A DNA stretch of 64,000 nt from Chloroflexota bacterium. GTDB lineage: Bacteria > Chloroflexota > Chloroflexia > Chloroheliales > Chloroheliaceae. Every line of letters begins with the position of its first letter. Positions within the stretch are counted from its first letter, which is position 1. The DNA is taken from contig CADDZM010000002.1 of NCBI GenBank assembly GCA_902812345.1, positions 1-64,000 on the forward strand, read 5' to 3'. Positions 1 through 64,000 of the stretch are shown here, in pieces. The position numbers were made by a program, and so were the translations under genes. Below the pieces are notes generated by a model that made no database searches, was not told the origin of the DNA, and worked only from the letters and a program-made list of their open reading frames with translations.

Positions 1-93
1 TTGCTTCGGTCTGAAGACGAATTTTAAGGGGAACGGATTGCCAGGTTGGTTTGTCTTCAACGCCGGAATGAGGCATTTCTGATGCTTCCTTTC

Positions 94-139
94 TTCTTGC
101 TTCTCTTCTTGCTTCTCTTCTTGCTTCTCTTCTTGCTTC
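94..139. repeat. 12-bp tandem repeat, 3.8 copies
   Basis: The unit TTCTTGCTTCTC is repeated perfectly at 94, 106 and 118, with a partial fourth copy from 130. It lies in non-coding sequence. The head-to-tail arrangement without spacers is a simple minisatellite and not a CRISPR. Confidence 0.9.
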
Positions 140-340
140 GAAAAATCTTTTATTTTCCTTAAAGGGAGTTCCCCACCACAAACCGCCTCACCGGGCGGGG
201 AATTAATTGGTTAAGAGAAAAATAAAAGAGATATGTCGCCTGGGTTAAGCCCGATTGAATATTAAGCCGGATTAGGCTAAAATTAGAGAGCCAGGGTAGA
301 CAAATTTAGGTACCTTTTGGGGTCCAGCCAGCGTTATACT

Positions 341-364
341 AAAAAGCCGGTCTTTTTGACCGGC
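341..364 (-). terminator. Terminator-like hairpin, reads on the minus strand
   Basis: GCCGGTC (346-352) pairs perfectly with GACCGGC (358-364) around a T5 loop. The run of five A at 341-345 becomes a U tract only when read leftward, so the arrangement suits a minus-strand transcript. No minus-strand gene is seen to its right, so its client is unclear. Confidence 0.4.
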
Positions 365-456
365 CACCTGGCGTTACCCGTCATGAACCTACTCTACCCG
401 GCTGCGATTGGCCCATTCACCTGGCCCGCCCGGCTAAACAGGAATAATTTTTTCGG

Positions 457-3400
457 ATGACAGCTTTCCTTTCCAAGAACCGCCGCGATATTACCGTTTG
501 GGCTACCCTGCTCCTGATTTTAATGGTTGGGGCCGCCTTTCGTTTCCAGGATTTGCGCTGGGACCAGGGCCAATATTTTCACCCCGACGAACGAGCTATT
601 ATCAATTCTACCATCAATATTAACTCGGTGGCGCTTACCTCCGACCCCACTTACGGGCCGCACAAAGAGGTAGGCTTCGCGCCCGGCGGCCTCAGCTTTT
701 TCATCCCGAATGACAAGATAAACCTGCGCCCGGCCTCGCAAGCCGAGACCGATGCCTACAACCAGGCCAAAGAGGCCGGCCAGATTTACCCGCTACCGCC
801 CAACGTGGTGCCGCCCGACCAAAACCCGCCACCGGGCGCGATAAACTTCTGGAACGCCGCTTACAGTCCCTTGAACCCCCACTTTTTCGCTTATGGCGAT
901 TTTCCCAAATATCTCATCAAGTTCGGCGGTATGGTCGCCACGACCGTTACCGGCTCGGACTGGTCCGATTACGACCACCTGATGCTGGTTGGCCGCTTTG
1001 AGTCGGGGCTGTGGAGCATGGGGACGCTGCTGCTGACCTTCCTTTTGGGACGGCTGGTCTTCGGGCCATCGCTGGGCCGCAACCGGGGTGACGCTATCGG
1101 CCTGCTGGCGGCGGCGTTCATGGCGGTCAGCGTACTCGACATTCAACTGGCCCACTTCCTTACTTTCGACGTGGCCCTGACCTTCTTTATAATCCTGTCG
1201 CTCTACATGGCGGTCCGGTTGGTCCAGAGCGGCAGCAAACGGGCCGCGGTCGGCCTGGGTCTGGCGGTTGGCCTGGCGCTTTCGTGCAAAATTAGCGCGG
1301 CCCCGGTCGTGCTGGCGGCCGTCGTGGCGGCAGTCTTTTGCGGCCTCTATGGCCCGGCCCGCCTTAGCGGGGAACAGGTTGGAAAGCCCCGGATGCTGGC
1401 CTTGCCGGGCCGGGAAACGGAAAAATATGGCGAAGGAGGCGTGGCCCTGGGACCGCGCTTTTTACGGCTGACCGTCCTGAACCTGGTTATCGCCGGGGCG
1501 GTGGCCCTGGTGGCCTGGTTCGTATCGATGCCCTACGCCTTTATTGACTTTACCAACTTCTTCAACCGGATTGTCGAGGAAGCCGGTATCTCGCGCGGGG
1601 CGGAAGGCATCCCCTACACCCGCCAGTATGTCGGGACCATCCCATTTTTGTACCAGGCCGGGAACCTGACCCAATGGGGCCTGGGGATTCCGCTCGGGAT
1701 TTTAGCCCTGGCGAGTATTCTTTACAGCCTGTGGCAGGGCTTCCGGCTGCACCTCCGCAGCGAAATCGTGCTGCTGGTCTTTTTCATCAGCTACAGTCTG
1801 ATAACTTTCAGCGCCGAGTCCAAGTTCAACCGCTACATGCTGCCGGTGGTGCCTTTGCTCTTGATTTTCGCGGCTCGTATGATTGTGGTCGAAGCGGGGC
1901 ACCGCTTCGGGCGTTCGGTCCCCCTCGATGAAAATACCTCAATCTGGCGCGTCCCGGCCATCCGGCGGTTGCGCCTGCCCGCGCTCCCGCTCAAAACTTA
2001 CCTGGTCGGCTTCGTAGCGCTCTTTGCCTTTGCCTGGGCGGGGGTCTGGGCGCTCTCGTTCAGCCAGATTTACGGCCACGAACACACCATGAACCAGGCC
2101 ACCCGCTGGATGTTCCAGAACATTCCGCAGGGCGCGACCATCTCGTCCGAGCAGTGGGACGAAGCGCTGCCGACCCGCATCACCGGCCAGACCGTTTATG
2201 ATAAAGGCTGGTGCGACCCCGAAGCCCTGGCCCAGACCAGTAACTGCCAGCAAGTTTCGATGGACATTTACGGCGACCAGCCTAACCAGCAAAAAGCCGA
2301 CTATTTCGCCAAGCAGGTCGAAAAGACCGACTATATTTTAATTGCCAGCAACCGCCTTTACGCGACCATGCCGAAGTTGCCCTGGCGTTACCCGGTCCAG
2401 ATTCGGTTTTACGAACTGCTTTTCAGCGGCCAGCTTGGTTACACGCAGGTTGCCACTTTCACCGATTACCCGACCGTTCCCCTTCTGAACTGGCAGATTA
2501 ACGATGATTCGGCGGACGAAAGTTTTACGGTTTACGACCACCCTAAAGTCTTTATCTTCAAAAAGACCACCAAGCTAACCGGCGAAGAGTTGCACGGACT
2601 TTTCGCGAACGCGATTAAAGCGCCCCAGGTCGTCAAACGCTACCCCGGCCCGAACGACTTGCCGGTAGAGCAGGCCGGGCAAGCCTGCATCCCCTATAAT
2701 TTAGCCGCACCTCAATGCGACGGCGTACTTGACTCGGCAACGGCGGGGCAGGCCAAAGAAGTCGGCAAAACGCTGCTCCTGAATGAGCCGGTAGACCGAC
2801 TACCTGTGATTGACGACATCGGCTGGAACCAGTGGGCCAACGACAACCAGTGGCTGGCCGTGATTTTATGGTTCGCCCTGATTCAACTGCTGGGCCTGGT
2901 GGCTTTGCCGGTGGCCTGGCGGGTCTGCCGGAGGTTGCCGGACCGGGGCTATATCGTAGCTAAACCGCTCGGCGCGGTGGTGGTGGCCCTCCTGGTCTGG
3001 CTGATGGTGTGGACCCGCCTGGTGATGAATACCGCCGTAACAGCCTGGCTGGCGGTCGCGTTACTCACGGTGTTTTCGGGCTGGCTGTGGTGGCACAACC
3101 GGCAAGAGTTGATGGGCTGGTTGTCCCGGCACAAGCGGCTGATTTTAATCGAGGAGTTGCTGTTCCTGGCGGTCTTCCTGGCCTGGGTGGCCTTCCGGGT
3201 TGGCAATCCTGATTTGTGGCATCCTTTCTTTGGCGGCGAAAAGCCGATGGAACTCACGCACCTGATGGGTATCCTCAAGAGCGCCTACTTCCCGCCTTAC
3301 GACCCCTGGTTCGCCGACGGCTATATAAATTACTATTATTACGGCCAGTATCTTGTTTCAACCTGGATCAAATTAAGCGGCATCAGCCCGTACATCGGGT

Positions 3401-6400
3401 TTAACCTGGCCTTGCCGACCCTGTACGCCTTCGTGTGTACGGTCGCCTTTAGCCTGGTCTTTAACATGGCCCTGAAATACAAACGGCACCGCGCCCGCCT
3501 CGACCCTGAAGTGGACCCGATCCGTACGGGCGGCCCGGTGGTGGCCGGACTGTTCGGGACGCTGATTTTCGCCCTGGTTGGCAACATGGACGGCTTTTTA
3601 CAGCTTTTGCAGCGGTTCCAGCCTATCGTTAACCTGGCGAACGCGCTCCAGTTGTACCCGGCCCCGGTCAAGCCGCTGGAAAAATTCGATTACTTCCGCA
3701 GCAGCCGGGTTATTCCGGGGACAATCAACGAATTTCCCTCTTTCAGTTTCACCTACGCTGATTTGCACGCTCACCTGATAGCCCTGCCTTTTACGCTCGT
3801 CGCGATGACCCTGGCCCTCAACCTGCTTTCGACCGACTGGAGCAAGCACACCGAGTTCCAGGCGGACGGCCGCCGCTCGTGGTGGCGCATGACGGTGGGA
3901 CGGTTGTGGCAGGTCTTCGACCGGACGCTGGTCACGCCGGTAATCCTTATGGTGGTGGTCGGCTTTTTGGGCGCGACCAATAGCTGGGACTTGCCGACCT
4001 ACCTGGCGATGATAACGGTTGCGGTCCTGCTGGCTCTTTTCCGGCGCTACTTTATGCCCGGCCAGTCCGCCACGCCGGACGAACCGGAAGAAGCGAGCGG
4101 GCCAGTCTTCGATATGGACGAAATAGAGGCGGAAGAAAACCCGCCTTACAACCCGCCGGTCCGGCTTTCCCGGCCTCACTTTAGCGGGGCTTCGGTCGCG
4201 GTTGACCTGGGGCTGACTGTTTTGGTGGGCCTGGCAACTCTGCTCGGCGGGTTGGGCCTGTACTGGAACTTCTTCAGCCACTTCCAGGCTTTTTTTACCC
4301 AGATTACCCTGGTGCCGGACCGGTTGGATGCCGCTTCGTACGGTCCGGACGTTCCAACTATCAGCGGGCGCAGCGAATTTAAATATTTCCTGGTGATTTT
4401 CCTCTTGCCGATGGTGCTGCTGGGCAGTTATCTGCTCTGGAATTACCTGAACTGGCTGCGAGTAGGCCGGAATTTGCCGCTCGGCGGCGATTATGACGAG
4501 GGCGCAGATTATCCTGTTGAGGTCGAGGATGGGGAAGAAGTTGTCACCGAATCCGAAACTTACCAGCCGACCCTGCCCGGCTTTGGCCTTTCGCTGCAAA
4601 GAAAGAGGCCGCAACTGGCCTTTTCCCTGGCCGGGGCCGATGGCGGCAGCAACGGAGGTTTTGGCAGCGGACCCGGTTTTAGCGGCGGCCTTCCGGCGCG
4701 GCCCGGCTCTAACCCGTTCGCCCGGAAGTGGGTCGTGGTTGCGGGTGTCCTCAGCCTTTTCCTGATTGTTACCGGCATGGTTATACCCAACAACTGGCTG
4801 GTCTTCTGCCTGGCCCTGGCGACAATCGGCGGCTGCCTGATATTGATTTTGCCGCGCTCTTTTGACCGCCGCCATCCCGACCACGCCCTGGAAGCGCACT
4901 CCGAAACGAACATCTTTTTGATGCTGATGGTAATGGCCGGGTTCGGCGTCGTAGCCGTGACCGAGGTTATCTTTTTGCAGGACGACATGGGCGCGACCGG
5001 CGAGTATGCCCGCATGAACACCATTTTCAAGTTCCAGTACCAGGTCTGGACGCTTTTAACCCTGAGCGCGGCTATCGCGGCCTACGTGGTCTGGGTGCGC
5101 TGGCTGGCGCCCGGCCTGAACGGGATGTATCAGACTTTCCGCTCGGCAGCAGCCCGGCGCTGGGCGCTCACCTGGCGCTACTCCTGGGCGATTATCGTGA
5201 CCGTAATTGTCTTTTGCGCGGCCCTCTACCCGGTCCAGGCTATCCCGGCCCGCATGACCGAGCGGTCAAGCGACCCGATACCGGCCCCGACCCTGGACGG
5301 CCTGGCTTACTTCAAAGATTTGCACTATGTCACCGGGATGCAAGACATGACCCCCGGCAAGGTCTTTGACCTCGGCTATGATGCCCAATCGCTCACCGAG
5401 TTCTACGAAAAGGTTAAAGGGACGCCGGTCGTGTTACAAGCCAGTATCTTCCCCTACCGGGGCGGCGGCAACTGGATTGCGATTGACACCGGCCTGCCCG
5501 AAATCCTGGGCTGGGACCACCACGAACGGCAGCAACGCTACCCGGACATGGTGAACAGCCGCAGCGCCGAGGCCGGTAAATACGGCGTAATCCGGGACAT
5601 TTACAACACTTCCGATATCCAGGAAGCCCTCGACCTGCTTAACCATTATCACGTGACCTATATTCACCTGGGCATCATCGAGCGCGAGTCCGAGGTGGTT
5701 GACCATATTGACCCAACTACCGGACAGACTTTCTACCAGCCCTACATGAGCGACGCGGGCTATCTCAAGTTCGAGCAGATGGCAAAACTCGGCCTGCTGG
5801 AAGTGGCCTATACCAATCCGGGCGTGGTTGTGTACAAGCTGACCGCCAGGGGTGCGTCGGGTGTGATTAGCGGCGACCCGGCCTCGGTCGGAGCGGTTAC
5901 CATTACCGACCCCAAGCTGACCAAGTTGCAGGCGGCTATTAAGGCCAGCCCGAACAATCCCCAGGCCCATTACGACCTGGGCCAGTATTACTACGCCAAG
6001 AAGGATTATGTCAACGCCGCCGCCGAACTCGAAAACGTCGTCAAGCTAACGCCCAACCGGGTCAATCCCTATCACGTGCTGGGCGATATCTACCGGGACG
6101 CCGGGAACGTGGATAAAGCCTTAAGCGAATACAAGACCGCGACTGAGATAAACTCTCCGCCCGGAGAAAAACCGGCCGCTTTTAACAAGTACGGCGTGGC
6201 TTTGCAGGCGGTCGGCCGCCTGGACGAAGCCTTGCAGCAGTTCGACCAGGTTGTCAGGCTGGATAAGACCTTTAATGAGGCGTTCTTCCACGAAGGCGAG
6301 GTCTACGAGGCTCAAGGCAAGAAGGACAACGCTATCGCGGCTTACCAGCAAACGATAGCAAATAGCAAAAACACCAGCGATTTCTGGGCGCAACGGGCCA

Positions 6401-6432
6401 CCGCTAAAATCCGCCAGTTAGCCGGTTCCTGA
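457..6432 (+). CDS. Giant membrane protein: GT-C-like region + YYY domain (DUF2298) + TPR tail
   Basis: A 1991-residue polytopic membrane protein in three parts. Residues about 1-690 look like a PMT/GT39-type GT-C glycosyltransferase: an N-terminal membrane helix is followed by a HPDER motif, which resembles the acidic catalytic loop of that superfamily. Residues about 800-1770 form a YYY-family region (Chlor_Arch_YYY/DUF2298), recognised by GYINYYYYG near residue 954 and by close resemblance to the next gene. Residues about 1826-1985 carry TPR-like repeats. The ATG start has a weak ribosome binding site. The predicted location is the cytoplasmic membrane. A role in transfer of lipid-linked sugars to surface polymers is inferred from the GT-C resemblance only; the family's biochemistry is not known to me. 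The fusion makes it much longer than stand-alone YYY proteins (about 700-1000 residues). Confidence 0.85.
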   Translation: MTAFLSKNRRDITVWATLLLILMVGAAFRFQDLRWDQGQYFHPDERAIINSTININSVALTSDPTYGPHKEVGFAPGGLSFFIPNDKINLRPASQAETDAYNQAKEAGQIYPLPPNVVPPDQNPPPGAINFWNAAYSPLNPHFFAYGDFPKYLIKFGGMVATTVTGSDWSDYDHLMLVGRFESGLWSMGTLLLTFLLGRLVFGPSLGRNRGDAIGLLAAAFMAVSVLDIQLAHFLTFDVALTFFIILSLYMAVRLVQSGSKRAAVGLGLAVGLALSCKISAAPVVLAAVVAAVFCGLYGPARLSGEQVGKPRMLALPGRETEKYGEGGVALGPRFLRLTVLNLVIAGAVALVAWFVSMPYAFIDFTNFFNRIVEEAGISRGAEGIPYTRQYVGTIPFLYQAGNLTQWGLGIPLGILALASILYSLWQGFRLHLRSEIVLLVFFISYSLITFSAESKFNRYMLPVVPLLLIFAARMIVVEAGHRFGRSVPLDENTSIWRVPAIRRLRLPALPLKTYLVGFVALFAFAWAGVWALSFSQIYGHEHTMNQATRWMFQNIPQGATISSEQWDEALPTRITGQTVYDKGWCDPEALAQTSNCQQVSMDIYGDQPNQQKADYFAKQVEKTDYILIASNRLYATMPKLPWRYPVQIRFYELLFSGQLGYTQVATFTDYPTVPLLNWQINDDSADESFTVYDHPKVFIFKKTTKLTGEELHGLFANAIKAPQVVKRYPGPNDLPVEQAGQACIPYNLAAPQCDGVLDSATAGQAKEVGKTLLLNEPVDRLPVIDDIGWNQWANDNQWLAVILWFALIQLLGLVALPVAWRVCRRLPDRGYIVAKPLGAVVVALLVWLMVWTRLVMNTAVTAWLAVALLTVFSGWLWWHNRQELMGWLSRHKRLILIEELLFLAVFLAWVAFRVGNPDLWHPFFGGEKPMELTHLMGILKSAYFPPYDPWFADGYINYYYYGQYLVSTWIKLSGISPYIGFNLALPTLYAFVCTVAFSLVFNMALKYKRHRARLDPEVDPIRTGGPVVAGLFGTLIFALVGNMDGFLQLLQRFQPIVNLANALQLYPAPVKPLEKFDYFRSSRVIPGTINEFPSFSFTYADLHAHLIALPFTLVAMTLALNLLSTDWSKHTEFQADGRRSWWRMTVGRLWQVFDRTLVTPVILMVVVGFLGATNSWDLPTYLAMITVAVLLALFRRYFMPGQSATPDEPEEASGPVFDMDEIEAEENPPYNPPVRLSRPHFSGASVAVDLGLTVLVGLATLLGGLGLYWNFFSHFQAFFTQITLVPDRLDAASYGPDVPTISGRSEFKYFLVIFLLPMVLLGSYLLWNYLNWLRVGRNLPLGGDYDEGADYPVEVEDGEEVVTESETYQPTLPGFGLSLQRKRPQLAFSLAGADGGSNGGFGSGPGFSGGLPARPGSNPFARKWVVVAGVLSLFLIVTGMVIPNNWLVFCLALATIGGCLILILPRSFDRRHPDHALEAHSETNIFLMLMVMAGFGVVAVTEVIFLQDDMGATGEYARMNTIFKFQYQVWTLLTLSAAIAAYVVWVRWLAPGLNGMYQTFRSAAARRWALTWRYSWAIIVTVIVFCAALYPVQAIPARMTERSSDPIPAPTLDGLAYFKDLHYVTGMQDMTPGKVFDLGYDAQSLTEFYEKVKGTPVVLQASIFPYRGGGNWIAIDTGLPEILGWDHHERQQRYPDMVNSRSAEAGKYGVIRDIYNTSDIQEALDLLNHYHVTYIHLGIIERESEVVDHIDPTTGQTFYQPYMSDAGYLKFEQMAKLGLLEVAYTNPGVVVYKLTARGASGVISGDPASVGAVTITDPKLTKLQAAIKASPNNPQAHYDLGQYYYAKKDYVNAAAELENVVKLTPNRVNPYHVLGDIYRDAGNVDKALSEYKTATEINSPPGEKPAAFNKYGVALQAVGRLDEALQQFDQVVRLDKTFNEAFFHEGEVYEAQGKKDNAIAAYQQTIANSKNTSDFWAQRATAKIRQLAGS

Positions 6433-6456
6433 CTAAAAGTGAGTTTTAGTCAGGAA
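6426..6456 (+). terminator. 13-bp perfect hairpin over the stop codon
   Basis: TTCCTGACTAAAA (6426-6438) pairs with TTTTAGTCAGGAA (6444-6456) around a 5-nt loop, and the TGA stop codon (6430-6432) lies inside the left arm. There is no strong T tract after it, so it may be a mRNA 3' stabiliser or weak terminator between the two YYY genes. Confidence 0.5.
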
Positions 6457-6487
6457 AAGTAATGAGTAATTTCGACCCTATCCCCAA

Positions 6488-6510
6488 CCCTTCCCCTGGT
6501 AGGGGAAGGG
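6488..6510. repeat. GC-rich 10-bp inverted repeat
   Basis: CCCTTCCCCT (6488-6497) and AGGGGAAGGG (6501-6510) form a perfect stem with a 3-nt loop. It lies in the 130-bp gap between the two YYY genes. Its form is like the small dispersed palindromes common between bacterial genes, but no second copy was noticed in this window. Confidence 0.6.
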
Positions 6511-6562
6511 TGCAAAGAGGGAAAATAAAAGGGTCACATAAGACTATATCGGAAAATAAAGC

Positions 6563-9500
6563 ATGATTGAAGCTGTAATCTGGTTCTTAATGATTGAACT
6601 CATCGGGATAGCCGCGCTGCCGGTAGCCTTCCAGGTCTTCCGCTTCCTGCCGGAGCGAGGGTACACCCTGGCGAAACCGCTGGGGCTACTGGGGACGGGC
6701 TACCTGGTGTGGCTGGTTTCGATGCTGGGTTTGCCTTTTAACCCGCTGGTCTGCTGGCTGGGATTCATTCTGCTATTCGTGACCGCGGACGGCTGGCTGC
6801 TGCTGCGCCAGGGCCGCCGGTTGCTGCGCGATATGGGGGCGTGGTTCGCCCGGCACGCCTGGTTTGTGCTACTTGTTGAACTGGTCTTTTTGCTGGCCTA
6901 CGCCTACTTGCTCAACATGCGCTCTTACACGCCCGAAATCCGCGACTATGAGAAATTCGGCGACTTCGCCTTTCTAAAGTCACTCACGCTTTCCGATAAA
7001 ATGCCGCCTTACGACCCCTGGATGAGCGGCTACCCGATAAATTACTACTATTTCAGCCATTTTATGATGGCGATGCTTATCAAAATGACCGGGGTTGACC
7101 CGGATATCGCTTTTAACCTGATAATCGCCGGTATCTTTGCCCTGACCTGCCTGGCAGTCCTGGGCATCGGCTACAACATGGTCCGGTTGGTCCAGGGCTT
7201 GAACCGGACCTGGCGGCATGCCCTGCTTTTCGGGCTGCTGGCCCTGGTGATGGTCTGCGTTATGGGGAACCTGGATAGCGTCCGGCAAATTTTCTGGCCG
7301 AACACCGCGAATGGCGAAACCGGCATTACAAACTTTGTTTTTAGCTGGTGGTGGCCTTCGCGGGTTATCTGGGATTACATGCCCGACGCCAGTTCGGGCG
7401 GTCTGATTTATACCTGGAGCCAGACCATTAACGAGTTTCCCCAGTTCAGCTTTCTAATCGCCGACATTCACCCGCACGTTATGACGCTGCCGTTCGCCCT
7501 GCTGGCGATAGCCCTGGCCCTGAATATCCTGGTGACTCCGGCGGGCAGCCCGGCCCTGAACATGCGGCGGGCGGACGGCTGGTTCTTCTCGGGGGTGGTA
7601 GCAGTGACCGTCGGGGCGCTCTACTTCCTGAACACCTGGGATTACCCGACTTACTTAATTCTGGTGCTGCTGGCGGCCCTGGTACGGGTCCGCCTGGTGC
7701 CAAAACAACCCGCGTTTGTGGCCGGCCCGGTCGCCCCGCCCGGTGAGGAGGTTGCGATTGAACCGGCGAAAGAGGGGCGCTGGGCGCGGATTCGGCGGAA
7801 CGGTTATGCCCGCTGGCTCGGCTGGAGCGCCGGACTGGTGGCGGTTTCGCTGGCCCTTTATTTGCCTTTCCACCTGACTTTTGTTTCGCTGGTGGGCGAT
7901 TTCCCGGTGCCTGAGCCGGTTGCGAGCGTCCCTATCCTGGGTTCAATCGCCAAGCTGATAATCTTCGTGGCCTGGGACCGCACGCCGCTCCTGGGGTACT
8001 TATTGGTCTTCGGCCTGTTCGCCTTCCCGATACTTTCGTTCCTGGTCCTCAAGTTGTGGCCTTACCTCAAAGAGCCTTACGCCTACCTGGACGAACCGGG
8101 CTACAATCCTAAAAACGAGGTTGACTGGGGCAACACCTGGAGCTTTCAACTGGCGACCGGCGGGATTGCGCTATTTATTATCAGCGAGATGACCTTTTAC
8201 GTTCTGAAACTGAACTCGGCCATAACCGTAATCCTGGCTATTGTGGCGCTGCCGTTCCTGGGCGTCGGCCTCGCCTTGCTGGGCCTGGAAACGCTCGAAC
8301 GCTACCGTGCCGAGCGGCGAGCCGCCCAATTGCGCTGGGGTGCTTTCATCCTGGCCGCTCTTATGGTAGCGGGCGGCTGGATACTGCATTTTGAACTCTA
8401 CGGGCCGTTTTTGATTGTAGCCATCGCCAGTGGGCTGCTAATCTGGTTCGAAAGCCGGCCTGCGGTAGTTGAATTAGAAGCGCACGAAGCGCCGCCGGAA
8501 GACGCGCCTCAGAATGGCGGCCTGAACCTGTGGGCAGCGGACCGCTTCGTCCTGCTGATGATTCTACTGGCGGTCGTGATTGATTTCGGCACCGAACTGA
8601 TTATCGTACGGGATGTCTTTAACTCGCGCCTGAACACCCTTTTCAAGTTCTACTATCAAAGCTGGGTGCTGTTTGGCCTGGCGGCGGCTTACGCTTCCTG
8701 GCGAGTTTTAAGCTGGGCCTGGAAAATCGCGCCCTTTAACAATCCGAACGAACCAGAACGGCTGGACGAGGTCGAACCGCAACCTGCCGGAAGACTGGCC
8801 GGGCCGCTGCCCCAGGCTTCCTTGCGGCTGAACCCGGCCCTGGGCATGGCCGGTGGCGCAGGCGGCAATTTAGCTTTCCGGTCGCTGCAAATGCCCACCG
8901 CCCCGGAAGCCCCCAGGATTTCCGGCGGCTCTCCGGCCCTCGATTTAGCCGGGCTGGACGACCCCGAAGCCGAAGAAGCCGAGGACTACGTGCAGGCCCG
9001 GCCTTACCGGCCCTGGTGGCGCTGGCTGTGGGCCTTTGGCCTGGGGTTGTGCTTGCTGGGCGGGCTGGTCTTCCCGATTTTCGGCGCATATGAAAAGACC
9101 AACCACTACACTCAGCGAGTAGGTTTAGACGGCTCGACCTGGTTGCGTGATGGCGGTTCGACCGGGGCGGGACTGCCCGAAGATTACCGGGCTATCGAAT
9201 GGCTCAAAAACCAGATTGCCGCCGACCCCTCTTTCATCAAGCCGATTCTGGAAGCCAGCGGCGAGGATTGGGTAGATTATTCGCGGGTCAGTACCTTTAC
9301 CGGATTGCCGACCCTCATGGGCTGGCCCGGTCACGAAAACCAGTGGCGCGGCGGCAAAGCCTACGCCCGCCCCGGCACGTTTGACTGCGGTTTGCTTCTG
9401 GCGAAATATAACCTGCGCCCGCCTCAGACCCGGCCAAGCCTGCAGCGGGACGAACCAAACTGCCGGTTACAGCTTATTGATTTCATTTACAGCACCGATA

Positions 9501-9691
9501 ATGTACAATTAGCCCAGACGCTCCTCCACGCGGCGGGCGTTCAGTACGTGTATGTGGGTACGCTTGAGGAAGGTCTGATCAACCGGGGCGGCACCATTCA
9601 GAAACAGTACCCGCCGGAAGGGCTGACCAAGTTCGGCCAGTTTATGAAGGTAATTTACCAGTCCGGCAGCGTGACAATCTACAGTTTCTAA
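6563..9691 (+). CDS. YYY-family (Chlor_Arch_YYY/DUF2298) membrane protein
   Basis: A 1042-residue polytopic membrane protein, paralogous to the second part of the gene before it. Both start their shared region with the same kind of helix followed by LP(D/E)RGY and AKPLG, and here GYPINYYYF sits near residue 155. Many hydrophobic segments fill most of the length. A charged, proline-rich cytoplasmic-looking linker occurs near residues 740-820. A C-terminal soluble part (about 860-1042) is related to the end of the YYY region of the upstream gene. It has no N-terminal GT-C part and no TPR tail. It is probably co-expressed with the upstream gene (130-bp gap). Function is inferred as surface polysaccharide or lipid-linked sugar metabolism and is not proven. 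Confidence 0.85.
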   Translation: MIEAVIWFLMIELIGIAALPVAFQVFRFLPERGYTLAKPLGLLGTGYLVWLVSMLGLPFNPLVCWLGFILLFVTADGWLLLRQGRRLLRDMGAWFARHAWFVLLVELVFLLAYAYLLNMRSYTPEIRDYEKFGDFAFLKSLTLSDKMPPYDPWMSGYPINYYYFSHFMMAMLIKMTGVDPDIAFNLIIAGIFALTCLAVLGIGYNMVRLVQGLNRTWRHALLFGLLALVMVCVMGNLDSVRQIFWPNTANGETGITNFVFSWWWPSRVIWDYMPDASSGGLIYTWSQTINEFPQFSFLIADIHPHVMTLPFALLAIALALNILVTPAGSPALNMRRADGWFFSGVVAVTVGALYFLNTWDYPTYLILVLLAALVRVRLVPKQPAFVAGPVAPPGEEVAIEPAKEGRWARIRRNGYARWLGWSAGLVAVSLALYLPFHLTFVSLVGDFPVPEPVASVPILGSIAKLIIFVAWDRTPLLGYLLVFGLFAFPILSFLVLKLWPYLKEPYAYLDEPGYNPKNEVDWGNTWSFQLATGGIALFIISEMTFYVLKLNSAITVILAIVALPFLGVGLALLGLETLERYRAERRAAQLRWGAFILAALMVAGGWILHFELYGPFLIVAIASGLLIWFESRPAVVELEAHEAPPEDAPQNGGLNLWAADRFVLLMILLAVVIDFGTELIIVRDVFNSRLNTLFKFYYQSWVLFGLAAAYASWRVLSWAWKIAPFNNPNEPERLDEVEPQPAGRLAGPLPQASLRLNPALGMAGGAGGNLAFRSLQMPTAPEAPRISGGSPALDLAGLDDPEAEEAEDYVQARPYRPWWRWLWAFGLGLCLLGGLVFPIFGAYEKTNHYTQRVGLDGSTWLRDGGSTGAGLPEDYRAIEWLKNQIAADPSFIKPILEASGEDWVDYSRVSTFTGLPTLMGWPGHENQWRGGKAYARPGTFDCGLLLAKYNLRPPQTRPSLQRDEPNCRLQLIDFIYSTDNVQLAQTLLHAAGVQYVYVGTLEEGLINRGGTIQKQYPPEGLTKFGQFMKVIYQSGSVTIYSF

Positions 9692-9721
9692 ATCGCCGGG
9701 AGATAGGATAAGGAGAGCAGG

Positions 9722-10912
9722 GTGGAAAGCACAAAGACGGATATTTTTAGCCCAACCGCCGCCATTGAATTAACCCAAAAGCTGGTGCAGATTCCCAGCG
9801 AAAACCCGACCGGCGACGAGATAGCGGTGGGCCGCTACATCGCGGAGTGGCTGCGCGAACACGATATTGAAACCGAAGTGCGACCGGTCGAAGGCGAACG
9901 GGCGAATATTCTCGGCCGGGTACGCGGGGCAGGCGGGCCGCCCCTGATTTTTCTCGCGCACCTGGATACGGTGCCAATCGGGGAACGCCAGAAGTGGAAG
10001 CACGACCCTTTCGGGGCGGAAATCGAGGGCGAGTACATGTACGGCCGGGGCAGTTGCGACATGAAAAGCGGTACGGCAGCGGCTATGATTGCCCTGGCCC
10101 GCATCAAACAGAGCGGCCGCCGGCTAAACGGCGACCTGGTGCTGGCCTGCACCATTGACGAGGAAGAAGCCTTTATGAAAGGCTCAACCGCCCTGGGTAA
10201 AGAAAAAGCGGTGCCTTCCGACGCTTACATGCTCACGATGGAGCCGACCGGCTGCCAGCTTAATACCGCCCAGAAAGGCGCCTTCTGGTTTGAAGTGACT
10301 TTTCTAGGCCGGGGTGCGCACGCTGCCAACCCGCAAATCGGGGCTGATGCGAACAAAGCGATGGCCCACGCTATTCTCGGCTGGTACGATGCCGCCGAAA
10401 AGCTGGGCAATTCGATGGGAAAACCGCACCCGTTACTGGGCCGTCCCACCCTGATTGTGTCGCGCTTGCAGGGCGGCGTCAAGACTAACATTGTCTCGGA
10501 GATTTGCCGCTGCGAGATTGATATTCGGATACCGCCGCCCTTCAAGGGTGAAGATGCTCGCCGCCTGGTTGAGGAAGTCGCTAAAGCCGCCGCCGAAAAG
10601 GTGGGAGTTTCGTACAAAGTGGTCAACCAGTCGGCGGAACGGCCCCCGGCGGAATGCCCGGCCGGCTCGCCGCTACTGGGCGCTTTTGATAAAGCCTACG
10701 AAAAAGTAACCGCCAAAACGGCCGCGCACCTGGGCTTTCTGGCGTATACCGACGCCGCGATGCTGGCCCACCTGACCGGCAACCAGCAGGCGGTCGTCTT
10801 TGGCCCCGGTCTGCTAAGCGACGCGCACACGACGGACGAAAAGGTTGAGGTAGCCCAGATTATCACGGCCACGGACATCCTTGAGCAAACGGCGCTGAAT
10901 TTGCTCGGCTAA
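9722..10912 (+). CDS. M20 family metallopeptidase (ArgE/DapE/ACY1-like)
   Basis: A 396-residue cytosolic zinc hydrolase of the M20 family, which cleaves N-acyl amino acids or small peptides. Visible signatures are AHLDTVP (first metal His, with Asp), GRGSCDMKSG (bridging Asp), DEEEAF (catalytic and metal Glu pair) and a C-terminal SDAHTTDE that supplies the last His. The dimerisation lid domain lies between about residues 180 and 300. The start is GTG at 9722, preceded by AAGGAGAG. The gene follows the YYY genes by 30 bp and may be in the same transcript. Motifs alone do not separate succinyl-diaminopimelate desuccinylase, acetylornithine deacetylase or a general dipeptidase, so no symbol is given. 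Confidence 0.88.
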   Translation: MESTKTDIFSPTAAIELTQKLVQIPSENPTGDEIAVGRYIAEWLREHDIETEVRPVEGERANILGRVRGAGGPPLIFLAHLDTVPIGERQKWKHDPFGAEIEGEYMYGRGSCDMKSGTAAAMIALARIKQSGRRLNGDLVLACTIDEEEAFMKGSTALGKEKAVPSDAYMLTMEPTGCQLNTAQKGAFWFEVTFLGRGAHAANPQIGADANKAMAHAILGWYDAAEKLGNSMGKPHPLLGRPTLIVSRLQGGVKTNIVSEICRCEIDIRIPPPFKGEDARRLVEEVAKAAAEKVGVSYKVVNQSAERPPAECPAGSPLLGAFDKAYEKVTAKTAAHLGFLAYTDAAMLAHLTGNQQAVVFGPGLLSDAHTTDEKVEVAQIITATDILEQTALNLLG

Positions 10913-10977
10913 CCTGTAAACTATTAAAATAAAGCCGCCTGAAAACCCGCGCTGCTTTTGATTTAACCGAGAAATTT

Positions 10978-12750
10978 ATGCCCGACCAGCCTGAAGAACA
11001 ACCGCCTGGGGCGGTGGCCGAGGAAGAACAGCCTGAAACCAGCCCGGCTGAACCAAACTCGCCCGACCTTCCGGCCCACTCGCAAACTAACCTGTCCCGC
11101 TCCCAGTTGAGGGCGGCTATCCGGTCGGTTTACCGTTCCCCACACCCGGCTGTCGTTGAGCCGGAACCGGAGCCAAAAATCCCGCCCAGCCCTTATGGAG
11201 AAGCATTTTCTCAGCCCGACGAAGGACCAACCCAACTCGTCGAGGAATATTCGATACCTGCCCCGGCTGAATTTTCACCCGCAGAAGAAAAGCCGGGCAA
11301 CCCCACCCCCAAAGAGCCGCTCGAAACCTCGCCGCAAGATTCTTTTCCTCGGAAAGAAGCGGTTTTCCCGCACCCGGCCGATGAAGTTTTTTTTGAAGTG
11401 CCGTTTGAAGAAACAGGCCCCAATCCAACCCTGGCGGAAGAGCCAACCCTTTCAACGGTCGAGCTTGAAACCTATGCCCACGCCCCTGAACCTCCTGAAG
11501 AGTCGGAAAACCAATCGGAAACGCCCCTCGGAGATGAACTGGAAAGGGCCGCTAAAGCCCAGGCGCTTATCGCTAAAGCCCGGTTGTATGCCCGGCATGG
11601 TCAGTTAGACCTGGCCCGCACGCTGTTCGGCCAGGCTATTACGCAGGATCCGGCCAACGCCGAAGCCTGGACCTGGCTGGGCGGCCTGCTGGCCGATGTC
11701 AACCTGGAGCGAGCGAAAGTTTGCCTGAGTCGGGCTCTCGAACTGGACCCCACCAGCGAAAGGGCCAACCGGGGACTGGCCGAGGTCAATAAAAGGCTTG
11801 AAGAACGGAGCCGCAAGCAAGCGGAAGCGACCGAGAGCCGGGCGATTGTGTTAGCCCGACCGGAAATAAGAATCGGCCTGGAAGAAGTTATTGACCGGCA
11901 GCGGCAGAAAGGCATCGAACCGGACCCGGAAAGTATTCCGCTCGGCGGCGCCCGCTTCGGCCCGGCTATCGAGAGCGGCGAGCTTAAAGCGTATCAATAT
12001 GGACGGCCCCGGCTGGGGAAAGTGCCGGTGGCGATTGGGTTAATCGTGCTGGTCGGTATCATCGCGGCGCTAATCTGGCTGGGTCCGCTCAGTCACGGTA
12101 ATTCCGAGACTCCGAGTTCGGACTTTTACGCGGGTGGTACCGGGCAGGCCGGTTCCAGTTTACCGGGCATCCTGGTTCAGACCCGGGTCGCGGCGGCCTC
12201 CCAGGGCGCGCCGTTCAGCAGCGATGAAACTTTCGCCCTGAAAATCCGGCTGGAAATAGATAAGTATAACCGCTTTTCCCTGACCGCCCGCGACCTGCGG
12301 TCGCAGATCCAGAGCGGCAAAATCACCTGGGAGCAATACGCCAGGTCGAGCAAGCAACTCCAGGCGGATATTAAGGCCGAAAAAAAGCCGCTGGACAACT
12401 TGGCCGTGGAAACCACCCCGAACCTGATTCAGGTTTACCGGGAACTGCAAAACATCGCCTCTATCACCAATAACGCGATAGACTTTACCGTTAGCGGCAT
12501 TGACAACACCAGTCCGGAAGACCTTGAAGAAGGCAATCGCCAGTTTAACGACGCGGCCCGCCACCTGACCGACTTGCTCGGCCTGCTCAACCGCCAGATG
12601 CCGCTGCCCGGCGCGACCCCCAACTCGAACCTGGAAACTCCGTCCCCGACCTTGCCGGTTTCGACAGGGGCTTTCCCGGAAAGGCCCAGCCCCGGAACAC
12701 CAGAACCAACAGCCACGCCCCGCACGGCTGCTACGCCGACCCCTAAATAA
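10978..12750 (+). CDS. TPR protein with a single membrane anchor
   Basis: A 590-residue protein. Residues about 1-185 are acidic, proline-rich and disordered. About 190-275 hold TPR-like helices (one clear repeat contains ARTLFGQAITQDPANAEAW). A membrane helix lies near 343-365 (VPVAIGLIVLVGIIAALIWL), followed by an external alpha-helical region and a Thr/Pro-rich tail. The layout suggests a cytoplasmic TPR scaffold tethered to the membrane, with an extracytoplasmic domain of unknown role. The nearest family could not be named. ATG start, 65 bp after the M20 gene on the same strand. Confidence 0.75.
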   Translation: MPDQPEEQPPGAVAEEEQPETSPAEPNSPDLPAHSQTNLSRSQLRAAIRSVYRSPHPAVVEPEPEPKIPPSPYGEAFSQPDEGPTQLVEEYSIPAPAEFSPAEEKPGNPTPKEPLETSPQDSFPRKEAVFPHPADEVFFEVPFEETGPNPTLAEEPTLSTVELETYAHAPEPPEESENQSETPLGDELERAAKAQALIAKARLYARHGQLDLARTLFGQAITQDPANAEAWTWLGGLLADVNLERAKVCLSRALELDPTSERANRGLAEVNKRLEERSRKQAEATESRAIVLARPEIRIGLEEVIDRQRQKGIEPDPESIPLGGARFGPAIESGELKAYQYGRPRLGKVPVAIGLIVLVGIIAALIWLGPLSHGNSETPSSDFYAGGTGQAGSSLPGILVQTRVAAASQGAPFSSDETFALKIRLEIDKYNRFSLTARDLRSQIQSGKITWEQYARSSKQLQADIKAEKKPLDNLAVETTPNLIQVYRELQNIASITNNAIDFTVSGIDNTSPEDLEEGNRQFNDAARHLTDLLGLLNRQMPLPGATPNSNLETPSPTLPVSTGAFPERPSPGTPEPTATPRTAATPTPK

Positions 12751-12854
12751 TTATTTGACCCTCTTCCGAGTCAAGCTGCCCGACAGTTCGCCCTTCTTTG
12801 ATAAGGGAACCACAGTTCTTTACTCATAATTCTGGATGATTTAAGATTTCTGCC

Positions 12855-13741
12855 TTAAACTCGCTCGGCGAAGGCCCGCACCGGGAAAGTGCCGACCCCC
12901 TCGAACTTTGGCGGAATGGCGCTAAACCGGAAGCCTTCATCGGGCAGCTGTTCGAGCCGGGTTAAATGCTCGACAATTAAAATCCCGGCGCCCAGCAGAG
13001 TCGTGTGGACCGGACGGGTGTTAGGATGGGTGTCGTCAATGTTATGCGAATCAATGCCGACCAGCCGCGCGCCCGCTTTCGCCAGAAATTCGGCGGCCTC
13101 GCCGGTTAAAAAGGGATGGTTATCGTAATAGGCTTCGCTGTTCCAGTGTTTGTCCCAGCCGGTATGCACCAGGACGGCTTTTCCCCGGATTTCTTTGGTT
13201 TGAAAATATTCCGGGCCAATCGCTAGAGTGCCTGGGTCGGCCCTGACCACAATCCCTTCGAGGTTCGCGAGGCTTTGGAGGGTTAACGCGGCTAAATCCG
13301 CGCCGTCAGCGTAGCGGTGGAACGGGCTGTCGAGGTAAGTGCCGGTGTTGCTGACCATCTCGATTTTGCCGATTTGAAACTCGGTGCCGGGCGCGTAACG
13401 GCTTTTTGAAGCTTCCCGGCTGAGATAGTCGCAGATAATGGGCGCGGGTAAGTCACCAGGCCGTCGCGAATGGTGTGACTGAGGTCAAGCAGGGTTTCGG
13501 GGCTATCACTCTCCGCGTTGACAGGCCGGCGCTTGTGCGGCTCGGTGATACCGCGCTTGTTGAGGATGCGTACCTCCCCGACCATAAGCAGGCGCATATC
13601 CTTGACGATATAACCGGCCAGTTCGCGGTCGGAAATGTCGTCCCCGGCGATATCAAGCCGGAAATCCTGGCCCTGAATGCCGCCGCCGTTGGTAAAATCT
13701 ATCTCGAAATCGAAAACTACCCTTTTAACCTCTTCGCTCAT
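12855..13741 (-). pseudogene. Cyclase (kynurenine formamidase-like) gene with a frameshift
   Basis: The gene starts at ATG 13741 (MSEEVKRV) after GAAGGAG and reads leftward. The N-terminal part has a small extra domain containing ILNKRGITEPHKR. The metal-dependent cyclase/hydrolase domain follows, entered by LLDLSHTIRDGLVTYP. Near 13440 the frame breaks. The next frame continues the expected protein (IICDYLSREASKSRYAPGTE, then MVSNTGTYLDSPFHRYADG with the HxxxxD-type metal motif) to 12855. One or more bases equal to 1 modulo 3 are missing. Family members hydrolyse N-formylkynurenine or related amides and esters. As written the product would be two fragments, so the gene is broken unless the shift is an assembly error. 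It lies 17 bp after ggt in the same direction. Confidence 0.8.
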
Positions 13742-13758
13742 GGTTTCTCCTTCTAAAA

Positions 13759-15378
13759 CTAGAACCCCATGGCGCACCCATCCCCGCGCGGGTCGCTGCC
13801 GCCCCAGAGGACGCCGTTGGGGTCGCGCCGGATTATCTGGCCGAGACCAAAGGTGGCATTGCGGAGCGGCCCGGTAACTTCCGGGATTATCTGGTGGCCC
13901 ATCAGGGCTAATTGGCCTGCCACGACCGGCGGTAGTCCCTGTTCCAGCAGGACTATACCCGAAGCCCGACCGCCTTCGATACGAAAACGGGGCCGGTCCA
14001 GGGCCGCCTGGGGGTCAAGCCCGTCATCTACTAGATTGACCAGCATTTGCAAGTGGCCCTGCGGCTGCATATAACCGGCCATTACGCCGAACGGGCCGTA
14101 GAGCGAGCCGTCGGCCTCGTTAGTGAGCATGCCCGGAATGATAGTGTGGTAAGGCCGCTTGCCGGGAGCCAGGGCGTTCGGATGGTTGGGGTCGGTCGAG
14201 AAAGACGCGCCCCGGTTGTGGATGGCAAAACCAAGTCCGGCCGGAACAATCCCGGTGCCGAAACTGGCGCTGATGCTGTTAATGAAAGAACAGGCGTTGC
14301 CCGCGCCGTCCACCGCGCAGAAATAAACCGTGTCCGACCCGGCCACCGGAACGCCCCGGGTGCGGTCAAGCACCGCTTTCGCGGGGTCAATCAGGCGGCG
14401 GCGCTCGGCAGCGTACGACTTTGAAAGTAGTCCTTGCAGGGGAATTTCAAAGAACTTGGGGTCGGAAACGTACCAGGCCGTATCGGCGAAAGCCAGCCGC
14501 ATGGCTTCAATCAAAAGGTGCCAGCGTTCAACGCCCAGCGGGTCCTGGTCCGAAAGGTCGAACCCTTCGAGGACGTTCAGGGCCAGTAAAGCCGCCAGAC
14601 CCTGGCCGTTCGGCGGGCATTCCCAGACCCGCATGCCCCGGTAAACCGTACTGATAGGCGTTTCCCAAGTAGAAGTGTGCGCGGCCATATCTTCGACAGT
14701 CATGACGCCGCCCGCCGCCTGGACCGCCTCGACCACTTTCCGGCCCAATTCGCCCTTGTAGAAAGCGTCTTTGCCGCCCTCGGCCACCAGCCGCATGCCG
14801 CGGGCCAGGTCTTTATTGACAAAAATCTCGCCAGCCGCCGGGCCGACCCCGCCAGGCAGCAAGGCCGGACCGCCAAAGCTGTTGCGGAGCTTTTGCTGGC
14901 CGAACTCCCGCCAGAAATGAGCCGTGATAGGCCCAACCGGGAAGCCTTCCTCAGCCAACCGGATAGCCGGGGCTAAAACCTCGGCCAGCGGCATAGTGCC
15001 GTGCTTTTCAAGAAAGTCGCACCACCCGGCCACCGTCCCCGGCACCGTGGCGGTATGGGCGTGATAAGGCGGCAAACCTTCCAACCCCTGTTCTTTGAGG
15101 AGGTCGAGCGAAAGAGCCTGGGGCGCCCGGCCCGACCCGTTCAGGGCGGTAATCTGACCGGTTTTGGCCTCGTAAAAAAGCGCGAAACAATCTCCGCCAA
15201 GCCCGGTCGAATACGGCTCGGTAACACCCAGGGCCGCCGCCGTCGCAACTGCCGCATCGGCTGCGTTGCCGCCCTGCATCAAAATGAATAATCCGGCCTG
15301 AGTCGCCAGCGGTTGGCTGGAAGCAACCATGCCGCGCCGAGCTAAAAATGGAGAACGGTTTGATTTGAAAAATAGCAT
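13759..15378 (-). CDS. ggt: Gamma-glutamyltransferase family protein
   Basis: A 539-residue Ntn-hydrolase of the gamma-glutamyltransferase family, which transfers or hydrolyses gamma-glutamyl groups of glutathione-like compounds. The precursor is expected to cleave itself before a Thr; the matching site here is the Thr of SDTVYFCAVD near residue 355. ARRGMVASSQPLATQAG and GGNAADAAVA near the N-terminus, and the glycine-rich GTGIVPAGLGFAIHNRG after the nucleophile, are typical. No signal peptide is visible, so it is probably cytosolic. The start at 15378 follows GAGGAAAAG. It heads a leftward pair with the frameshifted cyclase. Confidence 0.9.
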   Translation of the reverse strand: MLFFKSNRSPFLARRGMVASSQPLATQAGLFILMQGGNAADAAVATAAALGVTEPYSTGLGGDCFALFYEAKTGQITALNGSGRAPQALSLDLLKEQGLEGLPPYHAHTATVPGTVAGWCDFLEKHGTMPLAEVLAPAIRLAEEGFPVGPITAHFWREFGQQKLRNSFGGPALLPGGVGPAAGEIFVNKDLARGMRLVAEGGKDAFYKGELGRKVVEAVQAAGGVMTVEDMAAHTSTWETPISTVYRGMRVWECPPNGQGLAALLALNVLEGFDLSDQDPLGVERWHLLIEAMRLAFADTAWYVSDPKFFEIPLQGLLSKSYAAERRRLIDPAKAVLDRTRGVPVAGSDTVYFCAVDGAGNACSFINSISASFGTGIVPAGLGFAIHNRGASFSTDPNHPNALAPGKRPYHTIIPGMLTNEADGSLYGPFGVMAGYMQPQGHLQMLVNLVDDGLDPQAALDRPRFRIEGGRASGIVLLEQGLPPVVAGQLALMGHQIIPEVTGPLRNATFGLGQIIRRDPNGVLWGGSDPRGDGCAMGF

Positions 15379-15399
15379 CTCTTTTCCTCAAAACTAAAA

Positions 15400-15894
15400 T
15401 TAAACCAGACTATAGCTCCAACTGACCGGGTGGCCGTCCCGGTACGGCATAATACCATGAAAGGTGCGGGTATCTTCCCCGAAAACAAAAGGCAGAAAAT
15501 AGCGGTCGCCTTCCCAGAGCGGCAAATCAAAAGCTAGCAGCCGGGAGAGCGGCACCCATTCGAGCGTGCCTTCGTGGTTGGAGGTGTAGGGCGTGCCGGT
15601 CCAACCGTCAATCCGAAAGATAAAGCCCAGCCAATCCTCGCCGTTTTTGCCAAAGCCCGGCCAGCTTATAGTGCCCCGCAGTTTAAGGTCGGTTATCTCG
15701 ATTCCGGCTTCTTCCCGCAGTTCACGGATTAGCCCGGCGGCCACATCTTCGTCCGGTTCGAGCTTGCCGCCCAGACCGTTATACTTGCCCAGGTGCAAAT
15801 CATCGGGCCGGGAGTTGCGGTGAATCATCAAGACCTGCTGTCCGTCCGGCGACATTATATAACCAAGGGTGCCTATTATCGGCGTATATGCCAT
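15400..15894 (-). CDS. NUDIX hydrolase (MutT/8-oxo-dGTPase-like)
   Basis: A 164-residue NUDIX protein. The signature GGKLEPDEDVAAGLIRELRE continuing into EAGIEI is complete, with the REXXEE metal-binding glutamates as RELREEAG. The start at 15894 (MAYTPIIGTLGYI) is chosen because AGGAG lies just upstream and the frame before it is non-coding and contains heptad repeats. It resembles 8-oxo-dGTP diphosphatases, which hydrolyse damaged nucleotides, but the substrate cannot be fixed from sequence. Its stop is 22 bp before the ggt start, so it may lead that leftward operon. Confidence 0.9.
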   Translation of the reverse strand: MAYTPIIGTLGYIMSPDGQQVLMIHRNSRPDDLHLGKYNGLGGKLEPDEDVAAGLIRELREEAGIEITDLKLRGTISWPGFGKNGEDWLGFIFRIDGWTGTPYTSNHEGTLEWVPLSRLLAFDLPLWEGDRYFLPFVFGEDTRTFHGIMPYRDGHPVSWSYSLV

Positions 15895-15920
15895 AGAACT
15901 CCTATTGTAGAACGAAACAA

Positions 15921-16026
15921 CGTTCAACGTTGAATGTTGTTTTAACCTATAAAACCTGTAAAAGAACAATTTTGAAAGCAGGGTTTGATTTTCCCACGTT
16001 TTACGTTCAACCTTCAACATTTAACG
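15921..16026. repeat. Degenerate heptad repeats of the form N(G/A)TT(G/A)AA
   Basis: Two clusters lie between the NUDIX and PadR genes. On the plus strand at 15921-15941 the heptads are CGTTCAA, CGTTGAA, TGTTGTT; they contain the perfect palindrome TTCAACGTTGAA (15923-15934). On the minus strand from 16026 to 15999 the heptads are CGTTAAA, TGTTGAA, GGTTGAA, CGTAAAA. A matching cluster lies at 36736-36763. Confidence 0.65.
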
Positions 16027-16066
16027 CGGTTTTCTCTATTCTAACAAATTACTAACACAAAGCCTA

Positions 16067-16112
16067 TTGACAGAAAAGCTATATGTATTTACTATATGAC
16101 TGTGACATATAG
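16067..16112 (+). promoter_or_regulatory. Sigma-70-type promoter with palindromic operator for padR
   Basis: TTGACA (16067-16072), a 17-bp spacer and TACTAT (16090-16095) form a near-ideal housekeeping promoter. CTATATG at 16092-16098 and CATATAG at 16106-16112 form a perfect 7-bp inverted repeat with a 7-bp spacer, overlapping the -10 box. A third CTATATG half-site lies at 16079-16085. PadR proteins often repress their own promoters through such AT-rich dyads, so autoregulation is inferred. Confidence 0.75.
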
Positions 16113-16156
16113 CAAGAGCATAAGGGATGTCCTGAAACGGGGAAGGAGAAAAGATT

Positions 16157-16708
16157 TTGCATCATGGATTTGGCGGCCCGACCTGGAGTAGAGGAAGAGG
16201 ACCAGGTGGACCCGGCCCGGATTGGCCCGGCGGCGGGCCTGGTGGTCACGGACCCAGGTGGCCCGGTGGTGGCGGAGGCAGACGCGGCGGGTGGTTTATG
16301 CAACCGCCGATGTGGGGATTTTTACAGCCCTGCCTGCTGCTGCTACTCAAAGAAAGCCCCAAACACGGCTATAGCCTGATGGAAGAATTAAGCAAGCGAA
16401 AATTATTAGGCCAGGACGTGGATGTCGGAAATTTGTACCGGACTTTACGCCGGATGGAGGGGGAAGGCCTGGTTGAGTCGACCTGGAGCGAACAAAGCAC
16501 CGGCCCGAACAAACGTATTTACCGGGTTACTCCCAACGGCGACGAAAGTTTAATGTTCTGGGCGGCGGCTCTCGAACAGCGGACTTCTATGATATACAAT
16601 TTCCTGACCGAATTTCACCGGATTGCGGACAACACGGGCCAGCCCGGACCTGGCTCCAACTCTAACTCAACCCGGGAACCATTCCTGGGCGAGGACAACC
16701 CGATTTAG
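16157..16708 (+). CDS. PadR family transcriptional regulator with Gly/Arg/Trp-rich N-terminus
   Basis: A 183-residue regulator. Residues about 1-52 are low-complexity, rich in Gly, Pro, Arg and Trp. Residues about 55-140 are the PadR winged helix, with LLLLKESPKHGYSLMEEL, then GNLYRTLRRMEGEGLVES for the recognition helix region, and RIYRVTPNG for the wing. A short C-terminal helix (about 140-165) would give dimerisation. The start is TTG at 16157 behind GGAAGGAG. It lies just behind a strong promoter with a dyad, which suggests self-repression. PadR proteins usually sense small phenolic or drug-like ligands; no ligand can be named here. It is followed 59 bp later by the low-complexity protein and is probably co-transcribed with it. 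Confidence 0.9.
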   Translation: MHHGFGGPTWSRGRGPGGPGPDWPGGGPGGHGPRWPGGGGGRRGGWFMQPPMWGFLQPCLLLLLKESPKHGYSLMEELSKRKLLGQDVDVGNLYRTLRRMEGEGLVESTWSEQSTGPNKRIYRVTPNGDESLMFWAAALEQRTSMIYNFLTEFHRIADNTGQPGPGSNSNSTREPFLGEDNPI

Positions 16709-16767
16709 TTTAGCCTGCTAATGTCACAAGAAGTTTTTTATGAAAATGCAGGAAAGGAACGTTTACA

Positions 16768-17502
16768 ATGAACGAGTATAACGAACATTCACAAGAAGAA
16801 AATTACGGACAGAACCGGGGTTTTGGACCGGGATGGGACCCCGGCGGTAGAGGCTTTGGGCCGGGGTATGGTCGTGGACCCTGGCAGGGACCGCAGGGTT
16901 TTGGCCCCCAGGGTCCGCAAGGGCCGCAGGGTTACGGGCCTCAGAATTATGGCCCTGAACAGGGCTACGGTTACGGCCCGCAAGGTTACGTTTACGGCCC
17001 CCAGGGGCCACAGGGCTACGGTTACGGCCCCCAGCAGGGCTATGGACCGCAAGGCCAGGGCTATGGACCCGGCCAGGGTTTCGGACCGGGTTGGGGACCG
17101 CAGCAAGGCTCATGGGGCCGCGGACCTCGTGGGGGAGGTTTCGGGTTTGGTCCAGGCTTTGGCTTTGGGCCGGGCTTCCGGGGTTGGGGCCGTCGTCATG
17201 GTCACGGTCACGGACAGGGTTTCGGACCCGGTTTCGGCGGTTGGGGCTTTGGGCCAGGTTTCCAGGGTTTCGGTCCCGGCTTTCGGGGTTGGAAGCACCG
17301 CTTCTCGGTAGAAGACCGGATTGCCTTCCTGGAGAAAGCCGAAAGCTTCCTGGAAGAGCGCCTGGCCGGGGTCAAAGCTAAACTGGCCGAACTCCGCCAG
17401 AAACAGGGCCGGACTCCCGCCAATAAGGAAAGCAAACCTGAGGCTCCGGCGCAGCCCACTCCCCAGGACGGCACCCCGAACCCGGAAGGCACCAACCTTT
17501 AA
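16768..17502 (+). CDS. Gly/Pro/Gln/Tyr-rich low-complexity protein with C-terminal coiled coil
   Basis: A 244-residue protein not assigned to a family. Residues about 15-170 consist of irregular G-P-Q, Y-G-P-Q and F-G-P-G-W type repeats almost without aliphatic residues, dense in Tyr, Phe and Trp, with a small RRHGHGHG patch. Residues about 178-210 (FSVEDRIAFLEKAESFLEER and onward) form a probable coiled coil, followed by a charged, Pro-rich tail. The layout (glycine-rich front, short LEE-type coiled coil at the back) recalls small DUF5320-type proteins found beside PadR genes, but this is only a resemblance. No signal peptide or membrane helix. A good GAAAGGAAC site precedes the ATG. Aromatic, Gln-rich repeats like these can drive phase separation in eukaryotic proteins; whether that happens here is unknown. 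Confidence 0.8.
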   Translation: MNEYNEHSQEENYGQNRGFGPGWDPGGRGFGPGYGRGPWQGPQGFGPQGPQGPQGYGPQNYGPEQGYGYGPQGYVYGPQGPQGYGYGPQQGYGPQGQGYGPGQGFGPGWGPQQGSWGRGPRGGGFGFGPGFGFGPGFRGWGRRHGHGHGQGFGPGFGGWGFGPGFQGFGPGFRGWKHRFSVEDRIAFLEKAESFLEERLAGVKAKLAELRQKQGRTPANKESKPEAPAQPTPQDGTPNPEGTNL

Positions 17503-17524
17503 TTCCGGTTAGTCCTTAAAAACG

Positions 17525-17564
17525 AAAACCTGCTCTATCTTTTAAGGTAAGGCAGGTTTTTTTT
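17525..17564. terminator. Bidirectional terminator
   Basis: AAAACCTGC (17525-17533) pairs with GCAGGTTTT (17552-17560) around an 18-nt loop, followed by T8 on the plus strand and preceded by A4 for the minus strand. It separates the padR pair from the convergent aconitase X genes. Confidence 0.7.
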
Positions 17565-17979
17565 AAAAAATTTCTAAACGGCCATCAGGAGTCAGGCTGG
17601 CGCTTTCGCCGGTATGAGAGGCTGCCCACTCAAAGAAAGCGGGCGTAATAAGGCCCACCGGCACAGTCCGCGCGTAAAGCTCCTGGGCCAGGAGGGCGGC
17701 CAGGCACAAAATATGGTCCGGTTCAAGGGTTAAAATTCCGGCAGGCGCGGTGCGGTTGCGAATGGCTTCGAGCAAGACACCGCTGCCGCTGCTGCTTCCA
17801 CGGCTGCCCGGAAAGACCAGCACTTTACCTGCCAGGCGCTGTCCCGATAAGGGGTGCCGCCGGTCAATGACCTCACCGGAGTGCGCGTCATACCCGCCCC
17901 AGAAGCTTAGCGGTTGGTCAGTGAAAACCAATGGGCCGCTGGCCCCGGCCTCGACCAGCAATTTAAGGCTTAGTTCCAT
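17563..17979 (-). CDS. Aconitase X small (swivel) subunit, DUF126
   Basis: A 138-residue DUF126 protein, the small subunit of two-subunit aconitase X. The key loop PGSRGSSSGSGVLLEAIRNR, with its serine-rich active-site turn, is intact. The start is set at ATG 17979 (MELSLKLLVEAG), overlapping the end of the large-subunit gene by 10 bp, the usual translationally coupled arrangement. Together with the large subunit it makes a cytosolic Fe-S hydro-lyase. Known substrates for the family are cis-3-hydroxy-L-proline (bacteria) and mevalonate 5-phosphate (archaea); sequence by eye does not decide between them or a third substrate. Confidence 0.88.
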   Translation of the reverse strand: MELSLKLLVEAGASGPLVFTDQPLSFWGGYDAHSGEVIDRRHPLSGQRLAGKVLVFPGSRGSSSGSGVLLEAIRNRTAPAGILTLEPDHILCLAALLAQELYARTVPVGLITPAFFEWAASHTGESASLTPDGRLEIF

Positions 17980-19238
17980 AGCGCGTCGTCCCGGAGCAAG
18001 CGGCCCGCCACCGCCGAATCCACGCACTCGGCCAGGGTGCCGAAAACCACCGGCATGTTAAGCTTGCCAGGGGCGTAGTAAGCGTACTTGGCCGAATTAG
18101 TCATGAGCAGTTGAGCATCCGGCTTGATTAAGGGGCTGACTACCACACAAGTATCCTGGGTCACGTTCGCGCCAAAAGCCAATAACTTTTCCAGCAAACC
18201 TCGCTCAATAAGAGCATGGTAGACGGCCCGGTTCGTCGCCACAAAAAACTCGATACCGGGCGCGACCTTGCGATTTTCGACAAGGTTGGCAAGTTGAATA
18301 CCTTCGGCCAGGGAAAAGTGCGGGCTGCCGAGGGCGATAACATCGGGCCGGTCGCCGCCGCCCGGATTCGCGGAAAGTTCCTGGCGGGCCTGGCGCAACC
18401 CTGGCATATCAATTTCAATGGTTTCAAGCGGAGTATTACCGCCAAAAGCCGTTTCAAGGTCGGGCGCTTCGGGCGTAACGCCTACAGCATGAAAAAGCGT
18501 AACGGAGCCGGATGATGCGGCCCCCGCTGAAAGAGCCTTTAACTGGTCCTCGCTTACACCTGGAGGCATGCCCGCGATAACCGGAATATTATTCCCCGCT
18601 AGCCGCCCGACCAGGTAGCCTAATATCTGGTAGAAAGCATCCTGCCGCAACAGCGCCGGGGAAACATCTTTAAGACGGAGCAAAAGCTGGCCGCGCCGGT
18701 TTTCGGCCAGGTGCAGGCCGTAAGCCGGGACACGCCCAATCAAGGCCAGGCAAATATCGAAAAAGTCGCCGTATTTGTTGGTGCGAGCGCCCACGACCGA
18801 GTTTACAAAGGCGACCGCGTTGGATTCGGCCCAGGCGATTTGTTCGCCAAAGCGGGGAGTATTTTCTTTTAGCTGGTAGGGCGCGCAGGTGAAAGTAGGT
18901 TTCACGCCCATTTTTAGGTACATTTCAGCCAGGCGGCGAGCCGGGGTAGCGAAACTCAAGGGTACCCGGCTATTTTGCTGCCAGTTTTCAAGGTCGAGCG
19001 AAACGACATTCATGCTGGTGGGAACGGCTACTTTACCGCCCTTCGCCAGCAGCATCTCCACGAAATCGAGGCCGGATTGCCCTTCGTAGATGCCGCTATC
19101 AATATGGGCGCGAGTGACCGGGATTAAGCGAGGCGCCCCAAAAAGGCCGCCCATTTTTACCACAATCCGCATGGCTGTCTGGACCGCCGGGCCGTTTTCG
19201 CCCGCTAGCATGCTCTGCTCTGTCGCCGTTAATTCCAC
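17970..19238 (-). CDS. Aconitase X large (catalytic) subunit, DUF521
   Basis: A 422-residue large subunit of aconitase X, which holds the Fe-S cluster and dehydrates its substrate. Typical stretches are IPVTRAHIDSGIYEG near the start, TFTCAPYQ with a probable cluster Cys, WAESNAVAFVNSVVGARTNK, and QDTCVVVSPL and MTNSAKYAYYAPG toward the end. The length fits the separate-subunit type; fused enzymes are about 570 residues. The start is GTG at 19238 (MELTATEQSML) with a weak ribosome site. It forms an operon with the small subunit and follows a zinc-ribbon gene by 30 bp. No proline racemase, hydroxyproline or mevalonate gene lies next to it, so the substrate remains open. Confidence 0.9.
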   Translation of the reverse strand: MELTATEQSMLAGENGPAVQTAMRIVVKMGGLFGAPRLIPVTRAHIDSGIYEGQSGLDFVEMLLAKGGKVAVPTSMNVVSLDLENWQQNSRVPLSFATPARRLAEMYLKMGVKPTFTCAPYQLKENTPRFGEQIAWAESNAVAFVNSVVGARTNKYGDFFDICLALIGRVPAYGLHLAENRRGQLLLRLKDVSPALLRQDAFYQILGYLVGRLAGNNIPVIAGMPPGVSEDQLKALSAGAASSGSVTLFHAVGVTPEAPDLETAFGGNTPLETIEIDMPGLRQARQELSANPGGGDRPDVIALGSPHFSLAEGIQLANLVENRKVAPGIEFFVATNRAVYHALIERGLLEKLLAFGANVTQDTCVVVSPLIKPDAQLLMTNSAKYAYYAPGKLNMPVVFGTLAECVDSAVAGRLLRDDALWN

Positions 19239-19268
19239 AACTTATACTTTCCCCGCTTCACGGCCTGC

Positions 19269-19469
19269 TTATTCGTTGACGTTTATTTGTTTCATGCTGC
19301 CGTCAGGCTGCTGGACGAAAACCGCCAGAAATTCTTTCTTATCATCGGCGTCATCAGTTTTAGCTTTCATGACTTCCGCGCCACAGTTCAAGCACTTAAA
19401 AGTGGTATTTAGGGGGCTGGTTTCAGGCACTTCGCGCATTTCGGCTTGCTTGCATATTGGACAAAGCAT
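19269..19469 (-). CDS. Small zinc-ribbon protein
   Basis: A 66-residue protein with two CxxC pairs (CPICKQAE near residue 3 and CLNCGAE near residue 26) spaced for one zinc ribbon, then a short beta-rich C-terminus (FLAVFVQQPDGS). A strong GAGGAGG site precedes ATG 19469. It is the first gene of a possible leftward operon with aconitase X. No family name or function can be given; a nucleic-acid or protein-binding accessory role is plausible for such ribbons. Confidence 0.75.
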   Translation of the reverse strand: MLCPICKQAEMREVPETSPLNTTFKCLNCGAEVMKAKTDDADDKKEFLAVFVQQPDGSMKQINVNE

Positions 19470-19722
19470 AAAGACTCCTCCTCATTATTTTCTAACAGGC
19501 TGTATTATAATTGAAAGGACCGGCAAATTGAAAGAAAGGAGCCTATGCGCCCTGCAAAGTTGCTACCCCACGCCGCGCAACGTCAAACTCTACCGGCGGC
19601 ACGACCATGAAATATTTCGACCTGTCCCAAACCGAGGGGAGATGATACAATTGTCCTGGCGCTAGAGAATTAAGTCGCGCAGGCTAACAAGCTGGTAACA
19701 AGAAGGTAAAGGAGAAAACCCG

Positions 19723-20733
19723 ATGCCGGTAGTAATCGAACAATTCGAGAGTGAAGTCTTAAAAGGCAATCCCCTCAACGACCCCTTTATCCGCAAAATC
19801 CCGGTCTACCTACCGGCATCCTACCGCCGCGACCCGGGACGGCAATACCCGGTGGTTTTCATGCTGCACGGCTTTACGGGCAACAGTTCGATGTGGCTGA
19901 ATGTCAACTCCTTTTACCAGCCGACCGTTCCCGAACGCTTCGAGCGCCTGGTGAACGAAAAGCAAAGCGGGGAAATGATTCTGGTCTTTGTGGACGGTTA
20001 TTGCGGGCTGGGGGGCAGTCAGTATGTCAATTCCGAGGCAACCGGAATGTACGAAGATTTTGTGGTAAAAGAACTGGTCCCTTTTATTGACGGCAAGTTC
20101 CCGACTGTTGGCACGACCGAGAAACGAGCCGTAGCCGGGAAGTCGAGTGGCGGTTTCGGGGCGGTCTACCTGGCCTTGCGCCACCCGGACATCTTCAGCG
20201 GCTTCGCTTCGCACGCCGGGGATATGTATTTCGAGTATTGCTACAAACTTGATTTCCCTAAAGCGGTCAACGGGCTGTACCGCTACACCCAGACGCCCGA
20301 CCCGGTTGGCGCGTTCCTGTCGGATTTTACCCTGGCCGAGCAAAAAGGCAAGTACATGGACACCCTCAATATCCTGGCGATGGCGGCCTCTTATTCACCA
20401 AAAACGGGCGGCGGCTTTGATTTGCCTTTCAACATAAAAACCGGCGAAATAAACCAGGAGGTCTGGGAAAGATGGCTGGAGTTCGACCCGGTGCTGATGC
20501 TCGACAAGCCCGAATACCTGGACGCGCTCAAAACGCTAAAAGGCCGCTACCTGGACGCCGGGTCGCGGGACGAATTTTCGCTGCACCTGGGAGCGCGGAT
20601 TTTCACCCGCAAAGCGGCAAGCCTGGGCGTCAAGGTCCACCACGAGGAGTTCGACGACGGCCACATGAACATAAATTACCGCTACGACCGCTCGCTGGCT
20701 TATCTCTGGCAGGTCATCGGCGACCAACCATAG
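19723..20733 (+). CDS. Alpha/beta-hydrolase esterase (esterase D / Fes-like)
   Basis: A 336-residue serine hydrolase. FMLHGFTGNSSMW gives the oxyanion-hole strand, AGKSSGGFGAVYLA near residue 142 the nucleophile elbow (GxSxG as GKSSG), and FDDGHMNINYR near the C-terminus the catalytic His. The family includes S-formylglutathione hydrolase, enterochelin esterases and antigen-85-like mycolyltransferases. No signal peptide, so it is likely cytosolic. The ATG follows AAGGAG at good spacing. It stands alone between opposing neighbours. The natural ester is not evident. Confidence 0.85.
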   Translation: MPVVIEQFESEVLKGNPLNDPFIRKIPVYLPASYRRDPGRQYPVVFMLHGFTGNSSMWLNVNSFYQPTVPERFERLVNEKQSGEMILVFVDGYCGLGGSQYVNSEATGMYEDFVVKELVPFIDGKFPTVGTTEKRAVAGKSSGGFGAVYLALRHPDIFSGFASHAGDMYFEYCYKLDFPKAVNGLYRYTQTPDPVGAFLSDFTLAEQKGKYMDTLNILAMAASYSPKTGGGFDLPFNIKTGEINQEVWERWLEFDPVLMLDKPEYLDALKTLKGRYLDAGSRDEFSLHLGARIFTRKAASLGVKVHHEEFDDGHMNINYRYDRSLAYLWQVIGDQP

Positions 20734-20749
20734 TTCTAAAGGGTTAAGA

Positions 20750-20791
20750 GGCAGGCTTGTTCTGCCGGGCGTATTCGGCGGGCGGCCTGCC
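20750..20791. other. Nested hairpin between convergent genes
   Basis: GGCAGGC (20750-20756) pairs with GCCTGCC (20785-20791), with an inner GCCG/CGGC pair. It lies 16 bp after the esterase stop, upstream of the end of the convergent VOC gene. No clear T tract follows, so terminator function is uncertain. Confidence 0.4.
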
Positions 20792-20858
20792 GAAAAGCTA
20801 TTTAAAATCCCCCTTGGTTCCCCTTCCGGTAATGCCGCCACCAGTTCTTCCCTTAAAA

Positions 20859-21242
20859 TTAAATTTGGAATATCTGGATAAGATTACCGCAGGTGTCATC
20901 AAAGACCGCGACGGTCGGCCCTTCTGATTTGGTCGGCTCCATCTTAAAATCCACGCCCAGTCCCTTCATTCGAGCGTACTCTTTTTCCACGTCCTCGACC
21001 GCGAAAGAGGTTAGCGGGATGCCCTGCTGGTAAATATCGGCCTGAAAAGTCCTGGAGGCCGGATTGTCGTTCGGTTCGAGTAACAGTTCGACTCCATGCG
21101 GTTCTTCGGGCGAAACGACGGTCAGCCATTTAAATTCGCCCACGGGGAAATCGGCCTTCTTTACAAAGCCAAGCACCTCGGTATAAAACTTAAGAGCCTT
21201 GTCCTGGTCGTCCACAAACACGCTGGTCAATTTAATCCGCAT
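20859..21242 (-). CDS. VOC (glyoxalase/bleomycin-resistance fold) protein
   Basis: A 127-residue single VOC module. IKLTSVFVDDQDKALKFYTE is the standard first beta-alpha unit; the second half ends GPTVAVFDDTCGNLIQIFQI, where the family usually has its last metal ligand Glu in NLIELxQ. Here that position reads Gln, so metal binding may be weakened. Two such halves make the paired beta-alpha-beta-beta-beta barrel, often in a dimer. Proteins of this kind range from dioxygenases to non-catalytic binding proteins. GGAG precedes ATG 21242. Monocistronic. Confidence 0.85.
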   Translation of the reverse strand: MRIKLTSVFVDDQDKALKFYTEVLGFVKKADFPVGEFKWLTVVSPEEPHGVELLLEPNDNPASRTFQADIYQQGIPLTSFAVEDVEKEYARMKGLGVDFKMEPTKSEGPTVAVFDDTCGNLIQIFQI

Positions 21243-21483
21243 AAATTCTCCATTTATAAAATAAAATTGGGTTAAGAAGTTGATGTTCCGCCCGCCGGGT
21301 TTGTGATTAAGCGAGGTTTATTATAGTACAAAATGACTAAAATGTCGCATTTTTACAATACTTCCGGCGGCTTTGCGGGTATAATAGAAATGTTAAACCA
21401 ATTAGAAATCAGTCACAAATTCAAAAAGGGCCACTTTTGGGAACATTTTTAGCAGAAAGTTTTAACGGAAAGAAGGGTAACTC

Positions 21484-21606
21484 ATACCAGGCCATACCGA
21501 AAGCGCCTACGAGATTAAAAAGTGGGACGAAAGTAATTATTCTGTAACTATTCCGTCACCCGTGGTTCTGGCATGCATCGGGAATACAATTCCCTCCCAC
21601 AGGTAA
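21484..21606 (+). pseudogene. DUF3224 gene remnant lacking a start codon
   Basis: Translation from ATA at 21484 gives IPGHTESAYEIKKWDESNYS, which lines up with THAEATFKVKSWNESTY at the N-terminus of the intact DUF3224 gene 60 bp downstream. An AGAAGGG-like ribosome site precedes the ATA, so ATA probably replaced ATG. After about 20 codons the similarity stops and the frame ends at TAA 21604-21606. It looks like the truncated relic of a tandem duplicate. Confidence 0.6.
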
Positions 21607-21617
21607 ATAGTTACAAT

Positions 21618-21651
21618 ATTTTAAAGATATTCAGATTTTAAAGATATTCAG
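21618..21651 (+). repeat. 17-bp perfect tandem duplication
   Basis: ATTTTAAAGATATTCAG occurs at 21618-21634 and again immediately at 21635-21651, just ahead of the ribosome binding site of the DUF3224 gene. It lies in its 5' leader or core promoter and could alter expression. Confidence 0.9.
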
Positions 21652-21666
21652 TGGAAGGAGTGGAAA

Positions 21667-22065
21667 ATGACCACGCACGCGGAAGCTACTTTTAAAGTCA
21701 AAAGCTGGAACGAAAGCACCTATGACAAGATGGAGGAGGGTAAGAAATCCAACCGGGCCAGCGTCACTTACACTTACGAGGGTGATATTGTGGGCGAAAG
21801 TAAGGGGGAGTCGCTCTTGATGTATCCCACCGAAACGACTTCCAGCTTTGTCGGCCTGGAACGGATAACCGGTAAGCTTGGCGGCAAGACCGGGAGTTTC
21901 GTCTTGCAGGGAAGCGGCTATTATGATGGGCAGACCGCCCGGGCCGGCATGAGCATTATTCCCGGTTCGGGGACCGGCGAACTGGCCGGGATTGGCGGGA
22001 CAGCAAAGATGGAAGCAGGGCATGTACCTCCCGGTCGCCTGTCCCTCGATTACGATTTCGAGTGA
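21667..22065 (+). CDS. DUF3224 family protein
   Basis: A 132-residue protein of the DUF3224 family, thought to form a small lipocalin-like barrel akin to allene oxide cyclase. Visible family features are FKVKSWNES at the start, the YTYEGDIVGES strand, and GTGELAGIGGTAKME toward the end. No catalytic residue is known to me for bacterial members, so function is unassigned. The ATG follows GGAAGGAG. A decayed copy of the N-terminus lies directly upstream, which suggests a past tandem duplication. A strong bidirectional terminator follows. Confidence 0.85.
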   Translation: MTTHAEATFKVKSWNESTYDKMEEGKKSNRASVTYTYEGDIVGESKGESLLMYPTETTSSFVGLERITGKLGGKTGSFVLQGSGYYDGQTARAGMSIIPGSGTGELAGIGGTAKMEAGHVPPGRLSLDYDFE

Positions 22066-22081
22066 TTTTTACTTCTAATTA

Positions 22082-22124
22082 AAAAGCTCTGGCTTCCTGA
22101 GTGAGATAGCCAGAGCTTTTATTT
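22082..22124. terminator. Strong bidirectional terminator
   Basis: AAAAGCTCTGGCT (22082-22094) pairs perfectly over 13 bp with AGCCAGAGCTTTT (22108-22120) around a 13-nt loop, and the A/T-rich ends give U tracts both ways. It ends the DUF3224 gene and the convergent sigma-factor gene. Confidence 0.85.
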
Positions 22125-22132
22125 TACAAAAA

Positions 22133-23290
22133 TTACTGCAAGAAATCGCGTAATTGCTTACCGACCCGCGGATGGCGCAGCTTGCGAAGCACTTTCGCCT
22201 CAATCTGGCGGATTCGTTCGCGGGTTACGCCAAGTTGCTGGCCGACTTCTTCCAGGGTCCGGGGCTGTCCGCCGCCGCCCTCGTCCAGGCCGAACCGCAA
22301 TTCGATGATTTTGCGCTCGCGTTCGGGAAGCTGGGTAAGGGCTTTCTGGACCGCCGCCCGCATGGAAATCTCGGCCGCCTGCTGGTCGGGGTCAACCCCC
22401 TGGACATCTTCCACGAGGTCGCCCAGCGACGAGTCGCCTTCCTCGCCCATCGGCTGGTCGAGCGAAACCGGGGCATTACCCATGGTCATAAGCTGGGTTA
22501 CTTTGTCCAGTTGCATGTTCAGGTGGTCGGCCAACTCCTGCATGGTCGGTTCGCGGCCAAGCTGGCTGGCGAGGTCGCGGGAAGCCCTGCGGACCCGGCC
22601 CAGGGTCTCATTGATGTGGACCGGCAGACGAATCAGGCGGCTCTTGTCAGCGATAGCCCGCGAAATGGCCTGACGAATCCACCAGGTCGCGTAGGTCGAA
22701 AGCTTAAAGCCGGTGTTGTGGTTATACTTGTCCACCGCCCGGATTAAACCAAGGTTGCCTTCCTGGATAAGGTCAAGCAGCGTGATACCGCCGGAACTCT
22801 GACTGTAGCGGCGGGCTACCGAAACCACCAGGCGCAAATTGGCCTCGATAAGTTTTTGCTTGGCTCCCTCGTCACCTTCGTCTTTAAGCTGAGCCAGCCG
22901 CTTTTCTTCTTCCTGGGTTAAAAGCTTCGTCCGGCCAATCTGGCGCAGGTAGTCTGCCACCGGGTCGGTGCTGTAGTAATCGGCCGAGATAGCGGCGGCC
23001 TGAGCCAGTCTTTCGGCGTCACGCACCAATCGCTCGGCATCCAGGACGAGTTCTTCGGCTTCCTTATCGGTCTCGCTCAAAGCCACCCTGCTCGGCTCGA
23101 TGCCTTCAGTTTCGGTGATAGCGGCTTCTTCCTGGGCTTCCTCGTCAGGGACCGGAACGACCAGCGGCTGTTCAGACTCGTCGGAATTCACGTCCGTACC
23201 ACGCTCGTCAATAACAATATTATCGTGTTTGCCATTACGTTGGATGGCCGGTACTTCTTTTTCTTTGCCGTAAATCTTTTTTGGTGCCAT
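22133..23290 (-). CDS. sigA: Principal RNA polymerase sigma factor (RpoD/SigA)
   Basis: A 385-residue group 1 or 2 sigma-70 factor that directs RNA polymerase to housekeeping promoters. Order: an acidic, poorly conserved N-terminus (about 1-100); region 1.2 ([21 protein letters not shown]); region 2 with [19 protein letters not shown] and the melting segment [20 protein letters not shown]; region 3; and region 4 ending in [16 protein letters not shown] and RDFLQ. Region 4.2 has the usual [19 protein letters not shown] helix-turn-helix. The N-terminus is short, with no full region 1.1 and no long non-conserved insert, as in many Gram-positive-like phyla. Chloroflexota often have several such factors, so whether this one is the essential copy is not certain. 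Confidence 0.93.
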
Positions 23291-23540
23291 AGTTATGGAA
23301 ACGCCTCACTAATGCGGGATAAGGAACCGAACCCCAAAATATTAATTCGCTCAGGCTGAACCTAAAGAATGAATTAGCAGTTTTTTTTATATCGCGCGTA
23401 TTCGCGGCCTATTATAACAGAAAGCAAGAAAGTGTGTTGCAACAATCTCACGGCGAAAAGTGTTATAATATTAAGGATTTTGAAAGATAAAGGTCAGAGG
23501 GCTAACCTCGGGCCTTGAGAATTATAGGAGGCACTATCTT

Positions 23541-24692
<1,152 letters not shown>

Positions 24693-24816
24693 GCCGGTTG
24701 GTATGGTTTTTGCAGCTTTAATTTAGAAGACTTTTGCAAGCAGGAGAGGCTACCTAACGGAAGTCTCTCCTATTTTTTAGCCGGGTAAAATTTTTTAACA
24801 GCTAAGAGGGGTAAAT

Positions 24817-26397
24817 TTGAAATTCGAACGCGGCAGCGGCCTTTTATTACACCCAACCAGCTTTCCCGGACCTTATGGTATCGGCGACCTGGGCGGTGAA
24901 GCTTACCGCTTTGTTGATTTTCTCCAGCAGACCGGCCAGACCTTGTGGCAAATCTTACCGCTGGCGCCAACCGGCTACGGCGATTCGCCTTACGCCGCTT
25001 TCTCGGCCTTTGCCGGGAACCCGATGTTGATTAGCCCGGATATTTTGCTGGGACAGGGCTTGCTCGAACCCGCCGATTTAACCGGCATACCGGCCTTTTC
25101 CTGGCAGACGGTGGAGTACGGCCCGGTCATCGAGTGGAAAATGCGGTTGCTGGCCCGCTCCTTCGAACATTTTGAGGTGAAATCCTTACCTGAAATCCGC
25201 GAACGGCGGGCCGGTTTCGAGCGGGAAAACGCGGTCTGGTTGGACGATTACGCCCTTTTTATGGCTGCCAAAGGGTTTTATAACGGCGCAGTCTGGAGCG
25301 ATTGGGAAAGCGGCCTGGTCCGCCACCAACCGGAAGCGCTGGCCGAGTGGCGGGAGAAGTTGGCCGGTCCGGTGGCTTTCCAGAAATATTTGCAGTTTAT
25401 TTTTTCATCCCAATGGTCCGACCTTAAACGCTACGCCAACGAGCGGGGTATCCAGATAATCGGCGACCTTCCGATTTTTGTGGCCTATGACAGCGCGGAC
25501 GTTTGGGCTAACCCTGACCTGTTTTACCTCGACGAAAACGGCCAGGCGACGGTTATCGCGGGCGTGCCACCGGACTTTTTTAGCCCGACCGGGCAACGCT
25601 GGGGTAACCCGCTCTATCGCTGGGAGGTGCTGGCCCAAACCGACTACAAGTGGTGGGTCGAGCGTTTCCGGGCGGCTTTCCGGCAGACCGATATTGTCCG
25701 GCTGGACCATTTCCGGGGCTTTGATTCTTACTGGGAAGTGCCTGCCCGCGAGGAGACGGCGATTAACGGACGCTGGGCCAAAGGGCCGGGCGCGCCGCTT
25801 TTCGAGGAAGTCTTCCGGCAACTCGGCGAGAAACCGGTTATAGCGGAAGACCTCGGCATGATTACGCCCGGCGTGCGAAAACTGCGCAAGGAAGTAAAAT
25901 TCCCCGGCATGGCGGTCTTGCAGTTCGCCTTTGGCAATGATATGACCCACAACTACCTGCCACACAATTACAGCCCTAATTTGCTGGTCTACACCGGCAC
26001 TCATGACAACGATACTACCGTCGGCTGGCTGGCGACAGCTTCGGACGCTGAAAAAGACATGTTGCGGCGTTACCTGGCCCTGGATAGCCTGGACCAACTC
26101 AGCCCGATAGAGTTATCGTGGCGGCTGGTACGATTGGCCTGGGGTTCGGTGGCGGAACTGGCGGTCGCGCCTTTGCAGGATTTGCTGGGAGTGGGGTCGG
26201 AAGGGCGTATGAACGCGCCGGGTCGGGCGGGCGGTAACTGGGGCTGGCGCTACCACCCTGACAGCCTTTCGGACTGGCTGCGCGGTCGCTTGCTGGATAT
26301 AACGCTGCTTTACGCCCGCTACATACCGGACGACATCAAGCAGAAAAAGCAGCGAGAAGCCGCCGAACAGGAAGCGCTTTTTGCGGCTGAAGAATAG
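24817..26397 (+). CDS. malQ: 4-alpha-glucanotransferase (amylomaltase, GH77)
   Basis: A 526-residue GH77 enzyme of normal length, which moves alpha-1,4-glucan segments between maltodextrins in the cytosol during glycogen or maltose use. GSGLLLHPTSFPGPYGIGDLG is the usual opening. VRLDHFRGFDSYWEVP near residue 294 carries the nucleophile Asp, VIAEDLGMITPGV near 343 the acid/base Glu, and YTGTHDNDTTVGW near 396 the stabilising Asp. The start is TTG at 24817 behind GAGGGG. It stands alone, with no other glycogen gene adjacent. Confidence 0.95.
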   Translation: MKFERGSGLLLHPTSFPGPYGIGDLGGEAYRFVDFLQQTGQTLWQILPLAPTGYGDSPYAAFSAFAGNPMLISPDILLGQGLLEPADLTGIPAFSWQTVEYGPVIEWKMRLLARSFEHFEVKSLPEIRERRAGFERENAVWLDDYALFMAAKGFYNGAVWSDWESGLVRHQPEALAEWREKLAGPVAFQKYLQFIFSSQWSDLKRYANERGIQIIGDLPIFVAYDSADVWANPDLFYLDENGQATVIAGVPPDFFSPTGQRWGNPLYRWEVLAQTDYKWWVERFRAAFRQTDIVRLDHFRGFDSYWEVPAREETAINGRWAKGPGAPLFEEVFRQLGEKPVIAEDLGMITPGVRKLRKEVKFPGMAVLQFAFGNDMTHNYLPHNYSPNLLVYTGTHDNDTTVGWLATASDAEKDMLRRYLALDSLDQLSPIELSWRLVRLAWGSVAELAVAPLQDLLGVGSEGRMNAPGRAGGNWGWRYHPDSLSDWLRGRLLDITLLYARYIPDDIKQKKQREAAEQEALFAAEE

Positions 26398-26663
26398 ATA
26401 AAAATAAAGCCGGTAGTCAAGGGCTACCGCCCTTTAACCTTTCATGAGTCATGAATTGTCCACATTGGGCAAGTAGGACTAAAGTAGTAGGATAATTCTC
26501 CTGTATTTTCTTCTGCTTAAAAGTGAGATATAATTACCACATAAGCTTAGCAAACCAGCCGGTTCAAGCTATAGTACCGTTGAACTAAAATCCTAACTTT
26601 ATAGTTGGATAATTTCTTATTAGCATAATTCTATCGGAACAGGCAAGATAGGGGCGGCTTTAC

Positions 26664-28031
26664 ATGACAATTGTTGCCTTAATTGGCGGGCAATGGGGCG
26701 AAGAAGGCAAAGGCAAGCTAACCGAACTGCTGGGCGAACAGGCCAAAGTAGTCGTCCGGTTCAGCGGCGGCGGCAATCCTCGCCAGCCGGTAGATAATAA
26801 GTACGGCTCTTTTAATCTAAAATATATTCCCCGCAGCATTTTTAATTCCAGGACAATTACGGTCCTGGGCGCGGGCATGGTTATAGACCCGCACAAGCTG
26901 GTGGAAGAACGCCAGGCTCTACGCCACGCCGGGGTGGATATGCGCCGCTTTTATATCAGCGAACAGGCCCACGTCGTTATGCCCTATCATTTGCTGCTGG
27001 ATGAAGCCGAACGCATAGCCTATAACACGCCCCTGGTAGACTCGGCGGGGGGCGGTCTCAGCCAGGCCTACGCCGACAAAACCAAACGCATCGGCATCCG
27101 GGTCTGCGACCTGTTGCAGGAAGAATTCTTTTTGCAGCGTCTTTCCAGGAATTTAGCCGTAAAAAACGAAATCCTGAAAGTCTTCGGGCTTCCGCCGCTC
27201 AAACTCCAATCTGTCTATAGCGAATACCTGGCTTACGGGCGCGAACTGCGCGAACATGTCTTTGATACGCGCCTGATTTTGCAGCGAGCTATCGAGAGCG
27301 GCCACCACATCCTGCTCGAAAGCGACCAGGGTTCTATGTTGGACGAAAATTTCGGGGCGTACCCGTACATTTCCAACGCCGCTCCCACGGTAGGGGCCGC
27401 CAGCAGCAGTTCGGGCGTGCCGCCTTCCGCGATTACCGCCGCCGTTGGTATCTTTAGCGCCTACATCACCCGCCTCCAGGACGGCCCCTTCCCGACCGAA
27501 ATGCAGCCCAACGAAAGCCTGCCGCTTTTCAACTTGCGTCTTATAAACAAGAACATGGCCCAGGGCCGGACCACCGGCGCACCTGCCATGACTTCCACGC
27601 TTGGTGAAAACACCCGGCGCTTCGGCTGGTTTGACGCTGTGGCCGCCCGCTTCGTGGTCCAGTTAAACGGCCTGACCTCGGTGGCTCTGACCCAGCTTGA
27701 CGGCCTGGACAGCTTTGAAACCATTCGCATTTGCACCGAGTACCAGGTCCATGATGCCGCCCTGACCCGATTTCCTTCCGACCTGGCGACTCTTAAGGTA
27801 GTCCGCCCGGTTTATTTGGAAATGCCCGGTTGGCAGTCGTCGACCAGCCATGTCAACAACTTCGCGGCTTTACCGTCCAACTGCCAGAACTTTATCTTCA
27901 AGCTGCAATCCCTTATCGGGGTCAGGGTGGATATGATTTCGACCGGGGCGGAGTTTGCCGACACTATTACTTTGCGCGACCCCTTTAATGTGCTGGGGCC
28001 AGCTCGGCGCACCGTGCAGCTTGCCCCTTAA
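26664..28031 (+). CDS. Adenylosuccinate synthetase-family protein with altered active site
   Basis: A 455-residue protein that aligns with PurA along its full length (PurA makes adenylosuccinate from IMP, Asp and GTP). The opening is IGGQWGEEGKGK, and LLDEAERIAY, RVCDLL, LDENFGAYPYIS, FGWFDAVA, EMPGWQSST and ISTGAEF all have PurA counterparts. Several key residues differ by eye alignment to E. coli numbering: catalytic Asp13 is Glu; His41 of NAGHT is Gln (NPRQP); the IMP-phosphate motif TTGRGIGP reads SAGGGLSQ; Arg303 appears to be Asn; and the guanine-recognition TKLD reads TQLD. Gln224, Arg143 and Arg305 seem kept. It is therefore probably not an ordinary PurA: either an altered ligase with another base or nucleotide triphosphate, or inactive. 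It stands between malQ and an fmdB-like gene. Confidence 0.85.
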   Translation: MTIVALIGGQWGEEGKGKLTELLGEQAKVVVRFSGGGNPRQPVDNKYGSFNLKYIPRSIFNSRTITVLGAGMVIDPHKLVEERQALRHAGVDMRRFYISEQAHVVMPYHLLLDEAERIAYNTPLVDSAGGGLSQAYADKTKRIGIRVCDLLQEEFFLQRLSRNLAVKNEILKVFGLPPLKLQSVYSEYLAYGRELREHVFDTRLILQRAIESGHHILLESDQGSMLDENFGAYPYISNAAPTVGAASSSSGVPPSAITAAVGIFSAYITRLQDGPFPTEMQPNESLPLFNLRLINKNMAQGRTTGAPAMTSTLGENTRRFGWFDAVAARFVVQLNGLTSVALTQLDGLDSFETIRICTEYQVHDAALTRFPSDLATLKVVRPVYLEMPGWQSSTSHVNNFAALPSNCQNFIFKLQSLIGVRVDMISTGAEFADTITLRDPFNVLGPARRTVQLAP

Positions 28032-28164
28032 TTCCTCAAGATGTTATAATTCAGGTGGGGGCTGCTTAAAGCCTGTTTGAGGTAGGGTGAAAAGCTATTT
28101 CAAGCTTCTTGCGACCCGCCCATTGCTGCTTTTTATTGAATTTTATTTTAGATGTGGTGACACA

Positions 28165-28413
28165 ATGCCTGTTTATGCATATCGCTGCTCCGAATGCGGC
28201 TCGACCTACGAGCGCCTGCGCGGCATAACCGCCGAGGACAAAGAAATTGATTGCCCCGAATGCGGGCAGGGCGGCCGGGCCAAACGGCTGCTAAGTAGTT
28301 TTACCGCTTTTAGCAAGACCGGCGGGATTACCCGGCCAACCAATACGGCGCCTGCCGGTAACGGCAACAGCTTTGGGGCTTGCAACCACGGCAACTGCGG
28401 CTGCCATCACTAA
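28165..28413 (+). CDS. FmdB-type zinc-ribbon protein
   Basis: An 82-residue protein starting MPVYAYRCSECGSTYERLRG at ATG 28165, with GGTGA upstream. Two CxxC pairs (CSEC and CPEC) make the FmdB/CxxC-CxxC zinc ribbon. The C-terminus is Gly/Asn/Cys-rich (CNHGNCGCHH), which adds metal-binding capacity. Proteins of this family are named after a putative regulator of formamidase genes; the true role is generally unknown. A longer frame from 28087 is possible but lacks family similarity. It is 8 bp from the next gene, so they are co-transcribed. Confidence 0.85.
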   Translation: MPVYAYRCSECGSTYERLRGITAEDKEIDCPECGQGGRAKRLLSSFTAFSKTGGITRPTNTAPAGNGNSFGACNHGNCGCHH

Positions 28414-28421
28414 GCCGCCGG

Positions 28422-29249
28422 ATGGATAACCCGCTAGTTTTTTTACTTTTAGGCTTACTGATTGTCTGGGTAGGCTCATATTTTTATAGCTTTCAGCGCA
28501 ACCGGCGCAAATTACGGCTGCTGGCAAGCTGGCTAAAAGAAGCCTTGCCGATTCTGGGGGCCAAACAATCCAGCCGCTGGCAGGGCGCTGACCGCCTGGA
28601 TGTGTTTGTCAACGAAGGCCGGGGCAACATCAGGGAAGCTGCCATAGTCCTCGGCATGCAGTCGCGCCAGCTTTTCAAAATGATAATTTCTCTGGTCCGG
28701 CGCGGCCGCGATTCGTTGACGACCCTGGTCAGCCTGACCAAAGCGCCGGTCGCCGGGAACGAATTTGAAATTTACGAGGCGGCGGGGTTAATCCCGCGTA
28801 CGGTCCTGGCTGCGGCGCAAACCGACCAGAAATGGCAGACCGAGGATTTTTCCGGCAACAGCTCCTACAAAATCGCTTACAGGACCGCTAATGCAAAAGA
28901 AATGGCCCGGCGCGTCCTTACGCTGCTGCTCGACGATGGTTTCGAAGTGCGGCGGTTCTCGGTGCGGCCCGGCGCGCCCCATTTTTTGCTGGTGCTGAAC
29001 CTGCTAAAAATGCCCCAGGTTGAGGCGGCAGACTTGCTGCGGTTGCTGCGTGCCCTGGCTGACGAGGTGGCCTTACCCCCTAAAAACACGCCTAAACCGG
29101 CGAATAAATCTTTTAAAAATCCTAAACGCAAGAACCCGGCTTTACCGGGGGTACTTTTGCCCGCCGATACCGGACAGGGCGCGGACGGCTACCTGCGTAC
29201 TACCAACCACTCTAAAAACGGCCACGCCCACCCTGAAACCGAAAATTAG
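28422..29249 (+). CDS. Membrane-anchored protein of unknown function
   Basis: A 275-residue protein beginning MDNPLVFLLLGLLIVWVGSY, a single N-terminal membrane helix, followed by a basic stop (RNRRKLR). The soluble part (about 35-230) has mixed alpha/beta character, including a repeated RxxF/LLLVLNL pattern. The last 45 residues are basic, Pro/Asn-rich and disordered. I do not recognise a family. The ATG at 28422 is chosen because it puts the helix first and follows the fmdB-like stop by 8 bp. The predicted topology is a short N-terminus outside and the bulk in the cytoplasm. Confidence 0.7.
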   Translation: MDNPLVFLLLGLLIVWVGSYFYSFQRNRRKLRLLASWLKEALPILGAKQSSRWQGADRLDVFVNEGRGNIREAAIVLGMQSRQLFKMIISLVRRGRDSLTTLVSLTKAPVAGNEFEIYEAAGLIPRTVLAAAQTDQKWQTEDFSGNSSYKIAYRTANAKEMARRVLTLLLDDGFEVRRFSVRPGAPHFLLVLNLLKMPQVEAADLLRLLRALADEVALPPKNTPKPANKSFKNPKRKNPALPGVLLPADTGQGADGYLRTTNHSKNGHAHPETEN

Positions 29250-29295
29250 TTTTTAATTACTTTAAAACAAAACTCGACCTGAATCCGGTCTATTA

Positions 29296-29329
29296 AAAAG
29301 CCCCGGCCAGAACACTGACCAGGACTTTT
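29296..29329 (-). terminator. gdhA terminator, strand-specific through G-U pairs
   Basis: Arms 29296-29310 and 29315-29329 form a 15-bp stem with a 4-nt loop when transcribed leftward, using four G-U pairs; on the plus strand those positions would be A-C mismatches. A T run follows on the minus strand, so it suits the end of gdhA. Confidence 0.75.
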
Positions 29330-29349
29330 AATTTTGATGTTAACGAAAC

Positions 29350-30750
29350 TTACGGGTAAACGCCGCGCACACGAGTCGCTTCGGCAACCCGGTTTACCGC
29401 CAGCATATAAGCCGCTACGCGCATATCCACGTTGTAGCTGACCGCAATATCCCGAACCGCCGCGAAACTGTTGACCATAATGTCTTCCAGCCGCTGGTTA
29501 ATATCCGTTTCGGTCCAGAAGAAAGCCTGACGGTCCTGGACCCACTCAAAGTAGCTAACCGTTACGCCACCGGCATTCGCCAGGATGTCTGGCACCAGGA
29601 AGATGCCGCGTTCCTGGAAAATCCTATCGGCTTCGGGGGTGGTTGGGCCGTTCGCCGCCTCGATGATAACTGTAGCTTGAATCCGGTCGGCGTTGCTGGC
29701 CGTAAGCTGATTTTCCAGGGCTGCCGGGACCAGGATGTCGCAGGGCAGCGTCAGAAGTTCGCTGTTATCAATCTCTTCGGAGCCGGGGAAACCGCCGACC
29801 GCCCGGTTAGGCGAGGTTTTCATGTATTGCAACAGGGCCGGAATATCCAGGCCGTTCGGGTTGTAAATGCCGCCAAAGACATCGCTAACCCCGACAACTT
29901 TACAGCCCATTTCGTGCAACAAACGGGCCGAAACCGAGCCGACATTGCCAAAACCCTGGACTACGACAGTGGAGCCTTCCAAGGTTTTGCCCAGGTGCTT
30001 CATGGCTTCGCGGGCGGTAATGCTGACACCCCGCCCGGTCGCCTCCACCCGGCCTAATGACCCGCCCGCGCTGATGGGCTTGCCCGTCACAACGGAGGTG
30101 ATATTATGGCCGTGGTGCATCGAATAGGTGTCCATAATCCAGGCCATCATCTGGGGATTGGTCGCCACATCGGGGGCGGGAATATCGGTTTCAGGGCCGA
30201 TAAGAATGGAGATTTCGGTGGTAAAGCGGCGGGTCAGGCGTTCAAGTTCGCCGATGGAGAGTTTCGTTGCATCTACCACCACGCCGCCTTTCGCGCCACC
30301 GTAAGGGATATTGACGACGGCGCACTTCCAGGTCATCCACATCGCCAGGGCGCGGACCTCGTCCATGGAGACGGCGGGGTGGTAGCGCAAGCCGCCTTTG
30401 ACGGGCCCACGGGCATTGTTATGATGGATGCGGTAGCCGGTAAAGACCCGGATGCGGCCGTCATCCATTCTGACCGGGAAATTCACACTGAGTTCGCGCT
30501 GGGGGACCGAGAGTATTTCGCGCATTCCATCGTCGAGGCCGAGTTTATCGGCGGCGTGGAAGAATTGCTGGCGGGCGGTTTCAAAGGGGTTGGCTTCTTT
30601 GTGGGCTTCTTGCCGGGCCAGTAACTTCTGAGCTTCGGCAATCTGGGCTGCTTTATCCCCGGCCTGGCGGCGGCGTGGGTTAGCGATTGGCTCTTTAGCT
30701 TGCTGCATAGCTTTGATCTCTTCATTGAGATCTTTAGCAGTGAGAGACAT
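29350..30750 (-). CDS. gdhA: Glutamate dehydrogenase
   Basis: A 466-residue Glu/Leu/Phe/Val dehydrogenase-family enzyme that interconverts glutamate and 2-oxoglutarate with ammonia using NAD(P). The substrate-binding region GPVKGGLRYHPAVSMDEVRA, the catalytic Lys motif NIPYGGAKGG, PAPDVATN and the Rossmann motif VVQGFGNVGS are all present. The length is slightly above the usual 410-450 because of an N-terminal extension of about 45 residues. The start is placed at ATG 30750 (MSLTAKDLNEE) with GGAAAGGAAGAG upstream; a longer frame to 30780 is less likely. Cofactor choice cannot be read reliably. Monocistronic with its own terminator. Confidence 0.92.
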   Translation of the reverse strand: MSLTAKDLNEEIKAMQQAKEPIANPRRRQAGDKAAQIAEAQKLLARQEAHKEANPFETARQQFFHAADKLGLDDGMREILSVPQRELSVNFPVRMDDGRIRVFTGYRIHHNNARGPVKGGLRYHPAVSMDEVRALAMWMTWKCAVVNIPYGGAKGGVVVDATKLSIGELERLTRRFTTEISILIGPETDIPAPDVATNPQMMAWIMDTYSMHHGHNITSVVTGKPISAGGSLGRVEATGRGVSITAREAMKHLGKTLEGSTVVVQGFGNVGSVSARLLHEMGCKVVGVSDVFGGIYNPNGLDIPALLQYMKTSPNRAVGGFPGSEEIDNSELLTLPCDILVPAALENQLTASNADRIQATVIIEAANGPTTPEADRIFQERGIFLVPDILANAGGVTVSYFEWVQDRQAFFWTETDINQRLEDIMVNSFAAVRDIAVSYNVDMRVAAYMLAVNRVAEATRVRGVYP

Positions 30751-31097
30751 TACGCTCTTCCTTTCCTTGTATCCGTACAAATTACTGATTACAAACTTGT
30801 TATTTGATAAGATTATTGTTCGTCAGGTTGAACACCTAATCTTACCATATGATGTAGGTCTAACAACTTCAATAAAAAGAGAAAATCCTCCTTTTACCTA
30901 AAAATAGAATTATTCCTATTTGATTTACGAAACAGGAACCATCCTGGTTTCATCATAACTAGATATCATAAACTGGGCCAGCTAACTCTTTAATTTTAGC
31001 ATCTTTGGGCATTTTGTACAATTATTTAATTAAGCTTTAGTACTTTTTGCTCAGGATTGACTTGCGGCCCTCGGAATGTTATATTTTATAGCGAAAT
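30751..31097. other. Intergenic region between gdhA and tRNA-Arg
   Basis: This AT-rich, 347-bp stretch holds the gdhA leader and the tRNA promoter (31057-31085). An imperfect inverted repeat of about 9 bp (GAAACAGGA...TCCTGGTTTC) lies at about 30927-30951 and might be a gdhA operator. No open gene was seen. Confidence 0.5.
31057..31085 (+). promoter_or_regulatory. Promoter of tRNA-Arg(CCT)
   Basis: TTGACT (31057-31062), a 17-bp spacer and TATATT (31080-31085) lie 13 bp before the mature tRNA 5' end. The fit to a sigma-70 promoter is close. Confidence 0.75.
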
Positions 31098-31170
31098 GGC
31101 CTCGTAGCTCAGCGGATAGAGCGACGGTTTCCTAAACCGCAGGTCGGGGGTTCGATTCCCTCCGGGGCTA
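31098..31170 (+). tRNA. tRNA-Arg(CCT)
   Basis: A complete 73-nt cloverleaf. The acceptor GGCCTCG pairs with CGGGGCT (with wobbles), D stem GCTC/GAGC, anticodon arm with loop TTCCTAA (anticodon CCT), T arm GGGGG-TTCGATT-CCCTC, discriminator A at 31170. CCA is not encoded. The acceptor begins with a G1-U72 wobble, and base pair 27-43 is A-C. Confidence 0.93.
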
Positions 31171-31226
31171 TAATGTTTTTCTAAGCTAAATTCTTTCCCT
31201 CTAAATTAGCCTCAATTTTGCCTTTT

Positions 31227-31262
31227 CTTCCGGGTTTCTTTACACAAAGAAACCGGAAAGAA
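31227..31262. other. Long hairpin after tRNA-Arg
   Basis: A stem of the type CCGGGTTTCTTT / AAAGAAACCGG with an ACAC loop lies 57 bp past the tRNA. It may end the tRNA transcript, but no T tract follows directly. Confidence 0.4.
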
Positions 31263-31395
31263 GTTTTAAAACCCTCTAAATTTAGTTAGTATGGCATTAA
31301 ATATGCTGTTTATGTTATCTGGCGAAGCCCGGTAACGAAACCAGGCGCAAAGAAATTTATAACTAGCCCACCGGGCTAAACAAGAGGGTAGCATT

Positions 31396-32304
31396 ATGTC
31401 TTATAATCCAACTTTTGATCCCCGCAGTGACCGGGGAAATGATCAGAACGCAAATGACCAGCAATTCAGGGCCGACCAGCAATACGCCCGAGAAATCCGC
31501 GAAAGAGCGCCTCAACCCACAGGTTACAACGAGGCTCAGTATGTAGCCCCGCAACCGGCGGCTCCGCAATATAACCAGGCGGCGGCCCCCGTTAATTACC
31601 GGCCCACTCCACAGAACCAGGCGCTCCCATACGGCACCGTAGCACCTGTGGCCCGGACCGAAGTTAATACCTTTGATACGCCGCACCTGCGCGACCGGGT
31701 ACGCTGGAGTTCCATTCTGGCCGGTCTCTTTTCAGCCCTGGCCGCTTTGTTAATTTTAAGTCTACTCGGAGTTGCGGTAGGTCTGACCGCCGCCAGCGGC
31801 GACCCTAATGGCGTAACGGGCGCGGCGAATAAAGCCAACAACTACGGGACTGGCGCGGCCATCTGGGCGGCGGCTACGGCCCTTATTTCTTTCTTTATCG
31901 GCGGGTACGTGGCTGCCCGCACCGCCGGAATTCGTGGGAAAACCAACGGCTGGGTTAACGGCGCGCTGGTCTGGGCGATAACTCTACCGCTGTTGCTATG
32001 GCTTGCCAGTAGCGGGGCCAGCGGGTTCCTGAACGCTATCGGCTTCAATCTGCAAGGCTTTACTAACACTCTTACCACCACTATCAATAATCCAGCCAGC
32101 AACCCGGTTAATACCGACCCGGCGGCTGCCCAGCAGGCTGCCGATACCGCTCGAAATGGAGCCTGGGGCGCTCTGATAGCCCTGCTATTAGGTCTGGGCG
32201 CTGCCAGCCTGGGCGGATGGCTGGGAGTTCGGGGGCATTACGACCAGTTAAATGAGAATGATGGCGCTCCCCAGGTCGGGGCTAGAAATCTCGACGCGCG
32301 CTAA
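31396..32304 (+). CDS. Four-helix membrane protein, unknown function
   Basis: A 302-residue protein. Residues 1-95 are Gln/Asn/Pro/Tyr-rich and disordered. Then four hydrophobic segments follow: about 108-131 (ILAGLFSALAALLILSLLGV), 152-174, 186-205 and 255-278, with a Gln/Asn/Ala-rich loop near 225-250. RVRWSSILAGLFSALA resembles the opening of small 'PhnA-like' or YrzE-type membrane proteins in other bacteria, but this is only a hint. GAGGG precedes ATG 31396. A clean terminator follows, so it is monocistronic. Confidence 0.75.
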   Translation: MSYNPTFDPRSDRGNDQNANDQQFRADQQYAREIRERAPQPTGYNEAQYVAPQPAAPQYNQAAAPVNYRPTPQNQALPYGTVAPVARTEVNTFDTPHLRDRVRWSSILAGLFSALAALLILSLLGVAVGLTAASGDPNGVTGAANKANNYGTGAAIWAAATALISFFIGGYVAARTAGIRGKTNGWVNGALVWAITLPLLLWLASSGASGFLNAIGFNLQGFTNTLTTTINNPASNPVNTDPAAAQQAADTARNGAWGALIALLLGLGAASLGGWLGVRGHYDQLNENDGAPQVGARNLDAR

Positions 32305-32333
32305 ATCCTTACTCTAAACAGACCACTATCTGT

Positions 32334-32366
32334 AAAAGCGTCTTCTTTCGGGAAAGACGCTTTTAT
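32334..32366 (+). terminator. Rho-independent terminator
   Basis: AAAAGCGTCTT (32334-32344) pairs perfectly with AAGACGCTTTT (32354-32364) across a 9-nt loop, 30 bp after the membrane protein stop. Confidence 0.8.
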
Positions 32367-32508
32367 AATGTTTAAAAGTTATAAAAGCCAAAGGCATGTA
32401 ATTTTTCAGCTCTTTGCTGCGTTTTAATTTTCAGGTAAATTGTGCTCTTAGGTTTTTGATGGCTGCCACCCGGCGAGGCGGACTTCTCCAGATGGTATTG
32501 GGGGATTT

Positions 32509-34629
32509 ATGAAAAATCTAGACTTCATTTTTAGAACCGGCCTTGCTTTTGTGGCGGTTCTGTCGCTGGTAACGAGCGCCAGTCCTCAGACGGCCCGGGC
32601 CGCTTACGGCTTTAACGACCCGGCTTTTGCTCAACAGTGGGACAGGCTGGATGCGCCGGTCCAGAATACCGAAAGCCCCTCACGCGGCTACACCTGGGGT
32701 CCGCCGGTCGCCGGGAGCGGACGGATAACCGCCGAGAATTACGACGGCAAGCCGAGGACGGTGGAGTATTTCGATAAAGCCCGCATGGAAATCAACCCTG
32801 AAATAACCGACCCGGCCAATCCCTGGCACGTTACGACCGGCCTGCTGGTCGAGGAAATGGTCCTGGGGCGCAGCCAGACCGGCGACAATTCATTTACGAC
32901 AACCACGCCAAACCCGGCGGCCGTCGCAGGCGACCCCGATAACCCGCTCTCGCCCTCTTACGCTGCCTTCAAAAATTTGCTGGCACCCTTACCTGACCTT
33001 ACCGGCCAGACGGTCAACCGGCAACTTGACCCCGCCGGGCCGGTCCGTACCTTATTCAAGCCGCCCGAAAACCGCCCTTTAAAGAGTTTCGACGCTGTAA
33101 CCGGCCACAACATCGCGGATGTCTTTGAAACCTATTTCCACCAAACGGGAGAAATCTATAACGGCAGCTACCCTTATGACCAGGGCCAACTTTTTACACC
33201 TGGCCCACTGTACATTTTCGGCCATCCTATCACGGAGCCTTACTGGACGAAGGCGGTTGTAGCGGGGAAAGAGCAGGCGGTGCTGGTGCAGCTTTTCGAG
33301 CGGCGAACGCTGACCTATACACCCGCCAACACCCCCGCGAACCGGGTCGAGATGGGTAACGTGGGGCAGCACTATTTCGCCTGGCGCTACCAACCCTTGA
33401 CCCACGAAGGTTGCCGCCAGGGTATGCCACAACCCACCACACCGGTCTCACCTGAAAGATTTCCTCAGGATTTCAGCCAGCCTGCCGCCCCATACCTGGC
33501 AAGTGGTCCGGTGCCGGAAGGCGGTCCGGGTAACGTTTTTCACTACACCACCGGGTTAAATGCCACCGGGCAAAATCTTGCCATTAGCCAGGATGGCACG
33601 TTAGCGGTATTCGGGGCGGCTAAACAGGGGTTGGTGGCGTTAAGGTTGACGGACGACCCGGCGCAAACCTGCGAAGCCTGGCGCTACAACCCGCCGGGCA
33701 GCGCCTTTTACGGGGAACCGCTGCTTTATAACGGCCTGGCAATTGTGGGCGACACAACCGGGACATTACACGCCGTCCGGCTATCCGATGGCGCGCCGGT
33801 CTGGACCAGCAAGCAGCCGCACCAGGTTTACAGTATAGCCACCCCTATAACAGACGGGCCAAATCTTTATTTCGCGGGCGCGACGGATGAAATTGTTTCT
33901 TCGATGTACGGGCCAAGCAGTGGGCATGTTTACGCGGTGCGGTTGTCGGATGGCGGACTTGTCTGGGAAAGCCCGAACATTTATGGGGCGAGAGGAAAAG
34001 TTATCTTTGGGTTTGAAGGGAATCTATTCTTTGGAGCCTGGGATAACGCTATTTATGCTTATACCCGCGAAGGTCATCCGGTGACCGACTGGTCTACAAA
34101 GTCAATAGGCATAATTGCCTCCGGCCCAACCAGCACGGACGCTTTCAGTTTCGCCAACAACCGGCTGTACGTAAGCAATGGACTCCTTTTCGCCCTCGAC
34201 CGGACCGGCCAGATTGTGGATACTTATAGACCCAGTAGCACCTCGATTAGTAACAGGGGAGTTACTTTACCAACCGTTGTAGGTGATACGGTTTATGTTG
34301 GGGTTGAGGTTTATACCGACGATAAAACGCCGGAAGGTGTGCGCATAAACCACCAGGTTTTAGAGGTTCGGGCGCTTAACGCGAACAATTTCAAGGACGA
34401 AAAATTCACGTTCCACACCGATTTCTCCCCCGGGTCGTACGCTTTGACCGTGCTGGACGGCTATATCTACTTTGGGGCGTCCGAACGCTTCTTTCAGGTC
34501 CGCGCAGACTCTTCGGGCTTTAACCGCCAGATGTTCCTGGCCGGGGATAATATTGGCGGCGTCCCGGTTGTGCGGAATGGCCGGGTCTATGTTATCGCCG
34601 GAGATGGGAATTTTTATATTGTACGGTGA
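32509..34629 (+). CDS. Secreted PQQ-like beta-propeller protein
   Basis: A 706-residue exported protein. Residues 1-32 are a signal peptide ending SPQTARA-AYG. Residues about 35-310 hold two related modules: VEYFDKARMEINPE...WHVTTGLL and VQLFERRTLTYTPAN...GNVGQHYFAW, a Y/LFE-R repeat type often seen in surface proteins of Chloroflexota. From about 345 to the end, repeated strands such as GLVALRLTD, GTLHAVRLSDGAPVW and GHVYAVRLSDGGLVWES form a PQQ-like beta-propeller. No quinoprotein active-site cysteine pair is seen, so a binding or scaffold role is more likely than dehydrogenase activity. GGGGG lies before ATG 32509. Monocistronic. Confidence 0.82.
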   Translation: MKNLDFIFRTGLAFVAVLSLVTSASPQTARAAYGFNDPAFAQQWDRLDAPVQNTESPSRGYTWGPPVAGSGRITAENYDGKPRTVEYFDKARMEINPEITDPANPWHVTTGLLVEEMVLGRSQTGDNSFTTTTPNPAAVAGDPDNPLSPSYAAFKNLLAPLPDLTGQTVNRQLDPAGPVRTLFKPPENRPLKSFDAVTGHNIADVFETYFHQTGEIYNGSYPYDQGQLFTPGPLYIFGHPITEPYWTKAVVAGKEQAVLVQLFERRTLTYTPANTPANRVEMGNVGQHYFAWRYQPLTHEGCRQGMPQPTTPVSPERFPQDFSQPAAPYLASGPVPEGGPGNVFHYTTGLNATGQNLAISQDGTLAVFGAAKQGLVALRLTDDPAQTCEAWRYNPPGSAFYGEPLLYNGLAIVGDTTGTLHAVRLSDGAPVWTSKQPHQVYSIATPITDGPNLYFAGATDEIVSSMYGPSSGHVYAVRLSDGGLVWESPNIYGARGKVIFGFEGNLFFGAWDNAIYAYTREGHPVTDWSTKSIGIIASGPTSTDAFSFANNRLYVSNGLLFALDRTGQIVDTYRPSSTSISNRGVTLPTVVGDTVYVGVEVYTDDKTPEGVRINHQVLEVRALNANNFKDEKFTFHTDFSPGSYALTVLDGYIYFGASERFFQVRADSSGFNRQMFLAGDNIGGVPVVRNGRVYVIAGDGNFYIVR

Positions 34630-34800
34630 AAATTGAATTACAATATGAATCAACCGAACCCAGGTTGAAAATAGTAATATCACCGCTTTTATGTACCGCT
34701 ATGTAACGCCAACGGCGCTGAGATTCCTCGGCTACGCTCGGAATGACAAATGCTGGGACGGTTTCAACAGGGTGAACGATGGAGGAATATTACCAAAAGA

Positions 34801-34827
34801 AAAGCCGGGCAATTAACGCCCGGTTTC
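34801..34827. terminator. Bidirectional terminator
   Basis: CCGGGC (34805-34810) and GCCCGG (34818-34823) form a stem with a 7-nt loop, flanked by AAA and TTT. It lies just past the end of the leftward CoA-transferase genes. Confidence 0.6.
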
Positions 34828-34851
34828 TTTTGTTTAAAAACTACCTCATAA

Positions 34852-35634
34852 CTACTTCAAAAATATTCGTTCAGGGTCAACCACTTTACGCAAGATGTCG
34901 AGTTCTTCGGTGGTCGGGATAGGCGTTTCGAAGGCGCCGGCAGTATCGAGCGTGAAGCCGGTATCATCGCGGACGTTCTCGGCGGATAGGCCGGGATGGT
35001 AGCTGGCGAGATACGCTTCGTGGCTGGTAGGCCGGAAGCGCAACACCCCTTTGGTCGTAACGACTACCGAGGGGCCGCCCCGGATTAGCCCGGCCTCTTT
35101 GCGGCTCTCCCCGCCGGTTAGCCAGCCTGGACTGGTAATATAATCTATTTTTTCGGGCAGGCGGCGCTTTTCGTGCTGAGCGATAATGACGGTACGCTTT
35201 GCCAGGCAGGCAATGTCGCAGGAACCGCCGCTGCCGGGAAAACGGACCGCCGGGTGGCGGTAATCGCCGACTGAAGTGCTGTTGATGTTGCCAAAGCGGT
35301 CAATCTGCGCCCCACTGATAAAGCCGACATCAACTTTGCCCGCCTGGAGCATATAGGTAAAAACCTCCGCCAACCCGACCGCCATCGCCGCGCCCCGTAC
35401 CGTCCGAGGGTCGCCAACCGACATGGGCAGGTGGCGCATGCGGCTGCCAATCGCGCCCGCTTCAAAAATAATCAGGCAGTTGGGGGCATGGGTCTTCTGG
35501 GCCAGCATCGCGCCCAGCATCGGCAGGCCGGTCCCGGCAAAGACCACCTCGTTATCCTGAATTTCGCGGGCGGCGGTCACGGCCATAAGCTCGGTCAGAC
35601 TGTAGGTCAGGGGTGGGTTGGAAATAGTGGTCAT
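34852..35634 (-). CDS. CoA-transferase beta subunit (GctB-like)
   Basis: A 260-residue family I CoA-transferase subunit. VFAGTGLPMLGAMLAQKTH and the following LIIFEAGAIGS carry the Glu expected to form the acyl-glutamyl anhydride in such enzymes. SGAQIDRFGNINSTSVGDY and FPGSGGSCDIACLA are the usual CoA-binding stretches. With the alpha subunit it would move CoA between two carboxylic acids; glutaconate, 3-oxoadipate and related acids are known for the family, and IpdAB relatives are ring hydrolases instead. The start at 35634 is 1 bp after the alpha stop, giving coupled translation. Confidence 0.88.
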   Translation of the reverse strand: MTTISNPPLTYSLTELMAVTAAREIQDNEVVFAGTGLPMLGAMLAQKTHAPNCLIIFEAGAIGSRMRHLPMSVGDPRTVRGAAMAVGLAEVFTYMLQAGKVDVGFISGAQIDRFGNINSTSVGDYRHPAVRFPGSGGSCDIACLAKRTVIIAQHEKRRLPEKIDYITSPGWLTGGESRKEAGLIRGGPSVVVTTKGVLRFRPTSHEAYLASYHPGLSAENVRDDTGFTLDTAGAFETPIPTTEELDILRKVVDPERIFLK

Positions 35635-35635
35635 C

Positions 35636-36601
35636 TCAGTCGAGCCTCCTGCGTTTTAAGTTAGGGCTGTAGCCGTAATCGGGGTCGGCTTTAAGGCTGT
35701 CCAGCCGCGTTTTTCCTACCGCCGCCAAGTAGCCCTCGAAGTCCGGCACACCGTAAACATATTTGTCGAGATAGGCCTGGAAATCCTCGTCAATCATCGC
35801 GGCGGCGTGATAATCTTTAAGCTGGCGCGGGTCGCTGTCGTAATAGTTGTAGACCGCGTAAGGATGCGACCCAAACGGCACGTGGGCGACGTGCGTGACC
35901 GCGAAAGGCGGCAAAAGGGTCCGTTCTGGTTCCTGGCGCATGACTTCTTCAGGGACAATTTCTTCTACCGTAACAATGACGGTATCAGCGCAAAGAGCCT
36001 GGATGTTATCGGCAAAGGTCTGGCCTTCCACCCGGACCAGGCCGCTCTCGGTGGCTTTCTGAACGTGCAGCACGCAAAATTCGGTATGGATGGCGGGCAG
36101 GAGAAGCAGCTTTTCGCCCGGCTGAAAGGGAGATTCCATTACGGCCTGCTTGAGCTGACTGGTGCGGGGGTCGGCAGCGCGTTGCTCGGCGGAAAGGGCT
36201 TCTTTAGCAAAAACATCGCTGCCGAAAGCGGTGCGGGTCGGCAGGAAAGGCAGGCCCATGGCCCCGGCCTGGAAGCGCGTCACCATACCGAAGTTACTAT
36301 AGTCTTCCCATTCAATCCGGCCTGCCTGGACCGCTCTCCGCCAGCGTGGGCCAATTGTGCCAAAAGCTTCGTCGGCTTCGTAGGCCAGTTCGACCCGCTT
36401 GACGCAACCCGCGCCCAGCAAAATGTCCCAATCGCCGCCGGGGGAGTGGCCGAAAAGATAGAGATCGCGTTTTTTCTGGCGAATGAGTTCGTAGACAAAA
36501 GCCATCGGGTGACGTTGGGTCGTAAAACCGCCGAGCGAAAGGGTCGCGCCGTCCGGCACCAGGGCGGCGGCTTCGGCCAGACCGATTAACTTGCTCATCA
36601 T
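35636..36601 (-). CDS. CoA-transferase alpha subunit (GctA-like)
   Basis: A 321-residue partner of the gene just downstream. GATLSLGGFTTQRHPMAFVYELIRQ is the N-terminal CoA-binding region, with GAGCVKRVELAYEADEAFG and VRVEGQTFADNIQALCADTVIV behind it. The catalytic Glu lies on the other subunit. The C-terminus (about 260-321) is longer than in short acetate-type transferases and fits the glutaconate/IpdA group. GGAGTTGG precedes the double ATG at 36601. No beta-oxidation or dioxygenase gene is adjacent, so the substrate acid is not revealed by context. Confidence 0.88.
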   Translation of the reverse strand: MMSKLIGLAEAAALVPDGATLSLGGFTTQRHPMAFVYELIRQKKRDLYLFGHSPGGDWDILLGAGCVKRVELAYEADEAFGTIGPRWRRAVQAGRIEWEDYSNFGMVTRFQAGAMGLPFLPTRTAFGSDVFAKEALSAEQRAADPRTSQLKQAVMESPFQPGEKLLLLPAIHTEFCVLHVQKATESGLVRVEGQTFADNIQALCADTVIVTVEEIVPEEVMRQEPERTLLPPFAVTHVAHVPFGSHPYAVYNYYDSDPRQLKDYHAAAMIDEDFQAYLDKYVYGVPDFEGYLAAVGKTRLDSLKADPDYGYSPNLKRRRLD

Positions 36602-36985
36602 AGAGCCAACTCCTTAAATTTAAATTCCGGCTCTTTTGCCTTATAAAGCCAGAATATGTAAAAGTTGAAAATGTGATCGCATATTTCCTCCAGTATAATA
36701 CAAAAAAACGCTCTCGCAAGGGACAAAGCAGGCAGCATTGAACATTAAACGTTAAAAGTTGAACGGAAAGACAGGTGAAGGCAAATTAGAAAGGTTTGAC
36801 TTTGCATTTTCCAGGTTGTATAGTCTGCAAAGGTTAGAGCGGCCTGCTGGCGGGCCTTTCACTTTACTTCAATCTTCGACGGTCTATTTTAAATTTATGA
36901 GTTTTCTTGCTGAATATGGCGCGTGTCCGGTAATATTGGCCGGTCTTTTTGTTCTTTTCAACCCGCTGGAAGACGCCCAAAGCTG
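36602..36985. other. Intergenic region with heptad repeats
   Basis: The 384-bp divergent gap before the membrane protein gene. It includes four heptads of the N(G/A)TT(G/A)AA type (36736-36763). No clear promoter pair was identified for the membrane protein. A GTG-started frame from 36923 is an alternative 5' extension of that gene. Confidence 0.5.
36736..36763 (+). repeat. Heptad repeat cluster, four units
   Basis: CATTGAA, CATTAAA, CGTTAAA and AGTTGAA follow one another exactly every 7 bp. The pattern matches the clusters near 15921-16026. Confidence 0.7.
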
Positions 36986-39220
36986 ATGGCAGAGCAAAAC
37001 GAGGTGTTAGATAACCTGCACAGCGTGGCGGCGGTGGAAGCCCCGGTAAAGAAAAATCCCTGGCGACCGGGCAAATGGCCGCAAGGTTGGGCGGCCCTGA
37101 TTTTCTTTGCCCTGGCGACCGCCGCCTTCACCTGGCCGTTAGCCATAAAGTTGTGGGATACTTTGCCGGATTGGGGTGACCCGCCGGACGTGGCCTGGAA
37201 ACTTGGTTTTATCGCCCGGAACCTGCTAAACAACCCTTTCAATCTCAACCAGAACCCTTTTTTTTACCCACTAACCGATAGCATCGCTCTCAACGAGCTT
37301 TTAACCGGGCTGGGTATTCTGGGTGCGCCTGTCTACTGGCTTACCGGGAACGCCGCGTTCGAGTTTAACCTGCTTAACTTTGCCTCATTCTGGCTGAGCG
37401 GTTTTAGCATGTGGCTGCTGGTGCGGCACCTGACGGGCAGTTTCGGTTCAGGTATCGTGGCCGGGCTGGTTTACGCTTTTTCGCCCTGGCACACCGGCCA
37501 GTACGGCCACTTGCCGCTGACAGCCCAACAGTGGATGATTTTCAGCCTCTATTTCTTTATACGCTTCCTGGAAGACTCCAGGGTCAATTTATCTCGACCC
37601 TGGCTGAAACGCCACTGGCTCTGGCTGGCGCTCTTCGTATTCTTTTTCGTGTTGCAGGCTCTTTGTGCTGGCTACTACGCTTACTTCGAAACAATTCTGG
37701 CCGGTTGTTACCTGGCCTACTTCTTGGTGTTCCGGTCAGGGTTGGCCCGGCAGGGCTGGCGTTGGGTGTGCCGGAAATCTTTTGAAAAACCCGACTGGCG
37801 GCAACTCGGCCAACAGGCCGGTTGGATAGCCGGGGGTCTGGTAATAGCCTTACTGTTAATAATTCCGTTCGCCCTGCCCAGTTTTCATTACCAGCAGGAG
37901 TTCGGCTTCAAAAGGCAGCTTTCGGAGATTTCCTACTGGAGCGCTGCCCCGAACAGCCTCTTGCGGATGAACGACCATAGCTGGCTTTACAAGCCAGTCG
38001 AGCGAGGAATTTTTAATTTACAGACTTCGGTCGAACGCGAAATGTATCCCGGCCTTATAACCGTATTGCTGGCGGTGGCGGGGGCTATCGGAGCGGTTCG
38101 CAAGCGGCAAGGCGTCTACTGGCTTTTCCTGTTTGTGGCCCTGACCGGGCTGGTGCTGAGTTTTGGGCCGGGGCTCAACCTGGACGCGTATGGCCTGCAG
38201 CCGACCGGGATAACCCTGCCCTATAAATGGCTGTACGACCTGGTGCCGGGCTTTTCGGCTTTGCGAGCGGCCGGGCGGTTCGCCCAACTGCTAATGCTGG
38301 GGCTGGCAGTCTGCGCGGGCTTGGGGTTAGTCTGGCTGTCTGACCTTAAACCCCGCTTTTTGAAAGGGATGCCAGGGTGGAAACCGGCGGTTCAGGTTGG
38401 CCTGGCAGCCCTGGTGGCAATCGAGTTTTTCGCGCCCGGTCTCCCCGCCATGCCGACCCCGACCGGCCAGGACGCGCCGCCACTGTATCGCTGGCTGGCT
38501 TCTCCCGAAGCCGACCGCCTTATTGGGCCACAAGACCTGTTGCTGGAACTGCCAATGGATACTCAGCCGACCCCGATAACCAGTAGCCCCATCTATCTTT
38601 TCTATGGCCTCGACCACCGCCGCCCGATGCTCAACGGCAGCGCGAATATCCTGCCTGCCGGGTACGACCGCCTTTATTACGAGATGCAGAGCTTCCCGGC
38701 CCCGGCGACGCTGGATATAATCGAAGGGTTGGGGGTTAAATTTGTGATTGTCCACACCGCGAACCTGGCAGCGGACGCTAACCGGGCCGAACTGGAAAAG
38801 CAAGCCGGATCGGGCGGACGGCTGGAACTGGTCCAGGGTTTTCCCAATTCTGCGGATAGCCGGTTCAAGGATGCGGTTTACCGGGTAAAGCCGGACGCGG
38901 GGCGTTTCCAGCCATTGGCCGCGCTTATCCCGGCCGGTTCGAGCGTGCTTCTGGCCGACACCAACAGCCACCGGCGCCTTTACACCTATACGCTGGCCGC
39001 CCTGCTTGGCCCGGACAAACATTATTTCGCGCCTTACTCGACCGTTTACAGCGAGGTGGTGGGCGGGGTCCAAACGGCACAGCCCGGCCAGAAATTTGAT
39101 TACGCCCTTTTTTACAAAAGCGGCGGGCCAAACCCTACCGACTACGGTTTTACGCCTGCCGACCGCATACCCCTGCCACCGGGCGACTTCGATACGATAA
39201 GCCTTTACCATAAAAAGTGA
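36986..39220 (+). CDS. Large polytopic membrane protein, GT-C-like
   Basis: A protein of about 744 residues. After a short cytoplasmic start it has about 10-12 hydrophobic segments up to about residue 480 (first: WAALIFFALATAAFTWPLAI). A soluble C-terminal part of about 250 residues follows. The first outside loop reads DWGDPPDVAWKLGFIARN, an acidic loop placed as in GT-C glycosyltransferases. The gene at 48334 has the same plan (AFTWPL-type first helix, acidic loop, NPFFYP/NLLFYP motif), so the two are paralogues. The start is placed at ATG 36986 (MAEQNEVLDN), though an upstream GTG at 36923 cannot be excluded. A role in glycosyl transfer to surface polymers is inferred. It stands alone. Confidence 0.75.
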   Translation: MAEQNEVLDNLHSVAAVEAPVKKNPWRPGKWPQGWAALIFFALATAAFTWPLAIKLWDTLPDWGDPPDVAWKLGFIARNLLNNPFNLNQNPFFYPLTDSIALNELLTGLGILGAPVYWLTGNAAFEFNLLNFASFWLSGFSMWLLVRHLTGSFGSGIVAGLVYAFSPWHTGQYGHLPLTAQQWMIFSLYFFIRFLEDSRVNLSRPWLKRHWLWLALFVFFFVLQALCAGYYAYFETILAGCYLAYFLVFRSGLARQGWRWVCRKSFEKPDWRQLGQQAGWIAGGLVIALLLIIPFALPSFHYQQEFGFKRQLSEISYWSAAPNSLLRMNDHSWLYKPVERGIFNLQTSVEREMYPGLITVLLAVAGAIGAVRKRQGVYWLFLFVALTGLVLSFGPGLNLDAYGLQPTGITLPYKWLYDLVPGFSALRAAGRFAQLLMLGLAVCAGLGLVWLSDLKPRFLKGMPGWKPAVQVGLAALVAIEFFAPGLPAMPTPTGQDAPPLYRWLASPEADRLIGPQDLLLELPMDTQPTPITSSPIYLFYGLDHRRPMLNGSANILPAGYDRLYYEMQSFPAPATLDIIEGLGVKFVIVHTANLAADANRAELEKQAGSGGRLELVQGFPNSADSRFKDAVYRVKPDAGRFQPLAALIPAGSSVLLADTNSHRRLYTYTLAALLGPDKHYFAPYSTVYSEVVGGVQTAQPGQKFDYALFYKSGGPNPTDYGFTPADRIPLPPGDFDTISLYHKK

Positions 39221-39343
39221 ACCGGTTCACGACCGGTCTACAAACGGTTTACGACCAGGCTTGCTTTAGCCCTATCTAAACCGGATTATTCCTTTTGAGC
39301 CAGGCCTGTTTGCCTTATAATGGGGTTGGAGGGACTTAAAGTT

Positions 39344-40165
39344 ATGGAACAACGCAAACTGGGCCGGAGTGGTTTGACGGTGCCCTTAATCGGGATGGGC
39401 ACGTGGAAAACTTTTGATGTGCGAAACAGCCAGGACGAACAGCAGCGGCAGGAAATCGTAAAAACGGCCCTGGATAACGGGTCCAATTTCTACGACTCGT
39501 CGCCGATGTACGGCGAGGCCGAGCGGGTGCTGGGCCAGGCCGTTAAAAATTTGGGCGTGCGCTCGGACGTAATGATTGCCACGAAGGTCTGGACGGCCTC
39601 GGACGAAATCGCGGAGCAGCAATTTGATAACGCTTTCCGCTTCTTTGAGGGGTACGTGGATTTATACCAGGTGCATAACCTGGTGGCCTGGGAAAGACGG
39701 CTGGAAACTCTGCAGGAGTTCAAGGCCCAGGGCAAGGTCCGGGCTATTGGCATTACCCACTACAGCCACGGCGCTTTCCGGGAAATGAGCCAGATTATGC
39801 GGAGCGAGCCAATCGAGGCGATTCAGATACCTTACAATGTCCTGGACCGCGAGGTTGAAAAGACCATTCTGCCGCTGGCCGGGGAACTTAATATTGGCGT
39901 GCTGGTGATGCGGCCTTTTGGCGAAGGCAGCCTGGTACGGCGCATGCCGCCCGCCGCCGAACTGGCCGAGTTTGAAGCTTTCGGGGTTAAAAGCTGGCCG
40001 CAAATTCTGCTCAAATGGATTGCCAGCGACCCGCGCGTGAGCGTGATTATCCCGGCCACCAGCAAAGCCGAGCGCATGGCCGAAAACGCCGCCGCCGGGG
40101 ATGGTCCCTGGTTCGACCAGGAGACCCGGAAGCGGGTTAGCCGTTTAGCCGCAAAATACAATTAG
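39344..40165 (+). CDS. Aldo/keto reductase
   Basis: A 273-residue member of the aldo/keto reductase family (NAD(P)H-dependent carbonyl reductases with a TIM barrel). The start MEQRKLGRSGLTVPLIGMGTW at ATG 39344 fits the family and follows GGAGGGAC. FYDSSPMYGEAERVLGQAV carries the Asp and Tyr of the catalytic tetrad; MIATKVW supplies the Lys. The usual tetrad His lies in the stretch where VDLYQVHN is seen. The C-terminal SVIIPATSKAERMAENAAA is the NADP-binding loop. The barrel is slightly short compared with the 310-330 residues of many members. No pathway context is evident. Confidence 0.9.
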   Translation: MEQRKLGRSGLTVPLIGMGTWKTFDVRNSQDEQQRQEIVKTALDNGSNFYDSSPMYGEAERVLGQAVKNLGVRSDVMIATKVWTASDEIAEQQFDNAFRFFEGYVDLYQVHNLVAWERRLETLQEFKAQGKVRAIGITHYSHGAFREMSQIMRSEPIEAIQIPYNVLDREVEKTILPLAGELNIGVLVMRPFGEGSLVRRMPPAAELAEFEAFGVKSWPQILLKWIASDPRVSVIIPATSKAERMAENAAAGDGPWFDQETRKRVSRLAAKYN

Positions 40166-40204
40166 TCGCCGCTTAGTTTAGATAGGTCCAGAAAGGAAAG
40201 CCAG

Positions 40205-40576
40205 ATGGCTAATTTAGCAAGAATTTCCGCCCGCCTTGCCGGGTGGGGTAGCGCGTTACTGGGTGGAGTGGTCCTGTTGCGGCCAAAAGAACTTGGCAGC
40301 AAGCTTGGCATTGACACCAAAAACCGGGCCGGAATGGCTTTAACACTGGCCCTGGCTTTCCGGGATATAGCTATCGGCATTTATCTTATCCGGGCCAGAG
40401 ACGCTAAAGGGTTGCGCCAGGGTTTGTTGTACCGCCTGGTTGCTGAGACCAGCGATACCCTTATGACCGGCCTCGGCTGGGGCGTTATCCGGCAACCGGC
40501 AGGGCGCAAAATCTCGCTGACCATTCCGCCGCTCATGGTGGGGGAGTGGTTTATCCGGCATAATCTCAAAGATTAA
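40205..40576 (+). CDS. Small membrane protein, possibly DUF4267-like
   Basis: A 123-residue protein with about three weakly hydrophobic helices (residues about 10-28, 42-62 and 80-95), each with Gly/Ala packing. Phrases such as LGIDTKNRAGMALTLALAFRDIAIGIYL recall DUF4267-type proteins, whose role is not known. AGAAAGGAAAG precedes ATG 40205. It starts 39 bp after the reductase and is probably in the same transcript. Confidence 0.65.
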   Translation: MANLARISARLAGWGSALLGGVVLLRPKELGSKLGIDTKNRAGMALTLALAFRDIAIGIYLIRARDAKGLRQGLLYRLVAETSDTLMTGLGWGVIRQPAGRKISLTIPPLMVGEWFIRHNLKD

Positions 40577-40596
40577 GTGCCTTTGAACTCAAAAAA

Positions 40597-40631
40597 TTTA
40601 CCGCTTACCACACGCATGGTAAAGCGGTAAA
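40597..40631. terminator. Bidirectional terminator
   Basis: TTTACCGCTTACCA (40597-40610) pairs with TGGTAAAGCGGTAAA (40617-40631), with one bulged A and a 6-nt loop. Six A precede it, which gives the leftward transcript a U tract. Confidence 0.75.
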
Positions 40632-40655
40632 AGTGGGACTTTTCTCCGGTAAAGT

Positions 40656-41741
40656 TTACTTCTTGAGTAAAACGGTAATTTCCGAGCGGTTGTGGAACAA
40701 CTGGCGGCCCTGTAGTCTGGGATAAGCCTTCCGCAAAATCGCCAGGGCTTGCTCGACCAGTTGGGCCGGTTTAACTTTGGCCGATTCGTGGGGCAGTTTG
40801 AGGGTGGTAATAGCCAGGCCGTCCCGGGCTAGCAGCGGGGCGTAACTGACCAGCAAATTCGCCGCCATATCCGCGTCCATGCGCAAATCGCTGACCAGGA
40901 CAGTGCAGGAGCCGAGGCGCGATTTATCGGCCAGGGCGTTTTGCAAAAAGCGTTCGGCGTGTCCCTGGTAGTGCGACAACTGGCCGGAGTCGGCGTACTT
41001 TTGCAGGCGCAGGTCAAGTTCGGCGGGGTCAATCGCGGTCACGTGCAGCCCGGCTTCCAGCAAAAGGCGGGCCCAACCGCCGGGGGCCGCGCCCAGGTCG
41101 ATGGCTTCACCACCGGAGGGAAGTTCCACCTCAAAGATTTCCAGGGCTTCTTGCAATTTTAGTTCGGCCCGGCTGATTTGCTCGTCGCGTTTGGCGAAAC
41201 GGCGCATCCCGCCTGCCCAGCCGCTCAAATTTAACTCGGCCGGGGAAAGGCCGATATAAGCGTTACCCTGGCTCCCCACCACCGATAAAATTTCCAGCGG
41301 CTCTCGAATATTCTCAACTGCCCCGGTCTTTTCTGTAATAACCCCGGCCAACCGCTCTTTAATACCGAACGGCGTATAGGCGTACGAAAGTTGCTTGCCC
41401 TCGACTTCCTCGAAAAGCCGGGCCTGGACGCTGAACGGGGTAGCTTCCGAAAGCTCGTCCAGGCGCGGCAAGGTGGCGATAGCCTCGGCCAGCGCGGCAA
41501 GGTCGGCCTCAGTCTTGGTCAGGGGTACAGTCGCCATAACCGGGAAAAGGTGGCGGGTGAAGATAGGCGGTTCCTGGCCGACAATAGCCGCGAAATCGTC
41601 CCAGGCAAGCTGGCTGCAGACGAGAAAAAGGCCGGGCTGGAGCGTTTCACCGAGTTTTAGCTTTGAGTCGTAGCGGCGCAGTTCGTTGCGGGCAGCGTTT
41701 TCAAATTCCTCGGAAGAAGTGACTACAAAAGTGCTGGGCAT
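40656..41741 (-). CDS. FtsJ-type methyltransferase with THUMP-like N-terminus (RlmM-like)
   Basis: A 361-residue SAM-dependent RNA methyltransferase. The N-terminal 150 residues look like a THUMP/ferredoxin-like RNA-binding region. From about 205 the Rossmann fold begins with GGEAIDLGAAPGGWARLLLE (motif I). VSDLRMDAD carries the catalytic Asp, TTLKLPHES the Lys and HNRSEITVLL the Glu of the FtsJ K-D-K-E set. The length and order agree with RlmM, the 23S rRNA C2498 2'-O-methyltransferase, but the target was not verified. It is the last gene of the leftward parA-parB cluster; the gap to parB is 92 bp. Confidence 0.82.
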   Translation of the reverse strand: MPSTFVVTSSEEFENAARNELRRYDSKLKLGETLQPGLFLVCSQLAWDDFAAIVGQEPPIFTRHLFPVMATVPLTKTEADLAALAEAIATLPRLDELSEATPFSVQARLFEEVEGKQLSYAYTPFGIKERLAGVITEKTGAVENIREPLEILSVVGSQGNAYIGLSPAELNLSGWAGGMRRFAKRDEQISRAELKLQEALEIFEVELPSGGEAIDLGAAPGGWARLLLEAGLHVTAIDPAELDLRLQKYADSGQLSHYQGHAERFLQNALADKSRLGSCTVLVSDLRMDADMAANLLVSYAPLLARDGLAITTLKLPHESAKVKPAQLVEQALAILRKAYPRLQGRQLFHNRSEITVLLKK

Positions 41742-41833
41742 GGCTCAGGGGCGGGGCGCGCCCACCTGCTTTCTTTAAATAAGGTTTCGCCCCAAAAGAC
41801 GAAAGCCGGGTTGATAAAGGGGATTGGCTGGAT

Positions 41834-42880
41834 TTAGATTTCGGAGCCAACAATCCTGGCATAGATTGCTTCAAGCTCGTCGTCCGTAGAGAATTGAATA
41901 GTCAGCTTGCCGCCCTTGTTGCTGCGGCTGAGCGATACCCGGCTGCCCAGGGCGTGCATGAACTGGTCTTCCAGTTCACGGGTCTCGCGCTCAGCCGGGG
42001 AAAGTTTGGGGCGTTCTTCGGTCGGCAGGTGGCCTTCGGTCGCGGCCAGGGCGTTCATACGCCGGGCCATTTCCTCGGTCTGGCGCACGCTGAACTGCTT
42101 GGCGATAATGTCGTGCAGCAGGCGGTACTGGTCCTCGGTGCGGTGAACCATCAGCAGGGCGCGGGCGTGACCTTCGCTGATTTTGTTGGTATAGACCGCG
42201 TCCAGGATTTGCTGGGGCAGGTCGAACAGCCGGAGCGAATTTGCGACCGCCGCCCGGCTCTTGCCGACCTTCTGGGCGACCGCTTCCTGGGTCAGCTTGA
42301 ATTCCTGCATCAACTGGCGGTAGGCCAACGCTTCTTCGAGCGGGTTGAGGTCGGCCCGCTGGATATTCTCGACCAGGGCCAGTTCGAGCATCTGGATAGG
42401 GGTCGCCTCTTTGATGACAACCGGGATTTCGGTCACCCCGGCCAGCTTGGAAGCCTGCCAGCGGCGCTCCCCGGCAATCAACAAATAGCGGGCCGTACGC
42501 TCTTTTTGCACCGGGCCGGCCTCGTCTTCGGGCGAACCCTTGTAGTCGGGGTCGTAGTCGGGATTAAAAGAAACCACGGGCGGCTGAATAAGACCGTTCT
42601 CGCGGATAGATTGGGCCAACTCGGCCAGCACGTCCGGGTCAATATGCTTACGCGGCTGGTAGGGGTTGGGAACAATCGAGCTGATAGGCACCATCATAAG
42701 GCCGGATTTACGCTCGCGGCTTTCCGGTTGAGCCGTCCCGTTATTTTCTTTGTCTTTGAGGGGCGCCGGGGTTAGGCCTTCTTTGCGAGCTTCCGGGGCA
42801 GGCGCGACCGGCACCGGACCGCCCAGGCCCAGCGCGCTAAGTCCCCGGCCCATTCCTCTTCCTTTGGATGGTGTTGTCAT
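41834..42880 (-). CDS. parB: ParB chromosome-partition protein
   Basis: A 348-residue ParB/Spo0J protein that loads on parS sites as a CTP-dependent clamp. After a disordered Pro-rich start, ISSIVPNPYQPRKHIDPD opens the ParB domain. Then come YLLIAGERRWQASKLAG (CTP-binding box; the family mostly has Arg where Gln is seen), LALVENIQRADLNPLEEA and the HTH region LTQEAVAQKVGKSRAAVANS. A C-terminal dimer region ends the protein. About 20 acidic residues are inserted just before the GERR box. It is downstream of parA in the same leftward unit. No consensus parS was found in the window by eye. Confidence 0.93.
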   Translation of the reverse strand: MTTPSKGRGMGRGLSALGLGGPVPVAPAPEARKEGLTPAPLKDKENNGTAQPESRERKSGLMMVPISSIVPNPYQPRKHIDPDVLAELAQSIRENGLIQPPVVSFNPDYDPDYKGSPEDEAGPVQKERTARYLLIAGERRWQASKLAGVTEIPVVIKEATPIQMLELALVENIQRADLNPLEEALAYRQLMQEFKLTQEAVAQKVGKSRAAVANSLRLFDLPQQILDAVYTNKISEGHARALLMVHRTEDQYRLLHDIIAKQFSVRQTEEMARRMNALAATEGHLPTEERPKLSPAERETRELEDQFMHALGSRVSLSRSNKGGKLTIQFSTDDELEAIYARIVGSEI

Positions 42881-43006
42881 GTTGAATTTTCCCCGCTACA
42901 TCAGGCTTTGAGAACCTGCTTCTCCCGGAAATTTCACAAACCGCTTTAAAAAAATAAGACGAGCTTTTTATTCCTGCAGCCGGACTAATCTCTACCCTAC
43001 CGGCGC

Positions 43007-43792
43007 TCAGGCAATTGCCAGGGCGCGCTGCTCAACTTCTCTGGAAAGCGCCCGGTAAGCCAGGGCGCCTCTTGAGGATGGGTCGTATTCAAAAATGGAC
43101 CGCCCGTAACTGGGCGCTTCGCTCAGTCGCACACTCCGGGGCACCACCGTGTTAAAAATCTGCTCCGGGAAATATTGCTTTACTTCTTCCACGACATCAA
43201 GGGCCAACCGGGTCCGGCCGTCGTACATGGTCATTACAATACCGAAAATCTGCAGTTTCGGGTTAAGGCCGCTCACAATCATGTCAATGGTATTCTTTAA
43301 CTGGGTCAGGCCTTCCAGGGCCAGGTACTCGCATTGAATCGGGATGATAACACCGTCAGCGGCGGAAAGAGCGTTAATGGTGAGTTGGCCGAGGGTCGGC
43401 GGGCAATCAATAAGGATAAACTCATACTCGTCTGCCACCGGGGCCAGGACCGATTTGAGGCGAAAAGCCGGTTTTCCTTCGGGCCGATTGTGACTGGCGG
43501 CGGATAGTTCAGCTTCCGCCCCGGCCAGTTCCACTTTCGCCGGGACCAGGTAAAGGTTAGGCCGCCCGCTATCCAGCGTAACCTCGTTTAGAGGCCGCTC
43601 GTCAATCAGGGCATCGTAGAGCGAAAATTCCAGTTCAGTTCGATTAACTCCCAGGCTGCTGGAAGCGTTACCCTGAGGATCGGAATCTATAAGCAATACC
43701 TTTCGACCCTGCTCGGCGAGGCCACAGGCCAGGCTTACGGCCGTAGTGGTCTTGCCGACGCCACCCTTCTGGTTAGCGATACCGATAATCAT
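43007..43792 (-). CDS. parA: ParA/Soj ATPase
   Basis: A 261-residue Walker-type ATPase that positions ParB-bound origins on the nucleoid. The deviant Walker A is NQKGGVGKTTTAVSLA, with the signature first Lys; DSDPQGNASSSLG and LIDCPPTLGQLTINAL are the A' and B motifs. No N-terminal helix-turn-helix is present, so it is the chromosomal Soj type and not the plasmid P1 type. The start at 43792 gives MIIGIANQKGG. parB follows after a gap of 126 bp. A parAB pair usually lies near the replication origin; no dnaA or gid genes are seen here. Confidence 0.95.
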   Translation of the reverse strand: MIIGIANQKGGVGKTTTAVSLACGLAEQGRKVLLIDSDPQGNASSSLGVNRTELEFSLYDALIDERPLNEVTLDSGRPNLYLVPAKVELAGAEAELSAASHNRPEGKPAFRLKSVLAPVADEYEFILIDCPPTLGQLTINALSAADGVIIPIQCEYLALEGLTQLKNTIDMIVSGLNPKLQIFGIVMTMYDGRTRLALDVVEEVKQYFPEQIFNTVVPRSVRLSEAPSYGRSIFEYDPSSRGALAYRALSREVEQRALAIA

Positions 43793-43990
43793 GCTTTTTA
43801 AATCTTGCTAGTTTTGTCTGGTAATACCCGGTTAAATTAATTCTGGTTTACCGGGTTATTTTAACAGCTTTAGTAAAGTGGTGCAATGTTAAATTCAAAG
43901 GCTCTAAAGATAAAGAGGTCAAAAGATGGTATGATAAGCAGGTAAGCTGTTGCTAAATTAACACTGACTCGTTTATCTACACGCAAAGGT

Positions 43991-46900
43991 ATGTTCGGCC
44001 AGCAACTTGTTCTGCGAACTAAATTGATGCCGCCCCGGACCCGCCGCTGGACATTGGTCCGGCCCCGGCTTTTTTCGCGCCTGGACCAGGCCCGCGACTA
44101 CCGCCTGACCCTGCTGGAAGCCCCGACCGGTTACGGCAAGACAACCGCCCTGGCCGGGTGGCTGGCGGCTAGCGATGCGCCCTCGGCCTGGTACAGCCTG
44201 GGTTCGGTTGAAGACGACCCGCTCATTTTGCTGCTTCATATAATATACGCGCTGCGGACCCGCTTCCCGACCGCCGGACACGCCGCTCTCGAATTGTTGC
44301 AGGGCGAACCGGAACCGGTAGCGTCACTCTTCATACCGGCCCTGCGCCTCCTGATTAACGATTTGTGCGACCTCCTGACCGAAGAAACCTTCCTGGCCCT
44401 GGACGATTTTCACCTGCTGGACGGCCGCGCCGAGGCCCAATCTCTTGTCGAAGAATTTATCAACGCCGCGCCCCCTTTGTTACATCTGATAATCGCCAGC
44501 CGCTCCCGGCCAACCCTGGCGGCCCTGGCCCTCTGGCAGGCCCGTAACGAAGTCTTGTTAGTGACCAAGGATGACCTCGCTTTCCGGCCCACCGAAACCG
44601 AGCAGCTTTTCAGGGACCATTACGGCCTTGAACTCACGCCCGAACAGGCCGCCCTCCTGACGGATGAAACCGAGGGCTGGGTGATTGCGCTGCAAATGTA
44701 CTGGCAAAGCGCCTCGGCTCAACCGGACGGCCAACTTCCCCGGCTCGACCGTCTGCCGGACAGCCTTGCGGGCCTCTTTGAATACCTGGCCCAGGAAGTT
44801 CTCAACCGCCAGACCCCGGCTACCCAGGATTTTCTCTTGCAAACCGCGGTCCTTCGCCGGTTGCGGAGTGACGCCTGCGCAGCCTTGCTAAACCGGACCG
44901 CGGCTGAATGCGAAATCCAACTGCAAGGTATCTCGGACGCCGGACTGTTTCTCATACCGTCTTCGGGCGAAAATTCCTACCGCTATCATCACCTGTTTGG
45001 CGAATTTTTATACAACCGCCTCAAACAGCAAAGCCCGGCCCTGGCCCAGGATTTACAACAAAAAGCTGCCCGCTTCTTCATCACGCAAAACCGCCCTGAA
45101 GACGCCCTGCCTCACGCCCTGGCCGCCGCTGACTTCGCAACGGCCAGGGATATCCTGGTAAACGGGCTTGGCGAAAACCTGCTGGCAACGGGCCGGATGG
45201 AACGCCTGGAAGAACTCTTCGGGAATTTTCCGGCTGGAATCATTGAAACAAGCCCGGCCTTGCTGGTAATACAGGGCGATTGCTACCGCCTGACCAGCCG
45301 CTTCGACCAGGCGTTAGCTGTATATAGCAAAGCGGCAGGGCTTTTCCAGCAAAGCGGCGACCGGGTGGCCCAGGCCAGGGCTTTGCGCGGTTCGGCCCTG
45401 GTCTACCTGGATACGGTTCAACCGGCCCAGGCCGAGGCACTCCTGGAAGAAGCCCTCGCCCTGGTTAACACCACCGAAGAACGCAACCTGAAGGCCGCCC
45501 TTTTGCGCGACCTGGCCGAGAACAAAATCAACCGGGGCAAATCGCTGGAAGCGGAGGGGCTTTTCCGGCAGGCCCGCGCCCTGCTGGGCAAACCCGAATC
45601 CGGCTACGAGGATGTGCGTATCTTCCTGCGGACGGGGCGGCTGGCCGAGGCGGTTGAGATTTTGCGGCAAAACCTGGCAGATGAGCAGCCCGCCAGAATG
45701 GCCCGGGCCGGGCGGAATCATCGCGAAGCCCTGCTGCTATTCTCCCTGATAAACAGTTTGGAGGGTAATAGCGGCCCGGCCATCGCGCAGGCCGAACAGG
45801 GCATCAAGCTGGCCCAGGATTTACGCACGCCCTTCACGGAAGCGGTGGCCTGGCAGCGGCTTGGGCATGCTTTGACCGTCGCCGGGCGTAACGCTGAAGC
45901 CGCCGAAGCCTTTTTACACGGCACTTCGCTGGGCGACCGCCTGCACGTGCGGCGGTTGCGGGCGGAAGGTTTTATGGGAGTGTGCGCGCTGGAAGGCCGG
46001 CCTGGCGGCAACCTGGAAGCCGCTTGCCGCGCGGCGAATGAAGGACTTGAAATCGCCCGGCAGGCCGGGGACGAGTGGATTGAAGGTTATATCACGCTTT
46101 GCCTGGCTGCTGCGTTCATCCAGCACGGCCCGGCCCATTCCGCCGAAGCACGCGAGGTGTTACAGGCGGCCCGGCAGCTTTTCGAAGGTTGCGGCGAGCG
46201 TTTCGGCCTTACGGCAGTCTTACTCTGGCAAAATTTCCTGGAACCCAACCGGGAAAACGCCGAAGCTCTGCTGGCCGAGTGTCAGACCGGCGGCTACCTC
46301 TTTTTAGTGGAAAAGCCGACCTTCCTGGGTCCGAAAGAACCGGCCTGGGTAGCCCAACTGGCCGAAAACCTGGGAGCGGTCCGCTCAAGAAGCCAACCGC
46401 TGCCTCGCCCGGCCAATCTTTCGCGGCCCAACCCTCAGCCATTGACCATCCTTTCGCTGGGGACTTTCCTGGTCCGGCGGGCCGATGGCACCGAATTGAC
46501 CAACCGCGAGTGGCAGCGCGAGAAAGCCCGGCAGCTTTTCCAGCTTTTGCTCACGCTCCGCTATAACCCGTTACCCAAAGAGCATATTCTTGATTTGCTG
46601 TGGCCGGAAAGTGAATTCAGAGCGGCGGAAACCGGGTTCAAGGTGGCTTTGAACGCGCTTAGCCGGGCGCTCGAACCGGACCGGACCAGCCGCAGCCAGT
46701 CCAGTTTCATTATTAAAGAGGGAAGCGGTCAGAGTCTGTCTTACAGCCTGAAGCTTGACCCGGATTTGTGCTATTGTGATGCCCTGGAATTTCAGGAGCT
46801 TGTCCGGAAGGGGCGCCAGGAAGAGCATTCCGAAACCGCGGGGCTTGCCAGGACCGAACCGGGTCTGAACCGGCTTTCTCCGGTTTCGCTCACTCTTTAT

Positions 46901-47260
46901 AACCAGGCCATTTCGCTTTACCGGGGCGATTATCTACCGGCCTGTCTTTACGAAGATTGGGCCGCCCCGGAGCGAGAACGGCTGCTATCACTTTTTCTGA
47001 CTACAGCGGAGCGAATGGCCCAGACCATGGCCGCTGAAGAAAACTGGGAACGCTGCCTGGAACTATGCCGCATGATACTCAACCGGGATAACTGCTGGGA
47101 AGAAGCGTACCGGCTCAGTATGCTGGCCTACTACCGCCAGGGCAACCGGACGGCGGCTCTGCGCGCTTTTGAACGCTGTACTCTCGCCTTAAAAACCGAA
47201 CTTGACCTGGCTCCACTGCCTCAAACCGTGGTACTCTACCAGAAAATACTCAATGATTGA
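43991..47260 (+). CDS. MalT-like STAND regulator with C-terminal BTAD domain
   Basis: A 1089-residue regulator. Residues about 1-330 are a STAND/MalT NTPase: EAPTGYGKTTALAGWL is the P-loop, and FLALDDFHLLDG the Walker B. Residues about 350-800 are helical TPR-like repeats for ligand sensing. From about 815 a SARP-type winged helix begins (LTILSLGTFLVRRADG, REKARQLFQLLLTLR, LLWPE), followed by the BTAD all-helical domain to the end. It therefore has a MalT front but a SARP DNA-binding end instead of LuxR. Expected action: ligand and ATP trigger oligomerisation and DNA binding. It is divergent from parA, with 198 bp between them. Its target may be the dioxygenase that follows. Confidence 0.88.
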   Translation: MFGQQLVLRTKLMPPRTRRWTLVRPRLFSRLDQARDYRLTLLEAPTGYGKTTALAGWLAASDAPSAWYSLGSVEDDPLILLLHIIYALRTRFPTAGHAALELLQGEPEPVASLFIPALRLLINDLCDLLTEETFLALDDFHLLDGRAEAQSLVEEFINAAPPLLHLIIASRSRPTLAALALWQARNEVLLVTKDDLAFRPTETEQLFRDHYGLELTPEQAALLTDETEGWVIALQMYWQSASAQPDGQLPRLDRLPDSLAGLFEYLAQEVLNRQTPATQDFLLQTAVLRRLRSDACAALLNRTAAECEIQLQGISDAGLFLIPSSGENSYRYHHLFGEFLYNRLKQQSPALAQDLQQKAARFFITQNRPEDALPHALAAADFATARDILVNGLGENLLATGRMERLEELFGNFPAGIIETSPALLVIQGDCYRLTSRFDQALAVYSKAAGLFQQSGDRVAQARALRGSALVYLDTVQPAQAEALLEEALALVNTTEERNLKAALLRDLAENKINRGKSLEAEGLFRQARALLGKPESGYEDVRIFLRTGRLAEAVEILRQNLADEQPARMARAGRNHREALLLFSLINSLEGNSGPAIAQAEQGIKLAQDLRTPFTEAVAWQRLGHALTVAGRNAEAAEAFLHGTSLGDRLHVRRLRAEGFMGVCALEGRPGGNLEAACRAANEGLEIARQAGDEWIEGYITLCLAAAFIQHGPAHSAEAREVLQAARQLFEGCGERFGLTAVLLWQNFLEPNRENAEALLAECQTGGYLFLVEKPTFLGPKEPAWVAQLAENLGAVRSRSQPLPRPANLSRPNPQPLTILSLGTFLVRRADGTELTNREWQREKARQLFQLLLTLRYNPLPKEHILDLLWPESEFRAAETGFKVALNALSRALEPDRTSRSQSSFIIKEGSGQSLSYSLKLDPDLCYCDALEFQELVRKGRQEEHSETAGLARTEPGLNRLSPVSLTLYNQAISLYRGDYLPACLYEDWAAPERERLLSLFLTTAERMAQTMAAEENWERCLELCRMILNRDNCWEEAYRLSMLAYYRQGNRTAALRAFERCTLALKTELDLAPLPQTVVLYQKILND

Positions 47261-47409
47261 ACTTATTTAGTTTCATTTTTAATTATTTATTTTACAGGTG
47301 AGCAAATTAACACCCGGTCAAAATGGTTATAACAAACTTCCGGCTATAATATAAAGATGGCGTACCAACAGCAGGCCCGGTTATTCTGGGAAGAAGGAGA
47401 AATGATAAA

Positions 47410-48207
47410 ATGACAACGGTCAGCGAGTATCAAACCAATGCCGCGAATATTTCTGAGGGAGCGGTGCAGTCTTACCGGGCGCAAGGTTTTATTCATTTGT
47501 CCGGCGTTATTTCTCAGGCAGAAGCCGGGCGCTTTTACAGCGCCGCCCTGGAAGCCTCAAAAACAAACGAGAGTTTTGCCAGGGGAAAATCTGAAAAAGT
47601 CTTTACCCAACTGGTCAACCTCTGGCGCGAAGACCCGGTAATAAAAGAGCTTACCTTCCATCCTAACCTGGCCGCCCTTGCCGAACGATTGGCCGGGGTA
47701 GCTTTGCGGTTGTGGCACGACCACGTTTTAATCAAGCAGCCATTTAACCAGGCTCCTACCGAATTTCACCAGGACCAGCCTTATTGGCCGCATAACGATG
47801 CCGCAAACCGCCACTGTCTTAGCGCCTGGGTCGCCCTTTGTGATGTCCCGGCGGAAAAAGGCTGCTTGACCTTCATCAATAAGTCACACCATTACACCGG
47901 GCGGCGGGCGCAGGACCTGACCGATGCGAAAGATTTGCTGCAACTTTGTCCCGATATGATTTATATGCCCCGCACTACTATTCCTTTAAGAGCGGGGGAC
48001 TGCACTTTTCACAGTTCCTGGACAGCGCATATGGCGACCCCCAATTTTACAGCCGACCCGCGCGTTGCTCACATAGTTATCTATATGGACGCTGACACGA
48101 CTTATTCCGGCACGGGCCATCCAGTAACGGACCCGCTCGATTTAAAAGTTGGCGAACCTTTAGCGGGGGAAATGTTTCCCCGGATAGCAAAGAATGACTT
48201 CAATTAA
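47410..48207 (+). CDS. Phytanoyl-CoA dioxygenase (PhyH) family protein
   Basis: A 265-residue Fe(II)/2-oxoglutarate oxygenase. TEFHQDQPYWPH gives the HxD pair of the metal triad, and SSWTAHMATPN the distal His; the 2-oxoglutarate Arg is probably in the nearby DPRVAHIVIYMD. Family members hydroxylate fatty acyl-CoAs, ectoine precursors, quorum signals and many natural products. GAAGGAG precedes ATG 47410. It follows the MalT/BTAD regulator on the same strand by 149 bp, so that regulator may control it. No biosynthetic cluster surrounds it. Confidence 0.85.
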   Translation: MTTVSEYQTNAANISEGAVQSYRAQGFIHLSGVISQAEAGRFYSAALEASKTNESFARGKSEKVFTQLVNLWREDPVIKELTFHPNLAALAERLAGVALRLWHDHVLIKQPFNQAPTEFHQDQPYWPHNDAANRHCLSAWVALCDVPAEKGCLTFINKSHHYTGRRAQDLTDAKDLLQLCPDMIYMPRTTIPLRAGDCTFHSSWTAHMATPNFTADPRVAHIVIYMDADTTYSGTGHPVTDPLDLKVGEPLAGEMFPRIAKNDFN

Positions 48208-48333
48208 CTATAATTGCACCAATTATGGCAAAATGTATCTCAAATCTTTCTTTACAGAAATTAAGGCAAAACTGGGAAATTGTGCCTGTAAATATTATTT
48301 ATAAGGAAGACAAGACCAGGATAGCGAGGTATT

Positions 48334-50553
48334 TTGGGTAATTCCAAAAGCGAATTTACAACTGTACAGGTGGCCCGGGATGACCGGGCCAATGTTGAGA
48401 GAAAAATTAGAGGGTTTCGCTACTTCCCGGTCCTGGGGCCAATCGCGTTTTTTTTGGCGTTAGCCCTCGCCTTTACCTGGCCGCTGGTCCTTAATATGGG
48501 CGACCGGGGCATCAGCGCCCGGAGCGCCGACCTTTGGCAAAATCTCTGGAACCTGTGGTGGGTCAAGCACGCCCTTTTCGAACTGCACACCAACCCCTTT
48601 AAAACCAACCTGTTATTTTATCCCAACACACCCGCGCTCTATTTGCATGCACTCAACCCGCTCGGCGGTTTTATCAGCAGCCCTTTGCAGTATATCTTTG
48701 GGTTGGTGGCAAGCCTTAATTTGATGGTCCTGTTGGCCTTCACCTTTAGCGGCTACACGGCCTTTTTGCTGGCCCGCTTTTTAAAACTTTCCACCGGGAG
48801 CGCCCTGGTGGCCGGGACGGTCTACGCGTTCAGCCCGATTATCTCAACCGAACTGGACTTCGGCCAGCTCGAACAACTCACCCAGCTATGGCTGCCGCTC
48901 TATATCCTGTTTTTCCTCAAAGCGCTCGGCCCGCCCGCTGAGAGCGGCAAAAGCGGGCTGGGCTTGCCCCTGACGTTCTGGCGGGACAGCCTCCTGGCAG
49001 CCCTGATGATTCTTCTGACAGCCCTGACGACCTGGTATTACGCCCTCGATTTAATGATTTTCGCCGGGCTGGCCGGGTTAGTGCTGCTGGTGAGGGTGGG
49101 GCGGACAAAAGAATTTAATCTTTTAAAGCGCCTGGTTTTGCTGGCTGTATTTTGCGGAATTGCCCTCGCGCCGCTGGCTTTTTTGACCGCTCGCGCCGCC
49201 GCCGGGATGCCTACCGCCGCCGCCCGTGGTAGCAGCGTCCGGTTCAATTCGGCTACTCTGCTTTATTTCCTGCTGCCGGGCGACTCGACCCTGTGGTTTT
49301 CGCAACCGTTCGAAGGGCAGGAATTCAGCCAGTTTTTAGGTTTTGGAACGCTCTTGCTGGCCACTTTAGGTACGATTTTCTTCTGGAAGAAAACGCGGGG
49401 CTGGTTCTTCCTGGCCCTGTTTTTCCTGGCGCTGTCGCTCGGTCCTCAGTTTAAGACCGGCCAGGACAGCTATCTTGATATACCGCTGCCGGGCGCGATA
49501 TTGCAAGCGCTGCCCGTAATCGGGACTTTCTTCCGGGTGCCGGTGCGGCTGGTCGCATTTGCCATGCTGCCGCTGGGCCTGCTGGCCGGGTGGGGTCTGG
49601 ACTGGTTGGCCGCCCACAAACCCGCCAGGCTGCAACTTAAACCGGCCTTCTGGACAACCGGACTGGCCGGGCTGGCCCTGCTGATAATTTTTCTCGAATA
49701 CCTACCCGGGCCGCGCACGACCGTAAGCCTGGCTCTGGACCGGGCAGCCTGGCAGAAAATCCAGCCGCCGGGCGCGGTTTTATCGCTGCCTTACAGCGAA
49801 CTTGGCGGCATTTTGATGTACGAGCAGACCGCGCACGGCCAACCGGCCGTTGGCGGCTACCTGGCCCGGATACCCGGTTTCGACTTTATAGACCAGGCTC
49901 CGATTGTGCGCGAACTGACCCAAAGCAGCTTTACGCCATCCCCAAAGGGATTCGTTAAAAACGATTTCGAGGCTACACTGGTGCCTGCCCTCAATATATA
50001 TGGAATTCGCTATGTGGTGATTCACCGGGACAAAATGTCGCAGAAATCTTCCGATTACCTGGACCTGACCCTGAAACCGTTATTGGAAAATAACCCGCCG
50101 CTTGCCAGGGATGGCGGAGCGGAAATTTACCGGGTGCCGGACTATAACTGGAATGGGAGACTGGTGCCGGGCTGGATAGACCGGGGCAAAGGCTGGCTCG
50201 AACAGGAAAACAACGCGCAGGTCGGGCCGTACTACTGGAGCAGCGGCGATAGCACCCTGACCCTGCTCAACCCGAACCCGCAGCCGGTAAAGTACCGGGT
50301 GGAATGGACCATCTTCAGCCTGCAAAAGCCCCGGACGGTCCAACTAAAACTGAATAATTTCGCTATCGGCCAGAAAGAGGTTATTCCCACGCCGGAGCAG
50401 CAAGCCTTCGAGATCGAACTTCCGCCGGGCCGCTCGACGCTTAGCCTTGTTTCGACTGAACCGGCCATACGCCCCAGCGATGCTATACCCGGCAGCGCTG
50501 ATACCCGGCTGCTCTCCTTTGGCCTGGCCCAACTGAAGTTAACGCCGCTCTAG
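48334..50553 (+). CDS. Large polytopic membrane protein, GT-C-like
   Basis: A 739-residue protein with the same plan as the gene at 36986: a hydrophilic start, about 12 membrane helices to about residue 460 (first: FLALALAFTWPLVLNMGDRG), an acidic external loop (SADLWQNLWNLWWVKH) and a NLLFYP motif, then a soluble C-terminal domain of about 250 residues that ends in a beta-sandwich-like stretch. The start is TTG at 48334 (MGNSKSEF) with GCGAGGT upstream. The family is not named with confidence. A role in glycosyl transfer or export at the membrane is inferred. Its stop codon overlaps that of the convergent SRAP gene within one CTAG. Confidence 0.75.
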   Translation: MGNSKSEFTTVQVARDDRANVERKIRGFRYFPVLGPIAFFLALALAFTWPLVLNMGDRGISARSADLWQNLWNLWWVKHALFELHTNPFKTNLLFYPNTPALYLHALNPLGGFISSPLQYIFGLVASLNLMVLLAFTFSGYTAFLLARFLKLSTGSALVAGTVYAFSPIISTELDFGQLEQLTQLWLPLYILFFLKALGPPAESGKSGLGLPLTFWRDSLLAALMILLTALTTWYYALDLMIFAGLAGLVLLVRVGRTKEFNLLKRLVLLAVFCGIALAPLAFLTARAAAGMPTAAARGSSVRFNSATLLYFLLPGDSTLWFSQPFEGQEFSQFLGFGTLLLATLGTIFFWKKTRGWFFLALFFLALSLGPQFKTGQDSYLDIPLPGAILQALPVIGTFFRVPVRLVAFAMLPLGLLAGWGLDWLAAHKPARLQLKPAFWTTGLAGLALLIIFLEYLPGPRTTVSLALDRAAWQKIQPPGAVLSLPYSELGGILMYEQTAHGQPAVGGYLARIPGFDFIDQAPIVRELTQSSFTPSPKGFVKNDFEATLVPALNIYGIRYVVIHRDKMSQKSSDYLDLTLKPLLENNPPLARDGGAEIYRVPDYNWNGRLVPGWIDRGKGWLEQENNAQVGPYYWSSGDSTLTLLNPNPQPVKYRVEWTIFSLQKPRTVQLKLNNFAIGQKEVIPTPEQQAFEIELPPGRSTLSLVSTEPAIRPSDAIPGSADTRLLSFGLAQLKLTPL

Positions 50554-51224
50554 GCGCTGTTGGCGGTTTCCAGGATTTCGGGAACATCGTTCGCGACGAA
50601 ATTAACCTTTTTAGAGACCGGGTAAGCCTCCATGAGCTTCGCCGGGAAAGGCACCAGCAACCGGGTTACCTCGAAGGGGTCAGTAATCGAGGGATCAAGC
50701 CATTCCTCTTCGTCGCCCGGTTTCAAAATGACCGGCATACGGTTATGAATCGACTCAACCACTTCGTTCGCGGTGGTCGTAATAATCGTGAAGGTCTTTA
50801 ACTCGCGGCCTTCTTTATCCCGGTAAATATCGTACAACCCGGCAAAGCCAAACAAATCGGCGTTTTTAAGATGGATATAAAACGGCTGCTTGCCGGTTCC
50901 GGTCTTTTGCCACTCGTAAAAGCCGTCCGCCGGAATCAGGCAGCGCTGGCTGCGGATTGGTTTACGGTAGGCCGGTTTATCCGCGATGCCTTCAGCCCTG
51001 GCGTTAATGGTGGAATACCCGGCCTTTGGCTCTTTCGACCAGAATGGAATCAAGCCCCACTGGAGCAGTTCAAGTTTATTTTCCTTTTTATCATCCTGCA
51101 AAACCACCGGCACGGTCTGGGTCGGCGCGATATTAAACCGGGGCGGCAGGGGCAACTCAGGCTGTTGCAGGTTAAACCGTTTTGGCAACCGGTCCGGGTT
51201 TGTTAAAGTAAAGCGTCCGCACAT
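50550..51224 (-). CDS. SOS response-associated peptidase (SRAP; YedK/HMCES type)
   Basis: A 224-residue SRAP protein that crosslinks to abasic sites in single-stranded DNA. It starts MCGRFTLTN at ATG 51224, which puts the essential Cys at position 2. RFNIAPTQ and the active-site CLIPADGFYEWQ with its Glu, and the later HNRMPVIL His region, are all intact. AAGGAGAAAG precedes the start. A longer frame from 51266 would place the Cys inside and is rejected. It is convergent with the membrane protein and shares CTAG with it. Confidence 0.93.
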   Translation of the reverse strand: MCGRFTLTNPDRLPKRFNLQQPELPLPPRFNIAPTQTVPVVLQDDKKENKLELLQWGLIPFWSKEPKAGYSTINARAEGIADKPAYRKPIRSQRCLIPADGFYEWQKTGTGKQPFYIHLKNADLFGFAGLYDIYRDKEGRELKTFTIITTTANEVVESIHNRMPVILKPGDEEEWLDPSITDPFEVTRLLVPFPAKLMEAYPVSKKVNFVANDVPEILETANSA

Positions 51225-51339
51225 TTCTTTCTCCTTAACACTTTTTAAGACTTTCGCCTGGAACAATTATTTTAAATTTAATTTTCTTGCAAACCAAAGT
51301 TTTATCAGGTCAAGGCAAAAGTCTTATTTTTCTATTACC

Positions 51340-51369
51340 TTATTAGCATAATCTTTATTAGCATAATCT
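51340..51369. repeat. 15-bp perfect tandem duplication
   Basis: TTATTAGCATAATCT occurs at 51340-51354 and 51355-51369 in the divergent gap between the SRAP and zinc-ribbon genes. The 14-bp core CTTATTAGCATAAT also occurs at 26616-26629, in front of the PurA-like gene. Confidence 0.85.
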
Positions 51370-51510
51370 TTACCAACCAAAAAAGGTGTGTGATTTAGCT
51401 CATTGAAAATAAATTTGGGTAATGCTATGATTACTAACGTCTTAAAATCGCTTAATAGCGCCTAATACCACTAAAATCAAACCACACAAACATTTTTGGA
51501 GCGAAAAGGG

Positions 51511-52146
51511 ATGGCATACATTCAATTTACTCGAAATTACACTGACCATAGCAACGACACCGGTTTTCAATTTGAATTTTTCTGCGACCGTTGCGGCAAT
51601 GGCTTTATGAGCCAGTTCCGGCCAAACAAATTTGGGATGATTAGCGAAGCCTCACGCGGCATTGGTAACATTTTAGGCGGCGTCTTTGGCCGGGCTAGTT
51701 CAGGCTCCTACGAACTGGCCAATTTAACGCGCGGCAAAGCGCACGATGATGCTTTCGCCCAGGCTGTTACAGAATTAAAGCCGCTCTTTATGCAGTGCCA
51801 GCGTTGCGGCATCTGGGCCTGCAAAGATGTTTGCTTCAACTATGACGCCGGGGTTTGCGCCAACTGCGCGCCCAAACGCGAAGGCGAAGTGGCTTCCGCC
51901 AAAGCTGACGCCTTTAATTCTCAGATCCGCGAAAAAGCCATGCAAATAGACTTTACCGGCGGAGTTGACTTGAACCAGCGCCAGGTCGTAACATGCCCGC
52001 GCTGCAACGCTTCGACCGGAGGCGCAAAGTTCTGCCCGAATTGCGGTTTGAACCTGGTGCCGCAGCCGACAAGTTGCCCGGCCTGTCACGCCGATATAAC
52101 GCCGGGAACAAAGTTTTGCGGCAACTGCGGTAATCGAATGGGCTGA
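51511..52146 (+). CDS. Zinc-ribbon protein with several CxxC pairs
   Basis: A 211-residue protein. The first half has CDRCGNGF near residue 24 and a CQRCGIWACKDVCFN/CANC cluster near 96-120, enough for two zinc sites. The C-terminus carries a double zinc ribbon: CPRCN...CPNCGLNL and CPACHADI...CGNCGNRMG. No membrane helix. A GGAGCGAAAAGGG site precedes ATG 51511 (MAYIQFTRNY). Double zinc ribbons of this type usually bind proteins or nucleic acid; the specific role is unknown. A strong terminator separates it from the TetR gene. Confidence 0.82.
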   Translation: MAYIQFTRNYTDHSNDTGFQFEFFCDRCGNGFMSQFRPNKFGMISEASRGIGNILGGVFGRASSGSYELANLTRGKAHDDAFAQAVTELKPLFMQCQRCGIWACKDVCFNYDAGVCANCAPKREGEVASAKADAFNSQIREKAMQIDFTGGVDLNQRQVVTCPRCNASTGGAKFCPNCGLNLVPQPTSCPACHADITPGTKFCGNCGNRMG

Positions 52147-52162
52147 CCTTAAAACCAGAACG

Positions 52163-52192
52163 GCACCACTCGAGGGAGTGGTGCTATTTTTT
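52163..52192 (+). terminator. Rho-independent terminator
   Basis: GCACCACTC (52163-52171), a GAGG loop and GAGTGGTGC (52176-52184) form a perfect 9-bp stem followed by TATTTTTT. It ends the zinc-ribbon gene. Confidence 0.9.
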
Positions 52193-52202
52193 GTCCTTAT
52201 AC

Positions 52203-52214
52203 TAACAAATGTTA
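52203..52214. promoter_or_regulatory. Probable TetR operator 1
   Basis: TAACA-AA-TGTTA is a dyad directly ahead of the TetR gene, between the preceding terminator and the start codon. The same half-sites with a 2-bp centre recur in the operator at 52963-52982. Confidence 0.6.
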
Positions 52215-52228
52215 TACAGGAAATGAAA

Positions 52229-52891
52229 ATGGCCGAGAATCGCGTCAAACCTAAAAGCGGGTTCAACCCGATTGACCCTGACCGCAAGGAAACAATAATT
52301 TATCACGCCCGCAATCTTTTCCAGGAGCGCAGCTTTGACGGGGTAAATATCCGCGAAATTATGCAACTCGCGGAAGTGACCCAGCCGACAATTTATTATT
52401 ACTTTCAGAATAAAGATGGTCTTTTCCTGGCGGTTTTGCTGGATATTCTGACCGAAATTGACAGTGAGTTTAACCGGGCCAGCCGCGAAAGTGATTTTCA
52501 CAAACAGCTTCAAATCATCGCCCAGGCTTTTATGGAACCACCCACGCCAAACTTGCCGATGCTCTTTGGCGAGTTAAAGCGGCGGGTCGAACACAACAAA
52601 CATTTTCCGGAGCAGGGTCTAACACCTTCCCAGGCCCGCAGCGCCTTTCTTTATGTAAACCAGACCTGGCCGCGCAGCCTGGAAAACATTTTGCGGGATG
52701 CCCGCCGCGCCGGAGAAGCGGCCCTGGACGACCCCGGCTTTACGGCCAGTTACCTGCTTACAATATTAACGGCTTATCCGCACTCGCCTTTCGTTAATTT
52801 CAGGGTTAAGGACAAAGAGCAGGCGAGGGACACTTTGCTAAATTATCTAATAACCATGCTAAGAATGAGCAGTGCCAGCGCCCAAATCTAA
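52229..52891 (+). CDS. TetR family transcriptional regulator
   Basis: A protein of about 221 residues. The N-terminal helix-turn-helix reads KETIIYHARNLFQERSFDGV then IREIMQLAEVTQPTIYYYFQNKDGLFLAVL, a classic TetR DNA-binding domain. The C-terminal all-helical part (about 75-221) would bind an unknown ligand and dimerise. The start is taken at ATG 52229 (MAENRVKPK), 8 nt after AGGA; ATG 52223 is also in frame. A TAACA-N2-TGTTA dyad lies just upstream, and a longer perfect version precedes the next gene, so it probably represses itself and its neighbour. Confidence 0.88.
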   Translation: MAENRVKPKSGFNPIDPDRKETIIYHARNLFQERSFDGVNIREIMQLAEVTQPTIYYYFQNKDGLFLAVLLDILTEIDSEFNRASRESDFHKQLQIIAQAFMEPPTPNLPMLFGELKRRVEHNKHFPEQGLTPSQARSAFLYVNQTWPRSLENILRDARRAGEAALDDPGFTASYLLTILTAYPHSPFVNFRVKDKEQARDTLLNYLITMLRMSSASAQI

Positions 52892-52962
52892 TTTTTTCCG
52901 CTACTTTCATCCTGCTTGCTGCGTATTTACCTGGACTCAACGAATCTAGCTACCTCAAAACC

Positions 52963-52982
52963 AATATAACAATTGTTATATT
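52963..52982. promoter_or_regulatory. Probable TetR operator 2, perfect 20-bp palindrome
   Basis: AATATAACAATTGTTATATT is perfectly self-complementary and contains TAACA-AT-TGTTA, the same core as the site ahead of the TetR gene. It lies 30 bp before the phosphotransferase start and would overlap its promoter region. Confidence 0.7.
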
Positions 52983-53012
52983 AAGCTAATTTGAATGTAA
53001 CCAGGAGTTTTT

Positions 53013-53888
53013 ATGGATTTCCCGGACCGATTGCCTGCTGGCTTACGCAATTTCTTTGAGGAAACTTACCCGCCGCTCACAAACCTTGAAAAGCTCGGCG
53101 GGATGAGCGGAAGCAGTGTCTACCGGGCCTCTTTCGGAAATAAATTGGTCATTTTAAAAAAAAGCCAGCGGTCTCAGGAGAGCAATTTCTATAAAAATAT
53201 CGCTCCTTCTTTACGAGGGCAGGGCGTTGCCATCCCTGAAGTTTACTGGCAGGGCGGCGCAGACGGTTTACACTGGCTGGCTCTGGAAAATATCCCCAGA
53301 CCGCTGCCCCGTGAACGCTGGGGCGCTGACCCGCAAGTACTGGCAATCCTGGGGAATTTGCACCGGGCTACCCTTCCGCCCGGCCTTGAGATGGGTAAGC
53401 TTTACCGGCCTGCCTGGAACGATGGCATGACCGAAAATGCCCTGACCATGCTCGGCCTGGATTCAATGCGACTAGCCCCGGTCCTCCGGGATTGGCAGGA
53501 GAAAACGCAAGCTCTTTTCAAGCCGCCCGGCCTTATTTCGGCAGACCCGAACCCTGGCAACTGGGGTTTGCGCGAGGACGGTTCGCCGGTCCTGTTTGAC
53601 TGGGAACGCTTCACTTCCGGTTCGCCCGCTATTGACATTTCAATTATAACGCCCGGTCTGCCCGGCAAAGCTGATTTACACCACAACGCGGGAAAATATT
53701 TAGAAGTAAATCCGAACGTTATTGATAAAACTTTAGATGATTTCGCCGAGGATGTAAAAATAGCCAAAGTATGGGCAGTCGTGGAGTTTATTTACGACTT
53801 CGCCACACGCCCGGATACCGGGATACCCAGGACCACTATCGAATGGTTGCGCCAGGAGATGCCGGGCTGGCTGGAAGGCCTGGTTTAA
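53013..53888 (+). CDS. Phosphotransferase of the APH/choline-kinase fold
   Basis: A 291-residue protein kinase-like phosphotransferase. LGGMSGSSVYRASFGNKLVILKK forms the N-lobe with Gly-rich loop and nucleotide Lys. The catalytic loop reads ISADPNPGNWG, where families usually have HGDxxxxN: the Asp and Asn are present but His is replaced by Ser. LFDWERFTSG supplies the metal Asp. Members phosphorylate aminoglycosides, choline, homoserine or similar hydroxyl compounds; resistance cannot be claimed. CCAGGAG precedes ATG 53013. A perfect palindrome upstream suggests control by the TetR gene before it. Confidence 0.85.
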   Translation: MDFPDRLPAGLRNFFEETYPPLTNLEKLGGMSGSSVYRASFGNKLVILKKSQRSQESNFYKNIAPSLRGQGVAIPEVYWQGGADGLHWLALENIPRPLPRERWGADPQVLAILGNLHRATLPPGLEMGKLYRPAWNDGMTENALTMLGLDSMRLAPVLRDWQEKTQALFKPPGLISADPNPGNWGLREDGSPVLFDWERFTSGSPAIDISIITPGLPGKADLHHNAGKYLEVNPNVIDKTLDDFAEDVKIAKVWAVVEFIYDFATRPDTGIPRTTIEWLRQEMPGWLEGLV

Positions 53889-53897
53889 GAGTACAAA

Positions 53898-54386
53898 TTA
53901 AAAATTGTTGTTGACCAACCAGTGTTCAAGCTGGTCCGGCGTGAGCCACTCGGCGGCGATTTCTTCCAGCCTGGGCGGAAGGGCCGGGTCTTGTCCGGCG
54001 CGAGGCTGCTTTTTTAAGAGGCGGGCCAACTCTTCCAGTTCGGCCAGGATGGCGTCAAGTTTGCCAACCTCAGAAGCGGTCAGGTGGGAGGGCGGGTTAG
54101 CTTCCGCGATAGCGTTTTTGAGAGAAGAAACCAGGGAGGCAGGAATAGCGACAAACGTTTCGGTGACAATGCCCCTATCCCGGCGCGAGGTCATACCGGT
54201 GAAAATAAAGGCCAGCGCCCCGAAGAAAAAGGCGAACATAAAGGCAAAGAGCCAGGGCAGCGCGCCCGGCAAAGCCCTCGCCCCGATAAAGTACCCCAGC
54301 CCAAAACCAAATACCAGGGCTATCAAGAGACAGCCCGGACCGGCAAAACTTAGTTTTGGGCCAGGACGGTTATTGTTCTGGGTCAT
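53898..54386 (-). CDS. Two-helix membrane protein, unknown function
   Basis: A 162-residue protein. Two adjacent membrane helices cover about residues 16-62 (CLLIALVFGFGLGYFIGARA and LPWLFAFMFAFFFGALAFIF). A soluble helical C-terminal part follows, ending LTPDQLEHWLVNNNF. The start is ATG 54386 (MTQNNNRPG). The open frame continues upstream to 54494 but runs through the tRNA gene, so a longer start is rejected. No family recognised. Convergent with the phosphotransferase (9-bp gap). Confidence 0.7.
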   Translation of the reverse strand: MTQNNNRPGPKLSFAGPGCLLIALVFGFGLGYFIGARALPGALPWLFAFMFAFFFGALAFIFTGMTSRRDRGIVTETFVAIPASLVSSLKNAIAEANPPSHLTASEVGKLDAILAELEELARLLKKQPRAGQDPALPPRLEEIAAEWLTPDQLEHWLVNNNF

Positions 54387-54432
54387 TAGTTTTGGTTTAA
54401 GGAAACAAAAAACGGCACTGGCCGTTGGAAGA

Positions 54433-54508
54433 TGGTACACCAGACAGGACTCGAACCTGTGACCTTCTGCTCCGGAGGCAGACGCTCTATCCACTGAGCT
54501 ACTGGTGC
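54433..54508 (-). tRNA. tRNA-Arg(CCG)
   Basis: A complete leftward cloverleaf with encoded CCA (54433-54435). Acceptor GCACCAG pairs with CTGGTGT, D stem GCTC/GAGC, anticodon stem TCTGC/GCAGA with loop CTCCGGA (anticodon CCG), T arm ACAGG-TTCGAGT-CCTGT. As in the other tRNA-Arg here, the first pair is G1-U72. Confidence 0.95.
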
Positions 54509-54681
54509 GTTATTAAGCTTTTGCTGGTTCATTATACTCTCAGCCCGGTTCTCAGTCAAGCTTCACCAGGCTGTTTTAGGCCGGTAGAGGTGTTATAATG
54601 CTCTTTAAGACTGCCAGGAACGGCAGAAGGAAACGACCGTGGAAACAATTTTAAGTAGAAGTTAAAAGTAGAAAGCAAAAT

Positions 54682-55554
54682 ATGCGCGTAATCAGCGGCG
54701 AAGCTCGCGGACATAACCTCAAAGCCCCCAAAGGCATGACCACCCGCCCGATGGCTGATAAAATCAAAGGGGCAGTCTTTTCGATGTTAAGCACGCTGCT
54801 GGACCAGCTGGACAAGGACTGGGGCCGGGTGCTTGACCTGTATGCGGGCAGCGGTTCTATCGGCATCGAGGCGCTCTCCCGGGGAGCGACCTGGGTGGAT
54901 TTTGTCGAGATTAACGCCGGGGTGTGCCGGGTTATCAGCGAAAATTTGGAGCATACAAAGTTCACAGGCAGGGCCAGGGTCAACAACCGCCAGGTCAACT
55001 CATTCCTCAATTCGCCGCCCGCCGCGCCAGGCAGCGCCCACGCCAAACGGGCCGCCGGTGGTCTGCACCGTCGCAAAGGCGGGGAGAAACACGACAAAGA
55101 AACCATCCAGGCGGGATTTTTTAGCGTAGAAATGGCTCAGGTCGAACCCCTGCTGGTAGAACTACCTGTGGAGCGACCAGTGGAATCACGAGCGACCCCA
55201 GCACCTGCCACCGGCGAAAAGTTCTATGATATAATATTCCTTGACCCACCCTACGCTGACCCGAAAATTCCCGATACGCTGGAGCATGTGGCCCGCAGCG
55301 GCCTGATAAAACCCGGCGGACTGGTCGTTATCGGACACTCACCGCGCGTGGTCCTCGCCTCCGTTATCGGTAGCGAGCAGGCGGGTGATGGAGTACAATT
55401 GAACATGTTACGCCATCGCCGTCACGGTGACTCTGCTTTTACTATTTTCCTGGCCGGTAATCCGAGCGATTACGGATTTAAACAAGAAGAAGCCGCCGAA
55501 ACCGAAGAACAAGAACCCGGCTCAGACGAGGATACTATCGAAGCGGAGAAATAG
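54682..55554 (+). CDS. rsmD: 16S rRNA m2G966 methyltransferase RsmD with insertion
   Basis: A 290-residue RsmD, longer than the usual 185-200. MRVISGEARGHNLKAPKGMTTRP, then VLDLYAGSGSIGIEALSRGA (SAM motif I) and DIIFLDPPYADP (catalytic DPPY) are standard. Between them, residues about 110-170 form an extra hydrophilic stretch with basic and Pro-rich parts, and the last 35 residues are acidic. RsmD methylates G966 of small-subunit rRNA during ribosome assembly. ATG 54682 has a weak ribosome site. It heads rsmD-coaD-SepIVA-like-DUF177, all rightward. Confidence 0.9.
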   Translation: MRVISGEARGHNLKAPKGMTTRPMADKIKGAVFSMLSTLLDQLDKDWGRVLDLYAGSGSIGIEALSRGATWVDFVEINAGVCRVISENLEHTKFTGRARVNNRQVNSFLNSPPAAPGSAHAKRAAGGLHRRKGGEKHDKETIQAGFFSVEMAQVEPLLVELPVERPVESRATPAPATGEKFYDIIFLDPPYADPKIPDTLEHVARSGLIKPGGLVVIGHSPRVVLASVIGSEQAGDGVQLNMLRHRRHGDSAFTIFLAGNPSDYGFKQEEAAETEEQEPGSDEDTIEAEK

Positions 55555-55596
55555 CCGCCTGAAAAGCTGTTCACTACCAAGGAGAGGAGAACGGGA

Positions 55597-56079
55597 TTGA
55601 TCCGGGCTTTGTACCCAGCAAGTTTTGACCCTGTTACCAACGGTCACATAGACGTGGCCCGCCGCGCTACCCTACTTTTCGACGAACTGGTCGTAGCGGT
55701 CTTCGATGCTCCCAGCAAAAACCTTCTCTTTACAACTGCTGAGCGAGTTGATATGATTCGCCGGTCGCTGGAAGACCTGCCCAACGTGCGGGTCGAAAGT
55801 TACACCGGCCTGACCGCCCATCACGCCATTGACATCGGGGCTAAAGTTATTGTGCGGGGGTTGCGTACAGTCAGCGATTTTGAATGGGAACTGCAACTGG
55901 CCCAGAACTACCGGCACCTGGCGCCCGACCTGGAAATCGCCTGCCTGATGACCAGCCAGAACTATTCTTTTATGAGTAGCAGCATGGTTAAAGAAATCGC
56001 CAAGTGGGGTGGCGACGTTAGCCAGATGGTGCCGCCCCACGTTATAGCCCGGCTTTACGAAAAATTTGGGCGAACTTAA
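55597..56079 (+). CDS. coaD: Phosphopantetheine adenylyltransferase
   Basis: A 160-residue cytosolic nucleotidyltransferase that makes dephospho-CoA from 4'-phosphopantetheine and ATP. ALYPASFDPVTNGHIDVARRA carries the (T/H)xGH motif (NGHI), and YSFMSSSMVKEIAKWGG the ISSS-like ATP loop. The length is normal. The start is TTG at 55597 behind AAGGAGAGGAG. It follows rsmD by 42 bp, as in many bacteria. Confidence 0.97.
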   Translation: MIRALYPASFDPVTNGHIDVARRATLLFDELVVAVFDAPSKNLLFTTAERVDMIRRSLEDLPNVRVESYTGLTAHHAIDIGAKVIVRGLRTVSDFEWELQLAQNYRHLAPDLEIACLMTSQNYSFMSSSMVKEIAKWGGDVSQMVPPHVIARLYEKFGRT

Positions 56080-56100
56080 TCTAACCGTGACGGATAAGTA

Positions 56101-57099
56101 ATGGATATTGATTATTTAATTGACCGCCTGGAAGCCTTAATCCAGGCCGGAAAACGGGTACCGCTCTCCAACAAAGTGATGGTGGATGAGCAGGAATGTT
56201 ACGCCCTGATTGACCAGATGCGGGCCGTAGTCCCGGAGGAAATCAAGGCTGCCAAGCGTACCCTGAACGACCGGGAGCGCATTCTGGACGAGGCTGACGA
56301 GACGGCCCGGCAGATTGTCGAGCAGGCCGAACAGGAACGCCGGGCGATGCTTGAAAAAGAAGGCCTTCTGGTGGAGGCCGAACGCCAGCGCGACATTATC
56401 CTGGGGGAAGCCGCCCAGGAGTCTTACGAGATTCGCAGCCAGGGTCAAGCTCTTTACGACGACACAATTACCCAGACCCAGGAAATGCGAGACGGAGCGA
56501 ACCAGTACGCCCAGCAGGTCTTGCAGGAACTGGAAAATTTGCTGGATAAGCATCTAAATGTCGTGCGCAACGGCTTGCAGAACTTTGTGCAGCAGTCGCA
56601 GACTTACCAGGAGCAAATCGAGGAATACCAGGAGCAGTACCGGCCCCAGTATAATCTCCAGCAAAAACCACAGCCCGCCCCGGCGCAAGCCGCACCCGCG
56701 CCCGCTAATAATAAACCGGCCTCTCTGGCGGCCCGACCCCAGCAGACCAACCCGGAGAACCTGGCACCGGTCTCCAACCAGCCTAACCCGGCCCGGCCAA
56801 TAGCACAGGGCCAGCCCAACCCAAGACCCCCTGCGCCACCCGTTCCGCCGGCCCACCAGACCCAGCAGCGCCCATCGCCGAGCAGTCAGGCTAACCCGCA
56901 GGAGAGCCGCCCGTTCAACCGGATTAATCTGGTCCAGCCAAGCCCGATCCGGCCTGTACCCAAGACCGGTAACGCGCCCAGGCCGCCCCAGGAAGAACCG
57001 GATGATTTCGACCTGTTCGATTATGAGGAGGAACCCGGGCCTGGCTACGGCCGCGACTCTCAAAATCCGTCGAACCGGCCAGGCCGCCCGCCTTTCTAA
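56101..57099 (+). CDS. SepIVA/DivIVA-like coiled-coil protein
   Basis: A 332-residue protein. Residues about 1-60 (DYLIDRLEALIQAGKRVPLSNKVMVDEQECYALIDQMR) match the start of actinobacterial SepIVA-type proteins in pattern. About 60-190 form a long charged coiled coil (TARQIVEQAEQERR, QRDIILGEAAQES) like DivIVA or ATP synthase subunit b. The last 140 residues are Pro/Gln-rich and disordered. SepIVA takes part in septum formation and envelope growth in mycobacteria and lies beside coaD there too. The position here, 21 bp after coaD, supports the same identity. Role inferred. Confidence 0.8.
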   Translation: MDIDYLIDRLEALIQAGKRVPLSNKVMVDEQECYALIDQMRAVVPEEIKAAKRTLNDRERILDEADETARQIVEQAEQERRAMLEKEGLLVEAERQRDIILGEAAQESYEIRSQGQALYDDTITQTQEMRDGANQYAQQVLQELENLLDKHLNVVRNGLQNFVQQSQTYQEQIEEYQEQYRPQYNLQQKPQPAPAQAAPAPANNKPASLAARPQQTNPENLAPVSNQPNPARPIAQGQPNPRPPAPPVPPAHQTQQRPSPSSQANPQESRPFNRINLVQPSPIRPVPKTGNAPRPPQEEPDDFDLFDYEEEPGPGYGRDSQNPSNRPGRPPF

Positions 57100-57184
57100 A
57101 ATTTGGTTTTAACCCAGTAAGCCTGAAATCCGGCCACCGGGTTTCAGGACTTTTAATTTTAATAAAGTATTAAAAAGCTAGTCA

Positions 57185-58000
57185 GTGAAATTTATGAAGA
57201 ACAATGAAGAAAATAATGCCTCAAACTCAAGCGGGTCTTTGCCGCCCCGCACCACCCGCTTTAACTTTACTAATAACCAGATAACGCCGGCGCCGCCGTC
57301 CCAGCGCGACCTGCCCGCCCCTGAAAAGGCTATCCCATCCCAGCCGCACCTGACCGGCCGCAAGCAGCAGCACACCGAAAAGACCGGGCCCCTGATTTTT
57401 AACCTGGCGACCCTGCTGCGCGATTTCGAGGGAGCGCACCGCGACTACGATTTCGAGCAGGATGTCCTCGATATGGCTATGGGAGAGGGTGAGAAACCGG
57501 CCCAGGCGACCAATGTCACCGGACATGTCCGGTTTACTAAAGTCCGGGGCAGCGTCCTTGCCCAGGGTCAGGGCGAAGCTGATGTGGTCCTGGAATGTGT
57601 GCGCTGCCTGAACGACTTTGATTATCACGTCGACTTTGATATTGAAGAGGTTTTCCGGCCCCTGATTGACATTACCACCGGCTACCCGGTCAAAGACGAA
57701 ACCCTGGATGAAGCTAGCGACCTTAAACTGGACGCCAATCACCTTTTGAACCTGGGCGAAGCTATCCGCCAGCAAATCCTGGTAAGTTTGCCGATAAACC
57801 CGCTCTGCGGTGACGACTGTCCCGGCCTCTACAGCGTGCTTGACCGCATAAACGCTGCTGAAAGCGAACCTGCTGTAGAAGGGACCGGCCTGGAAGAGTC
57901 CGAAGCCGCCGAGGAGGAGGAAGCCGAGCCGGAAGTGATTGATAAACGCTGGGCGGCGCTTTCAAAGCTGCTTGAAAATAGTTCGGACGAAGGAAAATAA
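57185..58000 (+). CDS. DUF177 (YceD) family protein
   Basis: A 271-residue protein. The DUF177 part, from about residue 70, has VVLECVRCLNDFDYHVDFDIEEVF and the later NPLCGDDCPGL, giving the two CxxC-type pairs typical of the family. The first 65 residues are a disordered extension, and the C-terminus is acidic. YceD-like proteins act in 23S rRNA metabolism and are normally followed by rpmF (ribosomal protein L32); no rpmF is present here, and a terminator follows instead. The start is GTG 57185 or the in-frame ATG 57194. Confidence 0.88.
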   Translation: MKFMKNNEENNASNSSGSLPPRTTRFNFTNNQITPAPPSQRDLPAPEKAIPSQPHLTGRKQQHTEKTGPLIFNLATLLRDFEGAHRDYDFEQDVLDMAMGEGEKPAQATNVTGHVRFTKVRGSVLAQGQGEADVVLECVRCLNDFDYHVDFDIEEVFRPLIDITTGYPVKDETLDEASDLKLDANHLLNLGEAIRQQILVSLPINPLCGDDCPGLYSVLDRINAAESEPAVEGTGLEESEAAEEEEAEPEVIDKRWAALSKLLENSSDEGK

Positions 58001-58020
58001 CGTTTGTTATACAAATAAAA

Positions 58021-58055
58021 AAGAGGGTAGATTCGCTGAGTCTACCCCCTTTTTT
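58021..58055 (+). terminator. Rho-independent terminator
   Basis: GGGTAGA (58025-58031) pairs with TCTACCC (58041-58047), extended by flanking pairs, followed by CCTTTTTT. It ends the rsmD-coaD cluster and lies before the end of the convergent gene. Confidence 0.8.
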
Positions 58056-58062
58056 AATTCAA

Positions 58063-60249
58063 TCAGGTGGGAATTGTGGCAAGTTCACGCTCGACTTTGT
58101 CGCGGCTAGGATGGTTAGCAGGCGCAAGCTGCAAGAATTTTTGCAGGTCGGCGCGGGCTTCGGGGTATTTTTTCAACTCGAGCAAGGCCTCTCCACGCCA
58201 GCGGTAAGGGTCGGGGGCGGTAGGGTCGAGCAGAATGGCCCTGTTAAAATCAGGTAAAGCCTGGTCGGGTAGCCGCTGGTTGGCGTAATAATTGCCCCGC
58301 CCCGCCCAGAGTTGCGCTTCTTGGGGGTACATATTTATCGCTTCGTCATAAAGCGCGATTGACTGCTTGAACTGGCGGACCTGGTCCAGTTCGTCGGCCT
58401 GGGCTTTGATGTCAAGGGCTTTCTCACGGGTAGAGTTGGTCGGCGGGATAAGGGGCACCGTGATTGAAAGGGTCGTGATAAGCGCCAGGGCCAGGACTGC
58501 TCCGCCAAACACCGCCCGGCGTTCCACACCTTTAATCTTTCCAACAACGGCCCGGACGGTTGACCACAAGCCGAGCGCTGCGAAAGCCACCAATAGCGGG
58601 TAGGCCGGGAGCGTATAACGAAACTCAATCACGACCAGCGAGTGAACGCCCCACATATAGGCCATAACCAGCCAGAGCGGCCAGGCCCACCGTCCCCAGG
58701 CCCAGATTGAAGCGACTATCCCGGCCAGTCCGGCGATTAGATAAAGCCGGTTCAGATTATCGGTCAGCCAGCGATAGTCAAAATAATCGGTATCGTAATA
58801 AGGGAAAAGAAAATGCTGGTCCCACATCCACCAGGCCCGTTTCGCCATCGTCCCGGCAAATTCAAGCGGCTTCGAGGTGATGTAATTAAAGATAAGATTC
58901 TTAAAATAGGCGCTTTCGGTAGCGCTTCTGCTCTTGCGCACGGTATTCGAAAGCTGTACCCCATCCACGTTACCCATCTGGATTGGCAAATAATTCGCCA
59001 GGCGGTCCCAGATTGGCTCGTAAGTCGGGTTCGGGCTTACCGCTGAGGGCTGTATCTGGTAACGCGGCAGTCCACCCGTGCTTACCAGGTAAATACCGAC
59101 CGCCATCTGGTGAGTGGAAAAATCGGCCACCAGGGTCGGGTTAGGGTCATCAAAGGTCTGGAGATTAGCCGCCGCCTGGGGCCACAAAAACAGCAGGATA
59201 GGCGCGGCCAGCAATAGCGGCTGGTAAAGCCTTTGCCGCCCCCGTCTGAAAATAACCAGGGTGGCGATTACTACAACAGGCAGGTAAATAAAAGTCGGGC
59301 GAGTTTCCAGCAGCAAAGCCAGGCAAGCCCCGGCCAGCAGCGGGTAAAAGGCGATTTGCCGGTATTTTATAGCTTTGACCCACAAAAAGACCGCCAGGAT
59401 AAGCCAGAAGGTCGAGGGTATCTCGGTCAAAGGAAGGCCGGTATAGGCAATCAGAAAGGGGCAGGTGACGGTCAGGAAGGCCGCCAGCAGCGCGACAGGT
59501 TCACCCCAGTAGAGTGTAGAGGGATAGCGGAAATTAAACCGCCGGGCGCCTTGTAGCTCGACTACCAGGGCATAAATGACGAGGCCGACCAGCAGCAGCA
59601 TGAACCGCTCGTAACGCCAGGCGTCAATGGCCCAGTAATTCGGCGTGTAGGGATTGGGCGGCCCGAAAAGCTCGGCCCGCTCCGGCACGGGCGTATTCGA
59701 GAGCTTGAAGATACCGGCCAGCAGAACGGTAAAGCCGGGAGTGCGGACGGCGTGAGGAGTGTAGCCCTGGTGCGCGTACTGGTAAGCCAGGTTGCTATAT
59801 TCATACGAGTCATGGCGCAAGGGCTGGGGATTCTCATTTACGATATAGCTGTTGAGGAAAAAGCCTATCAACAGGATAGGAAGCAGGCCCAGGGGTATCC
59901 GCTGGCCCAAACCGAACAGCTTTTTAGCCAACGGAGCAGGTGCGACAGGCTCGACCAAACCGCTGGCCCGCTTTAATTGCCAGCCAGCCAGGCCGCCGCC
60001 CGCCAGGAGCGCCACCACCGCCACCGGCCACCACAGCCAGCTAAACCAGCCGCTTTCGGGCAGGATAACAAAACCCCAGGCCAGCAAAACGACGGCCATA
60101 ATTAGGTAAACGATTATGAATAAGGAGCGGTTGGCCCACAATTCGCGGGCATCCTGGGGAAGATTTTTAGCTGGCGAGGAAGCGGGAGTAAGGCTTTTTT
60201 CAACCGGAATAATTGAAGCAGACCCTATATTTTTCTGGAAAAGCCTCAT
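58063..60249 (-). CDS. GT39-like polytopic membrane protein with TPR tail
   Basis: A 728-residue protein. Residues 1-40 are cytoplasmic; about 12 hydrophobic segments run from about 42 to 590. The first large outside loop (NENPQPLRHDSYEYSNLAYQ) has the Asp of a GT-C active site, and TGLPLTEIPSTFWLILAVFL recalls the second acidic motif of GT39/ArnT-type enzymes. About 620-728 form TPR repeats (QSIALYDEAINMYPQEAQLW, ALPDFNRAILLDPTAPDPY). It should use a polyprenyl-phosphate sugar donor; the acceptor is unknown. This GT-C plus TPR order repeats that of the giant gene at 457. Start ATG 60249 has a weak ribosome site. Confidence 0.8.
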   Translation of the reverse strand: MRLFQKNIGSASIIPVEKSLTPASSPAKNLPQDARELWANRSLFIIVYLIMAVVLLAWGFVILPESGWFSWLWWPVAVVALLAGGGLAGWQLKRASGLVEPVAPAPLAKKLFGLGQRIPLGLLPILLIGFFLNSYIVNENPQPLRHDSYEYSNLAYQYAHQGYTPHAVRTPGFTVLLAGIFKLSNTPVPERAELFGPPNPYTPNYWAIDAWRYERFMLLLVGLVIYALVVELQGARRFNFRYPSTLYWGEPVALLAAFLTVTCPFLIAYTGLPLTEIPSTFWLILAVFLWVKAIKYRQIAFYPLLAGACLALLLETRPTFIYLPVVVIATLVIFRRGRQRLYQPLLLAAPILLFLWPQAAANLQTFDDPNPTLVADFSTHQMAVGIYLVSTGGLPRYQIQPSAVSPNPTYEPIWDRLANYLPIQMGNVDGVQLSNTVRKSRSATESAYFKNLIFNYITSKPLEFAGTMAKRAWWMWDQHFLFPYYDTDYFDYRWLTDNLNRLYLIAGLAGIVASIWAWGRWAWPLWLVMAYMWGVHSLVVIEFRYTLPAYPLLVAFAALGLWSTVRAVVGKIKGVERRAVFGGAVLALALITTLSITVPLIPPTNSTREKALDIKAQADELDQVRQFKQSIALYDEAINMYPQEAQLWAGRGNYYANQRLPDQALPDFNRAILLDPTAPDPYRWRGEALLELKKYPEARADLQKFLQLAPANHPSRDKVERELATIPT

Positions 60250-60369
60250 TCCGGCAAGTAACTCCTGGGAAACATTAGCTTATGAAGTGTGAAGCAGGGG
60301 CGATTCTAACACCGCCCACCGCCCGTGTCAAATAATATTATGTAAAGTTCTTCCCGGGAAAGCCGCCGG

Positions 60370-61029
60370 TTAACTCCCGTGAATGTCAGCCCGGCTTTGC
60401 ATGGTCGGCACTCTGCGGTAGCGGAAGGACGTAGCAACTATGAGAAGGCTGCCCAGCAAGGTAATGTAAAACCCCCAGCGTAAAAGCCCCGCCAGGGCTG
60501 GCGTGTTAAACTGCTGGCTGTTGCGAAGGACCAGTTGGACCAGGAAATAAATTGGCCCGACCAGCGCAATCAGCCCCGCCGGCAGCAGCGCCCCGAACAT
60601 AGGCTTTACCAGGGCCGAGATAGCGCCCGCCAGGGCTGCCACCAGGGCCACAAACAGCACAAACCGCACATCCAGGCCTATGCTGCCATCACCGACGCCA
60701 CCGTTCCCGATGGCGCTAAGACTGCCTTTAGAGGCAAGCAGAATATCAAAGGCGCTTGTCCCTTGATTCTGAGCGCCATCGGCAGCGCTCGGCACGCCTA
60801 ACCAGGCCAGCAAATATCCAACTACCACCACGATTCCGCCCAGTACCGCCAGCAGATAAGCCACGCCCCGGTCCTTTGACGGGTCATAAGTTTTAAAAGT
60901 CGCCGGGCCGACCCAACCGGGTGCAGCAGCAAGTTTAGCGTTGCAACGATAACAGGTTAAAGCCCCCGGCATATTTTCGGCCCGGCAGTTCGGGCAGAGC
61001 AACTGAGGTTCCACGTTGACCCCCTTCAA
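60370..61029 (-). CDS. Zinc-ribbon four-helix membrane protein
   Basis: A 219-residue protein. CPNCRAENMPGALTCYRCNA near the N-terminus is a single zinc ribbon in the cytoplasm. Four hydrophobic segments follow: about 52-76 (GVAYLLAVLGGIVVVVGYLL), 125-145, 150-172 and 186-205. No family name is offered. Start at 61029 (MKGVNVEPQ). It is 70 bp from the end of the leftward osmC gene and may share its transcript. Confidence 0.75.
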   Translation of the reverse strand: MKGVNVEPQLLCPNCRAENMPGALTCYRCNAKLAAAPGWVGPATFKTYDPSKDRGVAYLLAVLGGIVVVVGYLLAWLGVPSAADGAQNQGTSAFDILLASKGSLSAIGNGGVGDGSIGLDVRFVLFVALVAALAGAISALVKPMFGALLPAGLIALVGPIYFLVQLVLRNSQQFNTPALAGLLRWGFYITLLGSLLIVATSFRYRRVPTMQSRADIHGS

Positions 61030-61098
61030 GGACAGCTTGAACTAAATAACGACGATTAAAGGCTATAATTGTTATATATTTTACAATCTATTCTGGTT

Positions 61099-61527
61099 TT
61101 AGCTCACCAGTCTGGCGTTAAGGGTAATCTCAACGGCGGCGAGAGCCTTGGATATAGGGCAATTCTTCCTGGCGTCTTCGGCCTGCTGCTGGAAAGCCGC
61201 CTCGTCAATGTTCGGCACTTTCGCCTCGGTGTCGAGTTCAATCTTTGTTATGGCGAAACCGCCGGGGGTCTGGCCGAAAGAAACTTTAGCCGTCGTAGCA
61301 ACCCGGTCAGGCGTAAACCCGGCGCTGGCGAGACCGTTGGACAGGGCCATTGAAAAACACCCGGCGTGAGCGGCGGCAATAAGCTCTTCGGGATTGGTCC
61401 CGGCGCCCTCTTCAAAACGAGATTTAAACGAATACTGGCCGTCAAAAGCGCCGCTTCCCAGGTGGACGTTGCCTTTGCCTTCCTTTAGATTACCTTCCCA
61501 GACCGCGTTCGCTGTGCGTGTAGGCAT
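61099..61527 (-). CDS. osmC: OsmC family peroxidase
   Basis: A 142-residue OsmC/Ohr-type thiol peroxidase that reduces organic hydroperoxides, normally as a dimer with two active Cys. The first is in AAHAGCFSMALSN, the second in KNCPISKAL. The EELIAAAHAGC stretch and the form of the N-terminus fit OsmC better than Ohr. The start is ATG 61527 (MPTRTANAVWEG) behind AAAGGAG; the longer frame to 61587 is not supported. Confidence 0.92.
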   Translation of the reverse strand: MPTRTANAVWEGNLKEGKGNVHLGSGAFDGQYSFKSRFEEGAGTNPEELIAAAHAGCFSMALSNGLASAGFTPDRVATTAKVSFGQTPGGFAITKIELDTEAKVPNIDEAAFQQQAEDARKNCPISKALAAVEITLNARLVS

Positions 61528-61660
61528 TTGTATCGCTCCTTTGCTTAGGATAAAGGTTTCCTTTACTACCGGGCTAAATGGTATCACAGAATTTCTATAA
61601 AAGTAAGTATTTTCTGATTAAAGCTTTTCTAACGACCTCGTAGCAAGGGGTTTTAAAGAT

Positions 61661-61693
61661 AAAAAAAGACCGTCCCTTTTTAGGGAGACGGCC
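61661..61693 (-). terminator. nrdJ terminator
   Basis: Arms 61668-61676 and 61683-61693 form a bulged GC-rich stem. On the minus strand it is followed by T7. It lies 20 bp past the nrdJ stop. Confidence 0.7.
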
Positions 61694-61711
61694 TGATTAT
61701 GAACCTAAATC

Positions 61712-63949
61712 CTAGAAGTCTACTTCGCAGTTACCGGCGGAGCAGGCCAGTTCCTGGGCGGCTTTGGTGTAGTCCTCGCTCTCGTAGCGGTAGAGCTTCG
61801 AGAAATCAATGTCCGGGAACTGCGGTGCCAGGTTCTCGTACTCCTCCTTGGAGATTTCGATGTAAGGCAACTGGGCGTACTGGGCATCAAAGGCCGGTAA
61901 GAAGGCCATACCGCCAATCTGGTTGCGATGCTCCCAGATCCAGGTCAGTAAGCCCAGCACTTCATCGGGGCGGTAGGTAATCGTCACCGAGGGGTTATGT
62001 TCGGTCCAGTACAGCTTGTTCTGCAACCAGTATTCGCACTGCTCGATAGCCGAGCGGCCATTGCGGGTAATCGCGCCGTCAGGAGATTTCACCGGGAAGT
62101 GAATAACCCAGGTGTTGGCATTCTCGGCGGTCTGGCCGTTCTCCGGGTCCATCGGCACCCCGGCGTCCTTCAAAACTTTGAAGACCGGCGAGTGGGCGGC
62201 GACGCGAACGTTGCGAATGTAGTAAGGCGCCCACCGGGCGTGCAAGCCGGAAGCGCAGTCTACCAGTTGCGAGGTGTTGCCGCTGGGCTTCACGCAGGTA
62301 ACGGAAGCGGACTGGTTGATGCCGAGTTTGGCGGCGATTTCCTTGTTGGTTTCAACCGCAAACTCGCGGAGTTTGGCCTTGTATTCGGCGTTTTGAGCGG
62401 CGGGGCTGTCCAACTGGCCGGTAATATCCACCCCCAGCAGCCGCTCTTCCCGGCAGTTCTCGGCCCACTGTGGGCGCAAACCAGGGAAGTTGGTCGCCAT
62501 GGACTGGATAGAGCCGATGATGGTTGCCAGTTCAACTTTCTCCTGCAAAGTTTCGTAGGTATCGGCCTGCCGGGCCACGACCGCGCTAAGGTTGCAGAAC
62601 TGGAACGGCCGGAGAATGATTTCACCGCATGGATTGGTGCCGAACTTAATCGGGCTGCCGTTAGCGTCTACTTTCTGGCGGCGCGACGGACTCATCTGGA
62701 GCGCGTTCTGCCGGTTGAAGATGCCCGGCTCGCCGCGGCCCGATTCAACCATATCCAGCACCTGGCGCGCTACATCAAGCTGGCCCAGGCCGCCTTCCGG
62801 CCAGACCGCCGAGTTGTTGGCGTTCCAGCGCTGGCTGTCCTCATGCTCGAAATCGCCGCTCTTGGAGTTGCGCATTTCCAGGTCGTCATAATCGAAGAGC
62901 GAAATCATAGCGGTGCGGCGAACGCCACCGGAAACCGCCGCGTTGCCCACGATGCACATAATGTCGTGGGCATCAATCGGCCGCAGGAACGAGCCCTGGC
63001 GGCTCAGGAGACGAGAGCGTACGAATTCCAGGGTTGCGCGGAGCGGTTCAGGACCGGAAGCGCGGCCACCTTTGGTCTTCAAAGGCGTGCCAGCCGTGCG
63101 CAGTTGGGACAGGTCGAACTGAACGTCACCGCCATCGAACCATGTTTCTAGGCCCAGCCGTAACGCCGCCGCCCACCCTTCCGCCGAGTCCGGCACCAGG
63201 AAGGTCGGAGCCATCCGGCCAGTCTGCCGCTTGATACGCGGGAAGTTTTCAATGTACTCGCGCTCAACCGAGAAGCCGACGCCGCAACCGCTCATCGAAA
63301 TAATGAGGGCTTCCACGAACGAATCGATGCTATCTACCGGCTGGTAAGAACAGTTGTAAAGAGTGATGTTAGAGCGGCGGGCGGCCGGCCCGGCCATCGC
63401 CAGCAATCGCATCGAAGGCATTACCTTCATTTCGAGAATACCCCGGCGGACCCGCTCGTAGGTCTCGCGTTCCAGCCGGTCCCCGGCCAGTTCGTGCAAG
63501 AAGTCTACCGTGCGGTTGACTGTCTCGACCCAGGTTTCCCGGCGGCCCAGGTTGTAGTCGAAGCGAGAATATTTGTCGAAGAACTGGAACTGCTGAAGTT
63601 GGGTCGGGAAGTAGACGGCAGCTTCCTCAAAGGCCATTTTGACCATTTCTGGCACCGGGCGCTGTTCGCGCTTGCGGGCGTGTTCGGCGCGATAGAGAAT
63701 ATAGCGTTTGGCGGCTTCGAACTCACCGGCGGCCTGGAGGACCATTTCCACGATGTCTTGCACATTCTCAACAGTAGGCGGGTTCACGCCTTTTGCCATA
63801 ATGATATTGACGACGCGCCGGGCCAGTTCATCAACCGGGGCGGCCGGGGTGCGGTTAAAGCTGGCAAAGCAGCGTTCCAGGGCTTTTTCAATCAACTCAA
63901 TATCAAATTCGACGACCCGGCCGCCCCGTTTTACGATATGAGTCGGCAT
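61712..63949 (-). CDS. nrdJ: Class II (adenosylcobalamin-dependent) ribonucleotide reductase
   Basis: A 745-residue ribonucleotide reductase that makes deoxyribonucleotides with a cobalamin-derived thiyl radical. Residues about 1-90 are an ATP cone (HIVKRGGRVVEFDIELIEKA). LYNCSYQP near 199 carries one redox Cys. NPCGEIILRPFQFCNLS near 440-455 has the radical Cys, the Glu and the second redox Cys. The C-terminal tail SCSAGNC-type pair (CSAGNCEVDF) is the shuttle dithiol. No NrdB or NrdG gene is adjacent, as expected for class II. Start ATG 63949. Any cobalamin riboswitch would lie beyond the window edge. Confidence 0.95.
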   Translation of the reverse strand: MPTHIVKRGGRVVEFDIELIEKALERCFASFNRTPAAPVDELARRVVNIIMAKGVNPPTVENVQDIVEMVLQAAGEFEAAKRYILYRAEHARKREQRPVPEMVKMAFEEAAVYFPTQLQQFQFFDKYSRFDYNLGRRETWVETVNRTVDFLHELAGDRLERETYERVRRGILEMKVMPSMRLLAMAGPAARRSNITLYNCSYQPVDSIDSFVEALIISMSGCGVGFSVEREYIENFPRIKRQTGRMAPTFLVPDSAEGWAAALRLGLETWFDGGDVQFDLSQLRTAGTPLKTKGGRASGPEPLRATLEFVRSRLLSRQGSFLRPIDAHDIMCIVGNAAVSGGVRRTAMISLFDYDDLEMRNSKSGDFEHEDSQRWNANNSAVWPEGGLGQLDVARQVLDMVESGRGEPGIFNRQNALQMSPSRRQKVDANGSPIKFGTNPCGEIILRPFQFCNLSAVVARQADTYETLQEKVELATIIGSIQSMATNFPGLRPQWAENCREERLLGVDITGQLDSPAAQNAEYKAKLREFAVETNKEIAAKLGINQSASVTCVKPSGNTSQLVDCASGLHARWAPYYIRNVRVAAHSPVFKVLKDAGVPMDPENGQTAENANTWVIHFPVKSPDGAITRNGRSAIEQCEYWLQNKLYWTEHNPSVTITYRPDEVLGLLTWIWEHRNQIGGMAFLPAFDAQYAQLPYIEISKEEYENLAPQFPDIDFSKLYRYESEDYTKAAQELACSAGNCEVDF

Positions 63950-64000
63950 GCTAAGTCGGGGTTGACTATCCTGGCTACCTTCCGTGAGTACGTGCTCTGA

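Follow-up and report, generated by a model that had tools for sequence, protein, structure and literature searches.

A PurA paralog with altered catalytic residues in Ca. Chloroheliales, probably a displaced native enzyme retained as a pseudo-synthetase

Adenylosuccinate synthetase (PurA; PF00709, NF002223/TIGR00184) is a near-universal housekeeping enzyme. In the E. coli PurA numbering used here, we take Asp13 to be the catalytic base and a Mg ligand, and His41 to be the catalytic acid. PurZ and PurZ0 (NF038379), the phage and archaeal 2-aminoadenine enzymes, belong to the same superfamily. Conservation of Asp13 in prokaryotic PurA reaches 99%; in PurZ this position is occupied by Ser, rarely Gly (PMC12884076). 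Catalytically dead paralogs under selection beside an active enzyme are known from the trypanosomatid prozyme of AdoMetDC and from the inactive paralog of DHS, and in both cases the heteromer is proven (PMC5201418, PMC3663545).

The window, a stretch of 64,000 nucleotides from a Chloroflexota bacterium (contig C2 of a 6.7 Mb assembly with 674 contigs), carried a PurA-like gene that could be compared with each of these systems. Its product shared with PurA the full-length fold, the P-loop, Glu14, Lys16, Lys140, Arg143, Gln224 and Asp333, but it was changed at Asp13, Asp21, Gly40, His41, Thr42, Thr129, the TTGR loop and Arg303, scored below the NCBIfam equivalog cut-offs and always occurred beside a separate PurA. 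Like PurZ, it belonged to the PurA superfamily, had a residue other than Asp at position 13 and was changed in the Arg303 region. However, PurZ keeps His41, whereas the paralog had Glu13 and Gln41; moreover, its gene was chromosomal and native by phylogeny, and no Z-DNA genes were seen. In contrast to the prozyme and DHS pairs, the active copy here belonged to another clade, and an interaction between the two copies would be hypothetical. The native PurA copies designated 'b' in the Chloroflexota family f30 were similar in standing beside a seemingly foreign PurA and in their acidic residue 127, degraded 298-304 loop and low dN/dS, but they mostly kept Asp13 and His41 and were not sister to the Chloroheliales paralog.

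The gene, its fold and its altered active site

The following features were identified in the window.

26650..26654, + strand: AGGGG, a possible ribosome-binding site 9 nt 5' of the ATG (sequence reading)
26664..28031, + strand: PurA-fold paralog of 455 aa, an intact ORF with an ATG start; probably a displaced native PurA and putative pseudo-synthetase
26685..26717, + strand: P-loop GGQWGEEGKGK with Asp13 changed to Glu (codon 26700-26702), Glu14 and Lys16 kept (alignment)
26772..26789, + strand: switch loop GNPRQP replacing NNAGHT, with the changes G40R, H41Q (26784-26786) and T42P (alignment)
27039..27065, + strand: former IMP-phosphate loop, DSAGGGLSQ replacing GTTGRGIGP (alignment)
27318..27329, + strand: ESDQ replacing EGAQ, with Gln224 retained and with G222S and A223D fixed across the five orthologs (alignment)
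27573..27611, + strand: site of the former aspartate loop (TTGRR), now carrying an insertion, variable among orthologs and of low model confidence (residues 304-316; alignment and AlphaFold model)
27690..27701, + strand: guanine-site motif TQLD, Asp333 equivalent kept (alignment)
28159..28413, + strand: FmdB-type zinc-ribbon protein just 3' of the paralog, a neighbour within the genus only and not across genera

PF00709 was the sole Pfam domain of the window protein (395.9 bits, profile positions 2-416 of 416). This confirmed the full-length alignment with PurA proposed by the first-pass annotation, which had been made from the letters of the sequence, and together with the predicted fold it placed the protein in the PurA superfamily. 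The scores against the PurA equivalog models were below their cut-offs (392.3 against 402 for NF002223 and 348.7 against 395.55 for TIGR00184), and the score against the PurZ/PurZ0 model NF038379 was 52.4 against a cut-off of 300. Thus, the window protein was not PurZ, and the annotation was right that its set of changes differed from that of the phage enzymes. Identity of the paralog to Chloroflexia PurA was 42-45%. The AlphaFold model (pLDDT 83, pTM 0.84) predicted a PurA fold that was closest to PurA 4m0g among the solved PurA structures (TM 0.93), compared with about 0.7 for PurZ. There were 42 residues with pLDDT <50 in this model, against 11 in a canonical control built from the same rows, and most of them lay in the C-terminal tail and in the loops that formerly bound IMP and aspartate.

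Residues were numbered through alignments anchored on E. coli PurA that included five orthologs from three genera. Ten substitutions were identical in all five (D13E, D21E, G40R, H41Q, T42P, G127D, G222S, A223D, T239S and G274Q), so that Glu and Gln stood at the two catalytic positions in every ortholog. Since the motifs aligned unambiguously, no shifted equivalents of Asp13 or His41 were present, and the earlier reading of these two changes, of SAGGGLSQ in place of TTGRGIGP and of retained Gln224, Arg143 and Arg305 in the window protein was borne out. The paralog also retained the P-loop (GEEGKGK), Lys140, Arg147, Leu228 and Asp333. Among the paralogs, the GTP site was preserved, with G12, E14, G15, K16, G17 and D333 invariant. 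The contacts to the IMP phosphate and to aspartate were lost or variable: the Thr129 position was occupied by A, V, P, L and L in the five orthologs, and the TTGR loop had become a longer, variable stretch. Arg303 was lost in four of the five, including the window protein, and Arg305 was kept in four, again including the window protein. The annotated change of Arg303 to Asn therefore held with respect to the loss, but the aligned partner could be Asn or Ala, since about 10-12 inserted residues lay just before it. Similarly, TKLD did read TQLD as annotated, but canonical PurAs have L, S or R at position 331 and the change was not diagnostic.

Among 77 near-invariant PurA sites, 49 were kept, 19 were variable and nine were uniformly replaced in all five orthologs, the last group including D13E, D21E, G40R, H41Q, G127D and T239S. 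Ligand contacts accounted for 12 of the 28 changed sites and 8 of the 49 kept sites (p = 0.015, with a contact list drawn up from the known PurA active site and not from coordinates). By the same list, the nucleotide-site residues were kept and almost all IMP and aspartate contacts were lost, several of them in ways that differed among the orthologs.

Distribution, origin and selection of the two copies

All five genomes examined from Ca. Chloroheliales, the former order 54-19 that lies beside Chloroflexales in the species tree (PMC10972752), had one paralog and one separate PurA; the relatives included Chloroflexi bacterium 54-19 and Ca. Chloroheliaceae L227-5C. The paralogs of these genomes were 60-100% identical to the window protein. 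The second PurA was complete in four genomes and interrupted by a contig end in that of the window, so a canonical purA, which the annotation had suggested looking for, was present there as well. These second copies retained Asp13, Asn38, His41, Thr129 and Gln224 and had Tyr at position 143. Beyond the order, the best matches in 158 genomes searched across the class were at most 45% identical to the paralog and canonical where read. Among 400 genomes of the phylum, PurA matches to a WGEEGKG DNA pattern were confined to Ca. Chloroheliales, and the single match elsewhere was not a PurA. No relatives of the paralog were found in viral contigs, and phage and plasmid matches were below 60% identity and mostly host-like purA. 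On these grounds and on the poor PurZ score, a phage origin and an identity as PurZ were rejected.

In maximum-likelihood trees, the paralogs were nested within the Chloroflexia PurA clade (support 97/97, or 99/97 for a different set of rows). The canonical Chloroheliales copies grouped with families f29 and f19 of Chloroflexota (100/100). The paralog stem was long (0.88, or about 0.9) and lay near G089 of family f8; owing to this length, the exact position inside the Chloroflexia clade had weak support (80/78 or 92/62). Duplication within the family, with paralog and canonical copy as one clade, was rejected by the AU test (dlnL 90, p-AU 1.75e-66). By phylogeny, then, the odd protein was the native Chloroflexia PurA, and since the canonical copy belonged to another clade, it was probably acquired. 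The simplest reading of the trees would be a displacement in which the native copy was retained after a foreign PurA had assumed its function.

The paralog was a maintained protein under strong purifying selection: dN/dS within the genus was 0.07-0.10, compared with 0.04 for the canonical copy. Identity across genera was 59-66% for the paralog and 68-71% for the canonical copy, a gap of 6-9 points. The annotated absence of random decay was thus supported by the intact frame, the low dN/dS and one ortholog per genome, but the codon use, described there as that of a well-expressed gene, was merely ordinary (third-position GC 0.68, similar to adjoining genes).

The gene neighbourhood changed from genus to genus. 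In that of the window, the paralog was followed by the FmdB-type zinc ribbon and then by a protein of 289 aa that matched no Pfam model. In G003 (Chlorohelix-like), it was located 75 bp after dnaJ (locus L074), directly behind hrcA-grpE-dnaJ, and may be co-expressed with this chaperone operon. G004 had neither arrangement beside its paralog. A conserved operon partner among the Ca. Chloroheliales loci was therefore ruled out, and with no neighbour common to all genera no partner could be named. Each genome of the order encoded only one PurB above the cut-off. A second PurB-like lyase, scoring about 235-244 bits and below that cut-off (L120, L121, L122), was found in the window's genus and was absent from the other two. 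Since no extra PurB-type lyase was shared by all genera, a second lyase acting on a new succinyl product was ruled out.

Possible roles of the displaced copy

The explanation that we consider probable is that this displaced native PurA has lost its chemistry and survives as a conserved pseudo-synthetase that probably binds GTP or GDP and has a role in regulation or structure. The gene would be the vertically inherited PurA of Chloroflexia, and a PurA from another clade would have taken over AMP synthesis in the Ca. Chloroheliales ancestor. The old copy may then have lost adenylosuccinate chemistry together with Asp13, His41, the IMP phosphate contacts and the aspartate loop, keeping its fold, P-loop and guanine-site Asp333; it would have changed along the long stem branch and been conserved afterwards. 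Loss of the catalytic motifs, purifying selection and a separate PurA with Asp13 and His41 alongside are the features of a pseudoenzyme. The conserved surface and fold could serve regulation or assembly, for example by binding GTP, GDP or ppGpp and acting on the canonical PurA or another partner. Inhibition of PurA by ppGpp has been reported (Stayton and Fromm, 1979, a reference listed in PMC10912719), so that a nucleotide sensor would be a natural guess for the paralog.

The first-pass annotation had instead suggested the possibility of a ligase that joins an amino acid to another purine or nucleotide with another NTP as donor. In its broader form, a working ligase for an amino acid or other amine and a different nucleotide would have a new site formed by Glu13, Arg40, Gln41, Asp127, Ser222 and Asp223, and we regard it as unlikely, if the most serious of the rivals. 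Replacement of nine former invariants by a single residue each in all five orthologs could mean new fixed chemistry, the P-loop and Gln224 were kept under strong purifying selection, and PurZ is a precedent for activity with an altered position 13 (PMC8342488, PMC12884076). On the other hand, the donor elements (P-loop, Asp333) were exactly those retained, whereas the acceptor and amino-acid sites (128-131 with Thr129, the 298-304 loop, Arg303) and Lys331 varied among the five orthologs, and Arg305 differed in one. Such variability fits a loss of chemistry better than a single new specificity. Moreover, no second lyase was common to all genera, and no conserved neighbours pointed to a pathway. 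A new ligase was thus less supported than a GTP/GDP-binding pseudo-synthetase. An unchanged function, with the paralog making adenylosuccinate despite its unusual residues, would agree with the overall fold and with an NF002223 score of 392 bits, just below the cut-off; we consider it very unlikely given the near-universal Asp13 of prokaryotic PurA, the changes at the two catalytic residues and in the aspartate loop, and the constant presence of a PurA with Asp13 and His41 (five of five genomes).

The paralog might also form a hetero-oligomer with the canonical PurA, as an obligate or activating subunit like the prozyme, and may supply Arg143 in trans. The canonical Chloroheliales PurA carried R143Y while the paralog retained Lys140, Arg143 and Arg147, and dead activating paralogs have the precedents cited above. 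However, R143Y was also present in genomes of f29 and f19 for which only one PurA was detected, so Tyr143 alone needs no partner, and complementation of Arg143 was weakened as a reason for retention. In addition, Asp231, presumably a PurA interface residue, was Asn in the window's genus. This partnership therefore appears improbable, more so than the ligase. Finally, an old copy often decays after xenologous displacement, and several former active-site positions were variable; yet the gene was intact in five assemblies and well conserved across genera, and a decaying gene heading for loss, which the dN/dS values largely refute, is the least credible explanation of all.

The displaced pseudo-synthetase points to a previously undescribed non-catalytic job; a literature search, with most subscription journals outside its coverage, found no papers on a PurA pseudoenzyme. 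A foreign enzyme responsible for catalysis next to a preserved old protein would separate PurA chemistry from any other role, making Ca. Chloroheliales a natural test for a non-catalytic PurA function. Ca. Chlorohelix, a culturable phototroph with a type I reaction centre, belongs to this order, and the protein is thus accessible to proteomics. It also calls for caution in annotation, where both copies would be named purA.

Family f30 and other unusual PurA proteins

Family f30 was a second case, in one clade and by one event, of a displaced native PurA retained with an altered, though more mildly altered, active site. In f30, a family with large genomes, some members carried the native PurA 'b' together with an 'a' copy that belonged to another clade in the maximum-likelihood tree. 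The 'b' copies (L095, L097-L101) had an acidic residue 127 and a degraded aspartate loop (298-304), and only one of them (L095, in G397) had Gly13 and Gln303. Single-copy f30 genomes had Gly127 and an intact 298-304 loop. In the one 'b' pair measured, dN/dS was 0.067, similar to 'a' pairs. It is conceivable, though we hold it only tentatively, that displaced native PurA repeatedly became a conserved guanine-nucleotide-binding regulator in Chloroflexota, fully non-catalytic in Ca. Chloroheliales and milder in f30. If so, PurA would have an old second, non-catalytic role, such as GTP/ppGpp sensing via protein contacts, that outlived catalytic takeover by a foreign enzyme.

Several minor observations were made on the same proteins. 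Where checked, a membrane spermidine-synthase-like gene was located upstream of the f30 'b' copies in most genomes. In one single-contig genome (G465:C1:4440227-4441476; L103, L109), the native PurA 'b' was split into two overlapping frames, reflecting a frameshift or a sequencing error, and the f30 'a' copies had Leu at position 224. In f19 (L046-L063), the sole PurA found carried Q224M, G222Q and R143Y, an unusual combination if the enzyme has to function by itself. Finally, a short PurZ-like PurA with Ser13 (L107; G182:C15:5288-6208) in a Chloroflexota assembly was possibly a prophage purZ.
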